Below are positions 1 through 34,666 of a stretch of 34,666 nt of DNA, one piece after another. The first letter of the stretch is position 1. Each line of letters opens with the position of its first letter. Source of the DNA: a virus; IMG/VR virus record IMGVR_UViG_3300025601_001430, positions 1 to 34,666 of that record; one strand, given 5' to 3'. A program made the position numbers and the translations under genes. The notes below the pieces were generated by a model that was given only the letters and a program-made list of their open reading frames with translations, ran no database searches and was not told where the DNA came from.

Positions 1-115
1 AAGTTTTCTTAATAATTTTAGCAAAATCTTCTAGATCAAAATCACTACCCGCATGTACTCCTAGCCCATCGAGAGAGTGATGTTTGGTTACTTTGGCATA
101 TAATTCGCCAGGCAT
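1..115 (-). CDS. Hypothetical protein, 3' end outside window
   Basis: An open frame starts at the ATG at 115-113 and runs off the left edge of the window, so only the first 38 residues are visible (starting MPGELYAKVTKHHSLDGLGV). It begins 1 nt after the stop of the next gene upstream, so it belongs to the same minus-strand run. The visible part is acidic with no recognisable motif. No function can be assigned. Confidence 0.55.
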   Translation of the reverse strand, partial: MPGELYAKVTKHHSLDGLGVHAGSDFDLEDFAKIIKKT

Positions 116-116
116 T

Positions 117-383
117 TTATACAGCATGTCCACTCCATCGTAGAGCAAACAGAGTAGCCATATTGGGATCTTTCACAGTGATTGTGGGAATGTAATCACC
201 AGCAGTGTCATGAACCTGTTTATCATCAACCCGTTTATCATAGGGCACAAACCTACGCTCATAGTACCACGCACACTGATCAAAGCGCCTGTCTAGCCTA
301 ATCATGTCACCGCCAACGCCCACATGTTCTCGCAACCATGCAACACACTCGTCGGACACACCCCCAGGGAAATCTATAGTCAT
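117..383 (-). CDS. Hypothetical protein, 88 aa
   Basis: The ATG at 383 is preferred over an upstream TTG (413) because it overlaps the stop of the preceding small gene as ATGA, a typical coupled start. The protein has no recognised domain. Its C-terminus (DPNMATLFALRWSGHAV) matches the pattern AT-x-F-x-LRW also seen in the 27-residue product just upstream (DATMFMLRWGTA), so the two look like related copies or remnants. It lies in a minus-strand run behind the phosphatase gene. Confidence 0.6.
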   Translation of the reverse strand: MTIDFPGGVSDECVAWLREHVGVGGDMIRLDRRFDQCAWYYERRFVPYDKRVDDKQVHDTAGDYIPTITVKDPNMATLFALRWSGHAV

Positions 384-463
384 TTTAGATTGTTTCCATC
401 TGCGGTGCCCCAACGCAGCATGAACATGGTGGCATCACGAGATTCTTCGAATTGAAAATACAT
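380..463 (-). CDS. Small protein, 27 aa
   Basis: A short frame lies between the phosphatase gene and the 88-aa gene. It starts at an ATG at 463 that overlaps the phosphatase stop (TAATG), has a GGAG box just upstream, and ends in an ATGA overlap with the next gene. The product starts MYFQFEESRDATMFMLRWG and shares the AT-x-F-x-LRW motif with the C-terminus of its neighbour. Coupling at both ends supports translation. The function is unknown. Confidence 0.5.
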   Translation of the reverse strand: MYFQFEESRDATMFMLRWGTADGNNLK

Positions 464-1026
464 TATGCATCTCCTTCTTGTTGCCTACGTTCGCGACGTT
501 CTGCTGCCAGTGTAAACACTTTTTCGTTATCGTTGTTCCATACTACTGATTTAGATGGAACAATGATTCCAGAAGGTAGAGTTACACCATTGACAGTGTG
601 TGACTCTTGCTCATTGTAGGTCCAACCCAACTTCCGCATCATCCTGTGCTTGACCAAGAGGTTAGGAGCACGAAATGATTCAGCATCTTGGAATCCCATT
701 TGTACACCAACTTCTGCCACAGCGCCTGAGCGACATATACCAGCATGACAATGCACAACCACATCCATTCTTTTTTCCAATGCATGTTGCAGCAAACGAA
801 CAATCTCATCAGCCTGCTCTTGACTACAACGCATTTCTTCGTCTAGTACTTCGTCCTTTTCTTCAACATCAAGGAATTGAAACTGATGTACTTCGCGAAA
901 CTGATACTTAGGCTCTGGGAAATCTCCAGGAGGGTCACAAATTTGAATCAGCATACTGTTTTCACCTACACGGATATGACTTCCTTTTGGAATATCACTC
1001 AGTGCTACATTTTGAATCCACGGCAT
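463..1026 (-). CDS. Protein tyrosine/dual-specificity phosphatase-like protein
   Basis: The 187-aa protein has a Cys-based phosphatase P-loop at residues 92-100 (HCHAGICRS, fitting H-C-x-x-G-x-x-R-S), with Cys93 as nucleophile and Arg99 as phosphate-binding residue. By family it should remove phosphate from phosphoproteins or small phosphate esters through a phospho-cysteine intermediate. A clear general-acid loop could not be placed, so the substrate is open. The start is supported by a strong AAGGAG box 7 nt upstream. Residues about 130-187 past the P-loop are unassigned and end in a charged tail. It is first in a run of overlapping small genes. Confidence 0.8.
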   Translation of the reverse strand: MPWIQNVALSDIPKGSHIRVGENSMLIQICDPPGDFPEPKYQFREVHQFQFLDVEEKDEVLDEEMRCSQEQADEIVRLLQHALEKRMDVVVHCHAGICRSGAVAEVGVQMGFQDAESFRAPNLLVKHRMMRKLGWTYNEQESHTVNGVTLPSGIIVPSKSVVWNNDNEKVFTLAAERRERRQQEGDA

Positions 1027-1116
1027 AACTTTCTCCTTAAACTGGTGCGCTGTGAGTCACTGCTATATAGATCAGTAAGAAATTGCATGATCTGCATTAC
1101 AGCACGATAGCGTTAA

Positions 1117-1659
1117 TCAGGTAGCGTCATGATTTGCTTTCAAACGTGTAACGAAATCTTCATTTTCCAATGCTTCACGCAGGATGTCATTTACGTGCTG
1201 ATTAAATGTCTTACCTGCTTCATGAGCACCTTTGAAAAAGAACAGCATTTCTTCGTCAGTGAGATCTAGAGGAATGGTTACATCAGTTGAGTATGACTCA
1301 CCTGCTGCAATTGCCATTGCTTTTTGAATAAAATCGTCGTCACTTTCGAGATCTACAAATTTTACATTGTCCCATGCTTCGTTAAGATCAACGACACGAG
1401 CAGATGCTTCGTTGTCATGCATATCTTTAAAGTCTTGATTGATAATACGATATGCTCGATTATTTTTGTAATCGCAAGCCTCTACAGTATATACTACCTG
1501 TGTGCGGTTATCGAACACAATGTTAAAACTGTAACCATCGTGTTCGCCGTCCCAAGAACTTAGACTGTATGCATCTGAGCCAAAACAACTCCAGCAATAT
1601 TCGCTACCTTCTGTGATCTTGTAATCAACTAATTCCATCCACTCTTTTACTGTTAACAT
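1117..1659 (-). CDS. Hypothetical acidic protein, 180 aa
   Basis: The ATG at 1659 is chosen over an upstream Met at 1725 because AAAGGA lies just ahead of it and the -10 box of a consensus sigma-70 promoter falls at 1717-1722, which would place a 1725 start inside the promoter. The product (MLTVKEWMELVDYKITEGSE...) is acidic and has no signal peptide, membrane segment or motif I recognise. It is probably an early gene, given its own promoter, and is transcribed divergently from hemA. Confidence 0.7.
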   Translation of the reverse strand: MLTVKEWMELVDYKITEGSEYCWSCFGSDAYSLSSWDGEHDGYSFNIVFDNRTQVVYTVEACDYKNNRAYRIINQDFKDMHDNEASARVVDLNEAWDNVKFVDLESDDDFIQKAMAIAAGESYSTDVTIPLDLTDEEMLFFFKGAHEAGKTFNQHVNDILREALENEDFVTRLKANHDAT

Positions 1660-1716
1660 TTTTAATCCTTTAATTAACTTGTTTGATATGTATAGTGTTT
1701 GCTTCCCTATGTGTAT

Positions 1717-1745
1717 ATTATACAATCAATCTTATTTCTTGTCAA
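1717..1745 (-). promoter_or_regulatory. Consensus sigma-70 promoter
   Basis: Read on the minus strand: TTGACA (1745-1740), a 17-nt spacer and TATAAT (1722-1717). This is a perfect match to the bacterial housekeeping consensus. It drives the 180-aa gene starting at 1659 with a leader of roughly 50 nt, and is likely read early by unmodified host RNA polymerase. Confidence 0.9.
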
Positions 1746-1755
1746 TATCTGCGCA

Positions 1756-1763
1756 TATAAATA
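1756..1763 (+). promoter_or_regulatory. T4-type late promoter box TATAAATA
   Basis: An exact TATAAATA octamer lies 5 nt before the ATG of hemA. In T4 the octamer covers about -13 to -6, so the predicted +1 is the A of the ATG at 1769, and no Shine-Dalgarno sequence is present. The mRNA would therefore be leaderless. Confidence 0.7.
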
Positions 1764-1768
1764 TTGAT

Positions 1769-2980
1769 ATGATAAAACCAAAAATACAAGATGCTGTACT
1801 ATCTGCTTTGGATAAACTCAAAAGCGAAGGAAATTATAGAGTCTTTATCGATATCCTTCGAGAAAAAGGACAGTTTCCTCAAGCCATTTGGTATGGCAAA
1901 TATAATATCAAACACATAACCAATTGGTGCTCAAATGACTATTTAGGTATGGGACAGCACAAAGTAGTAATCGACGCCATGCATACTGCTCTTGATACTG
2001 CAGGAGCCGGCGCAGGCGGCACTCGTAATATTTCTGGTACTACACACTATCATGTTGCCCTAGAACACGAACTAGCAAAACTGCACGATAAAACGTCTGC
2101 CTTGCTGTTTACCAGCGGTTATGTTGCTAACCAAAGTACCTTAAGTATATTGGGACGCATGTTGCCCAATGTGCATTACATCAGCGATGCTAACAATCAC
2201 AACTCTATGATTGTAGGAATGAAATCAGCAGTCTGTCCTATTACTATTTGGCGGCACAATGACCTAGACCATTTAAGAGAATTGTTGCAAAGTATGCCCA
2301 AAGATAGCCAACCTATTATTGCAATGGAGGGTGTTTACTCTATGGATGGAGACAGAGGATTGGTCAGCGATGTATGTCATTTGTCAAGACTATACGGTGC
2401 TATGGTATATGTTGACGAAGTTCATGCTGTGGGCATGTATGGTCCTAGAGGCGCCGGTGTTGCTGAAGAACAAAAATGTGTAGACGGTGTAGACATCATT
2501 CAAGGCACTTTAGCCAAAGCCTTTGGAGTCCAAGGCGGATACATTGCCGGTACTAGAGATATTGTTGATCTAGTTCGCAGTTATGCAGGTGGATTTATTT
2601 TTTCAACCTCAATGAGTCCTGTGCTGTGTGCAGGTGCATTGTCAAGTGTAAAGTATGTTCAAGATCATCCTGAACTACGTGATAAGATTTTTGAACGTGC
2701 TGCAAAAACAAGAGAAGTATTCTTATCCGCAGGATTATCCGTTAACCCATTATCGTATGATGGACATATTGTTCCTGTAATGATCAATGACACAGTTAAG
2801 TGTAAAAAAATTAGTGATAGACTGTTAGACGATTATGCTATCTATGTACAGCCCATCAACTATCCCACAGTTCCGTGGAAAACCGAACGTTTGAGATTTA
2901 CTCCTACGCCCAACCATACAGATTCGGACATTGACTATGTGGCAAGGAGCCTAAAGGAAATTTTAAATGAACAACATTAA
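1769..2980 (+). CDS. hemA: 5-aminolevulinate synthase (ALAS, C4 pathway)
   Basis: This 403-aa PLP enzyme of the alpha-oxoamine synthase family condenses glycine with succinyl-CoA to 5-aminolevulinate, the first step of heme and tetrapyrrole synthesis in alphaproteobacteria. ALAS-specific features include the substrate-binding N-terminus YRVFIDI (residues 23-29), GGTRNISGTTHYH (83-95), DANNHNSMI (140-148), the PLP-pyridine Asp216 in DEVHAVGMYGPRGAG, and the PLP lysine Lys250 in GTLAKAFG. The GGTRNISGTT signature separates it from BioF and KBL. The length equals cellular HemA (about 400 aa), so it looks complete. The start at 1769 gives the family N-terminus; an in-frame Met at 1679 would add 30 atypical residues. 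It overlaps the downstream DUF454 gene by 14 nt. Confidence 0.95.
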   Translation: MIKPKIQDAVLSALDKLKSEGNYRVFIDILREKGQFPQAIWYGKYNIKHITNWCSNDYLGMGQHKVVIDAMHTALDTAGAGAGGTRNISGTTHYHVALEHELAKLHDKTSALLFTSGYVANQSTLSILGRMLPNVHYISDANNHNSMIVGMKSAVCPITIWRHNDLDHLRELLQSMPKDSQPIIAMEGVYSMDGDRGLVSDVCHLSRLYGAMVYVDEVHAVGMYGPRGAGVAEEQKCVDGVDIIQGTLAKAFGVQGGYIAGTRDIVDLVRSYAGGFIFSTSMSPVLCAGALSSVKYVQDHPELRDKIFERAAKTREVFLSAGLSVNPLSYDGHIVPVMINDTVKCKKISDRLLDDYAIYVQPINYPTVPWKTERLRFTPTPNHTDSDIDYVARSLKEILNEQH

Positions 2981-3386
2981 AAAGTATTTGTGGATGGCGG
3001 CAGGTTTTCTATGCTTAGGCATTGCCTACATTGGCGTATTAGTACCCGGAATTCCGTGGTCGACTCCTAGTTTAATCGCTGCCTATTGCTTTTCTAAAAG
3101 CAGTCCTAGATTCCACAACTATATGCTAAATCATAAACTGTTTGGACCGTTCATAAATAACTGGAGTGAAGGCAGAGTATATCCTGCTAAGATAAAATGG
3201 TTTATGTTTGTGGTAATGGACATTAGTTTAGTTACCATGTGGTTTGCTACTCAGAACTGGAAAGCCGTTGCAGGCATGGCTGTGTTCTTTGCTCTTATAC
3301 TAATTTGGGCTAGCCGTTATCCTAGCACTAAAGAAGAAAGCGACCGTAGAAAGGCCGCTGGCGAAAAGTTAGGCTGGTTTAAGTAA
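2967..3386 (+). CDS. DUF454/YbaN-family inner-membrane protein
   Basis: The 139-aa protein matches the DUF454 (YbaN) family. It has an N-terminal membrane helix ending in GVLVPGIPWSTPSLIAAYCFSKSSPR, then HNYMLNHKLFGPFINNWSEG, and two adjacent C-terminal membrane helices (about residues 75-112). The family's biochemical role is not established. The start overlaps the hemA stop by 14 nt and has AAGGA upstream, so the two are translationally coupled and were probably acquired together. A role linked to heme precursors or the membrane is inference only. Confidence 0.85.
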   Translation: MNNIKKYLWMAAGFLCLGIAYIGVLVPGIPWSTPSLIAAYCFSKSSPRFHNYMLNHKLFGPFINNWSEGRVYPAKIKWFMFVVMDISLVTMWFATQNWKAVAGMAVFFALILIWASRYPSTKEESDRRKAAGEKLGWFK

Positions 3387-3917
3387 TCAGCGAGGACGTA
3401 TTTTCAATTTGGCGTAGATGTTTTGAACACCTACAGCCTGTCTAATAGCATCCTGAAGTGCATTATGTTTTGAACCTTGAGGCATTTCAGGATCGTATCC
3501 TAAATCGAATAAAGTTCTTGTGTCTCTTAATGACCAAAAGTTCCAAGGCAAAGGTTTATTCAATTGCCTATAGATATTTTCCAAAATTACAAGGTCAAAG
3601 GTAGCACCGTGACTCCAAAATGCATCGCACTGCCAAGCAAATTTGTGGAACTGATCCATTGCATCTACAAGTGGAATTCGATTGTCTGGACTAAACGCTT
3701 CTTCCATGATTGCAGGGTCTTGCCGGCTCCACCAATCAATGACTCCAGGATCCACTTCTCTACCTAGAGCATCTTGATCGTCAATACTCACACGGAAATA
3801 CAGTTTATCTCCATACCCGTTACCGTAGGGATTAAAATGAACAGCGCCTAGACTAAGGACTACTGCGTTTGGGGAGACTGCCATAGTCTCCATGTCTACC
3901 ATTAAATGTTTTGCCAT
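3387..3917 (-). CDS. DexA-like 3'-5' exonuclease (DEDDh)
   Basis: The 176-aa protein has the DEDD exonuclease motifs: VDMETM near the N-terminus (Asp8, Glu10), an Asp in ATFDLVILENIY, and HNALQDAIRQA near the C-terminus (His and Asp). It resembles phage T4 DexA in organisation, including the IDWWSRQ and FWSLRDTRT stretches. It probably degrades single-stranded DNA, or RNA, from the 3' end using two metal ions. Its stop abuts the DUF454 stop (convergent), and its ATG follows the stop of the upstream nuclease-like gene directly. Confidence 0.85.
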   Translation of the reverse strand: MAKHLMVDMETMAVSPNAVVLSLGAVHFNPYGNGYGDKLYFRVSIDDQDALGREVDPGVIDWWSRQDPAIMEEAFSPDNRIPLVDAMDQFHKFAWQCDAFWSHGATFDLVILENIYRQLNKPLPWNFWSLRDTRTLFDLGYDPEMPQGSKHNALQDAIRQAVGVQNIYAKLKIRPR

Positions 3918-4499
3918 TTATGCTACCGATCTAATATAAGTTTTAATGTAGTTGTTAAGACCTTGAATAAAGTCTATTTCTTGTTGATTGCCTGTATTCA
4001 TTTCTTTAGGTGTTGCCAACAAAATACCTTTGTTAGTAGGCAAGTTGGCACCTATGCCGTCACCGCCAGATTTAATATGTGCTTCAATTGTATGTTTATC
4101 AAATAAAATAGCACCTTGATTTCCCATAAAGATTAAAAAATCTGCGTACCCTTTTGGTAGTATTTTATGAGAATTAGTTCCCATACTATTCATTAATTTG
4201 ATTTCTCCAGTGTGCTCTCTAAGTTCTTTTCGTGCAGGTGTATATAATGCATTTTCTACATACTTCATTTCCACACGAGCGTTACCTAATTTAGGAATAA
4301 TCAGATCACACCCTTCTTGTCCAACGTATAAGATTTCACCTTTGGAATATTCTTCGATACTGTTTTCAAATATCAATGCTTTAATAAACCGAAATTGAGC
4401 ATCGTTTGCTTGATCTCCTAATGCTTTAGTTAATCGAGCAAATCGAGCAAAATCCATGTTGGATTTAATAAATTCGGATACTTGATTTAATGTGTTCAT
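3918..4499 (-). CDS. PD-(D/E)XK-like nuclease, candidate restriction endonuclease
   Basis: The 193-aa protein is not recognised by overall sequence. It carries a pattern typical of PD-(D/E)XK nuclease cores: Asp65 in GCDLIIPK, 12 residues before E-M-K (Glu77, Lys79), flanked by hydrophobic strands and preceded by Glu45 in FENSIEEYSKGE, a possible helix-1 acid. Its size suits a type II restriction endonuclease. The start at 4499 lies 7 nt after the -10 box of a perfect sigma-70 promoter and has no Shine-Dalgarno, predicting a leaderless message. It shares a block with an HNH protein, a DGQHR-like protein and a DNA methyltransferase. The nuclease assignment is inference from motif and context; MutH- or VSR-type repair nucleases are alternatives. 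Confidence 0.5.
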   Translation of the reverse strand: MNTLNQVSEFIKSNMDFARFARLTKALGDQANDAQFRFIKALIFENSIEEYSKGEILYVGQEGCDLIIPKLGNARVEMKYVENALYTPARKELREHTGEIKLMNSMGTNSHKILPKGYADFLIFMGNQGAILFDKHTIEAHIKSGGDGIGANLPTNKGILLATPKEMNTGNQQEIDFIQGLNNYIKTYIRSVA

Positions 4500-4506
4500 A
4501 AGTACT

Positions 4507-4535
4507 ATTATACGTTAGACTGGTAGAGTTGTCAA
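4507..4535 (-). promoter_or_regulatory. Consensus sigma-70 promoter
   Basis: Minus strand: TTGACA (4535-4530), a 17-nt spacer, TATAAT (4512-4507). Only 7 nt separate the -10 box from the ATG at 4499, so the transcript should start at or next to the start codon of the PD-(D/E)XK-like gene. Confidence 0.9.
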
Positions 4536-4541
4536 GTCCTA

Positions 4542-5042
4542 TTATCTAGGATATAGATTTGGAATTGTCGGACTTACTGCTAACCACATTTCTTTGGTAA
4601 AATTTCGTTTCATAAAATTTTGGATAGCACTTGCCCACTGAATGTTTGAAGGGTGATTAATTTGCTCTTCGGTCCAACCCAATCTCCTTGCTTCATCTCG
4701 ACTTATAATATGATCGTGTTGAGCCTCGTGGAATAATTTATCAACACCATCTTCCTTAACAATTTTGTTCGCACCCTTTCCAAAATCGTAAAGTCTGTAT
4801 ATCCCGTGACCGTCTGTCCAACCATCAACCTTAACAGTTTTATCATACATCATTTGTGTTTTTTCCTCAGACCAATGATACAAAAGTCTAAGATCCTGCA
4901 CCCTGATCCATTTAAGATCTTTTCTTTTTGCAAACTCGGCATAAATTCCATCATTAATATAAGTCGATTCACACACTCCCTTAAAGGGATTGTGTTTTTT
5001 CTCCTCAATTAATGCGTTAATAAGTTTATAGTCGTTGCACAT
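4542..5042 (-). CDS. HNH-type nuclease-like protein
   Basis: The 166-aa protein has a C-terminal HNH-like core: HDHIISRDEARRLGW (His109-Asp-His111) followed by NHPSNIQWASAIQNFMKRN, where the Asn residues and final Asn/Lys fit the second half of an HNH beta-beta-alpha metal fold. The N-terminal 100 residues are unassigned. HNH proteins nick or cut nucleic acid with one metal ion. Phages carry them as homing endonucleases, packaging nucleases or restriction enzymes. The start overlaps the stop of the upstream DGQHR-like gene (TAATG), indicating coupling. Confidence 0.65.
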   Translation of the reverse strand: MCNDYKLINALIEEKKHNPFKGVCESTYINDGIYAEFAKRKDLKWIRVQDLRLLYHWSEEKTQMMYDKTVKVDGWTDGHGIYRLYDFGKGANKIVKEDGVDKLFHEAQHDHIISRDEARRLGWTEEQINHPSNIQWASAIQNFMKRNFTKEMWLAVSPTIPNLYPR

Positions 5043-6241
5043 TATACTAGATCCAGTTCAAACTCATATCGTTCTTCAGTCCACTTAGGTTCACGCCAAC
5101 ACCACTCAACATCGCTTTCTGCCCATTCGCAAAGTTGTCGGATGCCTTCGGCAATAACAACAGGCTCAAATCGAATGGAACTAAGTTCGTTATCTTCCTT
5201 GCATTTCTTCTTAATTTGATCATGCAACTTATTACCGTGATTATCTTTTGGTAACCAAGTTTTGATTGCTTGCTGAATCGAATAATCCATTTGCATAGGA
5301 TCAACTGTTGGATCTTGGGCTTTTAGGAATTCCATAAGTCCCCAACTGTTAGCAGTTTGGAACGTACTAGTTGGAAACATAACAGCATTTAATTCAATTG
5401 CACGAGTAGCAATATCAGGCCCATAATCTTTCCAATACTTAATTATGTTACCGATACCGGTCAGTACTTTGCTATTGATATTAATATCTTTGTCGCCTTT
5501 TTCCACTACAAGAATATCATTACGCATGAATACTTCATTCATATCCATGCAGAGTTGGTCTTCTGGATCGATATCAAACTCTGCGTCGATACTTGCTTCT
5601 CCTCGTTGAACACGAATGCGGAATTTGTCAAACTCTGAACACTGTAAACTATTAATGTTAATAGCCGCATATTGTTGGACATCCCAGTATTCGTTATTAC
5701 TTCTAATATAGTTGAGCGGAACTTCTTCAATACCAAGGAACATACAAGCTAGTATACGATGTTGTGCATCATTAACAAATATCCGTCCTTTTGAATCTTT
5801 GCGGCCAACACCTGGAAATACTAGTCCGGGTTCAAACTGGAACACAATGTCTACAAGAATGTGTTTTAAAAAGATATCACGTTGCTTCTCTGCGTTCTTG
5901 TAGAGAATTTTTGTGCTTGTCAGTCCGCCGAAATAATTAAGTGCTGGAGTATTGTGTTTTTTACTTGCCTCTCGTAAACTACCGAACTCAGGTAGATCTA
6001 TACCCTTTAAAGGATTGTTTACTCCTAGATTAACTAATACACGAAAGCATTCGATAAGCATATCTTCAAAACTAGGAGACTTGCCTAGTCTTCGTGTACT
6101 AACATAAACTGGAATGTTCTTTATGCGTTCTTCTTTTTCTTTAAAGGAAAGCGAATGCCAGGAAACTCTGTCTTTTTTTGGACCTAAAAGTTTAAACAAA
6201 TCTTTGCCAAAAAGATCTGTAACTTTTTTTGAATACGACAT
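5042..6241 (-). CDS. DGQHR/ParB-fold-like protein, DNA-modification associated
   Basis: The 399-aa protein contains GRIFVNDAQHRILACMFLGIEEVPLNYI (NDAQHR at residues 157-162), a variant of the D-G-Q-H-R motif of the ParB/DndB-like fold, followed by the expected helix and strand. DGQHR-domain proteins often sit beside DNA modification or restriction genes, and some regulate or use nucleotides; the reaction here is unknown. Residues 1-130 and the C-terminal half (ending EPKWTEERYEFELDLV) are unassigned. Translation is supported by a GAGGAT box before the ATG and a consensus promoter at 6272-6300. It is coupled to the HNH gene downstream. Confidence 0.6.
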   Translation of the reverse strand: MSYSKKVTDLFGKDLFKLLGPKKDRVSWHSLSFKEKEERIKNIPVYVSTRRLGKSPSFEDMLIECFRVLVNLGVNNPLKGIDLPEFGSLREASKKHNTPALNYFGGLTSTKILYKNAEKQRDIFLKHILVDIVFQFEPGLVFPGVGRKDSKGRIFVNDAQHRILACMFLGIEEVPLNYIRSNNEYWDVQQYAAININSLQCSEFDKFRIRVQRGEASIDAEFDIDPEDQLCMDMNEVFMRNDILVVEKGDKDININSKVLTGIGNIIKYWKDYGPDIATRAIELNAVMFPTSTFQTANSWGLMEFLKAQDPTVDPMQMDYSIQQAIKTWLPKDNHGNKLHDQIKKKCKEDNELSSIRFEPVVIAEGIRQLCEWAESDVEWCWREPKWTEERYEFELDLV

Positions 6242-6271
6242 AATTTATCCTCTGTGTGTTAATATGTAATT

Positions 6272-6300
6272 ATTATAACACAAAAGGTAAAACCTGTCAA
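6272..6300 (-). promoter_or_regulatory. Consensus sigma-70 promoter
   Basis: Minus strand: TTGACA (6300-6295), a 17-nt spacer, TATAAT (6277-6272). It gives a leader of about 25-30 nt with a GAGGAT ribosome site for the DGQHR-like gene at 6241. Confidence 0.9.
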
Positions 6301-6313
6301 GTTAATTTTAATA

Positions 6314-7186
6314 CTAATCTTCAATAGTAAACAATTTATTATTTAATAACTGTTTTTTTTTGGCTCTATCTTTCTTCCAACCTTCACGCATTTTTTCACG
6401 CTTTGCCAGTTCGAATGCATCTGGGCTAATAGGAGTAGGATCGGCTAGTTCTTCTACTGCGCTTAATGTAGGAACAAATGCATTATAGGCATTCTTATTC
6501 ATTTCGAACCCTATAAAATTACGTCCCCATCTTAGTGCTGTTCTGCCAGTTGTCATGCCGCCACCAAAACAATCCAAAACAGTGTCACCTCTATTACTAG
6601 AGTACATAATGAACTTTTCGATAAAATCTTCGTTAAGTTGATTTTTATTTTTAATCTTCCCTGGATTATGTGCCCGGGGCATATCTTGAACAGTTAACCT
6701 ATCATGATAACTGTCTTTTTGATCAGTGTATTTGTAATTGCTGTTAAATGTACGCTTTTGTTTTCCCTTGCTCGATTTAGCCCAAAACAATACATGATAA
6801 TGACTGCTTACAAATTTATTCTTTGTACTAACTCCAAAAGAATATTTGGCAATGATATGATTAATTTCTTCTAATTCTGTAGCATGTAACGCATTTAATA
6901 TATGATGCAAATTAGTGTACCCACTTACTATGTAGATGCTACCACCTGGTTTTAATACTCTAGCGCATTCGGAGATCCATTCTTGACTAAATTTGGAATA
7001 TTGAGACAACGGCACATCAACATACCCTGGAACTACATTTGATTCGTCTCTATGATAATGTACATCTAACCCGTTGCCGTCTATTCCGTAAGGAGGATCT
7101 GTAAATATAAGATCGATTGAATTATTTAAAATATGCTCTCGCATACCATCTATGCACGATTGATTATGTACTTGATAAGTAGTCAT
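6314..7186 (-). CDS. DNA adenine-N6 methyltransferase, beta-class arrangement
   Basis: With the start at 7186 the protein is 290 aa. The catalytic motif DPPYG is at residues 30-34 and the SAM-binding motif (VLDCFGGGMTTGRTALRWGRNFIGFEMN) is near residue 205. This motif order (IV before I) is the beta class, and DPPY favours adenine-N6 over cytosine-N4 methylation. LKPGGSIYIVSG is the usual strand after the catalytic region. The target site is unknown. The ATG at 7186 follows a TATAAT box by 6 nt with no Shine-Dalgarno, predicting a leaderless mRNA, as reported for several restriction-modification methyltransferases. A longer reading from 7246 would overlap bS21 and lie across the promoter. Confidence 0.9.
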   Translation of the reverse strand: MTTYQVHNQSCIDGMREHILNNSIDLIFTDPPYGIDGNGLDVHYHRDESNVVPGYVDVPLSQYSKFSQEWISECARVLKPGGSIYIVSGYTNLHHILNALHATELEEINHIIAKYSFGVSTKNKFVSSHYHVLFWAKSSKGKQKRTFNSNYKYTDQKDSYHDRLTVQDMPRAHNPGKIKNKNQLNEDFIEKFIMYSSNRGDTVLDCFGGGMTTGRTALRWGRNFIGFEMNKNAYNAFVPTLSAVEELADPTPISPDAFELAKREKMREGWKKDRAKKKQLLNNKLFTIED

Positions 7187-7192
7187 ACATAC

Positions 7193-7221
7193 ATTATAAC
7201 AAAAATTTTGACAAACGTCAA
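7193..7221 (-). promoter_or_regulatory. Sigma-70 promoter of the methyltransferase gene
   Basis: Minus strand: TTGACG (7221-7216), a 17-nt spacer, TATAAT (7198-7193), then 6 nt to the ATG at 7186. The -35 box overlaps the end of the bS21 gene. Confidence 0.8.
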
Positions 7222-7451
7222 TACATTTTTTTAGGTAAACTTTCATCTCGTAGTTTCTTCAACCAACGAGCACGAGCAGCACCTTTGGCTTGCTTTTTTT
7301 CTACAGTAGGTTTGGTATAAAATTGTTTGTCCAAAAATTCTTGTAGTTTATTAGATTCATCCATCTTGCGTTTAAGTTTACGCAGAGCAACTGCAAAATT
7401 GCCATCTCTTACTTCTACTGCTGTTCCACGAGGCTTATTTTTTTTGTTCAT
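7218..7451 (-). CDS. rpsU: Ribosomal protein bS21 homologue
   Basis: The 77-aa basic protein has the bS21 pattern: [28 protein letters not shown], then the arginine/lysine-rich tail (ARARWLKKL). Cellular bS21 binds the 30S platform near the anti-Shine-Dalgarno and influences initiation; bS21 copies are known in marine phages and may bias ribosomes toward phage mRNAs. The ATG at 7451 is preferred over a TTG at 7466. The gene overlaps the end of clpX by 17 nt, so both should be made from one message. Given the apparently leaderless phage genes nearby, an effect on initiation choice is an attractive inference. Confidence 0.88.
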
Positions 7452-8676
7452 TTTCCACTTTGTCAAAAATTAGTACGGCGGGCTTTCCTTCTACCGCTTC
7501 TTTACTTATCATAATTTTACGCAAGCCTCTTTGAGCAAGATCCATACCTTCGAATTGATAATTCAACAACATACGTTCAATAATATTTTTAAGACCTCGA
7601 GCATTAGTTTCCATTTTCTTAGCACGTTCTGCAATTAAACTCAATGATGCATCATCAAACTCTAAGTCAATACCATCTAATTCAAATATATATTGATACT
7701 GTCGAAGCAGACTATTTTTAGGTTCTTTAAGAATTTGAACAAGTTGTGTTACAGTAAGTTCTTCGACTGCTGTAATATTACCAAATCGTCCAACAAATTC
7801 TGGAATAAGTCCAAAACTGATTAGATCTTTAGTTTCAACTTCTTTAAACAGATTTTTCTTTTCTTCTTTTTTGCCTACATTGTCTGCGCCAAAGCCTACA
7901 CCGCCTTTAGAAACTCTGCGACTGATGATTTTTTCCAAATTAACAAATGCGCCTCCGCATATAAACAAAATATTGCGAGTGTCAATTTCGTTTATGTCAC
8001 CACGTGGGTGTTTGCGCTTTTCGCCTTGCGGCAATCTCACAATACTACCCTCGATCATTTTTAATAATGCTTGTTGTACGCCTTCTCCACTAACATCTCG
8101 AGTAATGCTAGTGCTTTCTCCTTTGCGAGCAATCTTGTCAATTTCGTCAATATAAACAATACCGTGTTCTGCTTTCTTAATATCGCCTTCAGCATTAGCA
8201 ACTAAACGGATTAACACACTTTCGACATCATCACCAACATAGCCTGCTTCAGTGAGTCCTGTGGCATCGCATATAGCAAATGGTACGTCTAAGTACTCTG
8301 CCAGTTTGCGTACTAGCATAGTTTTGCCGCAGCCAGTAGGACCCATCATCAATACGTTAGTTTTCTCAACTTCGATATCCTGCTTATTTTTAGCAATACG
8401 TTTAAAGTGCTGACTAACTGCTACTGCTAGCACTTTTTTGGCTTGATCTTGTCCGATGACATACTCATCTAGATACTCTTTGATATGAACTGGATTAAGT
8501 AGTTGTCCCTTCTCGCTCGGCAATCGCTTGACCTTGTCATCGTTAAGAATGTCAACACACAAGTCGACGCATTCGTTGCAGATTGCAACATCGTCTCCTC
8601 CTACAATTAGTTTTTCGACATCTTCTTTACTCTTACTGCAAAAATTGCAAGAGTGATTTTCTATTTTATTTGCCAA
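7435..8676 (-). CDS. clpX: ATP-dependent Clp protease ATPase subunit ClpX
   Basis: The complete 413-aa AAA+ unfoldase (E. coli ClpX is 424 aa) feeds substrates to ClpP. It has the N-terminal zinc domain (Cys10, Cys13, Cys33, Cys36), the Walker A motif [17 protein letters not shown] (pore loop 1), Walker [11 protein letters not shown], the RKH-type loop (GEKRKHP), a VGFGA loop corresponding to the IGF loop that docks on ClpP, and the EFVGRFG region. All parts needed to work with host ClpP appear present. No clpP is in the window, so it probably redirects the host protease toward phage-chosen substrates. It overlaps both the 8666-9046 gene and bS21. Confidence 0.96.
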
Positions 8677-9046
8677 GTTGCACCTTTAGGAATTCTGTAA
8701 TATCTGTTATTTGTTTTTGATTGATGTAATTCATTAGAGCCTTGAAATTAGGATCATATGTTTTATACCAAACATTGGATTTGCCTAATATATAACTAGT
8801 TATCCATTTTGTTATATCGCTGTTGTTTTCACAATTTAAATAAACACCTTTTGAAATAGCAACTGCATGTAACAACCAAGGAATATCTGCTTCTCCTTGA
8901 TAATAGTATAAATTTATCTGTTTGTCAATATTGTTGTTGCTCAACCATATACTTGTTTGTTCTTGTTCCTCATCTGATATATTCATTAATGTAAAACTAG
9001 TGTTTTCATTTTCAAATATATCAGGAGGCGTTATCAGTGTTATCAT
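8666..9046 (-). CDS. Hypothetical protein, 126 aa
   Basis: The product ([18 protein letters not shown]...) is acidic, soluble and has no motif I recognise. AAGGAC precedes the ATG. It overlaps the upstream membrane-protein gene by 26 nt and clpX by 11 nt, so it sits in one translation-coupled series. The fixed position just ahead of clpX could mean a related role, but nothing in the sequence shows it. Confidence 0.65.
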
Positions 9047-10352
9047 TGTCCTTCTTTCTAGATCGTTTGGTAGCGACTTTTTCTAAATATTCTTCTTCGG
9101 AGATCTTTGAATTTATTTTTGACCATACACCGCTTTGTGTTTGTTCTTCATTTTGAACATATGACGATCCCATTAAATCTTCAAATTCGTTACGAGTGTA
9201 TGCTCTGTCTCGAACTCGCACTATATTTTTTTCTTCGCTATAACCGAACTTTTTAACTTCTTCTCTTAAAGAATTTAAACGCTGCTCTTCTGCCCATTTA
9301 ATTGCTTCTTCAACTGCTGAATCTTCCTGGTTAGTTGTAGATTCCTTTTTCTTCTTTTCTGTCGTTTTTGCTACCACTGGCTTTAAATTTTTAGAACCTT
9401 TAAATCCTTCGTTAAGGTAAGGATGAGTAGAAGGATGATGCGGATTTGTATACATCCAACCAGAAGGAGTTGGATCAATGCTAGGTTTAGGAGTTTCTTC
9501 TTCGACTACTGCTTCTGGTACAGTCTCTTCTGTTTCTTGTTCTACTTCGACTAAATCCTGGCCAGTCCACTCTTCGTCCCAATTATTGTATTCATCTTTT
9601 TCTTTTTGTTCTTTAACCCATTGGAAACTCATTTGACTTGCCAATAGCAATAGAATAGCCAATGGATCGAATACAAACACAATGGTAATAATAACCCAAG
9701 TAACTGCTTTTTCTAAAATATTAACATCCGGATTGTCACCGTAGACAAACGCAGCAATGTATTTGATAGGCCCAACTTCTGCTTCAATGGCTCTAACACT
9801 TGCAGCAATTGGCGCACGTTGTTCACGTAGTTTTGTTAAATTACTCTGAGAAGTTTCAATTTGACTAAGCAATTGTTCACGTTCCACTTTTTGTTTGTCA
9901 CGTACTTTAACACCTCGACTAACTGCACCTAGTTCGTTGTAGCGGTCAATTTGAGTATTTAAAACTTCAATATCTTTACGTGCCTGAGCAATATATTCTT
10001 GCTGTATTGCAATCTTCTCATCGATGATTTGCATACTTGCAATAGCATCGCCTGCAGGCACTGCTTGATCACTGTGTGCTTTAGATAGGAAACCAAAGAT
10101 GCCCATACTAGTAATCAGCATCAACACAAGGACTGCTACTAGCATATAAGACTTTAACAGTCCCGGAGCCCTATGCCAATTGGCCTTGAGCCACCAAGCA
10201 GAAACTAATTTACTCAATTCAAGGATAGTACCCATGACTATAATGGGCAGGGCAGCAGCACTAAAGATGGCTGCAAGTCCTAGTACTGAGTAATAAATGG
10301 CAACTGCTGATATAGCAATGCCCGATAAGAATGTTAATAGTGCTAATGGCAT
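9021..10352 (-). CDS. Large membrane protein with coiled coil
   Basis: The 443-aa protein has two or three membrane segments in the first 90 residues, a long charged coiled coil (about 105-195), another membrane pair (about 215-245, including FVFDPLAILLLLASQ), and a long acidic, lysine-rich cytoplasmic tail. This layout recurs in T4-like marine phages, but I know no assigned function. The start follows the late-type box ACTAAATA by 7 nt with no Shine-Dalgarno, so the message may be leaderless. It overlaps the next gene by 26 nt. Confidence 0.75.
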   Translation of the reverse strand: MPLALLTFLSGIAISAVAIYYSVLGLAAIFSAAALPIIVMGTILELSKLVSAWWLKANWHRAPGLLKSYMLVAVLVLMLITSMGIFGFLSKAHSDQAVPAGDAIASMQIIDEKIAIQQEYIAQARKDIEVLNTQIDRYNELGAVSRGVKVRDKQKVEREQLLSQIETSQSNLTKLREQRAPIAASVRAIEAEVGPIKYIAAFVYGDNPDVNILEKAVTWVIITIVFVFDPLAILLLLASQMSFQWVKEQKEKDEYNNWDEEWTGQDLVEVEQETEETVPEAVVEEETPKPSIDPTPSGWMYTNPHHPSTHPYLNEGFKGSKNLKPVVAKTTEKKKKESTTNQEDSAVEEAIKWAEEQRLNSLREEVKKFGYSEEKNIVRVRDRAYTRNEFEDLMGSSYVQNEEQTQSGVWSKINSKISEEEYLEKVATKRSRKKDNDNTDNAS

Positions 10353-10359
10353 AGTAAAA

Positions 10360-10367
10360 TATTTAGT
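10360..10367 (-). promoter_or_regulatory. Late-type promoter box ACTAAATA
   Basis: Minus strand ACTAAATA, the same octamer found at 29379, 29816 and 30491. By T4 geometry the +1 falls 2 nt before the ATG at 10352. Confidence 0.5.
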
Positions 10368-10371
10368 AACC

Positions 10372-10650
10372 TTATTTTACAAATATCAATGCTAACATAA
10401 CTGCCTGCATGGCAAATCCTAAACCTATAGTAATAATGTTTAGAAAATCTTTTGAAATTATTGCCTTGATAAAAAATAAAACAAGTCCTCCCCATATCAT
10501 CAATACAATGTCAATTTGTGGAAGTGTGTTATTTACACCAGACATAAAGGCCATGAAGGAAGGAACGGTAGCAGCATGCATAATCATTACTGCGATCCAA
10601 CCGAACATTTCGGAAGATATGCGACTAATAATTTCTTTTAGTTTTTGCAT
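10372..10650 (-). CDS. Small three-helix membrane protein, holin candidate
   Basis: With the ATG at 10650 (AAGG box ahead, overlapping the hydrolase stop region) the product is 92 aa with about three hydrophobic helices (IAVMIMHAATVPSFMAFM, IDIVLMIWGGLVLFFI, IITIGLGFAMQAVMLALIF) and a short basic N-terminus. An upstream Met at 10737 would lie inside the hydrolase gene. Size, topology and position straight after a cell-wall hydrolase fit a phage holin, but no holin family signature is recognised, so this is inference from context. Confidence 0.55.
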   Translation of the reverse strand: MQKLKEIISRISSEMFGWIAVMIMHAATVPSFMAFMSGVNNTLPQIDIVLMIWGGLVLFFIKAIISKDFLNIITIGLGFAMQAVMLALIFVK

Positions 10651-10654
10651 GACC

Positions 10655-11194
10655 TTAACTCTTGTCTTTGTAGAAAATATGTTGGCCGATTTTGCCAACT
10701 TTTGTTTTATTCCATTTAGGATTGATGTAATCTGCATGATAGTATAATGCCTCGGTTATTGAATCTAATTTAAAATTTTCTAGTAGAACTTTTTTAGCAA
10801 CTTCATAACTTTCGTTATATGCTTTTTCATTAACTGTTCTATTTTTATGAACTCTGTCACAGTACCAACTGAATTGGCAAACAACTCTTGTGCCCCGTGA
10901 TTTTTGATATACAACTCCGCATACATTATTTGGAAAATTAGCATCGGCGACACGGTTTAGTGTGACTTGTGCTACTGCTACTTTTCCTTCAAACGGCTCA
11001 TAACCTGCTTCTTTATAGATATTAATTGCCAAACAATCTAGTTGTTTGCTTCTTTCAGCAAGTGTAATTGCTTCTTGATCTTTTACCTCTGCTGCCTCTA
11101 CTGTTTGCATCTTTAGATTTACAGATACATAAATTATGAATATAGTTGCCCAGAATGACAGCACTAACAAAATGGTTCTTAAAAACCTTTCCAT
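10655..11194 (-). CDS. SleB/CwlJ-type cell-wall hydrolase (probable endolysin)
   Basis: The 179-aa protein has an N-terminal membrane anchor or signal-arrest helix (residues 5-28) and a Hydrolase_2 (SleB-like) domain: LAINIYKEAGYEPFEGKVAVAQVTLNRV, FPNNVCGVVYQ, CQFSWYCD and a C-terminal ALYYHADYINPKW. These enzymes cleave peptidoglycan glycan strands, with the early Glu in YKEA as likely catalytic acid. The uncleaved-looking anchor suggests membrane-tethered export. AAGGAG precedes the ATG. Followed by a holin-like gene, it probably forms the lysis module. Confidence 0.88.
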   Translation of the reverse strand: MERFLRTILLVLSFWATIFIIYVSVNLKMQTVEAAEVKDQEAITLAERSKQLDCLAINIYKEAGYEPFEGKVAVAQVTLNRVADANFPNNVCGVVYQKSRGTRVVCQFSWYCDRVHKNRTVNEKAYNESYEVAKKVLLENFKLDSITEALYYHADYINPKWNKTKVGKIGQHIFYKDKS

Positions 11195-11285
11195 GGTATT
11201 TCTCCTTTACATTGGATAGGGCTATTTCGCTACAAATAGCCAAATTTTTCGAGTGTAAGTTTAGTTACTCTCGTTATGCAGCCTG

Positions 11286-11678
11286 TTATCTGCGCATAGA
11301 ACTGATGTCCTTTGCCTCTTCATCCGAAAACACAGGAACAGCATTTGATTTATGCATAGTTGCAATGCCCTTTACTTTTGTGCCTGTATACACTTTAGCG
11401 GGTGCAAGTGCAGCAACACCTGTACTGTCACCTTTACTAGGGTAATAACGAGTTTCACGACCAGGAGGTGCGCTAAGACTGTATACCCAATTAGTGTCAG
11501 ACTCTAGCGCCCGCTTTCGTTTTTTATCTTCTGCTTCAACACCCCAACGTTTTTGCAATTCTTTCCATTCTTTATCCAATTGTTCTGCCTTTCGTTTATG
11601 TTCAGCACTGGCAAACTTTTTCTTACCTTTCTTTTTGCCGTTGAGACTTAGACTAGGATGGTGCAAGTGCATTGACAT
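11286..11678 (-). CDS. Conserved phage protein, 130 aa
   Basis: A strongly basic N-terminal half (NGKKKGKKKFASAEHKRK) precedes a C-terminal segment, PPGRETRYYPSKGD...VYTGTKVKGIATMHKSNAVPVFSDEEAKDISSMRR, that I associate with a conserved but uncharacterised family in marine phages. The ATG lies 2 nt after the stop of the preceding gene, suggesting re-initiation. The basic half could bind nucleic acid; no catalytic motif is visible. The 91 bp downstream, up to the hydrolase start, hold no evident gene. Confidence 0.7.
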   Translation of the reverse strand: MSMHLHHPSLSLNGKKKGKKKFASAEHKRKAEQLDKEWKELQKRWGVEAEDKKRKRALESDTNWVYSLSAPPGRETRYYPSKGDSTGVAALAPAKVYTGTKVKGIATMHKSNAVPVFSDEEAKDISSMRR

Positions 11679-11680
11679 GA

Positions 11681-11923
11681 TTAGTAATCCGCTGAAACAG
11701 ACTGTGACAAATTGTCGTACTTGACAAACACTTGACCTACTCTATCCTGTCCTTTGTGTTTGTCAAAGAATGACACACGATAAGCAAACTGTCCACCATT
11801 GGTGATGCCGGTAAAATCCGCTGTTTTGAATTCATTGTCATTGAAGCCACTGTTTGCCACTACCTGCGCAAGGCTGGAGGGAGTGAATGTAGTAAGGTAT
11901 CGTACAGTATGTGCTAAAATCAT
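11681..11923 (-). CDS. Hypothetical protein, 80 aa
   Basis: The small protein (MILAHTVRYLTTFTPSSLAQ...) has no recognised domain. AGGAG lies 6-7 nt before the ATG, and a good sigma-70 promoter lies at 11956-11984. The region between carries no other gene. Function unknown. Confidence 0.65.
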   Translation of the reverse strand: MILAHTVRYLTTFTPSSLAQVVANSGFNDNEFKTADFTGITNGGQFAYRVSFFDKHKGQDRVGQVFVKYDNLSQSVSADY

Positions 11924-11955
11924 TTCTAACTCCTATTTTGTTTTGCTATGCGTAT

Positions 11956-11984
11956 ATTATACTTGAAACACGATTTCTGGGCAA
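11956..11984 (-). promoter_or_regulatory. Sigma-70 promoter
   Basis: Minus strand: TTGCCC (11984-11979), a 17-nt spacer, TATAAT (11961-11956). It overlaps the end of the 11957-12214 gene and feeds the 11923 start. Confidence 0.7.
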
Positions 11985-12214
11985 CCGTCTAAATCGCCAG
12001 ACACTTCGATGCGGCGTATTTCACGGTCTCCAATTTTCATTCCAATTTCAATGAATGGACCGCCACTAGGATCAACAAATCCTAAATCAGACATGTCCAT
12101 TTTATTCTGGCCTTCGCGACCTTCAAACCGCCAATACTTTAAATCACCTTGAATTGTATAGGTGTCTTCAGTAAGTTTAACAAAACTATATTTGTCGCCG
12201 TGACGATTTTTCAT
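11957..12214 (-). CDS. Hypothetical protein, 85 aa
   Basis: The product starts MKNRHGDKYSFVKLTEDTY and appears rich in beta structure, with no motif I recognise. Its ATG overlaps the stop of the preceding gene (ATGA), so it is translated from the same message. Function unknown. Confidence 0.65.
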   Translation of the reverse strand: MKNRHGDKYSFVKLTEDTYTIQGDLKYWRFEGREGQNKMDMSDLGFVDPSGGPFIEIGMKIGDREIRRIEVSGDLDGCPEIVFQV

Positions 12215-12528
12215 ACTGTTTCCATTTCTTTTTCAGACTGCTTAATTGATGTATTTTCAAATGTTTTTTGAATTTTACGAGGAATGCCAGTAAACCTTGA
12301 AATCTCACCAGTTGATGAAATTTTTAAACTACCTGCTACTACCCAAATTTTTATACCCTGGGCATCTACTCCTGCTAATTTTCGTACTACTCCATTAATC
12401 AATCCTGTAGCAGTATCCTTGCCACGATTCCAAAAATATGTAGTACTTTTGTTTGTCCAAATTTGTTCATCACCACTTTGGGCGATGCACCATAGTTTAA
12501 TGTTTGTAAGTGTGTGTTCTGCTGACAT
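12211..12528 (-). CDS. Hypothetical protein, 105 aa
   Basis: The ATG at 12528 is chosen because AAGGAG lies 7 nt upstream; an in-frame TTG at 12531 is poorer. A perfect sigma-70 promoter lies at 12549-12577, marking it as a probable early gene. The sequence (SAEHTLTNIKLWCIAQSGDEQIWTNK...) shows no known motif. It is coupled to the 85-aa gene downstream. Confidence 0.65.
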   Translation of the reverse strand: MSAEHTLTNIKLWCIAQSGDEQIWTNKSTTYFWNRGKDTATGLINGVVRKLAGVDAQGIKIWVVAGSLKISSTGEISRFTGIPRKIQKTFENTSIKQSEKEMETV

Positions 12529-12548
12529 CAAAGTCTCCTTATGTGTTT

Positions 12549-12577
12549 ATTATATATGGTTTTGCCACAATTGTCAA
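12549..12577 (-). promoter_or_regulatory. Consensus sigma-70 promoter
   Basis: Minus strand: TTGACA (12577-12572), a 17-nt spacer, TATAAT (12554-12549). It directs the 12528 and 12214 genes, and is back to back with the plus-strand cassette starting at 12610. Confidence 0.9.
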
Positions 12578-12594
12578 CCAGTGATTTTACCAAA

Positions 12595-12602
12595 TGTAAA
12601 TA
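12595..12602 (+). promoter_or_regulatory. Late-type promoter box TGTAAATA (weak)
   Basis: TGTAAATA lies 7 nt before the ATG at 12610. It differs from TATAAATA at one position and follows the same close box-to-ATG geometry as hemA and the desaturase gene. Confidence 0.4.
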
Positions 12603-12609
12603 ACATACT

Positions 12610-13341
12610 ATGGATATGCTAGATGTTTTATACACCCCGTTGGACATTCCACTTTGTCCAGAAATCGATATTGATAAATTATATCATTGGATTTATCAAA
12701 CTTATCCTCAAAATGATTTATTAAGACTCACTTCAAAATATTGGATAGGCCATGATAGAATGGACAATTATCCGTGGGATTCAACTTTTTGTAAACACAA
12801 TTATCAATGGTTAAATCAGTTTGATATATTATTTCCAGAAATTAAAGAGTATCTACATAGTGGATTTGGATTAGAAGATCATGAATTTTCTGTAATGGGC
12901 ATGATTCCTGCAAGGCAGCAATCAACTGGTTTTGGTTTTTGGCATACTGATCCAGATTATCTGGGACTAAGATTTTATTTTTGTTTTGACGATTTAGTAA
13001 ATAACGGACTTTATCTCAAACGTGTTAAAAATAAAAATTCAGATGAGAGTTACCTTTACAACAATTTTGACAATCACATTGAATTATTAGAAGATGAAAT
13101 TATTAAAGCAGAAATATATCATCCGAGACAAGCGTTTTATTTAAATAACATGAAAGCAGGCCATGCAGTTTATAATAGTAATCCGGGAAGACGATGTGCA
13201 GTTATCATAGGCACTAACTATTCTCCACACAACGATAAAACAGGAAAATTTAATTATCTTAGAGAACGGTATAATAAATTAATTATAGATTCTGCATTAA
13301 AATTTAAAGAATCTATTTTTTATATGGAAAAAAATAAATGA
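12610..13341 (+). CDS. 2OG-Fe(II) oxygenase-like protein
   Basis: The 243-aa protein shows the facial-triad pattern of 2-oxoglutarate/Fe(II) oxygenases: H-T-D in GFGFWHTDPDYLGLRFYF (H-x-D), a distal His in NNMKAGHAVYNSNPGRR, and an Arg soon after it (GRRCAVIIG) that could bind 2-oxoglutarate. The flanking hydrophobic strands fit a double-stranded beta-helix. The substrate is unknown. The DNA is visibly more AT-rich than the surrounding minus-strand genes, suggesting later acquisition. No Shine-Dalgarno is present. It overlaps the next gene by 4 nt (ATGA). Confidence 0.65.
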   Translation: MDMLDVLYTPLDIPLCPEIDIDKLYHWIYQTYPQNDLLRLTSKYWIGHDRMDNYPWDSTFCKHNYQWLNQFDILFPEIKEYLHSGFGLEDHEFSVMGMIPARQQSTGFGFWHTDPDYLGLRFYFCFDDLVNNGLYLKRVKNKNSDESYLYNNFDNHIELLEDEIIKAEIYHPRQAFYLNNMKAGHAVYNSNPGRRCAVIIGTNYSPHNDKTGKFNYLRERYNKLIIDSALKFKESIFYMEKNK

Positions 13342-14024
13342 TTAAAGATTTTTATTATCAAAATTATCATGCATTTATATGTGACATGAGTCATTATGAT
13401 GAACTTATCGAAATTGGCAAAAGTCGGCCTGATGTACATGGTTCATTAAAAACTGTAGCATGGTATGATATTTTTAACTTGAAATTAAAACACATTATAC
13501 AATCAACTAGTGACAAACTTTTTGTAGTTGCTGTTAAAAATACATCAACAAATCAAATAATGTCTTATATGATTACAGCCATTCCTTATGAGGAAAGTTG
13601 TTTTATGTTCTTTATCTTTGGAGAAACTCGAAGAACTGATTCAATATTTACACTTGATACTAGTTTGTATGGCGTTTGGAAATTAAGTTTGTTAAACGGA
13701 TATGCTAAAGGAATATTTGATGCTTTTTTTAGTATAAGAGCAAATGGATATCGAACATTGGTTCGAAATTTAAAAAAATGTGATTTTCTTGATTCTAACG
13801 GAATAACTTACAATTGGCAATTGAATGATATATTAATGCCTGACCAATCCTCAAAAAATGCAATTCAAAAACTTCTAGTATTTGACAATCCTAACATGAT
13901 TAAACGAGAACATCCTATTGCAATTTGTCATGCTTCTCTCAAACCAGAATTTAGAATAAAATATTTTTCTAATTATTTTGAAGAAAAAATAGAATTAGTT
14001 GCAAACGATTCAATTCAAAGTTAA
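13338..14024 (+). CDS. Unknown protein, 228 aa, partner of the oxygenase-like gene
   Basis: Coupled to the upstream gene by an ATGA overlap and equally AT-rich, so the two travel as a cassette. The sequence alternates strands and helices (LFVVAVKNTSTNQIMSYMITAIPYEESCFMFFIFG; WKLSLLNGYAKGIFDAFFSIRANGYRTLVRNL), loosely reminiscent of an acyltransferase (GNAT) fold, but the acetyl-CoA-binding R/Q-x-x-G-x-G/A loop is not evident. I do not assign a function. It ends tail-to-tail with the hydrolase gene, overlapping by 15 nt. Confidence 0.6.
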   Translation: MIKDFYYQNYHAFICDMSHYDELIEIGKSRPDVHGSLKTVAWYDIFNLKLKHIIQSTSDKLFVVAVKNTSTNQIMSYMITAIPYEESCFMFFIFGETRRTDSIFTLDTSLYGVWKLSLLNGYAKGIFDAFFSIRANGYRTLVRNLKKCDFLDSNGITYNWQLNDILMPDQSSKNAIQKLLVFDNPNMIKREHPIAICHASLKPEFRIKYFSNYFEEKIELVANDSIQS

Positions 14025-14588
14025 TCTGTCTTTAATAATTTCTACAACTTTTTTATTCATTACTACTTCGTAATGATTTAATTCTAGTTCGATTAAATTC
14101 ATCTGATCTTCAAAATAACGTTGACTTTGAACAGTTACAACTCCGTCGTTTTCTGTATGGATCCAAGGTGAAGTTCCTTTAGTGGTTACAATCTGTGTCC
14201 ACGGATGTAATACAGATAAACCACTAGTGTTAATCATCGGTTTGCTGTGCGGACCTACATCTCTTATTAATCTGCTAAAAGGAAAAAAGTATTTGGCATA
14301 GTCAGCAACTGCAACACCGCCGTACGGAGTACTAATAGTAACTGCACCTAGAATATTTTTAGGAAGCCTATTTGCCAAGTGCAGTGAATATATTCCTCCT
14401 AGACTGTGTGCTATAAAGAAAATATTTTTTTGTTGTTTTAAAGTATGTGTGATTGTTTCTAAATTATGAGCAAAACCATCCTCGCTGCTGTATTTTATAT
14501 TAATTTCTTCTTCTGCATTAATATGCTCTCTAATATAATTAAAACTTTCAGGAGTAGCATTTGCTCCATGTATATAAACAATCTTCAT
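14010..14588 (-). CDS. Alpha/beta-hydrolase, lipase-like
   Basis: The 192-aa protein has YIHGANATPESF (oxyanion-hole His-Gly region near the N-terminus), the nucleophile elbow FIAHSLGGIYSLHLA (Ser in A-H-S-L-G-G), an acid candidate in HTENDGVVTVQSQ, and a terminal His in ELNHYEVV. This gives a full Ser-Asp-His triad arrangement close to small triacylglycerol-lipase/PGAP1-like esterases. No signal peptide is seen, so it should act in the cytoplasm on lipid or another ester. With the desaturase and AcpS it gives the phage three lipid-related functions. Confidence 0.75.
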   Translation of the reverse strand: MKIVYIHGANATPESFNYIREHINAEEEINIKYSSEDGFAHNLETITHTLKQQKNIFFIAHSLGGIYSLHLANRLPKNILGAVTISTPYGGVAVADYAKYFFPFSRLIRDVGPHSKPMINTSGLSVLHPWTQIVTTKGTSPWIHTENDGVVTVQSQRYFEDQMNLIELELNHYEVVMNKKVVEIIKDRLTLN

Positions 14589-14593
14589 CAGTA

Positions 14594-14845
14594 TTATACA
14601 GCCTCGCCGCTTGTATCCTCTTGATTTGTCATATATTTTTCCAACACATCTCGATACTGTTCTTCACTCAGTCCGTGCCAACCGATACAATTACCAGTGG
14701 GTGACCGGCCACATCCGCATGTGCCTTTTTTCATTTGTTCTACGCTTGGAGACATTTTATTCTTCTTTCCAAAAATTGCATCATAATTGTTAGCGAATTG
14801 TTCTTGGCTAACACTATACGGCCGTGGCCGAGACCCCTTACTCAT
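14594..14845 (-). CDS. CDGSH-like iron-sulfur protein
   Basis: The 83-aa protein contains CGCGRSPTGNCIGWHGLSEEQY, giving three Cys and one His in the order C-x-C-...-C-x-G-x-H, like CDGSH (mitoNEET-type) 2Fe-2S proteins. It has one residue fewer before the third Cys than the usual C-x-C-x2-S-x3-P-x-C-D-G-x-H, and Ile replaces Asp. CDGSH proteins transfer clusters or electrons. Its start overlaps the stop of the small basic gene (ATGA). Metal binding is inferred from the four candidate ligands. Confidence 0.6.
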   Translation of the reverse strand: MSKGSRPRPYSVSQEQFANNYDAIFGKKNKMSPSVEQMKKGTCGCGRSPTGNCIGWHGLSEEQYRDVLEKYMTNQEDTSGEAV

Positions 14846-14970
14846 CGGCCTTGTCCTCTGTATGCTTTAAAACTAGATTTTTGAGTTTTATTCATTGAAG
14901 AACGTTTTACTTTGCCACCTTGGTTAGTACGCTTTACTACCGAAGCACGTGAGTTAGTTCCTGTTGCCAT
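14842..14970 (-). CDS. Small basic protein, 42 aa
   Basis: A short frame starting MATGTNSRASVVKRTNQGG and ending in SFKAYRGQGR. It has a strong AAGGAG box 8 nt before the ATG and an ATGA overlap with the CDGSH-like gene, both supporting expression. It is very rich in Lys, Arg, Ser and Asn, suggesting nucleic-acid or ribosome binding. An AATAAATA late-type box lies 18-25 nt upstream. No family recognised. Confidence 0.6.
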   Translation of the reverse strand: MATGTNSRASVVKRTNQGGKVKRSSMNKTQKSSFKAYRGQGR

Positions 14971-14986
14971 ATTTTTTCTCCTTGAT

Positions 14987-15295
14987 TTATTTATTGATCC
15001 GCATGGCTACTGCGGCTACTATATCATCTTCATGCGATAAAGATAATGCATACTTATATTCTAACACATTGTTATTGTCAATTACAAGAGGAGCAGAATT
15101 AAATGAAAATTTTATTTGTATTTTAGAATAGTCAAACCCTTTGCCCTCTGCTTTGACTATGGCTTCCATACAAGCCCATGTCTTTGCAGCAGCAATTGCA
15201 GTATCTCCATCTACATTTAATTTTTCCATTAGACGATTTAAGGTTTTCATATTTTTAAACCTTGAAACTTTTGTTATATCAATGCCTATCATCAT
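14987..15295 (-). CDS. acpS: Holo-[acyl-carrier-protein] synthase-like 4'-phosphopantetheinyl transferase
   Basis: The 102-aa protein matches AcpS: GIDITKVSRF at the N-terminus (metal-binding Asp), WACMEAIVKAEGKGF (equivalent of W-x-x-K-E-A-x-x-K, with Glu kept and the first Lys replaced by Met), and ALSLSHEDDIVAAVAM. Family members move phosphopantetheine from CoA to a Ser of acyl carrier protein, using Mg2+. It is shorter than E. coli AcpS (126 aa), mainly between the motifs. It starts only 13 nt past an intrinsic terminator T-run that follows a structured RNA, and has no clear Shine-Dalgarno, suggesting control by attenuation. Confidence 0.82.
   Translation of the reverse strand: MMIGIDITKVSRFKNMKTLNRLMEKLNVDGDTAIAAAKTWACMEAIVKAEGKGFDYSKIQIKFSFNSAPLVIDNNNVLEYKYALSLSHEDDIVAAVAMRINK
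14988..14995 (-). promoter_or_regulatory. Late-type promoter box AATAAATA
   Basis: Minus strand AATAAATA overlapping the end of acpS. The T4 geometry puts +1 at about 14982, directly at the AGGAG of the 42-aa gene, giving a 12-nt leader. Confidence 0.45.
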
Positions 15296-15307
15296 TTACT
15301 TATTGAT

Positions 15308-15333
15308 AAAAAAAGCACCCGAAGGTGCTTTTT
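15308..15333 (-). terminator. Intrinsic terminator with UUCG tetraloop
   Basis: The minus-strand hairpin GCACC-TTCG-GGTGC (15328-15315) is followed by seven T residues. A-rich flanks make it usable in both directions. The GCACCT of its 5' arm can alternatively pair with AGGTGC at 15358-15353, so termination may be conditional. Confidence 0.9.
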
Positions 15334-15490
15334 GGTGGACCTGCCAGGCCCTGCACCTGAGTATTGAATCCGTTTCTAGTTGCTTTATACAACAATAACT
15401 TTTGACAGAAGAATAAGCGTATTTCTGCCTAATTACAAGGACTTTCACCCGATCTTCTTGCTATGCAAGAATAGTCTTATTCCTCTATAT
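15334..15490 (-). ncRNA. Structured RNA or regulatory leader upstream of acpS
   Basis: The gap between dCMP deaminase and acpS (minus strand) is dense in complementary segments. There is a 7-bp hairpin TTCTTGC-ATA-GCAAGAA. GGCAGAA pairs with TTCTGTC around a 12-nt loop, and that loop contains CTTATTC, complementary to GAATAAG at the 5' end, which would form a pseudoknot. A smaller GTTGT/GCAAC hairpin follows. The 3' part folds as TCAGG-TGCAGGG-CCTGG followed by CAGGTCC-ACCA, resembling the T-arm and acceptor end of a tRNA, and runs into the terminator. AGGTGC (15358-15353) competes with the terminator. No matching RNA family was recognised; it may be a riboswitch-like attenuator or a stable RNA. 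Confidence 0.55.
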
Positions 15491-15494
15491 TTAA

Positions 15495-15929
15495 TCAAAA
15501 AATTTGGTTAACGATAACACCAGAACGTTCTAGAAACTTAATACCGCTGTTATCTCTATATGCTGTTCTAAAATACACACGTTTGATGCCTGCTTGATAA
15601 ACTAATTTGGCACAATCTAAACAAGGAGCATGAGTAATAAAGATATCAGCACCTGCTCCGCTGTTATTTGATTTGGCTAATTTAGCGACTGCGTTCGATT
15701 CTGCATGCAATACTTCTGGCCTTGTCTTTAATACTTGACCACCATCTTCATGCTGCTCAATGACTTCCTCACAACCGTTATCCCATCCACTAGGCATGCC
15801 GTTGTAACCATAACTGATTACAGTATCATCTTTTACAATAACAGCACCGACTTGCAGACGTTTAGCATGACTTAGTTGCGAAAGTCTTTCGGCCCACGCC
15901 ATGTATAAATCAATAAACTTTTGTTTCAT
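15495..15929 (-). CDS. dCMP deaminase
   Basis: The 144-aa protein belongs to the cytidine/deoxycytidylate deaminase family. Zinc ligands are in HAESNAVAKLA (His, with catalytic Glu) and APCLDCAKLVYQAGIKRVYF (P-C-x-x-C). VGAVIVKDDTVISYGYNGMPSG is the typical substrate-binding start. It converts dCMP to dUMP, the substrate of ThyX encoded about 1 kb upstream, so both feed dTTP synthesis. Its ATG overlaps the PAAR gene stop (TAATG). Confidence 0.93.
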   Translation of the reverse strand: MKQKFIDLYMAWAERLSQLSHAKRLQVGAVIVKDDTVISYGYNGMPSGWDNGCEEVIEQHEDGGQVLKTRPEVLHAESNAVAKLAKSNNSGAGADIFITHAPCLDCAKLVYQAGIKRVYFRTAYRDNSGIKFLERSGVIVNQIF

Positions 15930-16222
15930 TAATCGCCTACAAATACATTGTCACTGCCTCCAGCAGTTACCGGACTGCAATGGGCTCCGCCCAATGGAGG
16001 ACATAAATTGTCCGGAGAGGCTGACTCCGGAGTGTCATTTACAACAAGTTTTCCATTAATGTAAACATTGTTGTTGGCGGCAACTAGATTCCCTCCGCCA
16101 TGACTATTCTGATCGTTGTCGACACTGACCAATAGACTGTTGGCCCAGACATTCGATTGTCCGGAAACAATAGTTGTTGCTCCGCAACTTCTTGAATCAG
16201 TATTTCTGTGTATTGCTGGCAT
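15929..16222 (-). CDS. PAAR-motif spike-tip protein
   Basis: The 97-aa protein has PAAR-like architecture: it starts MPAIHRNTDSRSCGATTIVSG, contains VYINGKLVVNDTPE, and has a His/Cys-containing C-terminal half (HGGGNL, CPPLGGAHCSPV, GSDNVFVGD). PAAR proteins form a sharp, metal-bound cone on the central spike of contractile tails, equivalent to T4 gp5.4, and help pierce the outer membrane. It is coupled to the dCMP deaminase gene, a mix of metabolic and structural genes typical of this phage. Confidence 0.85.
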   Translation of the reverse strand: MPAIHRNTDSRSCGATTIVSGQSNVWANSLLVSVDNDQNSHGGGNLVAANNNVYINGKLVVNDTPESASPDNLCPPLGGAHCSPVTAGGSDNVFVGD

Positions 16223-16230
16223 AATACTAT

Positions 16231-16518
16231 TTAAGCCAGTGCAATACCAGTTGTACCTTGCATGTACTGATTAGATGCATCTTTCTTACTAGGAATAACA
16301 AAAAATACATGCGACTTTTGCAATGTGATAGTTTCTGCATCGCCAAGAAATACCCACGGAATCATACCTAGTCCTTGAGCACCCATGGTAAGGGCAAGTG
16401 GTTTGTTTATAGTAACAGTGTCAGCGGTTTCATCTTCGTAACGAGCAATAATTTCATCGCCGTTAATAATTTTAATACTAACTACTGATCCTTGTGTGAT
16501 TGGTTTCTTTAATAACAT
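16231..16518 (-). CDS. Conserved phage protein, small beta-barrel-like
   Basis: The 95-aa protein begins MLLKKPITQGSVVSIKIINGDEIIARYEDETADTVTINKPLALTMGAQGLGMIPWVF. The pattern of a short strand, a G-D-E-I turn and a second strand recalls Sm/Hfq-like barrels, but this is only a fold impression. It lies between a PAAR tip gene and a structural-looking gene; a virion or RNA-binding role is possible. No catalytic residues are recognisable. Confidence 0.6.
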   Translation of the reverse strand: MLLKKPITQGSVVSIKIINGDEIIARYEDETADTVTINKPLALTMGAQGLGMIPWVFLGDAETITLQKSHVFFVIPSKKDASNQYMQGTTGIALA

Positions 16519-16911
16519 TTATAATTCTCCTGATTGTGCTAACTTTAACATTAGCGAATAATGTTCGTATGCTTTTTGTACTGAGGGATACGTTTCTCTC
16601 AGTGATTTCTCTTGTTCTTTTTGTGCCATTAATGTTTCAAACATATTATAATGACCTTGACTACGCATGTGATTAAACACTTTTGTTTCAAAACTTGCAA
16701 TTCGTTCTATTTCGCTTTCTGAAATCTCTACAGTATACAGTGGTTCTGTTTCGAATACCAACGGCTCATTTAGCATTTTATTGTAGTCGTCTTCAAAAGT
16801 AAAAAAACGAGTGTCCATTTTGGTATGACGATGTGCTCGCTTATTTGAATCCACTAACCGAATTCTATGATCATTTAAGAATTCTTGAGCATTACCGCTT
16901 AGGTTAGACAT
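16519..16911 (-). CDS. Conserved phage protein with KAYEHY tail motif
   Basis: The start at 16911 overlaps the thyX stop by 8 nt and is preferred over 16941, which would run further into thyX. The 130-aa product ends with VQKAYEHYSLMLKLAQSGEL, very similar to the tail of the 17563-17991 product (LQKAYEHYKTLEALCQLP). Both end in this helix although the rest differs, suggesting a shared binding or assembly segment. Probably a virion or tail-assembly component; function unproven. Confidence 0.6.
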   Translation of the reverse strand: MSNLSGNAQEFLNDHRIRLVDSNKRAHRHTKMDTRFFTFEDDYNKMLNEPLVFETEPLYTVEISESEIERIASFETKVFNHMRSQGHYNMFETLMAQKEQEKSLRETYPSVQKAYEHYSLMLKLAQSGEL

Positions 16912-17566
16912 ACTCGTCGGCCATAGGAAAGATCTCAGCAATTACTTTTGCACATGCACGAGCAATTTCCATATGTTCTAATTGAGTTCCGTTGCTTGCA
17001 CGTAGTTGAATATAATGAATCCAACTGCGAATAGTACCATTCATATACATGCGGCTTACTGTATTGCCTTCTGGAAGAATAGCACGGGCTTGTTCTTTGG
17101 CAATTCCATTTTCTATGGCCCAGGCATAATTTTCTTTTACAAGATCAATTACTGCTTTCTGACGGCTGGCCCATTCTGCTTTCAACTTTGCATCATCAGT
17201 TTCTACACTGTTCTGGCGGTTCCTAGTATCTTGCAATCTAGCATCACGCAGTACAAAGTCTAGATCCTTAGTAGGGTCAGCGTAACGTTGGCTAAATTCT
17301 TGGAATGAAAAACTTCGATGTCGTAAGATTTGTCTAGCAATATCTCTAGTAGTTTCAATTTCTAAACAGGCCGACACCATTTCAAGTGGACTCCAGTGTT
17401 GATGTTTAACAAGATACCGAATCAATTTGTCCGCTGTTTCCATGTTAAATTGATTACTGGGATTACTTACTCTTGCACAAAATGCCACAAGGTCTTGGGC
17501 ATCCATAAGACCTTCATCGTACATATCACGACTAGGTTTGCTTGAGGAAATTAGTTTAACTTTCAT
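16904..17566 (-). CDS. thyX: Flavin-dependent thymidylate synthase ThyX
   Basis: The 220-aa protein has the ThyX signature RHRSFSFQEFSQRY (R-H-R-x7-S) and supporting motifs HWSPLEMVSACLEIET, LPEGNTVSRMYMNGTIRSWIHYIQLR and QLEHMEIARAC. It methylates dUMP to dTMP using methylene-tetrahydrofolate with FAD and NADPH. It works with dCMP deaminase and ribonucleotide reductase in this region. The start overlaps the preceding gene by 4 nt (ATGA). Confidence 0.95.
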   Translation of the reverse strand: MKVKLISSSKPSRDMYDEGLMDAQDLVAFCARVSNPSNQFNMETADKLIRYLVKHQHWSPLEMVSACLEIETTRDIARQILRHRSFSFQEFSQRYADPTKDLDFVLRDARLQDTRNRQNSVETDDAKLKAEWASRQKAVIDLVKENYAWAIENGIAKEQARAILPEGNTVSRMYMNGTIRSWIHYIQLRASNGTQLEHMEIARACAKVIAEIFPMADEYV

Positions 17567-17991
17567 TCTTTATCTTTCTTAGGTAGTTGGCAAAGTGCTT
17601 CTAGTGTTTTATAATGTTCGTATGCTTTTTGCAGTGCGTCGAAGTGTTCTAGTTTTTCTGGATCAGGTTGTAGAATTGCCAAACGCTTTTCTAAAGTTTC
17701 CATAAACCCAGTAAGGCTTTTTCCTTTAACTTTGATGTCTCCGTCAAAGTTAGCATCACCATGTACATCAAGACCGGAAGGATTACTACTGCCTATGCTA
17801 ATTGTAGGATTAGTTGTATTATGACAAAAATAACTGCCACTAGTCTCATTGAACTGGCTAGTGTTAATAGTGTAACTACCACTAGGAATTGCTGAACTTT
17901 GAACACTTGTTAGACTAGTAGGCATAACATCCCAACTAAGATCAATGTCTTCTAGATTAATTTCGTAATCTAGAATTTTATCAGTCTCCAT
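17563..17991 (-). CDS. Virion-type conserved protein, 142 aa
   Basis: The middle segment (GLDVHGDANFDGDIKVKGKSLTGFMETLEKRLAIL) is a repeat-and-helix module I associate with structural proteins of T4-like marine phages. It is followed by a helix with LQKAYEHYKTLEAL, shared with the 16519-16911 product. The N-terminal half is Ser/Thr/Asn-rich, typical of tail-associated proteins. Location between thyX and glutaredoxin reflects mixed gene order. Virion role inferred. Confidence 0.65.
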   Translation of the reverse strand: METDKILDYEINLEDIDLSWDVMPTSLTSVQSSAIPSGSYTINTSQFNETSGSYFCHNTTNPTISIGSSNPSGLDVHGDANFDGDIKVKGKSLTGFMETLEKRLAILQPDPEKLEHFDALQKAYEHYKTLEALCQLPKKDKE

Positions 17992-18229
17992 AACCGCCTG
18001 CTGTCTCTTCTAAGTATCTTTGCAATTCAGTGAAGCCGCCGACTAGTCGATTATTGATAATAACTTGGGGAACTGATCTTGCTCCGGGAACTGATTCTAC
18101 TAGTTGTTCTTTAGTCCATGTACCTTGAGTAATATTTCTTTCTTCGTAAACAATACCTTTGCTGGTCAACAATGTTTTGGCTCTATCACAGTAAGGACAG
18201 GGATCCTTACTCCATATAATTACGTTCAT
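17981..18229 (-). CDS. grx: Glutaredoxin
   Basis: The 82-aa dithiol glutaredoxin has the active site C-P-Y-C (Cys11, Cys14) in KDPCPYCDRAKTLL, the cis-Pro loop RSVPQVIINNRLVGGF and the GG glutathione-binding turn. It supplies electrons to class I ribonucleotide reductase, whose subunits are encoded just upstream (nrdB ends at 18293). It may also help Fe-S transfer with ErpA and IscU, though dithiol types mainly do redox. Confidence 0.93.
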   Translation of the reverse strand: MNVIIWSKDPCPYCDRAKTLLTSKGIVYEERNITQGTWTKEQLVESVPGARSVPQVIINNRLVGGFTELQRYLEETAGGYGD

Positions 18230-18292
18230 ATTATTTTTCCTTTTTTATATGTTAACAGATTTGTATTATTTGTGTCAACACAATTGGTAGAA

Positions 18293-19393
18293 TTAAAGAT
18301 CTGGCAGTTCTTCGTAGTCCATTTGATCACTCATTACACCGATGACATAATTAGTTGATTCGTTTTCTTGCAATGCAGTTTGCTTCTTATTGATATTAAC
18401 ATGTTTGTTAAACCAAGGGATAGGACTCGACTTCGGGTGGTCTTCTACATACTTAATGCCGATATCTTTCAATCTAGTAAACGCTGTAAAATCTACAAAG
18501 TCTTTTAGAATGTTTGCATTAAGACCAATAACAACACCTTTGCTGAATAGGTATTCGGCCCAGTCTTTTTCTTCTTTGATAACTTCGAGGTACATGGCAT
18601 ATACTTCGGCTTCACATTCTTTTTCAAGGACTACAAAGTCTTCATCGTCTTTAGTTACATTGTTGATTAACCAAGCAGTCCATTCTGCATGCAACAACTC
18701 GTCTTGTAAGATAAGGCTAATAATGTTGCCGTTACCAATATAAATTTTATTTTCTACCATTGCAAGACTTGTAGCAAACGATACCATGAAGCGGAATGCT
18801 TCTAATGCGTAACTGGCATGCAAGGCCATCCAGATGGCTCGTTTATGTTCTTTAATGGAAATTTTTTCGCCTAGTTCTTTACGGCAATTCAATTGGTGTA
18901 GGGCTTCATAGTAACGGCCAATGTTAGCAGCCATTCCTACAATTTCTTTAGTGTCGTGAATTTTGTTAAATTCTTCTTTAGGAACACCATAGACGTTGCG
19001 AATGATGTGACTGTAACTCTTTGAGTGAATATTGGTTTCAAAGAAACTCCAGTTGCTAACTAACGCTTCGAGTTCCGGGATCGAAATAACCGGTTGAAAA
19101 ACTTGGTTAGGTGCCCGTCCTTGAATGCTATCCAAAGCAGTCTGTCGGAGTAGATTGCTAGTAAAAATGTGTTTAACAGCGTCACTTGATTCCTTATGGT
19201 CAATTTTGTCTTTGGTTAGACTAATCTCTTCTGGTACCCAAAAGAAACCACGGGCAAGTTCTTCGTACTTGGCAATCTTAGGATACTTTACTTCTTCAAA
19301 ACGTTGTACAGTTACTGGACCTTCTGGGTCCAAGAACATCTTACGTTTTAGATAGTTTGTTTGTTTTGATAGGTTGTATTGTTCTTTACTCAT
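18293..19393 (-). CDS. nrdB: Ribonucleotide reductase class Ia, small subunit
   Basis: The 366-aa R2 protein has a diiron-tyrosyl radical site: LDSIQGRAPN (Asp ligand), FFETNIHSKSYSHIIRN (Glu, His and radical Tyr), ALEAFRF (Glu) and DELLHAEW (Glu, His). The C-terminal tail (YEELPDL) should dock on NrdA. Oddity: between the second-ligand Glu and His there are three residues (E-T-N-I-H), whereas E. coli has two (E-T-I-H). The reading was checked on the DNA and is not a frameshift. It overlaps iscU by 8 nt. Confidence 0.95.
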   Translation of the reverse strand: MSKEQYNLSKQTNYLKRKMFLDPEGPVTVQRFEEVKYPKIAKYEELARGFFWVPEEISLTKDKIDHKESSDAVKHIFTSNLLRQTALDSIQGRAPNQVFQPVISIPELEALVSNWSFFETNIHSKSYSHIIRNVYGVPKEEFNKIHDTKEIVGMAANIGRYYEALHQLNCRKELGEKISIKEHKRAIWMALHASYALEAFRFMVSFATSLAMVENKIYIGNGNIISLILQDELLHAEWTAWLINNVTKDDEDFVVLEKECEAEVYAMYLEVIKEEKDWAEYLFSKGVVIGLNANILKDFVDFTAFTRLKDIGIKYVEDHPKSSPIPWFNKHVNINKKQTALQENESTNYVIGVMSDQMDYEELPDL

Positions 19394-19766
19394 TTGTGTG
19401 TTTCTTTCTATAATCTTGTACTGCGGCCTTGATAGCGTCTTCTGCCAGTATACTACAATGTATTTTAACTGGAGGAAGTGCTAGTTCTTCCGCAAGTTCG
19501 CTGTTCTTGATGGCGCCCGCCTGGTCCAGAGTCATGCCTTTAACCATTTCGGTAATTAAACTTGAACTTGCAATAGCACTTCCGCAACCATAAGTTTTAA
19601 ACCTAGCATCTGTAATAACTCCATCTTTGACTTTAATTTGCAACTTCATTACATCACCGCATGCCGGTGCACCCACCATGCCAGTACCAATTGTTTCGTC
19701 TATTTCGAACTTTCCCACGTTGCGTGGATTTTCGTAGTGCTCAACTACTGCCGCTGAATATGCCAT
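19386..19766 (-). CDS. iscU: Fe-S cluster scaffold protein IscU
   Basis: The 126-aa protein is close to proteobacterial IscU across its length: MAYSAAVVEHYENPRNVGKF, GAPACGDVMKLQIKV (first Cys and Asp), FKTYGCGSAIASSSL (second Cys) and LPPVKIHCSILAEDAIKAAV (LPPVK chaperone-binding motif and third Cys). All cluster ligands and the HscA recognition motif are intact, so it could be loaded by host IscS and HscAB. It lies between erpA and nrdB, so clusters or iron may serve the reductase or other phage Fe proteins. A GATAAATA late-type box lies about 42-49 nt upstream. Confidence 0.96.
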   Translation of the reverse strand: MAYSAAVVEHYENPRNVGKFEIDETIGTGMVGAPACGDVMKLQIKVKDGVITDARFKTYGCGSAIASSSLITEMVKGMTLDQAGAIKNSELAEELALPPVKIHCSILAEDAIKAAVQDYRKKHTNE

Positions 19767-19807
19767 TATGTTTTCCTAATACTGTGTTTATAATTTCTTC
19801 TGGCAGT

Positions 19808-19815
19808 TATTTATC
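19808..19815 (-). promoter_or_regulatory. Late-type promoter box GATAAATA
   Basis: Minus strand GATAAATA, the same octamer as at 24707 and 28884. It sits between the iscU remnant and iscU and could give iscU-nrdB separate late expression. Confidence 0.5.
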
Positions 19816-19845
19816 ATCTAGGTGCACCCGCTACATCTTACACGC

Positions 19846-19878
19846 TTAATGTTCTACTACCTTGTCTGAATATGCCAT
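19846..19878 (-). pseudogene. iscU: Remnant of a second iscU 5' end
   Basis: Minus-strand frame ATG to TAA encoding only MAYSDKVVEH, followed by a stop. This matches the first ten residues of IscU proteins (this phage's MAYSAAVVEH; E. coli MAYSEKVIDH). It lies directly upstream of the intact iscU, with roughly 80 bp of non-coding DNA between them. The best reading is the left end of an older or duplicated iscU cut off by recombination. A regulatory leader peptide is a less likely alternative. Confidence 0.7.
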
Positions 19879-19890
19879 ATGTTAATTTCC

Positions 19891-20220
19891 TTATACCGAA
19901 AAACTGCTACCACATCCGCAAGTTGTTTCAGCATTGGGATTACTAATACTAAAACTACTTCCCATTAGGTCATCTTTATAATCAATTACAGCATCATTTA
20001 GATACTGCATACTCATTGCATCGATTAACAATGTAACATTACCTTTAACAATAGTAAAATCATCTTCGTTTTGATCTTCGTCAAATGTAAAGCCATACTG
20101 GAAGCCTGAACATCCGCCACCTTGTACAAAAGTGCGTAGTTTTAATTTAGGATTATTTTCTTCTGCTAGTAAGTCAGCAATCTTAACTGCCGCTGATTCT
20201 GTTATTGTTACTTGTTGCAT
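19891..20220 (-). CDS. erpA: A-type Fe-S carrier protein, ErpA/IscA family
   Basis: The 109-aa protein ([18 protein letters not shown]...) has the three A-type cysteines: [17 protein letters not shown] and [30 protein letters not shown][11 protein letters not shown] and DAMSMQYL are closer to ErpA than to IscA or SufA. It passes 2Fe-2S or 4Fe-4S clusters from IscU to target enzymes. The ATG at 20220 overlaps the nrdA stop region (TAATATG), so translation is coupled. A longer start at 20310 would lie inside nrdA and adds non-family residues. Confidence 0.94.
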
Positions 20221-20221
20221 A

Positions 20222-22573
20222 TTATAATTTGCAGGCTTCGCAGTCTTCTTCTTCATATATAATAACATTGTCGGCAGCGTTGATAGCGTGTCCATTAATA
20301 CTATTAACACCGTTAATGTGTGTAGTAGCAGTCATATCTGCTTTAGCACCTACTTTATTGATTAAACTATAGTATATAGTCTTTAATCCCCATTTGTAAG
20401 CCAGCATCAAGTTTTTAGCAATTAAAGTTCCCGGAACTTTTGATCCATTAAAGTGTGCAGGATTGTAGAAAGTATTTGTACTCAAACTTTGATCAATGTA
20501 AGCAGCCAATACAGCAGCAGTCTTTAGGTAGTCAACACAATCAGTTTGATCCCACATCAGTTGGTAACGATTCTTTAGACGTTTATACTCTGGCACAACT
20601 TGTACAAACGAACCTGCTTTACTTTCTTTAACACTAATAAGTTCCATTGGCATTTCGATACCATTGGTTGAGTTAAGTACAACTGAACTTGACTCAACAG
20701 GAGCAACTGCCATTAAGGTAGCATTGCGAATACCATATTGTTTCATACGAGCACGTAGTGGTTCCCAATCCATGCTAGGTGTAAAGTCAGTTAGTTCGTT
20801 AACACCTGCATTGCGTCTTTCCCAGGGGAACACGCCTTTACCATAATAAGTTTGTGCAGATTTTGCACATGCTCCACGCTCCTGTGCTAACTCAACTGAA
20901 ATCTCAGTTAAGTAATATGCTTGATGCTCCATCCAGCGTTTGACTTCAGCAAGTGCATCTGCTTCGCCGTACTTGAGACCTTTGCGAGCATGCCAGTAGG
21001 CCAAGTTAGTAATGCCGACACCTAATGGTTCAAAATCAGTATTTGCAAGTTTACTCTGTATGCTTAAGAAGTCTTGGTAACTTAGTAAGTTGCTTAAACT
21101 GCGTACCAGTACTCGACAGGCTTTTTTCATTTCTTGCGGATTGCGGAATGCTCCCCAGTTGACTGACCCAAGAGTACAAAGAGCAATTCTTCCTTCTGGA
21201 TCTTCAATTCTCTGGAAAGGTTTGGTGGGTAAAAGTATCTCTTGGCATAAGTTTGATTGATATATTGGATCCAACGTTGTATCAAACGGCCCTTGATTAA
21301 TGACATTGTCAATATTGACAAGATATATACGCCCAGTATCAGTGCGTTCTTTAAGGATGCTATTTTTAAAAATTTGATCTGCTGATAATGTTTTCTTTTT
21401 AACGTTCTTATCTTGTTCATATTGTAGATACAACTTTTCAAATTCTGAAGTACTTCTGTAATAGGCTTCGTACAAATCTGGAACTTCATTAGGATCAAAC
21501 AATGTAATCATTTCGCCGTTTTTATAACGACGCCAGAACATGGCATTGACTACTACGCTGTAATCCATCTGACGTACACGATTCTCTTCAGTACCTTGGT
21601 TGTTCTTTAGAATAATAAGATCTTCGAACTGTGCATGCCAGATGGGAAAAGTTACTGTGCAACTAGCGTTACGAATCCCGCCTTGTGAACATGAACGTAG
21701 ATCAGCAAACCATTTTTTCAAGAAGGGTATCATACCCGTATGTTTGATTTCACCGTTGCGAATTGGAGCACCTAAGGGACGAATTCTGCCAATTTCCAGG
21801 CCAATTCCGGCTCGTTTTGATGCATATTTGGCCATCATTTCGCCACTTGCAAAGATACTGTCTAATGTGTCATCTGAACTGATCAGTACACATGAACTGA
21901 ACTGTTTGGTAGTAGTTCCGAGTCCCGCAAGCACAGGAGTTGCTAGAGTAAAATGTCCATTACTACCACACTCGTAGTATTCCTTAACCCATTTTAACCG
22001 AGTTTCTTTAGGTTCATTATGAAATGCTGTTGCAGCGGCTACAGCATATCGAACTTGAGGAGTTTCGTAAATCTTACCTGTAGCACGATTTTGTACCAAA
22101 TACTTTTCTGATAACTGTGCAATGGCTGCAAAAGTGTATTGTTCATCTTTTGAATGGTCTAAGAATAGATCAATAATGTTCCATTCTTCTTCCGTATACC
22201 ATTCCAGCAGTTCTTTGGTATACATGCCTGCGTTAACATTTGTGTTTACAATATCATACAGTTTAGGAGGATTATATTTTCCGTATACTTGTTTTCTTAG
22301 CATGGACACTTTTTGGCGGCCTGCTACATATTGATAATTTGTATGATTAATTTCCGGGTTTGCACTCTCGTCAATTAGATCAACCATTGCTCTTAACAAT
22401 AGTCCATCGATTGTTTCTGTTGACATACCGTCGTGGAATTCTAATTGTGCTTTGATTTCGATCATGGAAGGACTGACTCCGTCAATCCCCTCACAATCGA
22501 AAGCAACTTGTCTCTGTATTTTAGAGATATCTAGTGGGACTCGTTGACCACTACGCTTAACGACTGTTATCAT
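20222..22573 (-). CDS. nrdA: Ribonucleotide reductase class Ia, large subunit
   Basis: The 783-aa R1 protein has an N-terminal ATP-cone ([20 protein letters not shown]), [13 protein letters not shown] (redox Cys), [27 protein letters not shown] (Asn, radical Cys and Glu of the active site), [12 protein letters not shown] (second redox Cys), TIYYSL (Tyr-Tyr radical pathway) and the C-terminal C-E-A-C-K-L swinging-arm cysteines. It is complete and should reduce NDPs to dNDPs with NrdB and glutaredoxin. The ATP-cone predicts dATP feedback. It is the first gene of nrdA-erpA-iscU-nrdB. Confidence 0.97.
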
Positions 22574-22621
22574 TTATTCACCTATTTTTGTTATTCTGAA
22601 AAGTTTTGGATAGACTGGTAT

Positions 22622-23056
22622 TTACCTAGGTCTCTTAACTTGAATTAGATTTTCAAGTCTAATTGAATCTGGTAGTTCTTGCATATCAATTGACAAATTA
22701 TCATTGTAGTTAATAACAATTTTGTCATCAATTACAACTAAATTGTACACACGATTTTTTGCATCATCAGCATATGTTTTTATCTCAATTAGTGTGTCTT
22801 TAAACTTGTCAGATAACTTCAAAGTCCATGCCATCATTAGACTTTTTGTAAAATCGTCGTAATAATTTTCAACAATAATTTCCCACGGAGTAGGCCATGC
22901 ATATTGATTGTAGGGATCTACATTTTTGTTGTAGGGAACAAATGGAGCATTGCGCCAAAACTCGATAACTTTTTCAAATGGGTCATTTGATAGTTCGAGT
23001 TCTTTTCTAAATTGACTCCACGCCGATATTCTTGAATCTGGGTCTAGGTCAAACAT
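22622..23056 (-). CDS. Conserved T4-like phage protein, 144 aa
   Basis: The product starts MFDLDPDSRISAWSQFRKELELSNDPFEKVIEFWRNAPFVPYNKNVDPYNQYAWPTPWEIIVENYYDDFTKSLMMAWTLKL. This aromatic, proline-rich pattern occurs in conserved proteins of T4-like marine phages, but I know no assigned function. It follows the fibre-like gene at 23060-24685 with a 3-nt gap, suggesting a virion or assembly role. Confidence 0.7.
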   Translation of the reverse strand: MFDLDPDSRISAWSQFRKELELSNDPFEKVIEFWRNAPFVPYNKNVDPYNQYAWPTPWEIIVENYYDDFTKSLMMAWTLKLSDKFKDTLIEIKTYADDAKNRVYNLVVIDDKIVINYNDNLSIDMQELPDSIRLENLIQVKRPR

Positions 23057-23059
23057 TAA

Positions 23060-24685
23060 TTACTTATAATATGATACGTTGTAAACTATAGTGCCGGTTC
23101 CTGCACTAACTGGATTATCATATTGTACAGCCAATGTGTCATAACTTCCTAGACTTTCGGTATCCACAAGTTCGGCAAAAAACGCTGTATCTCCGTCATT
23201 TAATCCAGCAACATTATATGAGTCTCTTAACGATGCAGCGGTTTGGCCGCCTACTACGCTAATAGTTCCTTTTCTATAAACTGAATCTTTTTCTAAAGTA
23301 TAATCAATTGTAATACTAGTAACAGTATTGGCCAAAGGTATACGGATTAAAGTTTCCGTAACAGTTGATTCAACAATTGTTTTTCTATCCACAATGCTCA
23401 ATTCTACTTTTAAAGTACCTTCAACAGCAGGTTTTTGTGCAACTGTTGCTGCTACTCCGCTTTGAGCATTCCATAGTCTTTCAAAATTGTCATTGATTGT
23501 GCTGTTGCCGTGGCTTAATAGAGAAATAATAGAAGTAATTGGATTTTCATCGCCGCTGCCATCATTTCCAACATTGTGATACAAATTGCCTTCTAGAACT
23601 ATTTGATTATTCGTGCCAGTATTAGGTCCTGCATAAACTGCCTGCTTTTCAATGTTAGAAAATTTGTTATATTTGATATTAACATTTCTAGGACCAAATT
23701 GATTAGGACTTGATCCAGTAACATTAGATGCTAATGTTATACCTTGATACAGATCGTTAAACTTGCTGTTTGATATTTCAATGTCTGTCATATCGTTGTT
23801 AGCAATAGCAGGATAACACACTCTGTAAAATTCTAAATCTGTTAATTTAAGGTTTCTGGTTAAATTACCTGTTCCTCTTAATGAAATGGCAGAATATGAA
23901 GAAGTAGATGCAAACACATCAGGATTGTATTCGCCTGCAAACTTTACTTTAGAAATACTACTGTTGGCAACTGAATCTAATACCAATAGTGGCGTACAGG
24001 TAGCGGTGTTAGTTGCAGTGCCGTAAGATAGAGTCATTCCTGACATAGAAATATTAATTGGTTGATCGATTATATCAAGTCCAGTATTTCCGTCAATATC
24101 AGAAGTTTCAAAAATAGTAGTGTTAGGACCGATTGCAATTAACACAGTTTTGTCAATGCCATCACCTACTATTGTAGTATTAGGAGGAAGATAAACCGTG
24201 CCAGTAAAATAGTATTCTCCTGCAGGAATTCTAACAGGTAGGCGGCTGCTTGTTTGATCTCGATTTGCTACATTGTTAAACGTTTCAGTTATTGCTCTTT
24301 GAATTGCTTGCGTACTGTCTGTTTGATCTGCTGCACCAAAATTTAATACTGTTACATTGTCGTCAAGAACTTCTTGTAGTGTTCTTACAACAGGGCTGTT
24401 TGAATCTGGACCTGTATGAATGCTAACGCTAGGAAAATGGCCTTTGTAAGTATAATTGGTAGCGGACGTAAAATTCTCAGTGCTCAGCAACTCAAACATA
24501 CGAGACTCTGTCAATACTTCAGTATTCCCTACTGCAGGAGCGCCTTCTGCTACTGATCCATTTCCAATGAATAAACGTTGTTGATCGATTGCCCAACCAA
24601 TTTCGCCGCTGGCAAGTTGTGGTAACCCTTCTTGAGTTGCTAAACCTCTGCGATGTTGTATTCGAGATATTTGTATTACTGCCAT
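23060..24685 (-). CDS. Tail fibre/tailspike-like protein with beta-helix
   Basis: The 541-aa protein starts with a module typical of phage tail-attached proteins (IQHRRGLATQEGLPQLASGEIGWAIDQQRLFIGNG). Residues about 110-400 look like a right-handed parallel beta-helix of pectate-lyase type: repeated short strands with Asn/Gly turns, including IPAGEYYFTGTVYLPPNTTIVGDG, LKLTDLEFYRVCYPAI and NVNIKYNKFSNI. The C-terminal 130 residues may trimerise. It probably binds or trims host-surface polysaccharide. A GATAAATA late box lies at 24707-24714. Confidence 0.8.
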   Translation of the reverse strand: MAVIQISRIQHRRGLATQEGLPQLASGEIGWAIDQQRLFIGNGSVAEGAPAVGNTEVLTESRMFELLSTENFTSATNYTYKGHFPSVSIHTGPDSNSPVVRTLQEVLDDNVTVLNFGAADQTDSTQAIQRAITETFNNVANRDQTSSRLPVRIPAGEYYFTGTVYLPPNTTIVGDGIDKTVLIAIGPNTTIFETSDIDGNTGLDIIDQPINISMSGMTLSYGTATNTATCTPLLVLDSVANSSISKVKFAGEYNPDVFASTSSYSAISLRGTGNLTRNLKLTDLEFYRVCYPAIANNDMTDIEISNSKFNDLYQGITLASNVTGSSPNQFGPRNVNIKYNKFSNIEKQAVYAGPNTGTNNQIVLEGNLYHNVGNDGSGDENPITSIISLLSHGNSTINDNFERLWNAQSGVAATVAQKPAVEGTLKVELSIVDRKTIVESTVTETLIRIPLANTVTSITIDYTLEKDSVYRKGTISVVGGQTAASLRDSYNVAGLNDGDTAFFAELVDTESLGSYDTLAVQYDNPVSAGTGTIVYNVSYYK

Positions 24686-24706
24686 GAAAATATTCCTGTT
24701 ATGGAA

Positions 24707-24714
24707 TATTTATC
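24707..24714 (-). promoter_or_regulatory. Late-type promoter box GATAAATA
   Basis: Minus strand GATAAATA gives a predicted leader of about 16 nt with CAGGA before the fibre-like gene at 24685. Confidence 0.6.
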
Positions 24715-24717
24715 AGT

Positions 24718-25443
24718 TTATTTGTGATAGTTCACGTAGTAATCTTCTACTTTAGAAAGCCACATATCTTGATATTTGTTAAAGTCTTCGGGCTTTAAGT
24801 CAAACTGTTGATATATTTCTCCGCCTACCTGCAATGAATCGTTACCTCGACTACACATAAAGATGTGTCCTTCTTTCATGTCAGTACCATAAACTTCGTT
24901 ATGTGCCATAATGTATGCAGTTAATTGTAAGTAGTAATCTTCTACCCATTCTGCTTTCTTAGGTTTGTTAGTTTGCTTATGATCGGCAATACAAGGACGA
25001 CCTTCAAATACTCCTACTAAGTCAGTAGTGCCTGAATACAGCCCCGGGTAGTACAGACTTTGTTCCATTGCCCATACTTCATCCATTTTGCTCAAACCGT
25101 TTATAATGATTTGATCAGCCATTGCATTGGCTTTGATATGTACAGGATTGTTACCAGGTTGACGTTGCTCACCGATTAGGAAACGTTCTAAGTTGGCATG
25201 CATTGCAGTACCTACGCCTGCTGCTTCTGTAGTAATGCGTTGGGCATTTTCTACCCCAACCCGTTTCTTCCATTCATTTAAATGTGTCATGTCCTTTGTT
25301 GCCGAAAGGATAGTAGTGACACTAGGAAGACTCTCGCCGTCCGGAGTTTTGTATACTCGCTTACGAGTTACAGGATCGTTTACCTGAATACAGTTTTTAT
25401 ATTGGATGTGCTCAACAAAAGGAGGTGGTGTAAAATTGGACAT
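24718..25443 (-). CDS. PD-(D/E)XK exonuclease, RecB/Cas4-like
   Basis: The 241-aa protein has a RecB-type nuclease layout: LPSVTTILS near the N-terminus, GVGTAMHANLERFLIG (His of the first motif), YPGLYSGTTDLVGVFEGRPCIADHKQTNKPKK (Asp, Asp and Lys of the catalytic core) and YYLQLTAYIMAHNEVYG (Q-x3-Y motif). It should digest DNA ends, for recombination or host DNA breakdown. The ATG is 7 nt after TATAAT of a perfect sigma-70 promoter with no Shine-Dalgarno, so the mRNA is predicted leaderless and early. It sits among virion genes but under its own promoter. Confidence 0.85.
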   Translation of the reverse strand: MSNFTPPPFVEHIQYKNCIQVNDPVTRKRVYKTPDGESLPSVTTILSATKDMTHLNEWKKRVGVENAQRITTEAAGVGTAMHANLERFLIGEQRQPGNNPVHIKANAMADQIIINGLSKMDEVWAMEQSLYYPGLYSGTTDLVGVFEGRPCIADHKQTNKPKKAEWVEDYYLQLTAYIMAHNEVYGTDMKEGHIFMCSRGNDSLQVGGEIYQQFDLKPEDFNKYQDMWLSKVEDYYVNYHK

Positions 25444-25450
25444 ATTAATT

Positions 25451-25479
25451 ATTATAACAAGAATTTATATTCCTGTCAA
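25451..25479 (-). promoter_or_regulatory. Consensus sigma-70 promoter
   Basis: Minus strand: TTGACA (25479-25474), a 17-nt spacer, TATAAT (25456-25451), then 7 nt to the ATG at 25443. Confidence 0.9.
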
Positions 25480-25488
25480 GTAATTATG

Positions 25489-25845
25489 TCATTGTGATAA
25501 ATTTTGTTGAAAATCTTGAGCGTTGCTGCTGGCCATTTGATCAACGCCAGGGCCTTCTGGTTGATCTATTTTTTCTTGCTCTTCTGAATCAACTTTGTCA
25601 GTTGCTACTACTATACCATCTTCGCTGTAATTTTGAATAATTGCCTGTATGCTAGGAGTAGATTGATACAGTCGATCAAACGCATTGTAATCAATTGCAC
25701 CATATCCCATGTTTTTCATCATATTTGATAGGCCGTCGTATGAAAACTCTAACGGGCTACCTTTTTTATTGGCACGTCCCATTAGATTTCTTAATACCAT
25801 TTCAAGATCGCTGGCAAAGCGATCTTCTACTTCGAACAATCTCAT
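25489..25845 (-). CDS. Conserved virion-associated protein, 118 aa
   Basis: The product starts MRLFEVEDRFASDLEMVLRNLMGRANKKGSPLEFSYDGLSNMM. The N-terminus (Met-basic-short hydrophobic-acidic) resembles the capsid-targeting leaders of T4 internal head proteins. The C-terminal part is Gln/Asp/Ser-rich and probably disordered. The start overlaps the stop of the larger 25842-27068 gene by 4 nt. Head-internal location is inference. Confidence 0.6.
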   Translation of the reverse strand: MRLFEVEDRFASDLEMVLRNLMGRANKKGSPLEFSYDGLSNMMKNMGYGAIDYNAFDRLYQSTPSIQAIIQNYSEDGIVVATDKVDSEEQEKIDQPEGPGVDQMASSNAQDFQQNLSQ

Positions 25846-27068
25846 CTAGATAGTTTTGTTAATAATGAATGTGCTTCACTTAATTTGCGAGCAAATAATT
25901 CACGACTTTCTCTACGCATACGGCCTGCACCTTCAGCGCCTCCAGCAGCAGCATCGCTAGCACTAAACTCGTCGCCGCCTAGATCCATTTCAGTATCTGT
26001 TGGGCCTGGAATTTCTTCTCCGCCTGCATCCATGCCGTCCATACCAGCATCCATACCGTTGCTGCCCATCATATCCATATCAGGTTGCTCGCCTGCTAAT
26101 ACTGCAACAGCATTGCTAATATCTTCACGAGATTGTGTCAATGTGTTTAATGCTGTTTCTAACGCTGGTGCAACAATTGATTTAAACTGTTCCGCTTGCT
26201 CAGCACCAAAGTTTGCACGAATAGTATCTGCAAGTTCAATCATGCTCTTTGTTTGGTATTGTCCAACACGAGTCATCCATGTTGTAAAGTCATTGACCAT
26301 GTCACCACTTGCGGTAATAGTTTTGGCTTTGGCTTCTTCATTTTCACGAATGTATTGATAGTTTTCTTTAACTTTCTTTCTGGCTTTCTTAACATCTCTG
26401 TCTTCGCCACCATCTGTAAATGTGCTAGACTTGCGAGTGTATTGTGTACCTGTAGAAGTTTTCTTTTGGTCAAACTTACCGGTGCCTTTGTCTTTAACTG
26501 CCGATTTAGCAGCCTTAGTCATATCGTCCCAACCTTCTTCGACTTGCATGCTTTTACAATCTTTAATCATTTCTTTTAATTTAGATTGGTCACAGTCTGG
26601 GTGCATCTTGCAAATTTCTGCTGTGGTTTTTCCATCTTTGCACATTTTAGCAATGTGCGTTTTAGACGGCATACTTTCTGTGCCTTCTTCAACGGCTTCG
26701 TCTTTTTTAGCGAAAGGATTTTTTTTCTTGTCTTTAATTGCCTTTTTCATGGGCTCTTTTTTATTGCCATCTTTGTCAACATCAAGGAAGTCTGGTTTGG
26801 CTTTTTTACCTTCACCTAGCATCTCTTTAATACGGGTGTTTAGCAAGTTGACAAGATGCTTATCTTTCTGATAAGATTCATTTGCTAAAAGATCATTAAA
26901 GTTAGAACCTGTTTCTACTTGACTAATTTTAGTTCTTAGTAGATTACGATAGTTTTCTAACTGTGTTCTGTCGTACTTTTCAAAATTGACTTTTACGCCA
27001 AATTTCTTGTACATGTTTTCGTTTAACTGTCTAGCAGTTACTGGTGTTGTAAATTCGTTTGTCTTCAT
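25842..27068 (-). CDS. Large internal or scaffold-like virion protein
   Basis: The 408-aa protein starts MKTNEFTTPVTARQLNENMYKKFGVKVNFEKYDRTQLENYRNLLRTKI, a leader seen in T4-like marine phage structural proteins and similar to T4 capsid-targeting peptides (MKTYQEF). The middle is rich in Lys, Glu and Asp (DVDKDGNKKEPMKKAIKDKKKNPFAKKDE) with a Cys-containing segment (MCKDGKTTAEICKMHPDCDQSK). A helical domain follows at 255-330, and an acidic Gly/Met/Asp-rich stretch precedes ARKLSEAHSLLTKL. A prohead core or internal head role is likely but unproven. The late box CATAAATA lies 28-35 nt upstream. Confidence 0.65.
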   Translation of the reverse strand: MKTNEFTTPVTARQLNENMYKKFGVKVNFEKYDRTQLENYRNLLRTKISQVETGSNFNDLLANESYQKDKHLVNLLNTRIKEMLGEGKKAKPDFLDVDKDGNKKEPMKKAIKDKKKNPFAKKDEAVEEGTESMPSKTHIAKMCKDGKTTAEICKMHPDCDQSKLKEMIKDCKSMQVEEGWDDMTKAAKSAVKDKGTGKFDQKKTSTGTQYTRKSSTFTDGGEDRDVKKARKKVKENYQYIRENEEAKAKTITASGDMVNDFTTWMTRVGQYQTKSMIELADTIRANFGAEQAEQFKSIVAPALETALNTLTQSREDISNAVAVLAGEQPDMDMMGSNGMDAGMDGMDAGGEEIPGPTDTEMDLGGDEFSASDAAAGGAEGAGRMRRESRELFARKLSEAHSLLTKLSR

Positions 27069-27095
27069 GGCTTTTCCAAAAAAGTTATTATTCTT

Positions 27096-27103
27096 TATTT
27101 ATG
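27096..27103 (-). promoter_or_regulatory. Late-type promoter box CATAAATA
   Basis: Minus strand CATAAATA, one mismatch to TATAAATA, placed for late transcription of the 408-aa gene at 27068. Confidence 0.5.
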
Positions 27104-27107
27104 CTAT

Positions 27108-27560
27108 TCAATATAATTTTAAAAATGAACGATTGATATCATCTTTGATGTATTTTGCTTTAATAATAGCAGTATCCATCTGTGTTTTGTAGTATATGAA
27201 TTGATCAATATTATTTTTCTTTAGAGAATTTTTTTTAAATAGTTCTCTATCAAAAATTTTATATCCATATGCGTTATCCAAAGCAATTAGTTTGTTATCA
27301 AGTATCTTACCTAATGCAAGATTGTTTGCAATTACTGCGGCTGTTTGTGGAAGGTTTAAGTTTTCTACATATATTCTGTCATTTATATCTTTTACTGAAT
27401 AGAAGCCTGTGTTTTCTTTTTTAACAATGTAATTGTCAAATCTAATAGATCCGTCAGATAATCTTGAAGGAACAATATAGCCGCTGTTTTTGAGATTCTT
27501 TATTACATCTCTGGCTACTGTTTCTACTTGGGAGAAAATGTCTTTTTTAGGTTTTTTCAT
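27108..27560 (-). CDS. Conserved phage protein, 150 aa
   Basis: The product (MKKPKKDIFSQVETVARDVIKNLKNSGYIVPSRLSDGSIRFDNYIV...) is basic with no motif I recognise. The start at 27560 overlaps the upstream gene by 14 nt; an alternative at 27587 adds nine residues, and neither has a clear ribosome site. It belongs to a closely packed set of head- or tail-related genes. Function unknown. Confidence 0.6.
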   Translation of the reverse strand: MKKPKKDIFSQVETVARDVIKNLKNSGYIVPSRLSDGSIRFDNYIVKKENTGFYSVKDINDRIYVENLNLPQTAAVIANNLALGKILDNKLIALDNAYGYKIFDRELFKKNSLKKNNIDQFIYYKTQMDTAIIKAKYIKDDINRSFLKLY

Positions 27561-27747
27561 TTTTTTTAAATAAAAATTGGTTATCATTACTTATTTCTAA
27601 TAATCCTTTACGGATTAAATTACGAGCAACAATCTCATCTCTTTCAACAAGACCTGCAATTTTTATTTGACCTCTTCTACATGATAAGAACTCTTGTTCT
27701 TCATTGGTAAGAGGTATAGCAATACCTACTAGATCTACTATTTTCAT
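27547..27747 (-). CDS. Small conserved phage protein, 66 aa
   Basis: MKIVDLVGIAIPLTNEEQEFLSC begins a small protein with a possible winged-helix-like segment (AGLVERDEIVARNLIRKGLLEI). It overlaps its neighbours at both ends (4 nt upstream, 14 nt downstream), supporting real translation. Possibly virion-associated from context only. Confidence 0.6.
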   Translation of the reverse strand: MKIVDLVGIAIPLTNEEQEFLSCRRGQIKIAGLVERDEIVARNLIRKGLLEISNDNQFLFKKNEKT

Positions 27748-28199
27748 CTCTGTTGTAGATCTCTAGGGTTTAATTTAACTTTAGGAACACCTAGCCCTGT
27801 TTTGCTAGTGTCTAATTCTATTTCATTGGGTGTTACACGATTGACTTTTACCTGCCCTAACGAAGGTAGATCAATGCTTTGACCTTGGATATTTCTTGCA
27901 GCCGCCTGTTTATCAATAGGTGCTTGTCCTATGTCACTACTGCCTAAGGAATCAGTGTTATTTTGTTGTAGTTGATTAGCAGTTTGATCTAATCCTAACG
28001 CACTGGCCATTTTTGCACCTAAGGAAAGATTGGGATTGTCTAAATCAATGCTACCTTGGGAAGCACCTTTAACCACACCTTTGCCAAATTGTTTGGCCAC
28101 TTGTGTTGCTGCACCTGCTGCTTTGCCAACACCTCTAGCAAGGCCACCTGCAATTGCGCCTACTGGTCCGAATTCTCTAATAAATTCTTTTGCTCTCAT
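27744..28199 (-). CDS. Conserved virion-associated protein, 151 aa
   Basis: Starts MRAKEFIREFGPVGAIAGGLARGVGKAAGAATQVAKQFGKG. MRAKEFI resembles T4 capsid-targeting leaders, and the following Gly/Ala-rich amphipathic stretch suits a membrane-active or packaged peptide. The C-terminal part is Gln/Asn-rich and ends with VKVNRVTPNEIELDTSKTGLG. Probably packaged in the head or part of the virion; the function is not known. Confidence 0.6.
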   Translation of the reverse strand: MRAKEFIREFGPVGAIAGGLARGVGKAAGAATQVAKQFGKGVVKGASQGSIDLDNPNLSLGAKMASALGLDQTANQLQQNNTDSLGSSDIGQAPIDKQAAARNIQGQSIDLPSLGQVKVNRVTPNEIELDTSKTGLGVPKVKLNPRDLQQR

Positions 28200-28200
28200 A

Positions 28201-28434
28201 TCACGGCATCTTCATTAAAATTACTACAATAGTAGATATGACACCTGTAATAACAGTGCCTGCTGTTCCTATCAACATCTTTGTCATACTTGTTTGACTT
28301 TTTATTATAGCATCTGCAAGGTTTCCAACTTTCTTTTCGATTGAATATAATCTAGTTTCTAATTGTTCGTAACGAAGAGCACATAATTCAACGTGAGTTT
28401 CCAGGTTGTGTTTTTCAATTGAAGTAGTTGCCAT
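28201..28434 (-). CDS. Coiled-coil, single-membrane-helix protein (XhlA-like)
   Basis: The 77-aa protein has an N-terminal heptad-rich helix (ETHVELCALRYEQLETRLYSIEKKVGNLADAII) and one C-terminal membrane helix (MLIGTAGTVITGVISTIVVILM). This is the layout of XhlA/hemolysin-like phage proteins that help lysis or sit at the membrane. It is far from the hydrolase gene, so a virion or membrane-adaptor role is equally possible. Confidence 0.65.
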   Translation of the reverse strand: MATTSIEKHNLETHVELCALRYEQLETRLYSIEKKVGNLADAIIKSQTSMTKMLIGTAGTVITGVISTIVVILMKMP

Positions 28435-28436
28435 TT

Positions 28437-28859
28437 TTATGTTCCTGAAATTATTTTTAATTTGGTATTAATTAACTTTTTGTCTGTTAATTCAAATACC
28501 GGTCTATGTGTATTTATAGTTTCTGTTAAATTTACAATTATAGGAACCTGATCCAAATCGTTAATTAACAGTGCTAAGTTCCCATATTCATTGGCAAACA
28601 CTCCTGACCTATCTGTATAAAATCTCCACGACCATGTTTGATGCTGACCTTTATATTCAGTTCCAAATTCCAGTCCATTAATATCTATAATTTCTACTTT
28701 GGGATTATCATCATACGTTATAATGCTTCGCATACCAATGCATTGATTGAGAGTGATCCAATTTTTGTATTGATTGTGTTCTTGTTCTGTGCCTTGAGTA
28801 GGACGGCGTACATTTGTGTTAGTAATGTCTACTAATGTTTTAAGTTCTATAACTTCCAT
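28437..28859 (-). CDS. Conserved T4-like phage protein, 140 aa
   Basis: Starts MEVIELKTLVDITNTNVRRPTQGTEQEHNQYKNWITLNQCIGMRS and contains GQHQTWSWRFYTDRSGVF. I recognise the overall pattern from T4-like marine phages, without a known function. A GATAAATA box lies 25-32 nt upstream, indicating late expression, so a virion role is likely. Confidence 0.65.
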   Translation of the reverse strand: MEVIELKTLVDITNTNVRRPTQGTEQEHNQYKNWITLNQCIGMRSIITYDDNPKVEIIDINGLEFGTEYKGQHQTWSWRFYTDRSGVFANEYGNLALLINDLDQVPIIVNLTETINTHRPVFELTDKKLINTKLKIISGT

Positions 28860-28883
28860 TATCTACCTAGTTTATATTACAGA

Positions 28884-28891
28884 TATTTATC
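28884..28891 (-). promoter_or_regulatory. Late-type promoter box GATAAATA
   Basis: Minus strand GATAAATA placed just after the terminator of the preceding virion gene; it restarts transcription toward 28859. Confidence 0.6.
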
Positions 28892-28894
28892 GCC

Positions 28895-28923
28895 AAAAGA
28901 AAAGGAGTATAAAAATACTCCTT
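28895..28923 (-). terminator. Intrinsic terminator after the 28946-29326 gene
   Basis: Minus-strand hairpin AAGGAGTA-TTTTTA-TACTCCTT (8 bp) followed by TTCTTTT. It isolates the upstream virion gene as its own unit. Confidence 0.85.
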
Positions 28924-28945
28924 GTTCTAGTTACTTAATGTAAAA

Positions 28946-29326
28946 TTAAGATACGTTAGCAGCCAACATGCCAGGTACAGCAACTGTAGTTGTTACGCCT
29001 GTAGCAGCATCTAAAACTGCTTTAACACGTTCAGCAACTGTAGGTGTTTCGTCTGTGTCGTATGAAGGACCAGTAGGTTGTGCAGTAGCACCGTCAACCA
29101 TTACTACAAAGCCACCGTCAGCACGTGTGCCAATGTAACTAACTGAGGCAATAGTTTGGATAGCACGGATAGACTTACTGAAGTTACCTTCTGTAATGGC
29201 GACGCCAGCGCCGCCTGTGTCAGCAGTACCAACGTTAGCACCAGTGATTTTTAAAAATGTTTGTTGATAACCACTAAACAACGATTCGGCTACTACGCCG
29301 CCATGTACTCTTGAAATTCCAGCCAT
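28946..29326 (-). CDS. Abundant virion protein candidate, 126 aa
   Basis: MAGISRVHGGVVAESLFSGYQQTFLKITGANVGT... resembles small structural proteins of T4-like marine phages. It is Gly/Ala/Thr/Val-rich, as for beta-rich capsid or tail decoration. It has its own late box (ACTAAATA at 29379), a leader of about 47 nt with a TCACCG/CGGTGA hairpin, a strong TAAGGAG site and a dedicated terminator. The insulated unit suggests high late expression. Exact virion role unknown. Confidence 0.7.
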   Translation of the reverse strand: MAGISRVHGGVVAESLFSGYQQTFLKITGANVGTADTGGAGVAITEGNFSKSIRAIQTIASVSYIGTRADGGFVVMVDGATAQPTGPSYDTDETPTVAERVKAVLDAATGVTTTVAVPGMLAANVS

Positions 29327-29378
29327 TTTAATTCTCCTTAGATTTTTATGGCAATCACCGCTCCGGTGAATGTAATAT

Positions 29379-29386
29379 TATTTAGT
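29379..29386 (-). promoter_or_regulatory. Late-type promoter box ACTAAATA
   Basis: Minus strand ACTAAATA; predicted +1 near 29373, ahead of a leader hairpin (TCACCG/CGGTGA, about 29355-29369) and TAAGGAG before the 29326 start. Confidence 0.55.
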
Positions 29387-29417
29387 CACTTTGGAAAAAA
29401 TGTGCTGATATGGCCGA

Positions 29418-29717
29418 TTAATCGTCGTCTTTAAGATCGCCGTCGATTACTTTAAGGTGTTTAGCAGTATCTTTGGCATCACGGAATTTACGGACACCTC
29501 TTACAAATTTAGCAGAATCATTTGCTTTAATACTGTTTATTAGTCTACGTTCTAATTCATACGCTTCTTCTGGTTCAAAGTTTTCTTTGATTAGATTTAT
29601 TAGATTAATTGCACTATCGATAACATGGACAGCACGACTTTCGACTACTGCTTCTGTATCTTTCTTAGCAGCAACATCGTTTAATTCTTCTAGTAAACTA
29701 CGGGTATGACGTTTCAC
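29418..29717 (-). CDS. Hypothetical protein, 99 aa, GTG start
   Basis: The frame begins with GTG at 29717, with AAAGGA about 10 nt upstream, and encodes a helical charged protein (VKRHTRSLLEELNDVAAKKDTEAVVESRAVHVIDSAINLINLIKENFEPEEAYELERRLINSIK). It is preceded by both an exact TATAAATA box (29735-29742) and a sigma-70 promoter (29751-29779), so it may be expressed early and late. Function unknown; helical assembly protein possible. Confidence 0.65.
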   Translation of the reverse strand: MKRHTRSLLEELNDVAAKKDTEAVVESRAVHVIDSAINLINLIKENFEPEEAYELERRLINSIKANDSAKFVRGVRKFRDAKDTAKHLKVIDGDLKDDD

Positions 29718-29734
29718 AGATAAATCCTTTTTTG

Positions 29735-29742
29735 TATTTATA
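29735..29742 (-). promoter_or_regulatory. T4-type late promoter box TATAAATA
   Basis: Exact TATAAATA on the minus strand, 18 nt before the GTG start at 29717, with the ribosome site between. Confidence 0.75.
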
Positions 29743-29750
29743 GTACAACT

Positions 29751-29779
29751 AGTATAACAACCCTTTTTGGTAAATGCAA
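29751..29779 (-). promoter_or_regulatory. Sigma-70 promoter
   Basis: Minus strand: TTGCAT (29779-29774), a 17-nt spacer, TATACT (29756-29751). It overlaps the upstream end of the late box region of the same gene. Confidence 0.7.
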
Positions 29780-29798
29780 CAATTGCCTTTTATCATGG

Positions 29799-29834
29799 TT
29801 TCTACTGATGTAGAGACTAAATACTCAGTAGAAA
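29799..29834. repeat. 10-bp inverted repeat around a late-type box
   Basis: TTTCTACTGA (29799-29808) and TCAGTAGAAA (29825-29834) are perfect inverted copies with a 16-nt centre that contains ACTAAATA. It could be an operator over the promoter of the small-protein operon, or an RNA hairpin. Confidence 0.7.
29816..29823 (+). promoter_or_regulatory. Late-type promoter box ACTAAATA
   Basis: Located in the centre of a 10-bp inverted repeat; predicted +1 near 29829 gives a 39-nt leader with AAAGGA for the gene at 29868. Confidence 0.5.
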
Positions 29835-29867
29835 TACTAATAACATACACCAAAGGAAAAACACAAA

Positions 29868-30035
29868 ATGTTTAAAAAACTAAAAGAACTCTTAAAAAGA
29901 GTTTTCGCCCAGCAGTCACACCAGACTCGCCTGGAGCAATACATCATTAGCAAAAACCCAACTAGCCCTGCAGAAATCGAGCACTGGGTACGCACATTTG
30001 ATCGTTCAAACGGAGGCTCACGTTATGGCTACTAA
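29868..30035 (+). CDS. Small DUF3563-like protein, 55 aa
   Basis: Starts MFKKLKELLKRVFAQQSHQT and continues RLEQYIISKNPTSPAEIEHW. The pattern of an amphipathic basic start, then L-E-x-Y-I and P-A-E-I-E-x-W-x-R, recalls small proteobacterial DUF3563 proteins. AAAGGA lies upstream and the stop overlaps the next start by 11 nt. First of four overlapping or adjacent plus-strand small genes. Role unknown. Confidence 0.65.
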   Translation: MFKKLKELLKRVFAQQSHQTRLEQYIISKNPTSPAEIEHWVRTFDRSNGGSRYGY

Positions 30036-30147
30036 AATTAAAAACTCATTAAGAACATTTGGTCGTGCATTTTTTAATGCAATGATTGCAAGTGGTGAAC
30101 AACGTGCTGCATACGTATTGCGCAATCGTTCTAGCTGGTATGTATAA
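30025..30147 (+). CDS. Small basic protein, 40 aa
   Basis: MATKIKNSLRTFGRAFFNAM followed by IASGEQRAAYVLRNRSSWYV. GGAGG lies 9 nt before the ATG, and the gene overlaps both neighbours, so translation is well supported despite the size. Basic and amphipathic; it may bind membrane or nucleic acid. No family recognised with confidence. Confidence 0.6.
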   Translation: MATKIKNSLRTFGRAFFNAMIASGEQRAAYVLRNRSSWYV

Positions 30148-30292
30148 TTTATTAAAACATCTGGTTGTAGTAGTCTGTAAAAAAGATTACAATAATGAAA
30201 TTATGCGTTGGGCTAAATCTGAATATAAAAAAGATTGGGAACACGCATATTATATGTTAATACAGGGCAAGCAGCCTTATTCAGGAGTTTAA
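30140..30292 (+). CDS. Small protein, 50 aa
   Basis: The frame beginning MYNLLKHLVVVVCKKDYNNE has a hydrophobic segment near its start and a basic, aromatic tail (WAKSEYKKDWEHAYYMLIQG). Its ATG overlaps the stop of the 40-aa gene by 8 nt. An in-frame ATG at 30086 would lie inside the preceding gene. Possibly peripheral membrane; function unknown. Confidence 0.55.
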   Translation: MYNLLKHLVVVVCKKDYNNEIMRWAKSEYKKDWEHAYYMLIQGKQPYSGV

Positions 30293-30293
30293 A

Positions 30294-30431
30294 ATGTTAC
30301 AAGCAATCTGCGATTTTTTTGAATGTATCGGGCGTGCTAGGGCTGCCCGTTTATTGGCAATGCATGGCCATTATGACTTGGCAAAACAAGTCATGCTCCA
30401 GCAAGAGCCTGAATTTGATGTGCATCCATAA
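30294..30431 (+). CDS. Small protein, 45 aa
   Basis: Starts MLQAICDFFECIGRARAARL and continues LAMHGHYDLAKQVMLQQ. GGAG is placed 8 nt before the ATG, and the gene begins 1 nt after the previous stop. The R-A-R-A-A-x-L-A-x-x-G-x-Y-x-x-A-K pattern is reminiscent of small cellular proteins of proteobacteria. Role unknown. Confidence 0.55.
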   Translation: MLQAICDFFECIGRARAARLLAMHGHYDLAKQVMLQQEPEFDVHP

Positions 30432-30490
30432 TGTGGCCTGTATCTGACAAAGAATAGCAAGCATGGGTTAACCAACCTAGCAAATAACCG

Positions 30491-30498
30491 ACTAAATA
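30491..30498 (+). promoter_or_regulatory. Late-type promoter box ACTAAATA
   Basis: ACTAAATA about 15 nt upstream of the -35 of the sigma-70 promoter at 30513, so the 30603 gene may have both early and late starts. Confidence 0.45.
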
Positions 30499-30512
30499 AA
30501 ATCACATTATAG

Positions 30513-30541
30513 TTGCTTTTGTTTAGCAAAGCATATATAAT
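30513..30541 (+). promoter_or_regulatory. Sigma-70 promoter
   Basis: TTGCTT (30513-30518), a 17-nt spacer, TATAAT (30536-30541). The only strong sigma-70 promoter seen on the plus strand. Confidence 0.85.
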
Positions 30542-30543
30542 AG

Positions 30544-30573
30544 TAACATGCTAAAAAAGAAGTAAGCATGTTA
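30544..30573 (+). repeat. 9-bp inverted repeat at the transcript 5' end
   Basis: TAACATGCT (30544-30552) and AGCATGTTA (30565-30573) flank a 12-nt A-rich loop directly after the -10 box. It would fold at the very 5' end of the mRNA, or act as an operator. Confidence 0.7.
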
Positions 30574-30602
30574 AACACAGTCATACACACAAGGAGAAAA
30601 AC

Positions 30603-30908
30603 ATGACAAAACAATTTACACAACAATTTCAAGAAGCCGCAGATAAAATGAAGCAGTTTGTTCCAGAAGTTAAATTCAATAAGAATGGTTACGAAATTCG
30701 TACACAAATGCTAGAAATGGCTCAAAATCAAGCGTGGCAAGATTATCATGCCAAGTTTGCAGGATGGGAACAATCTGTAGAGCAAGATGAAAAGACTGGC
30801 CAAGTTATATCGAAAGTTACGATGCCAGTAGTACCCGGAGTCGATAAAGTGCTAGAAGCGGCAGAGAAGTTTTATGCATTTGTAAATCAAAATACGGCTA
30901 AAAAATAA
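30603..30908 (+). CDS. Conserved phage protein, phasin-like helical, 101 aa
   Basis: MTKQFTQQFQEAADKMKQFVPEVKFNKNGYEIRTQMLEMAQNQAWQDYHAKFAGWEQS... is mainly helical, with a conserved-looking tail TMPVVPGVDKVLEAAEKFYAFVNQ. The pattern is familiar from T4-like marine phages and loosely resembles phasins, but no function is established. AAGGAG lies 8 nt upstream. A strong promoter, a 5' hairpin and a bidirectional terminator make it a separate, probably well-expressed unit. Confidence 0.7.
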   Translation: MTKQFTQQFQEAADKMKQFVPEVKFNKNGYEIRTQMLEMAQNQAWQDYHAKFAGWEQSVEQDEKTGQVISKVTMPVVPGVDKVLEAAEKFYAFVNQNTAKK

Positions 30909-30940
30909 AATTATATTAGGCATAGCCGAATTATATTATC

Positions 30941-30968
30941 AAAAAGCATCCTTCGGGGTGCTTTTTTT
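30941..30968. terminator. Bidirectional intrinsic terminator with UUCG loop
   Basis: GCATCC-TTCG-GGGTGC (30946-30961) is flanked by A5 on the left and T7 on the right. It ends the plus-strand 30603 gene. It can also serve the desaturase gene, whose stop codon overlaps the T-run. Confidence 0.88.
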
Positions 30969-31704
30969 ATTGTCTAATCAATTTAATTAACTGCCAACCT
31001 AAATCAAACTCCCACCACTGTTTACCAAATTGAGGATCGCTTGCACAATTATGATGGTTATTGTGCCACCCTTCTCCTGCAACTAGATATCCTGTAATAA
31101 TATTGTTTGTGCTTCTGTTGCCTGTTTCGTAGTTTTTATAACCTAGTGAATGATTTACAGTGTTAATAAAACTTCCTGCATGCCACACTAATAATGTAGG
31201 AACAAAATATGCATAGATAATTGCAAACGGATCTATCAAACAAACAATCACAATATAAATTAAATTTACTAACCAATAGTAATGATGCATCCGCATGTGA
31301 AATTTAGAGCGCAATAGATCAGGAATATATCGAATGTTAGGTATTTCAAACATGCTCATAAATTGCACCCTAAAAAATCCTTTGAACCACAGGCTATGCG
31401 GATCTTTTTCAACATCGGTAAATTTATGATGTTCTCGATGAATTGCTACCCATCCTATGCTAGAACCATTGCCTCCTATTGAACCTACTATTGTTCCGAA
31501 GTATTCAAACCATTTAGGTGCTTTAAAAGATCTATGAGTCAACAATCTGTGATAAGTGACTGTGCCGCCAATAGTTGCAAAAAAGAAATATAATCCTATG
31601 GTCATGGCCCATTGCAAAAACGTTCCAAAATACAATAGTATAAAAAATGATATATGGGCAAGTATTTGAAATACTATTAAAGAGTTTCTAGTCAATGTGA
31701 ACAT
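30967..31704 (-). CDS. Membrane fatty-acid (acyl-lipid or acyl-CoA) desaturase
   Basis: The 245-aa diiron membrane enzyme has three His boxes: HRLLTHRS (H-x4-H), HREHHKFTD (H-x2-H-H) and GEGWHNNHH (H-x2-H-H), plus an extra His-bearing stretch NTVNHSLG. Four membrane helices fit the delta-9 desaturase fold. It inserts a double bond in acyl chains using O2 and electrons from ferredoxin or cytochrome b5-type donors. Similar genes occur in marine phages. CGTAAATA ends 5 nt before the ATG and no Shine-Dalgarno is seen, so a leaderless late mRNA is predicted. Confidence 0.92.
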   Translation of the reverse strand: MFTLTRNSLIVFQILAHISFFILLYFGTFLQWAMTIGLYFFFATIGGTVTYHRLLTHRSFKAPKWFEYFGTIVGSIGGNGSSIGWVAIHREHHKFTDVEKDPHSLWFKGFFRVQFMSMFEIPNIRYIPDLLRSKFHMRMHHYYWLVNLIYIVIVCLIDPFAIIYAYFVPTLLVWHAGSFINTVNHSLGYKNYETGNRSTNNIITGYLVAGEGWHNNHHNCASDPQFGKQWWEFDLGWQLIKLIRQ

Positions 31705-31709
31705 CTGTA

Positions 31710-31717
31710 TATTTACG
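31710..31717 (-). promoter_or_regulatory. Late-type promoter box CGTAAATA
   Basis: Minus strand CGTAAATA, then 5 nt to the desaturase ATG. The T4 geometry puts +1 exactly on the A of the ATG, as at hemA. Confidence 0.45.
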
Positions 31718-31728
31718 AATAGGAATTA

Positions 31729-31751
31729 GTGCCAGTTACTTTATCTGGCGC
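31729..31751 (+). repeat. Stem-loop next to the 23S-like element
   Basis: GTGCCAG (31729-31735) pairs with CTGGCGC (31745-31751, one G-U), followed 4 nt later by a short T-run on the plus strand. Possible weak terminator or the boundary helix of the RNA element. Confidence 0.5.
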
Positions 31752-31759
31752 TGACTTTT

Positions 31760-31910
31760 TTATGGCTCAGCAGTGTAATTACGCCGGCAGTTTACGTTTG
31801 CTAGACGGACGCCTGCCCGGTGGGCTAACCGTTACGACAACGGCCCTAAGGTTAGGTTTCTTAGTCAATATTCGGAGGGTATGCAATTCCTACTAGACCA
31901 CATCCGAATT
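31760..31910 (+). ncRNA. RNA-like element resembling 23S rRNA domain IV (helix 69 region)
   Basis: This gap is much richer in G+C than its flanks. Positions 31808-31822 (GACGCCTGCCCGGTG) equal a conserved stretch of bacterial 23S rRNA before helix 68. Positions 31829-31851 match 19 of 23 nt of helix 69 and the following CCTAAGG strand, with hairpin CCGTT-ACGAC-AACGG in place of H69. Order and strand are as in 23S, but the roughly 70 nt of helix 68 between them are missing. Further helices are possible (CCGGCAG with CTGCCCGG; ATTCGGA with TCCGAAT). A 44-codon frame from 31762 exists but has no ribosome site and unusual codons. Confidence 0.5.
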
Positions 31911-31937
31911 TTGCCAATTCTTCTATAATATCCTTAA

Positions 31938-32378
31938 TTAGTTGCACCACGATGTTTTTGCTTCGCCGTAGTACTCACGGGCATACCCGTTGGCAATTAA
32001 CATTTGTCTTAGGCTCTTACCATCTAAGAAGATGTCACCTAGTACACGGCCACCATACTTGTCCCATCCAATGAGAAACATTTGATGTTGTTTAGATGCT
32101 TTGATCTGTGCTTTAGTAAAAGCAGATGCTGCTTCGCCGGCTGCTCTTTCTTTGTCGCATTGTCCTCTCCAACTTTTTTCTGGAGTATCAACGCCGTACA
32201 CTCGAATGCTAAGTTCAGGTTTTAGCGGAGCAGGCAACCAGTCTGCACGGAATGCAACAGTGTCACCGTCAATAATGCGAGTAAGAACTACATCATACAT
32301 GACTCCGTTTTCTTCTTTGGCAGCAAATGCCGAGGTAGCCATGACAACTGCTAAAATTAATGTTAAAATTTTTTTCAT
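31938..32378 (-). CDS. Secreted thermonuclease (SNase-family nuclease)
   Basis: The 146-aa protein has a clear signal peptide (MKKILTLILAVVMATSAFAA) and a staphylococcal-nuclease OB-fold: RIIDGDTVAF (Asp), IRVYGVDTPEK (Arg and Glu), YGGRVLGDI (Arg), SLRQMLIANGYAREY. It should cut DNA and RNA in the periplasm or outside using Ca2+. The two Cys residues (GQC, SWC) may form a disulfide. AATAAATA lies 4 nt before the ATG, and no Shine-Dalgarno is evident. Confidence 0.9.
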   Translation of the reverse strand: MKKILTLILAVVMATSAFAAKEENGVMYDVVLTRIIDGDTVAFRADWLPAPLKPELSIRVYGVDTPEKSWRGQCDKERAAGEAASAFTKAQIKASKQHQMFLIGWDKYGGRVLGDIFLDGKSLRQMLIANGYAREYYGEAKTSWCN

Positions 32379-32382
32379 AACT

Positions 32383-32390
32383 TATTTATT
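32383..32390 (-). promoter_or_regulatory. Late-type promoter box AATAAATA
   Basis: Minus strand AATAAATA, 4 nt before the nuclease ATG. The predicted +1 falls at or inside the start codon, so either the message is leaderless or this AT-rich stretch is not a promoter. Confidence 0.35.
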
Positions 32391-32414
32391 AAACTTAATA
32401 TATTTGATCTTGCC

Positions 32415-32768
32415 CTACATATTTCTAACAAAATAATAGTCACCGTCAGGCCCATTGTTGCAAAATATGCCCTTGCAATCAAATCCAATACTAGACATAT
32501 AATCAATTACTATATCACTCAACGGTGCCCCTGTATTGTATTCTACTACTTGCAATTCTAATATTACATGGTTAGTGGTTGCTAAAACACCAACTGCACC
32601 TTTTAGTACGTCTAGTTCTGCGCCTTGTACATCCATTTTGATTAGATCGGGCCTGGACAGTTTCTTTAGGTTTACCACGGCGTTATAGTCCATAGACATA
32701 GTCAAGTCATTAGTGTTTGGCTCGTATGTATGAATGTAGTTTGTACTATTAGGATTTAGATTTGGCAT
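32415..32768 (-). pseudogene. Truncated FkbM-family methyltransferase
   Basis: The 117-aa frame matches the C-terminal half of FkbM SAM-dependent methyltransferases: LIKMDVQGAELDVLKGAVGVL, then VILELQVVEYNTGAP. The N-terminal half with the SAM-binding V-F-D-V-G-A-N motif is absent; complete FkbM proteins are about twice as long. The ATG follows the stop of the preceding virion gene directly (TAAATG), so the fragment is still translatable. It is a remnant, or has been reused as a cap protein. Confidence 0.7.
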
Positions 32769-33008
32769 TTATGGAGCCCAAGGTCTGCCGACTTTAAGTC
32801 CGCCAGTGTTTGCGTTGTCTACTACTAGACTTGTTACATTGGTGTTTGTTGCGTATTGCGTAGGCAGTTGTGTAATGTCAGGAGTTATATCTACATAACG
32901 TCCTGGCTCTATTAAATTTTGTGCTGCCTTATCGGCGGCTGCTAGAGTAAGTTTGGCAAGTTGCCTATCTAATTTATATGTGGCCGTTGAAATTCCATTT
33001 GCTGCCAT
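32769..33008 (-). CDS. Small virion-type protein, 79 aa
   Basis: MAANGISTATYKLDRQLAKLTLAAADKAAQNLIEPGRYVDITPDITQLPTQYATNTN... has the compact beta-rich, Thr/Asn-rich composition of phage tail or fibre-associated proteins. It ends directly before the FkbM fragment and starts 2 nt after the stop of the next gene upstream. No specific family recognised. Confidence 0.6.
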   Translation of the reverse strand: MAANGISTATYKLDRQLAKLTLAAADKAAQNLIEPGRYVDITPDITQLPTQYATNTNVTSLVVDNANTGGLKVGRPWAP

Positions 33009-33010
33009 GA

Positions 33011-33352
33011 TTAAAATCCTTGTTGATTTGGGTATGCGCTAGGATCTTTTAAACGAATATCATGAGGGTGTTTTGGTCCATTCATTCCGCCACCTGCATC
33101 GGTAGTAACCGATTCTATTCCTGCTACTATTTCAGTAGGACTGTTAGCATAAGTACCTTCATGTTCTGTCGACAACAGGTCAAATATCTGTTTAAATCGG
33201 CGAGGACCGTCGTCTAACACCTGGCCGGTTACTTGTGTAACTGCTACGGCAACTTGTGGTTCGTGCTGTGCAACGTCAGGTTGCACCTGTTGTTTATTGT
33301 CTATTACATCTATTAGACACAATAGTTCACGTATAATATCAGTTGCTCTCAT
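33011..33352 (-). CDS. Conserved T4-like virion-associated protein, 113 aa
   Basis: Starts MRATDIIRELLCLIDVIDNK and contains FDLLSTEHEGTYANSPTEIVAGIESVTTDAGGGMNGPKHPHDIRLKDPSAYPNQQGF, a conserved tail I associate with T4-like marine phages. The N-terminus resembles MRAKEFIREF of the 27744-28199 product, suggesting a common targeting leader. Overlaps its upstream neighbour by 4 nt. Confidence 0.68.
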   Translation of the reverse strand: MRATDIIRELLCLIDVIDNKQQVQPDVAQHEPQVAVAVTQVTGQVLDDGPRRFKQIFDLLSTEHEGTYANSPTEIVAGIESVTTDAGGGMNGPKHPHDIRLKDPSAYPNQQGF

Positions 33353-33729
33353 TTTAGGCCCGCCAATGAACGAATCATACCTAAATCTAATGCTTCTTCT
33401 TTAGGTGCAGGTAGTGCCGGTTGTTCTGTGCTGCCTACTATGCCTTCATATTGGTCCATAGTCAATGTTTCGCCTGTTTGGCTCATTGCAATGATCTTTT
33501 CAGTAACTGAATGTAAGTCCATGTCTGTTTTAGCATCTTCTCTAGCATACTCAAGTAACCGAATAAACAAAGGAACATCCAATCTGACTACGTCCTTGGG
33601 ATTATCTGACTCTGTTAAACGATTTACTTTGCGTTCTAGTTGTGCCATTAGAGAATCTTCAAAAGATGTGCTTTCCTTTACTGGCTTTTTGTTAGGTGTT
33701 AGGCTACGGATAAAGTTCATTTGTTTCAT
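33349..33729 (-). CDS. Conserved phage protein, 126 aa
   Basis: A disordered, basic start (MKQMNFIRSLTPNKKPVKES) precedes a helical domain, VVRLDVPLFIRLLEYAREDAKTDMDLHSVTEKIIAMSQTGETLTMDQYEGIVG, conserved in marine T4-like phages without assigned role. AGGAG is about 16 nt before the ATG. Coupled to the 33011-33352 gene. Confidence 0.68.
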   Translation of the reverse strand: MKQMNFIRSLTPNKKPVKESTSFEDSLMAQLERKVNRLTESDNPKDVVRLDVPLFIRLLEYAREDAKTDMDLHSVTEKIIAMSQTGETLTMDQYEGIVGSTEQPALPAPKEEALDLGMIRSLAGLK

Positions 33730-33736
33730 TTGTTAT

Positions 33737-34666
33737 TTACACTCCTAAATTGGCAACTTCTAAAGTTTCAATTTTTGCTGCCCAACGAATATTACCACTG
33801 TGGCCGCCTGCAGGCAATGCTCGAATAAACATACATCCAATTGTAGCATCTAAATCTAATAATATGCTGTGTGTAGCAGTTGTTAAAGGAATTACAGTAG
33901 GATTAACAATATAGTTAGTAGTTGTAGATCCTATATCTCTGCGAACAGCACCTTCAATTGTCCAAATGTCAATATTTGTGGTGTTGGTGATGTCTTTGGC
34001 AACAACGGTACCTTTAAAATGTACCACTGAATTGTTGGTCATTGCTATTTGATTTGTAGCATCTAATACACCGCTGGCATTTGTAGTCAATATACCTTGA
34101 TCTGCATCTGAAGTTAATGCACTTAACAAATACAATCCGCTTTGTATTAATCCACTTGAATTACCGGCTCCGCCTGTTGCATAACCTGGAGTAATAACAG
34201 AACCAATAACTCCGCGAGTGTTACCGTTAGCGCCACCTAATACAACTGCATAATCTGCATCGTTGGTATTATTGTTACCGCCTATAACAATAGAGTGTAG
34301 TCCACTTGCTTGATTAAAACTGCCGCCGCTTATAATACCGTAGTTACCAGACGCTACATCGGCATCTAGACCTCTAATACGTTGCCAATCAACAGCGTTG
34401 GCACCACGTTGGTTGCCGCCGTCATCGTTAGCAGTTGCTCCATTGCCTAACGGTTTAATCACAGCATCGATATTTGTCTGGGTTCCTACTACGGCTAAAC
34501 TAATAATAGCAGTTTGGCTAGAATCAACTATGATCTTATCTTCAGTCCAATATTGCAGGCCTTCACGAACGCTAATAATGCCATCACCATCTACGCTGAT
34601 ACCAGCGCCGATGATAACACCGCCTAGTGTTGCAGTAGTGGCAGTGCTCAATGGCTCTGCTTCAAT
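33737..34666 (-). CDS. Tail fibre-like protein with YadA-head-type repeats, 5' end outside window
   Basis: The frame stays open to the right edge, so the N-terminus is missing; 309 residues are visible. It starts with a fibre module (STATTATLGGVIIGAGISVDGDGIISV) of a type usually repeated several times in phage fibres. Residues about 105-150 contain SGGSFNQASGLHSIVIGGNNNTNDADYAVVLGGANGN, three turns of the S-G-x-x-S-x-V-x-G-G-x-x-N repeat typical of trimeric YadA-like beta-rolls. The C-terminus (GNIRWAAKIETLEVANLGV) may be a trimerisation tip. Likely host recognition or virion fibre. Confidence 0.75.
   Translation of the reverse strand: MEAEPLSTATTATLGGVIIGAGISVDGDGIISVREGLQYWTEDKIIVDSSQTAIISLAVVGTQTNIDAVIKPLGNGATANDDGGNQRGANAVDWQRIRGLDADVASGNYGIISGGSFNQASGLHSIVIGGNNNTNDADYAVVLGGANGNTRGVIGSVITPGYATGGAGNSSGLIQSGLYLLSALTSDADQGILTTNASGVLDATNQIAMTNNSVVHFKGTVVAKDITNTTNIDIWTIEGAVRRDIGSTTTNYIVNPTVIPLTTATHSILLDLDATIGCMFIRALPAGGHSGNIRWAAKIETLEVANLGV

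Follow-up and report, generated by a model that had tools for sequence, protein, structure and literature searches.

The question raised by the locus described here is which RNA is encoded between a dCMP deaminase gene and a small gene for an ACPS-like protein in an uncultured phage. The analyzed DNA, herein referred to as the window, is a virus record of 34,666 bases. On its minus strand the dCMP deaminase gene (15495–15929; PF00383, E = 5.7e-21) is followed by a leader and then by the ACPS-like gene (14987–15295, 102 aa; PF01648, E = 8.6e-7, 29.4 bits with a cut-off of 25). The ACPS-like protein scored under every NCBIfam cut-off and had zero matches in INPHARED. The initial annotation described the leader as a structured intergenic RNA, and stable folding was borne out: the predicted fold of the leader RNA (15494–15308) beats those of 199 out of 200 shuffles (z = -3.0). 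The leader is a real structured RNA made of three parts, namely a 5' element herein referred to as E, the acceptor half of a tmRNA, and a terminator, and is most probably not an acpS riboswitch.

General searches gave little for this region. At gathering scores, no Rfam family was matched anywhere in the window, and at E ≤ 10 only weak matches were found near the leader, the best of them with E = 0.0027 and 25.5 bits (cut-off 114). ARAGORN found zero tRNA or tmRNA genes in the window. A BLASTN search of the leader against INPHARED phages matched the terminator alone among the best 20 of 86 records. The leader is identical in copies of the window from three other contigs, with the closest difference at 15558. 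The 3300007516 strain (L115) has more than 100 differences from the window below 14690 (14375–14690) beside an identical leader and ACPS-like gene, which suggests a recombination boundary.

The 3' part of the leader (15399–15333) is the acceptor (3') half of a permuted two-piece tmRNA. An nhmmer search with the leader against loci sharing the dCMP deaminase found this part in L072, L078, L060, L011, L042, L035, and L057. In Rfam, it corresponds to the permuted tmRNA family RF04321, matched with 98–123 bits in 5 of 6 loci searched, the exception being the contig-end fragment L011; among 80 related records, 9 likewise contain a match to this family over its cut-off. On the lone acceptor half of the window RF04321, a model of both halves, reached 12.6 bits, below the cut-off of 47. 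A profile of 43 acceptor halves built without the window copies identified 15399–15333 with E = 2e-14, the next match having E = 3.3. The T-arm and CCA end of a two-piece tmRNA are both present, confirming the earlier remark that the 3' end resembles a T-arm plus ACCA. A tmRNA match, which the initial annotation had named as evidence against its reading, was thus obtained for the 3' half. In GTDB genomes, the acceptor-half pattern was found at 3 loci, all of them chance matches by profile.

The acceptor half begins with the 3' strand of tmRNA helix 2, UUGUUGU (15389–15395), for which the expected partner in the coding half is ACAACA. For 63 of the 149 linked relatives listed, the coding half contains the exact partner of the helix-2 6-mer, compared with 13 when a random coding half is used, and the TGTTGT/ACAACA pair itself was found in 11. 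The T-arm, UCAGG-UGCAGGG-CCUGG (15344–15360), forms 5 of 5 pairs. The T-stem of the closest relatives is GCGGG/CCCGC, so that two pairs have changed on both sides and yet remain paired (four base changes). In total, the acceptor half has 9 changes from the closest relatives, with the acceptor strand CAGGUCC and ACCA (15333–15343) unchanged. Of the 170 distinct linked pairs listed for the relatives, 169 have GGGCCTG facing CAGGTCC. The G3-U70 pair is the identity rule for alanine; the alanine-identity U lies within CAGGUCC, and the 5' strand bearing G3 is absent in the window and present in the relatives (GGGCCTG).

The usual order in related phages is acceptor half, linker, and coding half. 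Pattern scans of IMG/VR gave at least 119 loci for the acceptor half and at least 120 for the coding half. Among the matches listed, 205 acceptor-half rows are followed by a coding half no more than 3 kb away (median gap 97) and 23 are not; 12 of these 23 have 150 or fewer bases of contig left, and the other 11 belong to the window or its copies. Copies with the orphan acceptor half are found in contigs 3300007516_001999, 3300025513_000955, and 3300005933_000337, which come from different IMG samples. The orphan state, with the terminator directly after ACCA, is limited to the window lineage among the matches listed. The pattern of an acceptor half plus a UUCG hairpin gave at least 119 loci, including the window lineage (L115), and in the 113 new loci of the UUCG-hairpin scan the acceptor profile matched L439, L481, and L482, each with a coding half just downstream. 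Coding-half rows lacking an acceptor-profile match were also checked: 14 of 15 have an acceptor half upstream by regular expression and the remaining one (L087) by reading, while eight coding-half rows outside this check lie at contig starts or score very low.

The coding-half profile found nothing in the window, its best match (E = 0.6) being on the terminator. Contig 3300035698_006362 joins the right end of the window with 100% identity over 1,989 bases and adds 24.2 kb; no coding half with a tag reading frame was found in the resulting 58.9 kb (34.7 kb of the window and 24.2 kb of the adjoining contig). A scan for coding halves with the matching ACAACA gave 26 loci; at 22 of these an acceptor half lies upstream, and the other four resemble chance matches. 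A partner coding half is therefore assumed, since none was found in the window, the adjoining contig, or the ACAACA scan. Two GGRCCTG candidates in the window whose surroundings were read, at 5422 and 32453 (both minus), were rejected because they lie inside open reading frames.

Directly after ACCA, the leader ends in a UUCG intrinsic terminator (15332–15308), 12 nt ahead of the ATG at 15295; a UUCG terminator had been proposed here. It is not listed by a generic terminator scan, probably because its stem extends into the U tract. A second, near-identical UUCG terminator is located at 30944–30968 (plus strand).

The reading that we favor, with a probability of roughly one half, is that the region encodes a late transcript consisting of a new 5'-terminal RNA and a separately encoded tmRNA acceptor half, which would be assembled in trans with a distant coding half. 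It is rather unlikely, by our estimate, that the acceptor half is a decaying remnant, in which deletion of the linker and coding half fused ACCA to a terminator formerly located after the coding half. This history agrees with the coding half not being found in 58.9 kb, with the 9 changes from the closest relatives, and with the nearly identical GCACC-UUCG-GGUGC terminator located 3' of the coding half in L072/L099 and L087. However, terminators of this type also occur elsewhere in the window (30944), the acceptor strand and ACCA are intact, and the T-stem changes have preserved pairing. As judged from sequence, these T-stem changes speak for use of the acceptor half, but they may predate its separation from the coding half.

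The 5' part of the leader, element E (15494–15400), is a structured RNA with a four-helix junction and a pseudoknot. The structure drawn for it contains helices P1, P2, P3, and P4 and a pseudoknot joining the P4 loop to the 3' tail; P1, P2, and P3 were placed in the window by alignment to a covariance model, R1. P1 is formed by GGAAUAAG (15483–15476) and CUUAUUCU (15417–15410), with covariation at 7 of 9 pairs in other copies of E. P2 is the hairpin UUCUUGC-AUA-GCAAGAA (15455–15471), with covariation at 6 of 7 pairs. P3 is a T-loop-like hairpin, GGGUGAAAGUCC (15439–15450), in which pairing in the window is confined to a GG/CC core; GGUGARAGNCC is conserved in other copies. The pseudoknot, placed by its coordinates and covariation, connects GGCAGA (15429–15424) with UCUGUC (15409–15404). 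The initial annotation had predicted a pseudoknot, and it proved real: the helix is 99.5% paired in 32 other copies and shows two-sided changes at 5 of its 6 pairs.

Over the whole element, 93.8% of the pair cells in these 32 copies are paired, with two-sided changes in 24 of 30 pairs, so the covariation in homologues that the initial annotation had called for was observed for the 5' half. The alignment comprises 32 of 36 copies, omitting L132 and L237 (no P3) and the near-duplicates L366 and L369. Pairing in it is imperfect in places: two P1 pairs do not form in 11 and 9 of the 32 copies, respectively, nor does one P3 pair in 11. None of 500 shuffle controls reached any of the five covariation measures; a slide control is biased in favor of the structure, because the structure was drawn from the same copies. 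The E copy of L035, folded alone, is no better than its shuffles (z = 0.31).

At E < 1, the window was missed by a profile of E (E.hmm). The earliest sequence profile to reach the window copy was built without the window lineage and gave E = 7.4e-4 over the collected loci. Since later profile iterations included the window lineage and were hence circular, R1 was also built without it. This model matches the window at 15494–15400 with 46.7 bits (E = 4.8e-13), the next best match in the window having 16.6 bits. No R1 matches at E ≤ 1 were found in 100 pattern-picked control loci (856,708 bases), a few of which are phages carrying tmRNA. The L133 copy of E gave nothing up to E = 5 against all Rfam families, no family of Rfam 15 was matched by E in covariance-model comparisons, and the copies of L133 and L117 had no match in INPHARED. 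Listings and excerpts from the open-access PMC literature on phage structured RNAs showed no description of E. Identification of E as a glutamine riboswitch was rejected, Rfam support being absent. E is a well-supported structured RNA family without an Rfam entry, and it recurs in other phages. The earlier statement that the leader belongs to no known class stands for this 5' part but not for the 3' part, which is the tmRNA acceptor half.

In other phages, E is located ahead of other genes, further copies having come from a pattern scan. It lies immediately 5' of a tmRNA acceptor half also in L117, L125, L196, and L035. The genes located 3' of E vary and include small secreted proteins, a P-loop kinase, tmRNA, and mini-ORFs; the function of E is not tied to tmRNA, because E also precedes protein genes. 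Small secreted proteins rich in His and Gly form the family that most often follows E, found in 11 of 36 neighborhoods (L133, L176, L118, L149, L371, and others). We judge it unlikely that E acts in trans as a small RNA in its own right, the transcript shared with its neighbor being incidental. The varying downstream genes fit such a role, as does the copy number: of 47 related records, 11 have E, always once. Against it, the pseudoknot strand ends beside the tmRNA half or beside a Shine-Dalgarno sequence and start codon (within 45 nt after E in 15 of 36 copies), which is the layout of a cis-element.

A T4-late-type TATA box, TTAAATA (15494–15488), is found directly before E. The motif DTAAATA, picked after inspection of the E copies, occurs at -25 to +12 of the E start in 36 of 36 distinct copies (one being the window lineage), against 213 of 10800 random windows (2%), and in 31 of 36 copies it occurs at offsets -4 to 0. 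The consensus of the T4 late promoter is TATAAATA, whereas the boxes before E are TTAAATA, ATAAATA, or GTAAATA. In T4 late promoters, a TATA-type box lies about one helical turn before the start, and a -35 element is not required (PMC2988020, in excerpt). The box of E likewise lies about one helical turn ahead of the expected start, which in the window is predicted from sequence. If the box is used in the T4 late manner, transcription would begin at the first P1 pair.

The favored reading, a late transcript with assembly in trans, can be outlined as follows. A short late transcript would contain two joined RNAs closed by their own terminator. Transcription would start near 15483, just behind TTAAATA, so E would form the 5' end of the transcript. 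As a four-helix junction locked by a pseudoknot, E most likely protects or controls the RNA that follows it. In relatives, the RNA continues with a linker and the coding half, which would be processed apart; in the window, the terminator would set the 3' end just after ACCA, and therefore the acceptor half would need no cutting from a coding half. The earlier suggestion of a stable RNA processed before the terminator stands as an option. The acceptor half, trimmed to CCA, would pair with a coding half from elsewhere in the phage genome that carries GGGCCUG at its 5' end and ACAACA in helix 2. The assembled tmRNA would be charged with alanine via G3-U70 and serve trans-translation. We propose only tentatively a bolder view, in which E would represent a new class of regulatory RNA at the 5' terminus of T4-type late transcripts in many uncultured phages and, together with this, the tmRNA of this phage would be encoded by two unlinked genes, the acceptor half having its own promoter and terminator. 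The location of E where late phage transcripts should begin, before mRNAs and tmRNA, would provide a handle on late RNA control or protection in uncultured phages.

To our knowledge, no earlier sign of a tmRNA split between transcription units exists, and none was found in listings and excerpts from the open-access PMC literature on permuted, two-piece, split, and phage tmRNA. If true, the first such sign would be this acceptor half closed by a terminator of its own. Excerpts of PMC9004378 report 53 two-piece molecules among 133 unique phage tmRNA structures, 50 of these 53 being from marine or aquatic phages, and a two-piece tmRNA with a glutamine riboswitch in phage Melnitz. The window shares the helix-2 strand, T-arm, and CAGGUCC-ACCA with the permuted two-piece tmRNA (RF04321; Melnitz ssrA, same excerpts), but it has no coding half and its terminator comes directly after ACCA. 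The glutamine riboswitch (glnA RNA) is, like E, a structured RNA ahead of a phage two-piece tmRNA (PMC9004378, in excerpt), whereas E has another sequence, a four-helix fold, and a pseudoknot to the 3' tail.

Mycobacteriophage DS6A is reported to have a tmRNA that retains hardly anything beyond the tRNA-like domain, and strong inhibition of tmRNA is reported for a molecule of similar kind (PMC4131195, PMC11915505, both in excerpt). DS6A and the window have in common a phage tmRNA without a tag reading frame, and a lone acceptor half could similarly act as a decoy, binding SmpB or pairing with the host coding half and so disturbing trans-translation in the host. We regard this role as quite improbable: of the tRNA-like domain the window has just the 3' half, of the permuted type, and because of this the acceptor stem and D-arm contacts cannot form alone. 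Either way, an orphan acceptor half raises the question of why phages carry parts of tmRNA at all.

The initial annotation also proposed a mutually exclusive antiterminator, in which AGGTGC (15358–15353) pairs with GCACCT (15328–15323). In the tmRNA half, AGGTGC makes up the 5' strand and loop of the T-arm. When the upstream sequence is dinucleotide-shuffled, 1241 of 5000 shuffles (about one in four) contain 6 nt complementary to the terminator arm, and the forced antiterminator (-22.3 kcal/mol) is 5 kcal/mol weaker than the terminator fold (-27.4 kcal/mol). For the terminator tested in the window, no alternative pairing that would switch it was supported. A riboswitch for the ACPS-like gene, proposed earlier as sensing CoA or a lipid, is highly improbable in spite of the aptamer-like character of E (a conserved, covarying domain with a junction, T-loop, and pseudoknot) and the reported phage tmRNA behind a glutamine riboswitch (PMC9004378, in excerpt), because the switch helix is at chance level, 67 nt of tmRNA sequence separate E from the terminator that would serve as platform, the genes downstream of E are many and unrelated rather than of one class, and inspection by eye saw no Shine-Dalgarno sequence ahead of the ACPS-like ATG.

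Several further features were observed near E and tmRNA in related loci. Between E and the tmRNA acceptor half, L011 (4580–4726) and L057 (6223–6368) contain two very small reading frames of basic character, MAYRAKNGSIKAAVRRQLRKRK and a sister sequence. In L117 and L196, the gene products behind E and tmRNA resemble what we take to be the periplasmic phosphate-binding protein PstS. A hairpin in L072 (4550–4625, CTGTCAAG...CTTGACAG) contains the TTGACA of the sigma70-type promoter of the tmRNA and resembles a short E relative; a TTGACA-bearing hairpin of the same type is found upstream of the tmRNA in L228. Divergent E-like matches with 27–32 bits, outside the alignment, were found in L272 (5694–5601), L315 (629–532), L138 (7646–7726), and L157 (1884–1806).
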